The notes below the pieces were generated by a model. It had not been told where the DNA came from, made no database searches, and was given only the letters and a program-made list of their open reading frames with translations. Of a stretch of DNA of 22,477 bases, positions 1-22,477 are shown one piece after another (within the stretch, counting starts at the first letter, position 1; each line of letters begins with the position of its first letter). A program made the translations under genes and the position numbers. The DNA is from a virus. Location: positions 1 to 22,477 of the IMG/VR virus record IMGVR_UViG_3300043466_001136. One strand, 5' to 3'.

Positions 1-2235
1 GACTACCTCCACCTGCCTGGTGTTATCACCTAAAAATATTCTTTTACTATCTGTAGTTCCATTTGAAAGGGTATTTGTTTGTAAAACAGTTGTTCCTGTC
101 TGATCATCAAATATTGTAAAATCTGAAGTTGTATTACTTTTAATGGAATAGTTGCCAACTTTAATTCTTCCCGCACCCTGTGCAATAATTCCTTCTTCAT
201 CAATTGTCCATCCCTGAGTTATAGCTCCATCTACATATGCTCCAAATCCACCACCTGATGCTAGTATTACTCCACTAATATCTGCAGAGGAAGCATACAA
301 ATCTCCAGCTAATGTTACTCTAAACGGGCTATCATTATCTGTTGGACTTGTACCGCCAGACCAAAAAACATTATCTGTACCATTGTAAGCACTGTTAATT
401 CCAGAGGTAGTATTAAGAACATTGTCGCTTGATACTGATATATACCCTAATGATGAGTTAAGAGATATTGTTCCTTGTCCAGTAGCAGATCTTTTAATCT
501 CTGTTGAATTTATCGTCCATCCACCAATACTTGCAGCATTTGTAACAAATACAGACCCATCTGTAAGTGGTGTAGTTAGAATTGTTGTGTATCCACCTGA
601 AGCATTATATGCTGCTATTCCAGATGAGTTAAAGATTGTTCTTATTCCACTACTTGCCGAACCTCCAGCACCTATGGCATAAAGTGATCCACCATTTAAT
701 AAAACATTTCCAGTAAATGATCCACCTCTTGCAGTAATATTTCCAGCTACATTAAAATCTTGACCATCCCATTGAATGTAGTTATTTGTATCTCCACCTA
801 ATTTAAATAGTGCAGATTGTGCTGAATCTATATACCAGTAGTTATTTGAATTAAATACTAAGCCTCTTTTTACTCCCCCGCTATCCTGAACACCATATCC
901 AAACTTAAATGTTCCAGTGTCTCCAGTTGCAGATGCACCAAAGTATCCAACAGTTGTTACATTCTTTCCAATAAAGGGTGTTCCTGTTGCCTGAGCAGTA
1001 CCTATAAAAAAATATGAAGAACTTGTATTATTAAATTGATCATATGATGCAATTGCAACCTCATAAACCGTTCCTATAGCTAAGCCACTAAGCCTAAACG
1101 ATGTTCCAGTGCCTGGAGAATCTACATAGGAATATGGATTACTACTACCATTTTCTCTAAATCTGATTCTATATCCACGCAATGTTGTATCTGAAACTGC
1201 AGACCAGGATATATCTACATATGCATTAAATCCAACCGTAGCACCTGCAGAGTTGTCTACTCCAGCTGTTGCTGATCCTGTAGATGGTGCTGCTGGTCCA
1301 GTAGTATCAACTGTAACTGGAGCTGTTGGTGTTACTTTTTGTGCAGCAGAAAAAGCAGTATAAACTCCACTGTCAGATGAAAACCTTGCCTTTACCCATC
1401 TGGGATTTGTATTAGTAGTTATTACATTTGCTGGAGAAACAGTATCAAAATAAACTCTTGAATATGTAACCCCTGTTGGCTCTGTGGAAGCGTTTGACTC
1501 ATATTCAACAATGTCAATAGCATCTAGTTCATCTTCTGTTGGTACTGTATATGATACGTTGTAGCCACTTATAGCTGGATTAACCGTTATAGTTGGAACT
1601 GGAAGATTAACAACATATGCAGGTACTGTGGTATCACAAACATCACTACTCTTATTATAAAATGCATCCATTGCATATACACAAACACTAGTAATATTAG
1701 TTCTAAAAATACCAATAGTAGATCTATTTAAAGATTTTGTTAGTGTTAAGGTTTGAGCTGTTTGTGTTCTATTTACGGGAAAAGTTCCAAAAGGAGTTCG
1801 TCTTACAAGACCTTCACTTGTTGTAATTTCTAAAACAAATTCTGTCACACCTTGATTAGCTGAATTTTCATAATCCCAATCAAAAGTAACAACAAGGCTT
1901 GTACCTGACCACGCTGTTGAAACATCAGTTATGCCTGCAATAACAACAGCACCAATGCCACCTATATATGGTGGACTTCCAGGTGATCCAGGATAAACTA
2001 CAGGTGGTGCTCCTGGTGGGTCTGCATTTACTCTGGGTGGTCCTGCAACACTGGTTCCGCCAAAAGATAATGGCAAACCGTTAGTGCCTACAACAATAAT
2101 CTCAGATCCCACAGATCTACGAAATTTATCTATGTTTTCTGGTAAAAGATTTGGATCAGTCGCAAGCACATATACTGGTTTATTCTGAGCAGTAGATCTT
2201 TTACTCTTGTACCTCGACTTATCCTGTTTTGCCAT
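1..2235 (-). CDS. Tail fibre / host-recognition protein, 3' part cut by the window edge
   Basis: The minus frame from ATG at 2235 stays open to base 1 (745 codons, no stop), so the C-terminus lies outside the window. The start is the first ATG after the upstream gene, which stops at 2250; a weak GATGAG lies just before it. Residues 1-40 are basic and polar. A Gly/Pro-rich linker at about 65-92 contains PGSPGSPP. Three beta-sandwich, fibronectin III-like stretches follow at about 95-203, 205-310 and 312-410; the last has the typical pattern ISWSAVSD, then RGYRIRFRE, then GLAIGTVYEVAIASYD. After residue 420 come short fibre-type repeats: IQWDGQDFNVAGNI near 490, GWTINSTEI near 575 and GWTIDEEGI near 678. 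FnIII arrays followed by such Gly/Asn-rich shaft repeats are typical of siphovirus tail fibres and J-like tip proteins. The adhesive tip, and any C-terminal self-cleaving chaperone, would be off the left edge. The receptor cannot be inferred. Confidence 0.85.
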   Translation of the reverse strand, partial: MAKQDKSRYKSKRSTAQNKPVYVLATDPNLLPENIDKFRRSVGSEIIVVGTNGLPLSFGGTSVAGPPRVNADPPGAPPVVYPGSPGSPPYIGGIGAVVIAGITDVSTAWSGTSLVVTFDWDYENSANQGVTEFVLEITTSEGLVRRTPFGTFPVNRTQTAQTLTLTKSLNRSTIGIFRTNITSVCVYAMDAFYNKSSDVCDTTVPAYVVNLPVPTITVNPAISGYNVSYTVPTEDELDAIDIVEYESNASTEPTGVTYSRVYFDTVSPANVITTNTNPRWVKARFSSDSGVYTAFSAAQKVTPTAPVTVDTTGPAAPSTGSATAGVDNSAGATVGFNAYVDISWSAVSDTTLRGYRIRFRENGSSNPYSYVDSPGTGTSFRLSGLAIGTVYEVAIASYDQFNNTSSSYFFIGTAQATGTPFIGKNVTTVGYFGASATGDTGTFKFGYGVQDSGGVKRGLVFNSNNYWYIDSAQSALFKLGGDTNNYIQWDGQDFNVAGNITARGGSFTGNVLLNGGSLYAIGAGGSASSGIRTIFNSSGIAAYNASGGYTTILTTPLTDGSVFVTNAASIGGWTINSTEIKRSATGQGTISLNSSLGYISVSSDNVLNTTSGINSAYNGTDNVFWSGGTSPTDNDSPFRVTLAGDLYASSADISGVILASGGGFGAYVDGAITQGWTIDEEGIIAQGAGRIKVGNYSIKSNTTSDFTIFDDQTGTTVLQTNTLSNGTTDSKRIFLGDNTRQVEVV

Positions 2236-2249
2236 AGCTCATCAACTAT

Positions 2250-2783
2250 TTACTTTGGTCCAAGTGCAATCCAGTTAACATAAAAAACAAATTGATCAAG
2301 ATCTTGAGCAGTTATTGCCCCTGTTGCTGTTGTTTTTTTACTTCTTGCGTTTACAATTCTTATTGTAAATTGATTACTAGTAACCTCTTGTACGGTTATC
2401 ATAATATCTAAATTATTAGTTAAAGATTCGAGCGTACTTGTATGTCTACCTGTAACAACCACTGCTGGAGCTGAACTAAATGCTGTAGCACCAGCCTGTG
2501 TAAAAATAACATCTTTATAGTGAACATAGCCTCCTTCAGCAGTTTGAAATGTTGCATCTGTTGGATCTAGCCTTGTTCTTCCAGTAATTATCTTTTGAGA
2601 ATTTGGGTCATACTCATATGCAAAGTCTTCGGTAGTGCTCCAGGCTGACTCTGCAGGAGCTTGTGCACCAAAGTTGTTAGTAATAGCATTAATACTATCG
2701 CTATGCTGATTAACAACATTAACAACCTGTTGCCAAGAAGCTAGATCAATCGTGTTTGGATCTGATATTTTTACATATGGCAT
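2250..2783 (-). CDS. Small tail-tip protein with H-type lectin-like domain
   Basis: A 177-residue protein between the tail hub and the fibre. It starts at ATG 2783 behind an AGGAG site five bases upstream. Residues 1-45 look helical and may be an attachment or trimerisation segment (DLASWQQVVNVVNQHSDSINAI). Residues 65-177 are beta-rich. They follow the layout of H-type lectin domains: a strand with FSSAPAVVVTGRH, a segment LDIMITVQEVTSNQFTIRIVNA, and a terminal strand ending FYVNWIALG, close to the W-x-A-x-G ending of that fold. H-type lectins bind sugars, and such domains recur in phage tail proteins, so a role in glycan binding at the tail tip is plausible. This is pattern recognition, not a profile match; a generic baseplate or collar beta-sandwich is the alternative. 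The gene is separated from the hub by 39 bases that hold an extended -10 box. Confidence 0.8.
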   Translation of the reverse strand: MPYVKISDPNTIDLASWQQVVNVVNQHSDSINAITNNFGAQAPAESAWSTTEDFAYEYDPNSQKIITGRTRLDPTDATFQTAEGGYVHYKDVIFTQAGATAFSSAPAVVVTGRHTSTLESLTNNLDIMITVQEVTSNQFTIRIVNARSKKTTATGAITAQDLDQFVFYVNWIALGPK

Positions 2784-2802
2784 TTTATTCTCCTAGTGAT
2801 TA

Positions 2803-2811
2803 ATTATAGCA
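2803..2811 (-). promoter_or_regulatory. Extended -10 promoter box before the lectin-like tail gene
   Basis: Minus strand reads TGCTATAAT in the 39-base gap between the hub stop (2823) and the ATG at 2783. TGn-TATAAT is a full extended -10 element; no good -35 hexamer is visible. The predicted leader is about 12 bases and contains AGGAG. The same motif recurs before five other genes in this window. Confidence 0.45.
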
Positions 2812-2822
2812 TAGAGCAAAGA

Positions 2823-5800
2823 TTAAAGTTTCTTTAAGATTAGACTTGTCTCAAGCCCTGAATTAAAGGTATTAGATACTGAGTGTACTACGTATCTTTG
2901 TTCTGAAAGTCCTTTTAGATAATAAGATAGGCTAATAATATCTCCTACCTGAATCAAAGGGTTTCCAAAAATATTAAGACTAACAGTTCTTGAGAAACCA
3001 TCTATGCTTTTCTCAATTAGCCTAACAAGCCTTCTGGCAGCGTCTAAGGACTGAATCCACTCTGAGTCTACCTGAACTACCTCAGAAGGGTTTCCTGAGT
3101 CTATGACGACCTCTAGAATAGCAGGATCAGCAGGAGCAACAATTTCATGTGTCCATAAATTTAAATTTACTGTTACTGACTCTGTGCCAGTTGACTCTTT
3201 AGATAATAATACAACGTGTGGAGAGTTATTGGCTATAGCAAAGATACCTCTAAACCCTGTATTGATTGGTGTTGAGTATGACAATGAATCTTCATATACA
3301 TACTTAATGTTATATTTACTTCTGTCTTCTGGTTGTTCCCCAGGATAATAAACCATGGCATACATTATTGGAAGAATATCTACAGATACCGCTGCTGGAG
3401 TCATATACTGAATATCATATACATTGATTCCAGATACCTCTGGAGTTGTTTGCATCATGTAGGTTGGAGAAAGACTGTATAGTGGTTGATTCTGAACAAT
3501 ACCGTTTAAAAATTCTCGATCCTGATAAAAATAACTTACGCTTCTTTCGTTTAAAGCTTTTTTGGTTGCGTGTATTTCTCTTACAGATGCAGGATATAAT
3601 GTTGAATTCCCTATATTTTGTATATATGGTATTGCGGGACTAGTACTAATCTCTTGAGGACTAACTGAAGCAAAAAATCCAAAAACTGTTCCAGACTCCA
3701 TATTATCTGGGACTACTGGTTTTTGTCTCATTCCAGTTAAGTTATTTATTTTTGTTGGTTGCCAACTTAAATATTCTATTTCTTCAGGTTCTGGATCACA
3801 ATTTGCCCCTGTTCCACCTGGCTTACATTCTCCTATTGTGTCACATCCTCCATTACCAATATCCGCAGCTTTACAAGTTAAATAACTAAGTTCACCTGGC
3901 TGCACCATCCATGAACCTATTTCAATATTATTAATAAAAACAGATATTGATTGCTTAGGATCTGCAACTGTTCCGTTTTCTCCGTCTGTTCCATCTGTAA
4001 GGTTTTTTACTACTTTTAAATTAAATACTTTATCTGAAACATTGCTATATGTTGCAGGCTTTGTACTTGTATCTTTCTTGGCAATTTTAGCAAAGTTATT
4101 TATAATACTGTTGCATTCTCCAGTAACCTCAGACCATGCATGCATAAGTCCTTCAGAATCATAGATTGATAACAAATACTGATATCTAGGTGTATCATAA
4201 AAGTCATCAGTTGCTGGATTTTTTTTGGAAATTCTTGAAATCTCAACAAAATATGCTCCGTCACTATCTGTTGTGCCAGCCATATTAAAAAATAATCCAG
4301 CAGCACTTGAGGTTTGATCTGGCATGTCAAACTTGACAGAATATGTTTGATACCCTTCATCTCTTTTGGTAGTAGGATAAATAATTGTTTTATCTGATCC
4401 AGACCTGGTGACACGTATTTTATCTACGGATGGTAGTGAGCTATCGGCAGCATTGTTATTTATGATGGTAGCTTTTCCAGTTGTTGTAGATGCTACAAAA
4501 GTATCACTAATCAATCCTTGAGATAGTGATTTGCTAGCTAGGTTATCTTTAATTCTTGTATGTGGTTGAGCATATGTTCCAAACAATCCTCTTTTTACAC
4601 CCTTAATAAGACCTGTAGGTCTTACGTCAACATCGTTATCTGCAAAGATTGTTGCTTCTCCACCAGAAACATAAGTTCCAGTGGTGGTATTAGCTATTGT
4701 AAATGATGTACTTGTTCTGGCAGTTACAACACCAGCTAGTGCATATTTTTGTGGGTCAATAGCAGTAACCATCACTCTATCGCCAACTTTAAAAGTATTG
4801 TTAGCTGTATAAACCACATTTGTTCCACTGCCTACAGCATTTGTAATAGTTGCAAAAGAAACTTTTAGCTTTGCGTCATATGTTTTAATAAACTTACTAA
4901 TCTCTGCATTTAGTTCTAAGTTATTTTTTACTACTATAGGAACTGGCTTTACTGCACTTCCCCCAGAAACATAGGTTCCAATTGCAGCACTAGCCAATTT
5001 AAATGATGTGCTAGTTCTGTCAGTAACTAAACCAGATAAAGAGTAAACTGCTGGATTAACATTAGTAACTGTAACTCTGTCTCCAACAGCAAAAGTATTG
5101 TTAGCGGTATATGTCACTTTTGTTCCATCCCCAACTGCATTAGTAATGGTTGCAGAAGAAAGATTTGAATTAGATAACTCAAACTCTTTATTATCAAAAG
5201 AAAGAATTTCATTTTCAATAAATACATAGCCGTTGGAGCTTACGTTGTATGTATGAAAGATATCTAATAAGTCATTTACATTTAGTTGATACTCATTAGC
5301 AAATTCAGACATATCTGCATTTAAATAGTTAAAACCAACAGAGTCTGTTGTTTCTTGTGACCAGACAACATCATTAGAGGTTGTAATTACAAATGAAGGA
5401 GAATTCTTGATAGCTGAGTTTTTAACATTTTGTAATGACGGGGATTGCTTAATCTGTGGAGTTTGGTATCTTAAAGAGACCTTACCTGGTTTGGCAGATA
5501 CTGAAGAAGAATACCCACCGTTAACAATGTTGTAGTCTGAAATAAATGTAGATGCTGCTTCACCAGAGAGCATCTTCTTTAAGCTTAAAAACTTCATGAT
5601 TCCATATTCATCAATATGGGCACCTATCTGATATGCCATAAATATTTCATTTAGTGCATCTAGGACTGTTGTATCCTGTGAGTTAGAATAGTAGTAAGAA
5701 AGATCCATTGGATAGTTTTTGTCATTACATATCTGGAATAGGCTATCATAATCATAGTCTGTAAAGCCACTTAGATCAAGTAGGTTTGTGATTACTTCAA

Positions 5801-7499
5801 ATACCGTCTTTAGATTTGCTACATAATCCGATACCTGCAAAGTTTGCAAGAATCTTGAAACATCGTATGCCTGAACTGATACGCTCTTCATATCATTTTC
5901 TTGCCAGTCGTCGGTATAAAATACTCCTCCAGGAATATAAACTCCTGAGTCGGTTGGAGATCCAGCTATATATGTATAATTAGAAAGAAGATATCCTAGA
6001 TACATCTTAACATTTTTTCTAAGAATGTTAGCAAGGATTGTTGTTGACTGTGTGCTTTGCATTGAAAATATAGGAACAACACTTCCCTGATTATCCCCTG
6101 GAATACCCGTAAATCTAATATTAGCATCGTTTGTATTTAATGAAGATATTGGTAAAACAGAATTGCCAGAGTCTAATGATTTATCAATGTCCATAGATTC
6201 TACCAAATCTGTTAGGTCAATTTCTAGTCTTGGGGATATTTCAATAACTTGCATTCTAGATAAATCTTTTTTAACAGATGTGCTGGTGTATGAGTCAAAT
6301 TCTGTTTTATTTTCTTTTGTTGTTTGTGTTACAGTAATTTTAGAAACTGTTGTAGATATTGACAGTGACCCCGCATCATTTAGTCTAGGTGTAGTTGCCC
6401 ACTTGTCTGTAGTCCATGAAGAACCATTCCAGTATAAAACAATTAGGCCTCTTGCATCAGGCTTTATCGTGGTAGTGTTAGGAAGAGTACTACTGACAAC
6501 GGTAATAGGTGATGCTGAGCCATTAATATAAATATTTACAGTTGGGGTAGTCATTAATGCATTGAACTTAATTACAAGCTTATTAGTCCTAATAGCAGAT
6601 TCGTATATTCCAGTTATGCTGGTTGGATTAAATACAGCTGGATCATTAGTAGTTGTTTCCTCTGAAACAAAATATCTGTACTGGGCAATATTAGATGGCA
6701 GTACCGTTTTAAAAACTGGAACTGGTGGAGAAGCTAAAAAGAATTCTGGATTTTGAATAATTGGGCTTATTGGAGAATATGTATCTGCAGTATATCCAGA
6801 TATAACAGATGAGTTAATTTTTCTATACTCAGTTGGTAAACTGCATCTATTATCTCCTGATGCTACATAAGATTCTCCTGGTCTAAAATATTCAAAAGCA
6901 GATTCTGTTGGATATAAAGAAGAATTACGATAGTCAAAATATGTTGTTTCATAAATTTCTGGCTCTGTAAAATATACAATGGGGTCAGCAGTTGTTGTAT
7001 TTAATGAGTTTGACGAAATAGAATATGTAAAAGAAGATATTGTTTTAGATGGATCTGATACGCCAATATAAGTAATAATCTTAGTCCAACCAAGAGAGTC
7101 TAGCTCTTCATGAGATGTTCCGTACTGATTAGCTTTATCTGTGTTATTTCCTGTGCCTTTTGCAGATGCTGTAATTAGCAGAGTATCAACACTATTTGTT
7201 TTTGCATATGTAACAATCTTATAAGCTTTGCCACCAGCAGTTGATACCGTATATGTAACAGACCCAGTACCATTTACTGTCTGAAAGCTTTTTGTCGTAT
7301 TCGTAAAGTTTGGTTTTGATTCAGAGCCTGCATTTGCAACTGTTCCAGATGTTAGTGACTTATTTATACTTGTTCCATTGCCAGCAACAGTTATATATGG
7401 TGGAGTAAATAGATTATTATTCCATTCTGCAGACACTACTGGTGTCATGTATATGGATTGAGCATTTGCAAATATTGAAGAGCTTACATTCGTTAGCAT
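2823..7499 (-). CDS. Tail hub / Tal-like protein with multiple inserted carbohydrate-binding-like modules
   Basis: A 1558-residue protein whose ATG shares one base with the stop of the upstream gene (TAATG at 7499), so the two are translationally coupled. The N-terminal 430 residues are Ser/Thr-rich, beta-strand-rich and resemble adhesin or carbohydrate-binding modules. Residues about 430-680 look like the first half of a phage hub (gp27/Tal type): DLTDLVESMDIDKSL, QAYDVSRFLQTL, VFEVITNLLDLSGF, GAHIDEYGIMKFLSL. Two copies of a 68-residue module lie at 783-850 and 883-950. Residues about 990-1260 look like a LamG/concanavalin-type jelly roll (AAGLFFNMAG, GAYFVEISRI), with a Cys-rich loop near 1200-1225. 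The last 70 residues (RTVSLNIFGNPLIQVGDIISLSYY to the end) match the classic C-terminal part of Tal-like hubs. I infer that the hub fold is split by large adhesive insertions. It would form the tail-tip ring that contacts the cell and the tape measure. No peptidase or glycosidase motif was recognised. Confidence 0.8.
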   Translation of the reverse strand: MLTNVSSSIFANAQSIYMTPVVSAEWNNNLFTPPYITVAGNGTSINKSLTSGTVANAGSESKPNFTNTTKSFQTVNGTGSVTYTVSTAGGKAYKIVTYAKTNSVDTLLITASAKGTGNNTDKANQYGTSHEELDSLGWTKIITYIGVSDPSKTISSFTYSISSNSLNTTTADPIVYFTEPEIYETTYFDYRNSSLYPTESAFEYFRPGESYVASGDNRCSLPTEYRKINSSVISGYTADTYSPISPIIQNPEFFLASPPVPVFKTVLPSNIAQYRYFVSEETTTNDPAVFNPTSITGIYESAIRTNKLVIKFNALMTTPTVNIYINGSASPITVVSSTLPNTTTIKPDARGLIVLYWNGSSWTTDKWATTPRLNDAGSLSISTTVSKITVTQTTKENKTEFDSYTSTSVKKDLSRMQVIEISPRLEIDLTDLVESMDIDKSLDSGNSVLPISSLNTNDANIRFTGIPGDNQGSVVPIFSMQSTQSTTILANILRKNVKMYLGYLLSNYTYIAGSPTDSGVYIPGGVFYTDDWQENDMKSVSVQAYDVSRFLQTLQVSDYVANLKTVFEVITNLLDLSGFTDYDYDSLFQICNDKNYPMDLSYYYSNSQDTTVLDALNEIFMAYQIGAHIDEYGIMKFLSLKKMLSGEAASTFISDYNIVNGGYSSSVSAKPGKVSLRYQTPQIKQSPSLQNVKNSAIKNSPSFVITTSNDVVWSQETTDSVGFNYLNADMSEFANEYQLNVNDLLDIFHTYNVSSNGYVFIENEILSFDNKEFELSNSNLSSATITNAVGDGTKVTYTANNTFAVGDRVTVTNVNPAVYSLSGLVTDRTSTSFKLASAAIGTYVSGGSAVKPVPIVVKNNLELNAEISKFIKTYDAKLKVSFATITNAVGSGTNVVYTANNTFKVGDRVMVTAIDPQKYALAGVVTARTSTSFTIANTTTGTYVSGGEATIFADNDVDVRPTGLIKGVKRGLFGTYAQPHTRIKDNLASKSLSQGLISDTFVASTTTGKATIINNNAADSSLPSVDKIRVTRSGSDKTIIYPTTKRDEGYQTYSVKFDMPDQTSSAAGLFFNMAGTTDSDGAYFVEISRISKKNPATDDFYDTPRYQYLLSIYDSEGLMHAWSEVTGECNSIINNFAKIAKKDTSTKPATYSNVSDKVFNLKVVKNLTDGTDGENGTVADPKQSISVFINNIEIGSWMVQPGELSYLTCKAADIGNGGCDTIGECKPGGTGANCDPEPEEIEYLSWQPTKINNLTGMRQKPVVPDNMESGTVFGFFASVSPQEISTSPAIPYIQNIGNSTLYPASVREIHATKKALNERSVSYFYQDREFLNGIVQNQPLYSLSPTYMMQTTPEVSGINVYDIQYMTPAAVSVDILPIMYAMVYYPGEQPEDRSKYNIKYVYEDSLSYSTPINTGFRGIFAIANNSPHVVLLSKESTGTESVTVNLNLWTHEIVAPADPAILEVVIDSGNPSEVVQVDSEWIQSLDAARRLVRLIEKSIDGFSRTVSLNIFGNPLIQVGDIISLSYYLKGLSEQRYVVHSVSNTFNSGLETSLILKKL
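4650..4853 (-). repeat. Internal repeat copy B in tail hub (68 residues)
   Basis: Encodes hub residues 883-950. It shares with copy A the pattern ATITNAVG-x-GT-x-V-x-YTANNTF-x-VGDRV, then RTSTSF and GTYVSGG. The nucleotide sequences are also clearly similar, which suggests a fairly recent duplication. Copies A and B start exactly 300 bases (100 codons) apart. Confidence 0.85.
4950..5153 (-). repeat. Internal repeat copy A in tail hub (68 residues)
   Basis: Encodes hub residues 783-850, the first of two in-frame copies of a beta-rich module with GDRVTVTNVNP and GTYVSGG. A 32-residue linker (NNLELNAEISKFIKTYDAKL) separates it from copy B. It may be a small adhesin-like or Ig-like domain; the fold is not identified. 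Confidence 0.85.
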
Positions 7500-7975
7500 T
7501 AAATCTCCGTGAATTCAATATCCATAGATACGTAATCTGAAACTCTTGTTCTATTGATTACCCTTTTAGAGAAGTTAGAAATAAACACAGTATATTCCTT
7601 TGAGCCTTCTGCAGCTGACTTAAAATAGAAATCATCTGGTGCAGCCCCTCTTGCTGTTCCTGTAGTAATTTCAGAAACAATAACTTTAATATAGATAGGT
7701 ATTCCCACGTTAGCCTTATAGAATGACTCTAGCCATGCAGCTCCCTTGTTACCATCTACGCACTCTGAGGTCTTAGATGGAACATATGACCAGCTTGTGC
7801 TGATCTTGTCTTTTTGAGCTACTACGTACTTTTTAAGTGTACCGTTTGCCATACGGGATTCAGTCTGAATAAGTTCGGGGGTAACAGTAATCTCTGCCCT
7901 ATTATGGTCTGTAAGCTTATACCATGTAGAGTTATTTAAAGATACATGTATTCCAGCTTGTATTGGGTATGACAT
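7499..7975 (-). CDS. Distal-tail-like protein (Dit-like or minor tail protein)
   Basis: A 158-residue protein coupled on both sides: its ATG overlaps the tape measure stop (TAATG at 7975) and its stop overlaps the hub start (TAATG at 7499). It is mostly predicted beta strand: STWYKLTDHNRAEITVTPE near 16-34, then a Trp-containing strand DKISTSWSYVPSKT near 56-69, a helix GNKGAAWLESFYKANVG, and strands IPIYIKVIV and TVFISNFSKRVI. It ends in SMDIEFTEI, which resembles the closing strand of tail-tube-fold proteins. Its position directly after the tape measure and before the hub is that of the distal tail protein, which caps the tube and docks the hub. Lack of a clear family signature makes the Dit name an inference from order and fold. 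Confidence 0.75.
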   Translation of the reverse strand: MSYPIQAGIHVSLNNSTWYKLTDHNRAEITVTPELIQTESRMANGTLKKYVVAQKDKISTSWSYVPSKTSECVDGNKGAAWLESFYKANVGIPIYIKVIVSEITTGTARGAAPDDFYFKSAAEGSKEYTVFISNFSKRVINRTRVSDYVSMDIEFTEI

Positions 7976-10900
7976 TATCTTAGACCCACATTCATCTTAT
8001 TATTCTTATTTGTAAGAACCTGCATCTTCTTCATAACCTCTTCAGCAATTTGTTTTGGATCAGAGTCGGCACCATTGATGTTCATACTTACATTATACAC
8101 TGAGCTGGACGAATTTGTAGTGTTAGATGCTGCTTGTTTAAGATCATTTATATATCCTTCTTGATAAATACCCTCGGTTCCAGACTTAAGTACTGCAGGA
8201 AGTTCTTGTCCATATGTTCCTGGAACAGGACCGTTCCAGTCATGGAATTTAGGAAGATTAACCATACCACCCATAGCACGCTTTTCTTTAGTAATAACTC
8301 CTGCAGGATTATTCCACGATAGCCATTTAGCTCCTTCTATATCTTTTGGAACAGCACCAGTATTTACCCTATTCATTATTGCACCAGTCATACCTTCACT
8401 GGACATTATGCTTCCCAGATTTTCTGGCATAAGGTCAAAAATGCTAGAATTCTTTGTAGCCCCTAATGCTTTAGCTAATGAGTAATCTTGCCACTTAAGA
8501 GATCCTGGCTTTTTAGTAAAATCAATATACTTTCCTTTTGGTGCGCCAATAATTTGGTTTATTGATCCAAATGATTCTCCCCAGTTGCTGAAAGAGTTAT
8601 ATCCGCCTGCATAAAGATCTGCTTCTCCCTTAGAAGATGTTCCAAAGAATCCCATACCGTAATACGGGTCATTTGACTGTGCACCATCTAAAATGTTTGT
8701 GCCTTGCAGGTATTCTTCTCCACGATATCCAGTTGGCTGTGAGCCATGCCACATGCCAGACTTAATCATTGAATTTACTTTTGCTTTGTTTCTAAGTTGA
8801 TAAAGTTTATTAGGAATAGCAAAGGCTGTCTTTCCTAAGTTACCTGCAATTTTTGGACCAACTCCCATTCCAGCAAAACTAAGTGGAGCCATAGCTGCAC
8901 CTAGCTTATCACCCTTGCCTCCTATACCAGCAATAAGTCTTAGTAGTGGTGCCACTCCAAGCATCTCTGATGCTGGTTGACCCGATATGCCCCTTGCCCA
9001 TTTTTGCAACCATCCATCTTTTGCTGCCCCTCCATCTTTATAGCCAGGTACCAAACCACCCATAGCTAATGGTATGCTTGAATTAGGTTGACGATCTCTA
9101 TCCCAAATTGGCATCTTTGAAGCATTTGAATCAAAAGTCCAGGATTTTGGTCCAAACAAAGTATCTTCCAAACCATTTCCTAAATTATTAGAACTAGGAG
9201 GTGGTTGTAGCATAGATGGATTTCTTGGAGAAATTCTGTTGTCATAAACTGGTGGAAGATCAAAAGGTTTCCAGCCCTTTGGTCCCATTGTGTCCATCCA
9301 TTTTAAATCCCATCCAGATGGTGTTTTCTTTTTCTTTGCTTTTCCACCCTTAGCAAACCTTTGTGCATTTAATAAATCAAATGTTCCAACTCCATATTTT
9401 TGAACGGAATCTGCTTTAATAACATATTCACCATCTGAAAGCATTGCAGGTATAGAATCAGAAGTTTTAGTTCCTGGACCAGATACATTTCCACCACCCA
9501 TGTAGTTTGATATGTATCCTCCTGCTGCTGCTTTTCTACCCTTTTCTTTTTTAAACTCTTTAACCTTTTTATCTTCTGCTTTGGTTAGGTTAGCCCCACC
9601 TTCTACCTCTTTTAATCTTTTTTCAAGTCGGTCTAATACATCAGCAAGCTTATTGTCTGCTGTTCCCTGATTAAATTCAATAGTGTTTTTTCTTTGTTCT
9701 TGACCAAGCAGAGCAGCTTCTAGGTAATTTCCCCTGATCTGCTCTTGTTTCATTTTGTTTGTAAGGTCTTGTTGCTTGAGCTGCAAATCAATTTGTCTTT
9801 GCATTTCATCGTTTGATTTTTTGTTTGCCTCTTGTTTTGCTTTAAGTGCATCAATTTCTTTTTGAAGAATTTTAAGATATGCTTTGCTGGATTCTGATAG
9901 CTTATCAACTCCTTCAGATGCTCCTCCAACTGTTTCTTCAACTGTATTTCCTGTAAGTGGATCTGCATCTTGAAAAGCTTTTAGAAAATTTTCTGTTCTT
10001 GTTTTAAGGCCTTCAAGTATTTCCCTAATAACTTTACTATCTTTTGTAGTTTGCAAAACTTTAATAAGAGGACTGTCAATAGAAATTATACTCATAGAAA
10101 TAGCAAGTGTTGCTTGTAATCTAGCATTAAGATCATCTATACCTTGTATGGCATAGTATGCATCTGCTCCTAGCTGTTCAGCCATTTTTGAAATTAATAC
10201 AGTTTGTGTAGCTTTTGGCATACGAAGAATTGCATCTGATAAAGAGTCAACTCCAGCTGTATATTCATTAACGGCCATCTCTCCGCTTTGAAATTGTAAA
10301 ACTAGTCCGTCAAGTACAGCAGATAAAGCTGAACCATAGGTAAATATTTGGGCACGTACTGATTCTGAAATGCCTATAAATCTTAGTTGGTCAAATGGAA
10401 TAGTCTCGTCCATGTTTAAGCTAGAAACTTCTTTTTCGATAATACTAGAAAGCCTACGACCTATGATAGTTGCTTGTGTTTCAACCTTTTTTGCACTTGC
10501 TACTCCAATATCTTTAAAGTCTAGCTCTATGCTTGTTTTGCCAGCCTCTTCTTGAAGAGCTTGAATAATTGTTTTAATTTGTTCACTGGCAAAACCACTA
10601 CCCTTTAGTCTAATAGCTAAAGCTTTAAATATTATTTCAGCATCTTTAACAGAAGCAGATCTTAGGGCATTGATATCATTCTTAAAGTTCTTTTGAAAAT
10701 CTTCAGTTGCCTTTAGTTGATCAACAGCAGATCTTTGTGTTGCTCCGATTGGAGATAAAGTATTTCCTGACTTAAGATTTTCCCTACTTAGAGTTCTTAC
10801 AGTGACTCCAAAAAAAGATCCTAGTGTATCTAGCTTTTCTTTGGACATGGTTGCTACATCACCAAGTCCTTCTATCTTTAACCTAGCTCTTTCAGTAGCT

Positions 10901-13900
10901 ATAGAGAATAATTTATATACCCCGATACCAGCAATAACGGCTGCTGCTGCAATCTTCAATGGTCCTGGAAGCATAGTTAGTGCTTGAACAGCAAACAATA
11001 ATCCTGAAGCTTGTCCAGCAATTTGTCCAGCTTTACCTGGCAAAAATTGAGAACCCACCATAAGGGCAGAAGATGCTGCCATGCCCCTTCCACCACGCAT
11101 GGATCGTGCAACCTTACCCTTAACAGATCTAACCTTATCTCTGCGTCGGGTTCTTCTTAAGTCGTCTTGTGTTGGCTGAGATACAATCGGAAGCATTCTT
11201 GCACCAGACTGTGGGGCAACTCCAATAGGGGCTGGACCTTGTGGTCTTTGTGCAACCCTTCTCTTTCTTCTCTTTGCAAGTGCTTTTTCTCTTGCCTTGT
11301 CGTAAGCAATTGCGTCATCTCTACCATCTTTAGGAGCAAGTTCGTGAGGACTCGTTCTATCTCTAGAGGTAACATATATATCTTGGGTCCTTGCTTCTAT
11401 TTGTGAATTGTAAGCTCTTGCATCTTGTGTAGCTGTATTAATGAATGAACTTTCTGGTATGTTTCTAAAGTCACCACCGCCACCAAATCTTCTTCTTGAA
11501 CTAGTAGCTCCAGGTGTTATTCTTCCATCTTTTGAGACTTTTCCGCGACCCATAAAGTCTGGCCCAAGTGCCAAAGCCTGCTCATCTGTAAGACCATTAT
11601 ATCTAATCTCTGTTATGGTTTGAATAGCTTCTTCAAATACACGATCAAGCCCTTGACGCAAAGTTCCAACATTTTGAAGAGTTTCATTTGTTATTGTATC
11701 TAAAGCAACATATATTCGATCATCAAAAGTCTCACCCTTAGCTATAGCCTTTGCCCTTAGTTCTTCAATTTGTGACTGAGTATCAACAATTATTCTTCCA
11801 CCACGATCATATGCTGACTGAAGATTTTGAGTAAATCTACTATCAAATCTTTGTAGATCTTCTCCTAAATTTTCAAATGTTCCTCCACCTATTTCTATTG
11901 ACTTACGCCATTTTTCTGATCCTCCAACAATACTATCTTGTATAACATCTTCAAGGCTTGCTCCCGCACCGCCCATTGCATTATTTAAAAATCCAGTAAG
12001 TTCTGCTGCAAATCCATTTTTTAAATCAAGAGCTACATCTGGTCCAACTTTGTCAATAAAATAGTTTAATCTTTCTTGTGTTTTTGCGTCTCCTGCAACT
12101 GCTCCACTTTGATTTAAATCACCTGCAGTAACTTTTCTTCCCGCACCAATATGAGAAAATTGAACCTCATCCTGCTGATTCATTGTTGAAATATATCGTG
12201 ATCTAAATTCTTTTAAGTTTTTTTCTAATGCTGTTCCTGAAAGTCTTATTTCTTCTGCCATGGTTGTTACTAAAATCTTAAATTCTTGAACAATTGTTTC
12301 TGGCATTCTTTCTAGTTCTTTTGTTAAAAAGGCTGAAATTCCAGACTGACTTCTTTCTGGAGCACTAGAAGCAATAGATGAAATAAATGTTGAGTCTGCT
12401 TCGGTTAACGCTCTTCCACCTCTTCTAAATCCAGGAATATTTCCAGAAATTAGCCCAGCTACCATGCTTGGATATTTTCTAACATTTTTAGCAGGAATTA
12501 TTGCTTCACCATTAGACAACATTGCTGGTATTGAATCAGATGTTCCTGTTCCTGGACCCTTTAAAATTCCACCAACAGCAAGTTTTTTAGGAGCTTTGCC
12601 TCTTGCAGGTAACATCATTCCTGGGTTTGCCAGTGCAAATGCTGATGCTGCTCTTGTAGCATCAGTATACGCTGCAATAAGAGATCTAACAGCTGAGCTT
12701 TCTGCTGTAAAGGTTTGTGTTAAATTAGCATGTGATTGATTCAAAGAGTGTGCAGCTGCTGCCGCTTCTAGCTGCTCATTAGTCATGTACTGTGTTTGCT
12801 CACCAAGTACTTGTGATTGCCCAGTTAGTCTAAGGTAGCCATTACGAAGTGTTCCAAATAGCTTAATAATATTTGCTAAACCATTAGCAAGCAAACCAAA
12901 AGCCATCAAAGCTACTGGACCAATTCCACCAATAGCTATTGTAAGTATTGTTATAGCTTTTTTAGTGCCATCTGAAAGTCCCGAAAACTTTTCTAAAAGA
13001 TTTCCAACAAATTCTACAATTGGTGTTACTGCTTCTAAGAATGCTTTACCAACTGGAACAAGAGCAACCTTAAGATCTTCAACTGACTTTTTAAACTTAT
13101 TCATTGCAGAGTCAGCAGTCATTCCAAGTTCTGACTCAGATAATTCTGCAAGTTCTTCTATAGATGCTCCAGCTAGATCTAGTACTCTTGATGCTTGTGT
13201 ACCGTCGGCAATTACGTTAGAGAAAAGAGCCGATAGTCTTGCAAACTGGAACTTACCAAACATCTGCTCAATTGCTCTTGCTCTATTAAGTGGATCTAGT
13301 GTATCAAGTGCTTCAGCAAATCCAATTACTGTTGCCTTAAGATCTCCCTTATTTGATTCAACAATATTATTAATATTAATACCCATACCTGCAAGCATTT
13401 TAGAAGCTGTATTTGTTGGGTTAATCAAAGATGCAAGACCAGATTTAAGTGCGTTAGCACCTTCTGAGGCATTAATACCACCTTGCTTCATAGCAGTCAT
13501 AAAGAATGCTAAGTCTTTTACATCTCCACCCAGTTGCTGGATTACTGGAGCTACCTTTGGAATAGCTGTAGTTATATCATCAAGAGATACAACTGTCTGG
13601 TTTTCAACTGCGTTAAGAAAGTTAATTGAATCTGCCAAGTCTTCTGAAGACATTTTAAATGCGTTCTGCAGGGCAATGGTAGTGCCAAGAGCTTGCTGTG
13701 CATCAATCTGACCAAGAATAGAAAGTCTAGTTGCTTCAGTTGTCTGTCTTTGTAGATCTAAACCTTGGAAACCTGCTGCAGCAGCTTCGGCTGCTAGGCC
13801 AACTGTTGTTGAAACTGCAATGCCATATTTTGTAAATTCTTTAGCTAATTCTTTAACATTTTCTAAGGCTTTTTGAGTTTCTGCTTTTGGTGTAAGTAAG

Positions 13901-14583
13901 TCTCCATAAACTTTTCTAAACTTTAAAGCAGCAGTTTCCATATCCATAAATGATTTTGAAGCTACCATGCCAAGGCTAGCTAGTGGAAGTGTAAAACCAA
14001 CCATAAGCTGACGACCAGCCCACTGTGTATTTTTACCAAAATTAAGAAGGTTGGTAGAGCCCTGCTTAAGTAGTTGATTAAAAATTGCTTGTCTTTGTGC
14101 TGCAAGCTGAAGCTGTGTAGAATGATTAGATAAATCTAATTGGTTAGGAATAACAGCAATTGCTTTCATTGCCCCGCTGCTATCACGGCCTAGCTTAATG
14201 TATTGAGTCTGTAACTTCTTTACACGGTCTTCTGCTACCTTGCCAATAGTGTCAAATTCAGATCGAAAGGTTTTGCCAAATGTTTTAGTAGCAGCTCCAG
14301 CATATCTGAAGTACTCTCGCATTGAAAACTTGTTTTTTTCCAGGGAGTCAGTAAAAGCCTCTGAAGTAGTTCTAACAGTTCTTAGTTCTGCAGTAAATGC
14401 TCCAGTAGCATTGATACTATTTACAAGATTTTTCTGCAGATTTGCCTGGGCAGTTGCAGCAGCAGAGCTTGACTTAGCTACAGATGTGTGAAACTGAGCT
14501 AGTTGTCTTTGTAGAGATTTGAGTTGGGCCAACGCATTAGACGCATCAATATTTACGCCAATATTTGCATTTACGTCGGCCAC
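7975..14583 (-). CDS. Tape measure protein (TP901 type, 2202 residues) with C-terminal ART-like region
   Basis: Starts at GTG 14583 behind AAGAGGTGA. Residues 1-150 are a helical coiled-coil entry. About 185-480 is the TP901-type core (GRQLMVGFTLPLASLGMVA, AMKQGGINASEGANALKSGL). Hydrophobic stretches lie near 540-575 and 1190-1225, as expected for segments that may insert in the host membrane during DNA ejection. A long charged coiled coil spans about 1565-1680. A motif GPGT-x-TSDSIPAMLS-x-GE occurs at 676 and again at 1702. Residues about 1944-2095 resemble an ADP-ribosyltransferase-type domain (WHGS with His1946; GMGFFGTSSKGEADLYAGG with Tyr1991; a closing WNNPAGVI). The protein sets tail length by running through the tube before ejection. 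At about 0.15 nm per residue it implies up to about 330 nm if fully extended, less if the tail end is globular. Many Gly-rich MGG patches sit between the C-terminal modules. It lies between the chaperones and the Dit-like gene, the classical place. Confidence 0.95.
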   Translation of the reverse strand: MADVNANIGVNIDASNALAQLKSLQRQLAQFHTSVAKSSSAAATAQANLQKNLVNSINATGAFTAELRTVRTTSEAFTDSLEKNKFSMREYFRYAGAATKTFGKTFRSEFDTIGKVAEDRVKKLQTQYIKLGRDSSGAMKAIAVIPNQLDLSNHSTQLQLAAQRQAIFNQLLKQGSTNLLNFGKNTQWAGRQLMVGFTLPLASLGMVASKSFMDMETAALKFRKVYGDLLTPKAETQKALENVKELAKEFTKYGIAVSTTVGLAAEAAAAGFQGLDLQRQTTEATRLSILGQIDAQQALGTTIALQNAFKMSSEDLADSINFLNAVENQTVVSLDDITTAIPKVAPVIQQLGGDVKDLAFFMTAMKQGGINASEGANALKSGLASLINPTNTASKMLAGMGININNIVESNKGDLKATVIGFAEALDTLDPLNRARAIEQMFGKFQFARLSALFSNVIADGTQASRVLDLAGASIEELAELSESELGMTADSAMNKFKKSVEDLKVALVPVGKAFLEAVTPIVEFVGNLLEKFSGLSDGTKKAITILTIAIGGIGPVALMAFGLLANGLANIIKLFGTLRNGYLRLTGQSQVLGEQTQYMTNEQLEAAAAAHSLNQSHANLTQTFTAESSAVRSLIAAYTDATRAASAFALANPGMMLPARGKAPKKLAVGGILKGPGTGTSDSIPAMLSNGEAIIPAKNVRKYPSMVAGLISGNIPGFRRGGRALTEADSTFISSIASSAPERSQSGISAFLTKELERMPETIVQEFKILVTTMAEEIRLSGTALEKNLKEFRSRYISTMNQQDEVQFSHIGAGRKVTAGDLNQSGAVAGDAKTQERLNYFIDKVGPDVALDLKNGFAAELTGFLNNAMGGAGASLEDVIQDSIVGGSEKWRKSIEIGGGTFENLGEDLQRFDSRFTQNLQSAYDRGGRIIVDTQSQIEELRAKAIAKGETFDDRIYVALDTITNETLQNVGTLRQGLDRVFEEAIQTITEIRYNGLTDEQALALGPDFMGRGKVSKDGRITPGATSSRRRFGGGGDFRNIPESSFINTATQDARAYNSQIEARTQDIYVTSRDRTSPHELAPKDGRDDAIAYDKAREKALAKRRKRRVAQRPQGPAPIGVAPQSGARMLPIVSQPTQDDLRRTRRRDKVRSVKGKVARSMRGGRGMAASSALMVGSQFLPGKAGQIAGQASGLLFAVQALTMLPGPLKIAAAAVIAGIGVYKLFSIATERARLKIEGLGDVATMSKEKLDTLGSFFGVTVRTLSRENLKSGNTLSPIGATQRSAVDQLKATEDFQKNFKNDINALRSASVKDAEIIFKALAIRLKGSGFASEQIKTIIQALQEEAGKTSIELDFKDIGVASAKKVETQATIIGRRLSSIIEKEVSSLNMDETIPFDQLRFIGISESVRAQIFTYGSALSAVLDGLVLQFQSGEMAVNEYTAGVDSLSDAILRMPKATQTVLISKMAEQLGADAYYAIQGIDDLNARLQATLAISMSIISIDSPLIKVLQTTKDSKVIREILEGLKTRTENFLKAFQDADPLTGNTVEETVGGASEGVDKLSESSKAYLKILQKEIDALKAKQEANKKSNDEMQRQIDLQLKQQDLTNKMKQEQIRGNYLEAALLGQEQRKNTIEFNQGTADNKLADVLDRLEKRLKEVEGGANLTKAEDKKVKEFKKEKGRKAAAGGYISNYMGGGNVSGPGTKTSDSIPAMLSDGEYVIKADSVQKYGVGTFDLLNAQRFAKGGKAKKKKTPSGWDLKWMDTMGPKGWKPFDLPPVYDNRISPRNPSMLQPPPSSNNLGNGLEDTLFGPKSWTFDSNASKMPIWDRDRQPNSSIPLAMGGLVPGYKDGGAAKDGWLQKWARGISGQPASEMLGVAPLLRLIAGIGGKGDKLGAAMAPLSFAGMGVGPKIAGNLGKTAFAIPNKLYQLRNKAKVNSMIKSGMWHGSQPTGYRGEEYLQGTNILDGAQSNDPYYGMGFFGTSSKGEADLYAGGYNSFSNWGESFGSINQIIGAPKGKYIDFTKKPGSLKWQDYSLAKALGATKNSSIFDLMPENLGSIMSSEGMTGAIMNRVNTGAVPKDIEGAKWLSWNNPAGVITKEKRAMGGMVNLPKFHDWNGPVPGTYGQELPAVLKSGTEGIYQEGYINDLKQAASNTTNSSSSVYNVSMNINGADSDPKQIAEEVMKKMQVLTNKNNKMNVGLR
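8299..8754 (-). other. Putative ADP-ribosyltransferase-like domain inside tape measure
   Basis: Encodes tape measure residues of about 1944-2095. The order of features is MWHGSQPTGYRG (a His-Gly-Ser start), then DPYYGMGFFGTSSKGEADLYAGGY (aromatic strand, Thr/Ser-Ser and Ala-x-x-Tyr), then DFTKKPG, and last a strand AKWLSWNNPAGVI. This layout is like PolyVal-type and phage-borne ART domains, which begin HGT/HGS, have a GxGxYxT...A..YA core and close with a NP-x-x-I strand. The third catalytic residue (usually Glu) is not assigned. An evolutionary remnant or an unrelated alpha/beta domain is possible. Confidence 0.4.
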
Positions 14584-14597
14584 GAACTCACCTCTTT

Positions 14598-14921
14598 TTA
14601 ATTGTTATTAATTGAAGAAATGCCTAGATCTCCAAGTTGTGCACCTGAAGCTGCTTCTACAATTTTATATACTGTTGGAAGATCAAGAATATCTTCCAGC
14701 ACTGCCTTATCTGTTGATAGCTCTGGAGCATACTGCTTCATAGCAATCTGAACACACTTAATTAAAACATCAATAGACTTTGAATTATCTTCTGACACTG
14801 CGTCAATCTTTTCAAATTCCTTCATGAAGTCACGAAGAAGTGATATTTTTAATGGACGAATCTTTATCTCTTGATCATTAAGTAATGTAATAGACTTTGA
14901 TTCATATACTGTTGTCGTCAT
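14598..14921 (-). CDS. Tail assembly chaperone, short form (G-like)
   Basis: A 107-residue protein directly before the tape measure. ATG 14921 has an excellent GGAGG five bases upstream, and an extended -10 box lies 26-34 bases before it. It matches the N-terminal part of the preceding 231-residue protein: EIKIRPLKISLLRDFMKEF against EIEVSPLKIKYMREFMECF, and KCVQIAMKQYAPELS against KCVQISMRQFCPELS. Both are mostly helical. In lambda-type siphoviruses a short G protein and a long GT protein, made by frameshifting, coat the tape measure while the tube grows. This one ends in SSINNN with no T-like extension, so it looks like the G-only partner encoded as its own gene. No slippery site or overlapping extension was found at its end, which lies 14 bases before the tape measure GTG. 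Confidence 0.85.
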   Translation of the reverse strand: MTTTVYESKSITLLNDQEIKIRPLKISLLRDFMKEFEKIDAVSEDNSKSIDVLIKCVQIAMKQYAPELSTDKAVLEDILDLPTVYKIVEAASGAQLGDLGISSINNN

Positions 14922-14946
14922 TTTTCCTCCTGTATAGACTTAGTTA

Positions 14947-14955
14947 ATTATACCA
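14947..14955 (-). promoter_or_regulatory. Extended -10 promoter box before short chaperone / tape measure
   Basis: Minus strand reads TGGTATAAT inside the 45-base gap between the two chaperone genes. It would give a leader of about 19 bases ending in GGAGG before ATG 14921. No TTGACA-like -35 is visible at 16-18 bases. It could raise the dose of short chaperone and tape measure independently of the long chaperone. Confidence 0.5.
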
Positions 14956-14966
14956 TAGGGAGGGCT

Positions 14967-15662
14967 TTAAATTTTTTCATATTCTATACCCATCCCAATT
15001 CCAAACCCTGCTTTTTTAGCTGCTGGGCCTTGTAAAGACAAAATATCATTAGAGTCTGAAGTTTGACCCCTGCTGAACACTCTTGCCTTCATGTCTTCCC
15101 ACTCTTTTTGTCCACGATCTTTATTCGTTTCTGCATCAAGGTCAACACCTTGCATTGCAGCTAAAAACTTTTTTTCTTCATAATCTAACTCACGAATTGA
15201 CGATACTATTGCTACTAGCTCAGCTATAGATATGGATCTTTCTAGCTCATCAAAATTTTTCCATATACCCAGCAAAAATGCTTCTGTTTCTAACTTTACT
15301 AGGTCAAAGTCTTCCCAGGCTGAGGTGTCCTTAGCTTTTTGTGGATCATTAGATTCTTCTTTGTCATCTTTTTTATTAAACTTAATACCGCCAGCATGTT
15401 CTAATATGTCATATAAGGTTTGTAAGTCAAAGCTATCTTCAATGTCTTGTAAGCTCTTAGAGAGTTCTGGGCAAAACTGCCTCATAGATATTTGTACACA
15501 TTTGGCAATAATCTCAATGGCTTGCTCTTTTGTCTGAGTATTATGAATACCCGTAAAACACTCCATAAATTCACGCATATATTTTATTTTTAAAGGTGAT
15601 ACCTCTATCTCTTTATCATAAACTGTATATACATAAAATGTATTATATATTGCTTTATCCAT
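14967..15662 (-). CDS. Tail assembly chaperone, long form (GT-like, no frameshift)
   Basis: A 231-residue protein in one continuous frame. Residues 1-95 are paralogous to the short chaperone downstream. A charged linker (NKKDDKEESNDPQKAKD, 96-112) leads to a second domain at about 115-180: WEDFDLVKLETEAFLLGIW, NFDELERSISIAELVAIV, YEEKKFLAAMQGVDLD. That second domain has the pattern seen in the T-part of tail chaperones of many actinobacterial siphoviruses, where it is normally reached by programmed frameshifting. The C-terminus is Gly/Met-rich (KKAGFGIGMGIEYEKI). There is no Shine-Dalgarno before ATG 15662; instead a -10 box lies seven bases upstream, so the mRNA is probably leaderless. It is insulated from the major tail protein by a terminator. 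It is expected to bind the tape measure C-terminal part and the tube subunits during tail assembly. Confidence 0.85.
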   Translation of the reverse strand: MDKAIYNTFYVYTVYDKEIEVSPLKIKYMREFMECFTGIHNTQTKEQAIEIIAKCVQISMRQFCPELSKSLQDIEDSFDLQTLYDILEHAGGIKFNKKDDKEESNDPQKAKDTSAWEDFDLVKLETEAFLLGIWKNFDELERSISIAELVAIVSSIRELDYEEKKFLAAMQGVDLDAETNKDRGQKEWEDMKARVFSRGQTSDSNDILSLQGPAAKKAGFGIGMGIEYEKI

Positions 15663-15669
15663 TTAAACT

Positions 15670-15678
15670 ATTCTACCA
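15670..15678 (-). promoter_or_regulatory. Extended -10 promoter, apparent leaderless start of long chaperone
   Basis: Minus strand reads TGGTAGAAT; seven bases then separate the hexamer from ATG 15662, so transcription would begin at or one base before the ATG. It lies directly after the terminator's U-tract, so it would restart transcription. TAGAAT is one mismatch from TATAAT. Confidence 0.5.
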
Positions 15679-15680
15679 TA

Positions 15681-15713
15681 AAACAACAAAGCCCACATCC
15701 GAAGACATGGGCT
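15681..15713 (-). terminator. Rho-independent terminator after major tail protein
   Basis: On the minus strand a 10-bp stem (AGCCCATGTC with GATGTGGGCT, two internal G-U pairs) closes a cUUCGg tetraloop and runs into TTGTTGTTT. It lies 19 bases after the major tail protein stop. A terminator here lets the tail tube subunit be made in excess of the genes below. Confidence 0.85.
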
Positions 15714-15732
15714 GTGCTGAGTAATTAAACTA

Positions 15733-16377
15733 TTAAGACAGTAGGTCTCCGAAGGTACGATCAACGATCTTACCATATGAGCCTGAAGTGTCTTCTGGGA
15801 GCAAGCGGAATGATACTTCAAACATTGAAGCCTCTTCACGCTTTGCAGATACTGTAACATTTTCAATTGAAAGTGCACGGTATGCTGTATATACACGCTC
15901 AACGAATGGAGAATCAATGCAGTCACCTGTACCAGGTCCTACAGCAACAATTCCACGCTCTACTGGACACTCACCGATTTCTCCACCAGAAAGGTTAAGA
16001 ACCTTTCCTGCAGAAGAACCAACGCTTCCAGATAGTTCAGATTCGTTAAAAGCCAAAGCCAAGAGAAGGTTCTCAAGTGTAGCTTCAGCAAAAGCAGTTG
16101 CAAGGTTTACTTGCATTCCCTGCTTGTAAAGTTTAGCAACGTCAAGAATTTGGTCAACCGATACTTCACCGAAGTCTGGTTGGAACTGTAGTTCAAGACC
16201 GTTCATGGTGTAACCTACGTTTGTGTACTCACTGTTTGGCTGTGACAAAGTATCTTTATAAGATACTTCTGTACTAAACACCCCAAGAGTATCTTGTGGG
16301 GTCAAGGTTGTATCTGCAACGAAAAGTGCTGCTGCACCAACGATAATGTTGGTTGAATTTCCACGACTATATGCCAT
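15733..16377 (-). CDS. Major tail (tube) protein
   Basis: A 214-residue protein starting at ATG 16377 (MAYSRGNSTN) with AGAGGTG six bases upstream. A GTG at 16386 in the same frame lies inside that ribosome site and is rejected as the start. The protein is beta-rich with a central helix: AALFVADTTLTPQDTLG at the N-terminus, then GLELQFQPDFGEVSVDQILDVAKLYKQG, the helix ATLENLLLALAFNE, and a last sheet YRALSIENVTVSAKREEASMFEVSFRLLP. This is the layout of siphovirus tail tube subunits. The gene lies between the tail terminator and the chaperones, with its own extended -10 promoter and a strong terminator, consistent with high expression. The leader of about 62 bases contains an inverted repeat at 16398-16412 (ATCTAT, loop, ATAGAT) just upstream of the ribosome site, which may affect mRNA stability or translation. 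Confidence 0.85.
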   Translation of the reverse strand: MAYSRGNSTNIIVGAAALFVADTTLTPQDTLGVFSTEVSYKDTLSQPNSEYTNVGYTMNGLELQFQPDFGEVSVDQILDVAKLYKQGMQVNLATAFAEATLENLLLALAFNESELSGSVGSSAGKVLNLSGGEIGECPVERGIVAVGPGTGDCIDSPFVERVYTAYRALSIENVTVSAKREEASMFEVSFRLLPEDTSGSYGKIVDRTFGDLLS

Positions 16378-16446
16378 ATTTTTCACCTCTTTCTATAATC
16401 TATTAAATAGATATTAAGTTGTTTGGCGTTTGTTTCCTCACTAACG

Positions 16447-16455
16447 ATTATATCA
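16447..16455 (-). promoter_or_regulatory. Extended -10 promoter box before major tail protein
   Basis: Minus strand reads TGATATAAT, a perfect TGn-TATAAT, just after the stop of the tail terminator gene. The intergenic gap to the major tail protein is about 80 bases, the longest in the window. No clear -35 is present. Confidence 0.5.
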
Positions 16456-16460
16456 TCGTT

Positions 16461-17027
16461 TTATGTGTATAATGCGCTTTCAGGATCGTTTGTATGGTAG
16501 TCATATTGGATGATTATCTTATTTCGATATATTGGCCTGGTTGAGCTAATAGCAGACTGCAGCTCTAGAAGGTCTCTAGACTCATCAATCTGGAAAGTCT
16601 TAATATTATGGAAAAATACACTTTGAGATGTTGATGGATTATTGAGCTGATTATTAGATGCCCAGGCATTGACATCTTGGGCTGCTGCATCTTCTCTGTC
16701 TAGGGCTGCATTTATAATTCGAATAGTGGCAAATACCTTGTCTTGTGGCCCATGGACTGTGTATAGGACCTGCTCTCTTTTGTGTCTATAAAATGAGTTT
16801 GGTCTAAACCTTGATAGGGTGTCATAGGCTATAACAATTGGCAAAGTAGCATCTGTTGATAATATTTCTCCATATATGTCATCTATGCTGGTAGACATTA
16901 CTGGGATAAAGGGGCTAAAAGATTGTGAAGGGGCTACTACCTCAAACAGCTTTAGCTGTTCTTCAAGGTATCCATTAATACTAAAAGCTGGATAATATGT
17001 CTGTTGACTTATTGCTTCTGTGTCCAT
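16461..17027 (-). CDS. Tail terminator protein (probable)
   Basis: A 188-residue protein four bases after the previous stop, with no Shine-Dalgarno; it is probably translated by coupling. It has an alpha/beta layout: a helix after DTEAISQQTYYPAFSINGYLEEQLKLF, a strand DATLPIVIAYDTLSRF, a strand EQVLYTVHGPQDKVFATIRIINAALDRED, and a late pair FHNIKTFQIDESRDL and NKIIIQYDYH. Tail terminator or completion proteins of siphoviruses (lambda gpU type) fold this way, lie directly before the major tail protein and form the hexameric ring that stops tail tube growth and joins the neck. Assignment is by order and fold; no exact motif is diagnostic. Confidence 0.75.
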   Translation of the reverse strand: MDTEAISQQTYYPAFSINGYLEEQLKLFEVVAPSQSFSPFIPVMSTSIDDIYGEILSTDATLPIVIAYDTLSRFRPNSFYRHKREQVLYTVHGPQDKVFATIRIINAALDREDAAAQDVNAWASNNQLNNPSTSQSVFFHNIKTFQIDESRDLLELQSAISSTRPIYRNKIIIQYDYHTNDPESALYT

Positions 17028-17031
17028 AGTC

Positions 17032-17709
17032 TTATTCTACACCAATCTTTGCATTAGTAATCCACTTGAATCCTGTTTCAATACCCTTTGATTTTCCAAG
17101 TCTTGATCCAGCCCCAATATTTCTTTTAAACGATGTTGGTCTACTTATATAGTTATAGATTCCAGAGGCCTGAAGCATTGACTGCTTAAAGTACTGTAGC
17201 ATAAACTGATCAAATACTCTTTCAAAAGATCCCTCAACATAGTTTCCTCCAGGATTATCTACGTCAACTTCTTTTGATGTAAACACTGTTTCGCCATCGC
17301 TTTCAAAAACTAAAACATTAGAACTTTTTGGCTTTATCGTTACTGGAATTCCATTTTCCATTATGTAGGCTTTATTATAAAAAGGAACATACGAGCCACT
17401 CTTGATACTGCTAGACTGTTTAAATGTGCCAGCAAGAGATAGACCTAGATTACTAACTGTGTAATCTATATCAAACAATCTTGCTGAAGGGCTTCCAACT
17501 TTATCCCATTCATAAATGTGATGCAATGCCTGTGGGTTTGATCTAGCAGAAGCATCAATATACTGACCCAAAATTATAATTGTTTCTTTACCTAAATTAT
17601 TTAAAAAAAGTTTTTTACCACTTTTAACGCCATCTATAAAACCAGCAGAGTAATTTACTATATTCAACATCTGTTTTTCAAATGATGCTGTGTTTAGTTT
17701 AACTTTCAC
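17032..17709 (-). CDS. HK97 gp10-like neck / tail-joining protein
   Basis: A 225-residue protein whose GTG start overlaps the previous stop (TAGTG at 17709). It has an N-terminal helix region (FEKQMLNIVNYSAGFIDGVKSGKKLFLNNLGKE) followed by a central helix DASARSNPQALHHIYEW, then a beta-rich body with NPGGNYVEGSFERVFDQFM. It ends in a basic tail. The layout and position between stopper and tail terminator match the HK97 gp10-like group of tail-joining or minor tail proteins, in which helices start with a Leu/Phe-rich segment. The exact role is not certain. Confidence 0.7.
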   Translation of the reverse strand: MKVKLNTASFEKQMLNIVNYSAGFIDGVKSGKKLFLNNLGKETIIILGQYIDASARSNPQALHHIYEWDKVGSPSARLFDIDYTVSNLGLSLAGTFKQSSSIKSGSYVPFYNKAYIMENGIPVTIKPKSSNVLVFESDGETVFTSKEVDVDNPGGNYVEGSFERVFDQFMLQYFKQSMLQASGIYNYISRPTSFKRNIGAGSRLGKSKGIETGFKWITNAKIGVE

Positions 17710-18155
17710 TAGTCACCCACAGATTGATTTTCTGCTCTGCGCCAAAGCAGTTTATAATACTGTATATCTCCAAAAGGTCCTACAAAAGGCTCTACTGTTC
17801 CAAACTCGTATATGGTTGCTCTACCTGAACGTGGTCCTGTGGTCTCTTGATAGATTGTTTGTCCCGCTGCATTTCTTATATTAGTGACTAAAATATTAGT
17901 CATTGCATTGTTAGCCTTTTGTGAAGATACTCTAGGATCAGACTTTGTTCTTGCAACCAGCTTGCCATTATTCTGTAAAAACAGTTCTGGCTTTATTTCT
18001 TCTGTAGAGGCACCACCTACTGGGGTTGCGTTGCAAACAATACTTCTATCGTATATCCATGACTTTTTTGGTTGGCCATATTCATTCTGCTCAATTGTTG
18101 CATAATATAGGTCAGCCATCATTGGGTAGATGAAGTCTGTTGCTTCGCAATCCAT
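17709..18155 (-). CDS. Head-tail connector stopper (probable)
   Basis: A 148-residue beta-rich protein whose ATG shares one base with the stop of the preceding gene (TAATG at 18155) and whose stop shares one base with the next start. Recognisable segments are MADLYYATIEQNEYGQPKKSW, a loop of Gly/Ala residues, and LVTNIRNAAGQTIY, followed by a C-terminal strand IQYYKLLWRRAE. Stopper proteins (SPP1 gp16 or HK97 gp7-like) are small barrels that close the DNA channel after packaging and sit between adaptor and tail terminator. The position supports the same role here; sequence evidence alone is moderate. Confidence 0.7.
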   Translation of the reverse strand: MDCEATDFIYPMMADLYYATIEQNEYGQPKKSWIYDRSIVCNATPVGGASTEEIKPELFLQNNGKLVARTKSDPRVSSQKANNAMTNILVTNIRNAAGQTIYQETTGPRSGRATIYEFGTVEPFVGPFGDIQYYKLLWRRAENQSVGD

Positions 18156-19123
18156 TACAACATCCTTGGACCAATAGCTGGAACTATATACTTTGCCAAG
18201 ATTTTGTCAACTAAAATATTTCCAGAACCTTCAAGCATTGTCTTATCGTATTCAATCTGGAACTGATCTGTTCTGTAGCTCTTAACATATCTCTTGTAGT
18301 AGTCTAGCTTGCCACAGTCAATATCATTAATAAGCATTCTTGTTGCATCTTGAATGTCATATGGAACTACTCTATATCCCGCTTCAATTTGGAATATATA
18401 GTCGTATCCTTCCATAAAGCCAACAGTGCCATGAATTGTATAGGTGTTTCCACTATCTTCTGTGTCAAATAATGCAAAAGAGTCAGAAGGTGCAACGGTA
18501 AATCTTGATGGCATCTTTTCTGCACGATTAACCGAATCAACAGAAACTACTGGATCTTTAGTAATGGCTGTCTTGTCTTTTGTAATAAGGTAATGATAAT
18601 CTCCAATAGCTGGCGTTTCCAATGATGAGTCATATACAAGCTCAGCATTTTCATATACCTTTAAAATTTTATTAATTCTAGACCACACTGGGATGTAGTC
18701 TGTTCCTTCACCAACAACTTCTAGATAAACTTTTTTATTATAGAAGCCACCCGTAATATTATCGATAATTGTTCTTGCAAGGCTCTCATGCTCTGTGAAC
18801 TTAGCTATTTCTGATGCCGTTGTTCCAAGGGTATTCGGATCAATATATGGTCTAACAATCTCAAGGTTATCTTCAACTACTGGCTCATCTGCAAGAACAC
18901 CAGCAGATATCTCTTCATAAATAGAAAGATAGTAGGACTTGTCATATTTAGAGAATTCTACAGGCAGTTCTAGGGTTACTTTAGAGCCGACTGTTGAGGT
19001 AATAGTTTCTTGGATAATGTCTTGATTTTCAACATCTTCAATAACAAAAACATACGGGGTACTTGCATCTGGCACAGAGTATGTAACAGATATTGGGTAT
19101 GGTGGAATTCGTAAAATCTGCAT
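18155..19123 (-). CDS. Head-tail adaptor with N-terminal Ig-like domain (probable)
   Basis: A 322-residue protein two bases after the Rho-N-like gene, with no strong ribosome site; coupling is likely. Residues 1-90 are beta-rich with alternating hydrophobics (VTLELPVEFSKYDKSYYLSIYE), resembling an Ig-like extension. Residues 92-128 (YIDPNTLGTTASEIAKFTEHESLARTIIDNITGGF) and 255-310 (DIQDATRMLINDIDCGKLDYYKRYVKSY, then a terminal helix) are the helical parts typical of the gp6-like adaptor that sits under the portal. The central region is a beta insertion. Three hundred residues is long for an adaptor, so I infer an adaptor carrying extra surface domains. It would form the dodecameric ring joining portal to stopper. 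Confidence 0.7.
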   Translation of the reverse strand: MQILRIPPYPISVTYSVPDASTPYVFVIEDVENQDIIQETITSTVGSKVTLELPVEFSKYDKSYYLSIYEEISAGVLADEPVVEDNLEIVRPYIDPNTLGTTASEIAKFTEHESLARTIIDNITGGFYNKKVYLEVVGEGTDYIPVWSRINKILKVYENAELVYDSSLETPAIGDYHYLITKDKTAITKDPVVSVDSVNRAEKMPSRFTVAPSDSFALFDTEDSGNTYTIHGTVGFMEGYDYIFQIEAGYRVVPYDIQDATRMLINDIDCGKLDYYKRYVKSYRTDQFQIEYDKTMLEGSGNILVDKILAKYIVPAIGPRML

Positions 19124-19125
19124 AA

Positions 19126-19473
19126 TTATTTACCGTAGTATGATGCTACTTCTTCAGGTGACGCTATGCGTACACACTTATGAGTAATCATCTTTTCCGA
19201 TGCCTCCTTTGAGACTATGTTGTATCCTACTGAAAGCGATCCTATCTCATTCCAGTGGATATTTCTTGTTGAGTATAAAGCAACCTTTTCTGTTTTATTT
19301 TCTTTTTTTTCTTTAGCTTCTTCTGCTTTAGGGTCATTTGGGTGAAAGCTTGCGATAACTTCTAATATTTCTAATTTGGTTGTTACTCCAAATAGATCAA
19401 TATTATTTTTTTTAGCGTATGACTTTAATTCCATTACTGTCTTTTTTGATAAATCTTCCATAGTTAATTTCAT
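19126..19473 (-). CDS. Small head protein with Rho-N/LEM-like motif
   Basis: A 115-residue protein starting at ATG 19473 behind AAGGAG. Residues 7-40 (LSKKTVMELKSYAKKNNIDLFGVTTKLEILEVI) fit the helix-extended-loop-helix pattern of Rho N-terminal, SAP or LEM-like domains, which often bind nucleic acid or act as adaptors. A Lys/Glu-rich linker follows (residues 48-63). Residues 64-115 hold a beta segment (ALYSTRNIHWNEIGSLSVGYNIVS) and a short terminal helix. Small genes in this place, just after the capsid gene, are common in actinobacterial and similar siphoviruses and are often annotated as head or connector proteins. Exact function is unknown. DNA binding at the portal vertex is one possibility. 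Confidence 0.75.
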   Translation of the reverse strand: MKLTMEDLSKKTVMELKSYAKKNNIDLFGVTTKLEILEVIASFHPNDPKAEEAKEKKENKTEKVALYSTRNIHWNEIGSLSVGYNIVSKEASEKMITHKCVRIASPEEVASYYGK

Positions 19474-19496
19474 TTTATCTCCTTATGCTTAATGCA

Positions 19497-19505
19497 ATTA
19501 TACCA
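19497..19505 (-). promoter_or_regulatory. Extended -10 promoter box overlapping end of MCP-arm paralogue
   Basis: Minus strand reads TGGTATAAT and spans the last codons and the stop of the 73-residue gene. It would start transcription with a leader of about 18 bases ending in AAGGAG before ATG 19473. Confidence 0.4.
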
Positions 19506-19719
19506 GAGATCTTCTTAAGCTTTGAGCCCTTCTAATTCCTGAAGGAGTTCCGTAAGTAATTATGTTTGTACCAAAGTTAGCGGTTGGAATACAGCCTAAA
19601 GCATTAGTTTCTGATATTATTCCATTAGGGCCAGATATAACTGTGCCAGTTGATCCAGATGCTATACATCCATTGGCATCATGATTATGCTCTTCTACTT
19701 CGCTTCCAGGATAAGACAC
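19498..19719 (-). CDS. Stand-alone copy of the major capsid protein N-terminal arm
   Basis: A 73-residue protein starting at GTG 19719 with AAGGAG five bases upstream. It aligns along its length with residues 12-84 of the MCP encoded just upstream. Shared features are YPGS; a His-x-His pair (H11/H13 against H20/H22); ASG; Asn-Gly; LG; an exact TANFGT; GTP; Gly-Ile; and a terminal Gln then Arg-Arg. There is no capsid core. It differs by two Cys (C18, C43), absent in the MCP region. I infer a partial duplication of the capsid gene. It could be a minor capsid or decoration protein that occupies an arm-binding site, or an assembly factor. It is a separate cistron with its own start and is not a frameshifted tail of the MCP. 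Function is not known from sequence. Confidence 0.85.
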   Translation of the reverse strand: MSYPGSEVEEHNHDANGCIASGSTGTVISGPNGIISETNALGCIPTANFGTNIITYGTPSGIRRAQSLRRSLV

Positions 19720-19739
19720 TTTATCTCCTTATACGACTA

Positions 19740-19767
19740 AGGAGGGCAGTTTTTACGCTGCCCCCCT
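19740..19767 (-). other. Stable hairpin after capsid gene (attenuator or mRNA stabiliser)
   Basis: On the minus strand AGGGGGGCAG pairs with CTGCCCTCCT over 10 bp (one G-U) with an 8-base loop, 21 bases after the MCP stop. There is no U-tract after it (TAGTCGTATAAGG follows), so it is not a classical terminator. It could attenuate read-through or protect the MCP mRNA. Confidence 0.6.
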
Positions 19768-19787
19768 CAATCATTGTTTGATATTAA

Positions 19788-20942
19788 TTAGGAATCTGTA
19801 GCGTCTGCATCTGCGTAAGCAACTGCATCCAACTCTTCCCACTGGATACCAAAACGAACGAATACTGTGTACTCGATGGTGTCCTTCTTTGGCTTGTATT
19901 CACGATTTACTGTGATATCTCGCTGGAAGCCCCATACACGGTTAGCTGGGAATGTCAAGTCGACATATCCTGCTGGGTAGTAAGGAACTTCTTGAACTGT
20001 GATTCCGAGAACACGAGTTGTACGTGCATCTCCGAATGTCTGTCCTGCACCATCAAGGTATGCCTGACGGTTTGACTGTGTGCTTCCTGGGATTTGACCC
20101 TGTACTGCTTCTGCAATTGCATCAGCAAGTGTACCGTTATTCTTTACGATACCCTGGAATGCGTCTGTACCTGCGTAGAACTTAAGGTTTGACTTAAGTG
20201 CACGATACTTACGTGGCATTGCCAAGATAATGTTCTGCATAACGTTTGGTGTCCACTCGTTGTTTGCAACAGTAACTGCTGCCTCGTGAGCTGCGTTACC
20301 CTGTACCTGGTTTACCTGCTTAACGAATCCTGGCATGATTGAAAGGAATGGGTCATTACCTGATCCCACACCGTTAATCGCAAGGTCTTCAATGTCGTTA
20401 GCAAAAGCATTGGTCATCAAGCGAACTAGATGATCCTCAAGTGCTCCGCCTTCAATATTGTCTTCGAGTGCTTCTGTTGATACTTCCCAATCGAGACGAA
20501 TCTTCTTTGTAGTAAGTTCAACCTTTGTAAATGTAGCACCTGCGTTTGTGAAATCTGGCTGAGCCTGAGCAGCAGCACGGATTACACGCTCACCAACGTT
20601 GACCTTCTCGATCTCCATTGTGTTAGCTCGCATTGTGATTTTGCGACCATCCTTGGCGAGAACTGTTGCATCCCACACATAGTCGATGAAGCGACGAGCT
20701 TGTTCTGGTGCGAGAATACCACCTGGTGTTCCAGTTGGGTTAACAGAGTTTGCACCGCTAGTACCGAAGTTTGCTGTGGCAATGTTACCAAGCGAAGCTG
20801 CGGGTGAAAGGTTACCGTTAGCATCTGTGACTGTTGCGCCACCGATTGCTCCAGACGCAAAAGAACCATCGCCGTTGTGGGCGTGTGACTCAGTTGGAGA
20901 TCCAGGGTAATTCTTTACGATATCTGTATTTTGTTCTGACAT
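19788..20942 (-). CDS. Major capsid protein (HK97 fold)
   Basis: A 384-residue protein. I place the start at ATG 20942 (MSEQNTDIVKNYPGS), with AGGAGGTGA spaced well upstream; the GTG at 20951 lies inside that ribosome site. Residues 1-90 form a Gly/Asn-rich arm with YPGS, a His-x-His pair and TANFGT, repeated in the neighbour gene. From about 85 the HK97-like body begins (RRFIDYVWDATVLAKDG, then TKKIRLDWEVSTEALED), and DIEDLAINGVGSG is typical of the helix of the fold. The C-terminus has RDITVNREYKPKKDTIEYTVFVRFGIQWEE, the usual last strands. No long N-terminal delta domain is evident; the scaffold function is probably supplied by the protease fusion. It lies directly after the protease gene and is the expected product to assemble the procapsid. 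Confidence 0.9.
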   Translation of the reverse strand: MSEQNTDIVKNYPGSPTESHAHNGDGSFASGAIGGATVTDANGNLSPAASLGNIATANFGTSGANSVNPTGTPGGILAPEQARRFIDYVWDATVLAKDGRKITMRANTMEIEKVNVGERVIRAAAQAQPDFTNAGATFTKVELTTKKIRLDWEVSTEALEDNIEGGALEDHLVRLMTNAFANDIEDLAINGVGSGNDPFLSIMPGFVKQVNQVQGNAAHEAAVTVANNEWTPNVMQNIILAMPRKYRALKSNLKFYAGTDAFQGIVKNNGTLADAIAEAVQGQIPGSTQSNRQAYLDGAGQTFGDARTTRVLGITVQEVPYYPAGYVDLTFPANRVWGFQRDITVNREYKPKKDTIEYTVFVRFGIQWEELDAVAYADADATDS

Positions 20943-20971
20943 ATTGTTCACCTCCTAGTGATTTATATATA

Positions 20972-21529
20972 TTAACTTAATAGGTCGGAATTTGTGAGGA
21001 AACGTCCGCCCCATAGGGATTTCTGAACCTTTTCAGGCTCAAACTGCACGATCTCGCCTAGATCGCCAGACTTGCGGAAAGCGGTGTCTGCAACTACGGC
21101 ATCAACTCGCTTGCCAAACTCATTAAAGTTACCCTTGATATTGTTAACCTCACCTGTTACGGTATCAACGGACTTTGTTACTGCTGCTATCTGCTCGTTA
21201 AGAGACTTGATAGTTGTAGCTAGATCGCCAAAGGCATTAGTAAGAGACTCTTTAATTTCAGAGACTGCTTTTGCAACCTCTTGGTTAAGTGCAATAGAAA
21301 CTTCATCAATATTATCTGATGCTTCTTTTGTAGTCTCTTCTTCTACTGCTGCTTCTGCAACAGAAGAATCTGCACTGCCATCAACTGACTTAGCAACATC
21401 TGTTTCTTCAACAGCTGCTACTTCCTCAACAACTGCGTCAGTTTTTTCAACTTCTGCTGGCTGTGCCTCTGGAGCAATCTCTATATCTTCAACTACTGCA
21501 TCTACTGATGCTTCTGATACTTCTGTCAT
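20972..21529 (-). CDS. Nested scaffolding protein (internal start in protease gene)
   Basis: ATG 21529 is in frame as codon 252 of the protease-scaffold gene and is preceded by AAGGAGGT with seven bases spacing. It would give a 185-residue protein containing only the acidic linker and the coiled-coil scaffold. This is the lambda C/Nu3 arrangement, in which scaffold is made in excess from an internal start. It is inferred from the ribosome site and domain boundary. Confidence 0.6.
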   Translation of the reverse strand: MTEVSEASVDAVVEDIEIAPEAQPAEVEKTDAVVEEVAAVEETDVAKSVDGSADSSVAEAAVEEETTKEASDNIDEVSIALNQEVAKAVSEIKESLTNAFGDLATTIKSLNEQIAAVTKSVDTVTGEVNNIKGNFNEFGKRVDAVVADTAFRKSGDLGEIVQFEPEKVQKSLWGGRFLTNSDLLS

Positions 21530-22282
21530 AGGATTTACCTCCTTGGTAATCTTAATTGTACTAATGCCTTTAGCACTATCAACTAAGAACTTTATCATAT
21601 CTGACTTTTCTCTATCTTCTTTTTCAACAAAACCAATGTTGGCCATTGCTTCGCCAGTTACTGGACTTACTTGTGTTTCTTCTTGTGAAGTAACAACAAT
21701 CCCAGACTCTTTATCATAAAAAACATTCTCTAAAACTGTCTCATCACCCTTAATCACATCTACCCCATCTACTTTTTGAACTGACATAATACTTGCAAAC
21801 TGATTAGCTGGGCTATCAACTAGTGAGAGCTCAATAAGATCGTATTCTTTAATAATTCTAATTTGCTTATCTGCTTTTTCATCATAAGCATCATCCCACT
21901 TATTCATTCTTCCACCAATAGAAAAACCAGTGTATGTTCCGTCTAGAACCTTTTCCCATGCATCTTGTGCACCCTTAGAAATATATGTTGAAACATATAC
22001 TCCCTTGTAGAATTTCTTTGATTCTGGATCAAAATATTTTTCTTCTTTAAATGAAACCATCTTGCCTACTGCTGATGGTTGGTGCATCTCTCTAATGTTC
22101 CCACGGAATTTAGCAAAAGCCTCCATAGATGCTTCTGTTGTAACAATATCATTCTGCTTGTCAAGGTTATCTAGTGACGCAAAACCAGAAACCATTCTAC
22201 GGCCTTCATCAATTTTTGTTAGAGGCATAGACAGACGAACGTTGTCGCCGTCAGTAACCCACGAAGCCTTATTTATTTTCAT
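20972..22282 (-). CDS. Prohead protease (S78-type) fused to C-terminal scaffold domain
   Basis: A 436-residue protein. Residues 1-170 are the HK97-type S78 protease: GFASLDNLDKQNDIV at 33-47, MHQP with His67, GTYTGFSIGGR with Ser121, and IELSLVDSPAN at 150-160. His67 and Ser121 fit the catalytic pair, and E151 or D156 the third residue. Residues 252-330 are acidic and Val/Glu/Ala-rich. Residues 330-400 form a coiled coil (VSIALNQEVAKAVSEI, then TVTGEVNNIKGNF) expected of a scaffold that guides capsid assembly before being cut. A second start with a strong ribosome site lies at 21529 and would make the scaffold alone. The gene begins at ATG 22282 with no Shine-Dalgarno but an extended -10 box nine bases before it. 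It matures the procapsid before packaging. Confidence 0.9.
   Translation of the reverse strand: MKINKASWVTDGDNVRLSMPLTKIDEGRRMVSGFASLDNLDKQNDIVTTEASMEAFAKFRGNIREMHQPSAVGKMVSFKEEKYFDPESKKFYKGVYVSTYISKGAQDAWEKVLDGTYTGFSIGGRMNKWDDAYDEKADKQIRIIKEYDLIELSLVDSPANQFASIMSVQKVDGVDVIKGDETVLENVFYDKESGIVVTSQEETQVSPVTGEAMANIGFVEKEDREKSDMIKFLVDSAKGISTIKITKEVNPMTEVSEASVDAVVEDIEIAPEAQPAEVEKTDAVVEEVAAVEETDVAKSVDGSADSSVAEAAVEEETTKEASDNIDEVSIALNQEVAKAVSEIKESLTNAFGDLATTIKSLNEQIAAVTKSVDTVTGEVNNIKGNFNEFGKRVDAVVADTAFRKSGDLGEIVQFEPEKVQKSLWGGRFLTNSDLLS
21537..21544 (-). promoter_or_regulatory. Internal ribosome binding site for nested scaffold
   Basis: Minus strand AAGGAGGT, an almost perfect anti-16S match, seven bases before the in-frame ATG at 21529. 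It is one of the strongest Shine-Dalgarno sites in the window and is out of place inside a coding region, which makes chance less likely. Confidence 0.65.
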
Positions 22283-22291
22283 ATCACATCT

Positions 22292-22300
22292 ATTATACCA
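22292..22300 (-). promoter_or_regulatory. Extended -10 promoter, apparent leaderless start of protease
   Basis: Minus strand reads TGGTATAAT; nine bases then separate the hexamer from ATG 22282, so the leader would be 0-3 bases. No ribosome site is present. A -35 is weak or absent. Confidence 0.5.
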
Positions 22301-22321
22301 AACGTTTTATAACTTTCTCAG

Positions 22322-22477
22322 CTATTGAGACGCTCGACCTTCCCCTTGCGGATTTCTTCCAGAAATAGTTGTTGGGCTGTCTGAGGAATTATTTTGCCTT
22401 TCAGTATCCCGTGCTCTGTTACTTGATGAGTTTGCTATTGAGTCTGCTGCTGCCCTTGCGGTCAGCTCTAATGGATT
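22322..22477 (-). CDS. C-terminal end of the portal-position gene (partial)
   Basis: The frame is open from the right edge to a TAG at 22322-22324 (51 residues visible). The sequence is hydrophilic and probably disordered, rich in Arg, Ser and Asn (LTARAAADSIANSSSNRARD, then a tail ending GRASQ). It lies directly upstream of the prohead protease, where the portal protein gene normally lies, and such flexible tails are common at portal C-termini. The fragment is too short and low in complexity to prove that it is the portal. The gap to the protease ATG is 39 bases and holds the promoter. Confidence 0.6.
   Translation of the reverse strand, partial: NPLELTARAAADSIANSSSNRARDTERQNNSSDSPTTISGRNPQGEGRASQ

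Follow-up and report, generated by a model that had tools for sequence, protein, structure and literature searches.

In bacteriophage T4 the vertex protein gp24 is a probable duplicate of the major capsid protein (MCP) gp23 that has been adapted for the vertices (PMC9958956). The small protein described here is likewise an MCP paralogue by duplication, however gp24 has the whole HK97-type fold and forms pentamers, whereas in the present case the N-terminal arm only has been copied and there is no core. Head expansion brings the N-arms of the T4 MCP to the outer surface (PMC9958956). Very small head proteins are also described in the phages Patience and Adjutor. In the passages of the source cited here, Patience gp4 is a random coil when alone and becomes ordered on the capsid beside the MCP N-arms, and the Adjutor gp4 accessory capsid protein has a chain length of 54 aa (PMC10635136). 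The likeness to the small protein is one of description, both being very small and gp4 being a head protein. The same passages describe gp4 as helical on the capsid and do not report it as derived from an MCP, whereas the small protein is MCP-derived. Decoration and cement proteins, e.g. gpD, Soc and the beta-tulip type (PMC7602432, PMC11821841), resemble it in that it is small, encoded next to the MCP and possibly located on the shell. It is unlike them in its origin from the MCP arm, in having no match in PHROGs, Pfam, NCBIfam or the PDB sequences and in its signs of low rather than stoichiometric expression. Searches of the open-access literature for partial MCP duplications gave nothing relevant, and no description of an arm-only MCP paralogue encoded as its own cistron was found there. 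Full-length MCP paralogues are thus known, e.g. T4 gp24, and the arm-only copy would represent a variant of the MCP-derived accessory head proteins, with a predicted location in the virion.

The window, i.e. the whole stretch of DNA analysed, is an IMG/VR record of 22,477 bases. The positions of the features discussed are given in Table 1. The MCP open reading frame displays PF05065 and TIGR01554 profile matches above the cut-off, and its translation probably starts at the ATG at position 20939 (MSEQ...). The MCPs of the Stanwilliamsviridae Streptomyces phages, e.g. Coruscant, belong to the same core family and are about 43–44% identical over the core, the match beginning only at residue 77. 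These phages differ in that neither the arm nor a stand-alone arm gene was found in the phage collection: among 50,697 catalogued phage records none matches the MCP arm, nor does any match a stand-alone copy taken from the other small-protein subgroup. The Coruscant MCP has a short lead followed by GGGGLLNPEQANRFIDYMWDATV and starts almost directly at the core. The absence of a match to the arm in the phage records, together with the start of the Coruscant MCP near the core, points to the arm of ~75 residues as an addition specific to the uncultured lineage. In a genome collection of 84,980 species the small protein has no relative. One contig in that collection carries a relative of the MCP and it is found in an Actinomycetota metagenome-assembled genome (MAG), thus the host probably belongs to the Actinomycetota, a binning error of the contig being possible. 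Going by this contig and by general knowledge of such phages, we take these phages to be probably from freshwater.

Table 1. Features of the capsid region of the window (positions in the window; all on the minus strand).
Feature	Positions	Strand	Remarks
Head-tail connector candidate, 322 aa	18155–19123	-	phrog_442, weak match
115-aa gene, downstream edge of slot	19126–19473	-	
Extended -10 promoter element TGGTATAAT	19497–19505	-	overlaps stop codon of small gene
Small stand-alone capsid-arm gene	19498–19719	-	73 aa, GTG start
Ribosome-binding site AAGGAG of small gene	19725–19730	-	5 nt before GTG, direct reading
RNA hairpin between MCP stop and small gene	19733–19774	-	17-bp stem, 8-nt loop
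Major capsid protein, HK97-type	19788–20951	-	PF05065, phrog_1623 (E = 1e-73), TIGR01554
Duplicated part of MCP gene (N-terminal arm)	20691–20912	-	BLASTP and whole-record search
Prohead protease with coiled-coil tail	20972–22282	-	phrog_9427 (E = 7e-113)

BLASTP aligns amino acid positions 2–70 of the small protein with positions 14–87 of the MCP (31 of 74 identical, 42 of 74 positive, E-value = 3e-14), which confirms the match to the MCP arm claimed for the 73-residue chain in a preliminary description of the sequence. The alignment covers the arm alone. The HK97-type core is missing from the 73 aa chain, as that description also held, and a short basic tail is present in its place. When the record of the window is searched with the small protein there are two matches only, i.e. 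the protein itself and the MCP arm (E = 2e-12). The motifs YPGS, HxH, ASG, TANFGT, GTP and GI pointed out earlier as shared are all present, however a final RR match is probably not meaningful, since at that point the small protein has a basic tail of its own. Among 56 aligned small proteins the invariant residues are MSYPG, G17, G33, G50 and the G-P-G of the GTPxGI end; in a wider set MSY is kept and PG not always. The subgroup nearest to the MCP displays the sequence GPNAVNPSGTPNGIRLPxQNNF, which is very close to the MCP sequence GPNAVNPTGTPGGILLPEQARRF and is followed by a run of Arg residues. The two Cys residues of the small protein in the window (C18 and C43), stressed in the preliminary description, are not a family feature: 51 of the 84 unique small proteins lack Cys altogether, 14 carry a single one and 19 carry two. 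No Cys occurs in the MCPs of these same phages (84 unique pairs).

The small protein has no credible match, and no match to a capsid protein, in PHROGs, Pfam or NCBIfam, and no credible match to the PDB sequences; in these four collections no described decoration family is matched. Two mycobacterial prophages gave weak tblastn matches (E = 0.9 and 3 respectively) that are attributed to chance, and the one inspected is antisense to annotated genes.

A second partial copy is present in the window. The 107-aa open reading frame at positions 14598–14921 (minus strand) copies, as a stand-alone gene, the N-terminal part of the adjoining 231-aa open reading frame at 14967–15662 (minus strand). The two have 36 of 96 residues identical (E = 2e-22) and both are assigned to phrog_10504. 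The pair lies upstream of the tape-measure gene and resembles tail-assembly chaperones such as lambda G/GT, encoded by two genes instead of by a frameshift.

The IMG/VR viral contigs were scanned with the small protein, its profiles and three MCP queries. Before the last two scans there were 222 loci with the small gene, many of them one contig fetched again, and removal of duplicates and truncated loci left 192 MCP loci. The small gene is found directly downstream of the MCP in 96 of these 192 loci and is absent from the other 96, a split that depends on the queries used and is not a population frequency. Thus the same gene pair, which the preliminary description had proposed to look for in related phages, is present there. 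The start codon is 67–80 bases past the MCP stop with one outlier, and it is ATG in 134 loci and GTG in the window. In records of up to 112 kb neither the small gene nor the MCP arm occurs more than once, and there is no copy elsewhere. A chance likeness of low complexity, or membership in an unrelated family, is excluded by the family-wide similarity, the single copy per genome and the position beside the MCP only. Large records with the small gene (85–112 kb) are similar in size to those without it (80–114 kb), although the records may be fragments, and there is no sign of a tie to genome length.

In a joint tree built from 79 unique small proteins together with 118 MCP arms, one branch separates all of the small proteins from all of the arms (SH-aLRT 98); an earlier joint tree of 58 rows shows the same separating branch with a support of 88. 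The inner forks of the joint tree are unresolved due to the short alignment. The placement of the small proteins in one clade apart from all MCP arms indicates a single duplication, and by this sequence comparison the small gene is an arm-only paralogue of the MCP gene that was born once. On the MCP core tree, presence of the small gene changes 11 times with 104 rows and 14 times with 181 rows, at least eight of the latter on supported branches. A single origin together with many changes of presence points to loss and exchange within a fixed slot. The locus L101, where the small gene is absent, has a hairpin of the type found in L066, and this shared hairpin type suggests that the small gene was lost there through recombination with a phage like L066 that lacked it. 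Three other loci without the small gene (L112, L296 and L311) have retained the leader of carrier type just after the MCP, as after a deletion of the small gene of which this leader would be the scar.

The gene is missing from about half of the relatives examined, and absence from relatives accompanied by decay had been raised in the preliminary description as the outcome that would speak against its reading; yet the gene is not decaying. Over 26 separate pairs the small gene and the MCP arm have the same dN/dS ratio of 0.18, and the ratio of the core is 0.09. The gene might be taken for the non-functional remnant of a tandem duplication, given its absence from many close relatives, but this is most improbable, as it is contradicted by the dN/dS of 0.18, and the small gene has an intact frame and start in 135 loci, a ribosome-binding site that is kept across relatives and a single old origin. 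The partial gene duplication proposed at the outset is strongly supported by the similarity, the one origin, the pairing with the MCP and the purifying selection.

The small protein changes together with the MCP arm. Distances among small proteins correlate with those among MCP arms when the core is removed (partial r = 0.59, 0 of 2000 permutations), and the value is 0.44 when the core, the 115-aa protein, the connector and the protease are all removed. For the 115-aa gene the correlation with the small protein, given the core, is about 0.2 only. The connector correlates with the small protein at a partial r of 0.60 given the core and of 0.50 given the core and the arm. It is possible that the connector is a second partner of the small protein, or else that it is the best measure of general divergence; since it correlates about as strongly as the MCP arm, a part of the co-change signal may be overall genome divergence. 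In all 84 unique pairs the small protein has the HxH state of its MCP (HxH is in both partners of 71 pairs, in neither of 13 and mixed in 0), however this perfect agreement counts as one event because HxH changed once on the tree of the carrier phages. Several of the pairs without HxH share a matching LNGEG-like stretch.

The MCP arm displays HxH in 82 of the 96 loci with the small gene versus 14 of the 96 without it, a comparison for which tests on independent pairs lack power. Among similarly variable MCP columns those of the arm predict presence of the small gene better than those of the core (p = 4e-4, uncorrected for phylogeny), and the top columns are V9, L78, H22, H20 and Q25.

The percent identity of the small protein is 43% to its own MCP arm and 39% to foreign arms. 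For residues that are shared, the fraction of identical codons is 0.444 against the own MCP arm and 0.449 against foreign arms. This equality argues against recent gene conversion, which was rejected as the cause of the similarity between the arm and the small protein. The identity values also bear on the proposal that the small gene serves interference, i.e. that a fragment of the MCP poisons the capsid assembly of co-infecting competitor phages. The small protein is a fragment of a self-assembling protein and its presence is patchy and switching, as such a gene might show, however it should then differ from its own MCP arm; instead it matches it, being closer to its own arm than to foreign ones and sharing the HxH state, and this proposal is very unlikely.

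The same co-change data would fit a regulator of assembly outside of the finished virion, where the free arm competes for the sites of MCP arms on capsomers or proheads and in this way adjusts the nucleation of the shell, the rate of its assembly or its fidelity. A bare arm without a core is the simplest possible competitor, and the low expression proposed below would also fit. However half of the relatives examined manage without the small gene, and the conserved basic tail suggests a role beyond competition, which makes an assembly regulator rather improbable. The earlier suggestion of a minor capsid or decoration protein in the groove of the MCP arm, or of a regulator of assembly, is compatible with the co-change with the MCP arm.

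The slot that holds the small gene contains a hairpin and a promoter element. In the window an 83-nt stretch with the hairpin folds at -29.7 kcal/mol (z = -6.0). A strong hairpin of about -20 kcal/mol or lower is found past the MCP stop in 145 of 145 unique spacers, with or without the small gene, with means of -24 to -25 kcal/mol; the stem sequences differ and the pairing is kept. There is no U-rich tail after the hairpin, and a terminator scan shows no terminator there on the coding strand. Since the U-tract is absent the hairpin is perhaps not a classical terminator, and it may act in RNA stabilisation or attenuation.

The end of the small gene in the window is the promoter element itself, i.e. 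TCT CTG GTA TAA T, which reads S-L-V-stop. The element is a probable promoter of the downstream 115-aa gene. In the loci without the small gene TGnTATAAT is 57–81 bases past the MCP stop, after the hairpin (96 of 96), and in the loci with the small gene it is 285–359 bases past the MCP stop, right behind the small gene (96 of 96). It is not found between the MCP and the small gene in any of 60 loci checked. Thus the small gene resembles a moron, the kind of optional cargo gene that phages carry together with a promoter and a terminator for it, in its precise presence or absence between conserved flanks, but not in having a promoter of its own.

TGGTATAAT is also found at positions 22292–22300, before the protease gene. 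The pattern TGNTATAAT has five matches in the window (2803, 14947, 16447, 19497 and 22292, minus strand), all on the coding strand and just upstream of genes; 2.1 are expected by chance over both strands. These sites are a probable late-promoter family without a clear -35 element. Other features of the neighbouring genes may be mentioned here. The 115-aa protein has a SAP/HeH-like start and is similar to endonuclease VII-type PHROGs at their ends (E = 4e-6), and in some relatives (L073 and L091) its first part is missing. The C-terminal part of the prohead protease is long, acidic and coiled-coil-like and may double as the scaffold.

The lack of a U-tail, of a terminator call and of a promoter before the small gene places it as the last gene of the protease-MCP unit, behind the hairpin, and we infer that the protease is the first gene of this transcription unit. 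The small gene would then be expressed below the level of the MCP. Codon adaptation relative to the MCP core, as a multiple of the uniform expectation over 96 genomes, is 1.50 for the small gene, 1.99 for the MCP arm, 1.59 for the protease and 1.46 for the connector; the lower value of the small gene than of the MCP arm agrees with lower expression. In the window itself the small gene has a very low value (0.30, versus 0.71 for the MCP), which is atypical, as over the 96 genomes the small gene is at the level of the protease and the connector.

The reading we favor, with a probability of roughly 55%, is that the small protein is a low-copy, dispensable minor head protein that uses the contacts of the MCP arm. 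It would be made from those protease-MCP transcripts that read through the hairpin, at a low level relative to the MCP. It would be largely unfolded when alone and would fold on joining the capsid, where it would take the contacts of an MCP arm, i.e. the arm-binding groove or an arm-arm cluster, the HxH site included. Its sites would be those where an extra or missing arm is tolerated, e.g. around the portal vertex, and the basic tail that replaces the core may contact DNA or acidic neighbors. AlphaFold, run on a shallow alignment, gives the small protein alone a pLDDT of 52 and no confident fold, an outcome to be expected if the arm acquires its fold on a partner and a weak indication of disorder. 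The MCP, also on a shallow alignment, has a pLDDT of 41; both models are poor and yield no binding site.

The arms may instead lie outside of the mature head, as the behavior of the T4 arms on expansion would allow, and the small protein may be an exchangeable second version of a surface ligand, e.g. one in which a metal-holding HxH cluster touches host or particle surfaces. An optional gene in an often-switching slot, and an arm that is more variable than the core, are in keeping with this. However an exposed ligand need not mirror the state of the MCP arm, and the low expression proposed above does not suit one, so that a surface ligand appears unlikely.

A more specific form of the minor head protein reading is that the small protein is a free arm subunit which plugs symmetry-mismatched arm sites, likeliest at the portal vertex, by MCP-like contacts and a shared HxH metal cluster. 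That the small protein correlates with the head-tail connector as well as with the MCP arm is compatible with such a plug, which is nonetheless a doubtful proposal. If it is true, the lattice and its plug both come from one gene family.

An arm-only copy that is under selection and changes with the MCP arm would represent a natural separation of the function of the arm from that of the shell. With the small gene present in some and absent in other close relatives, these phages may provide a natural knock-out series for the role of HK97-type N-arms.
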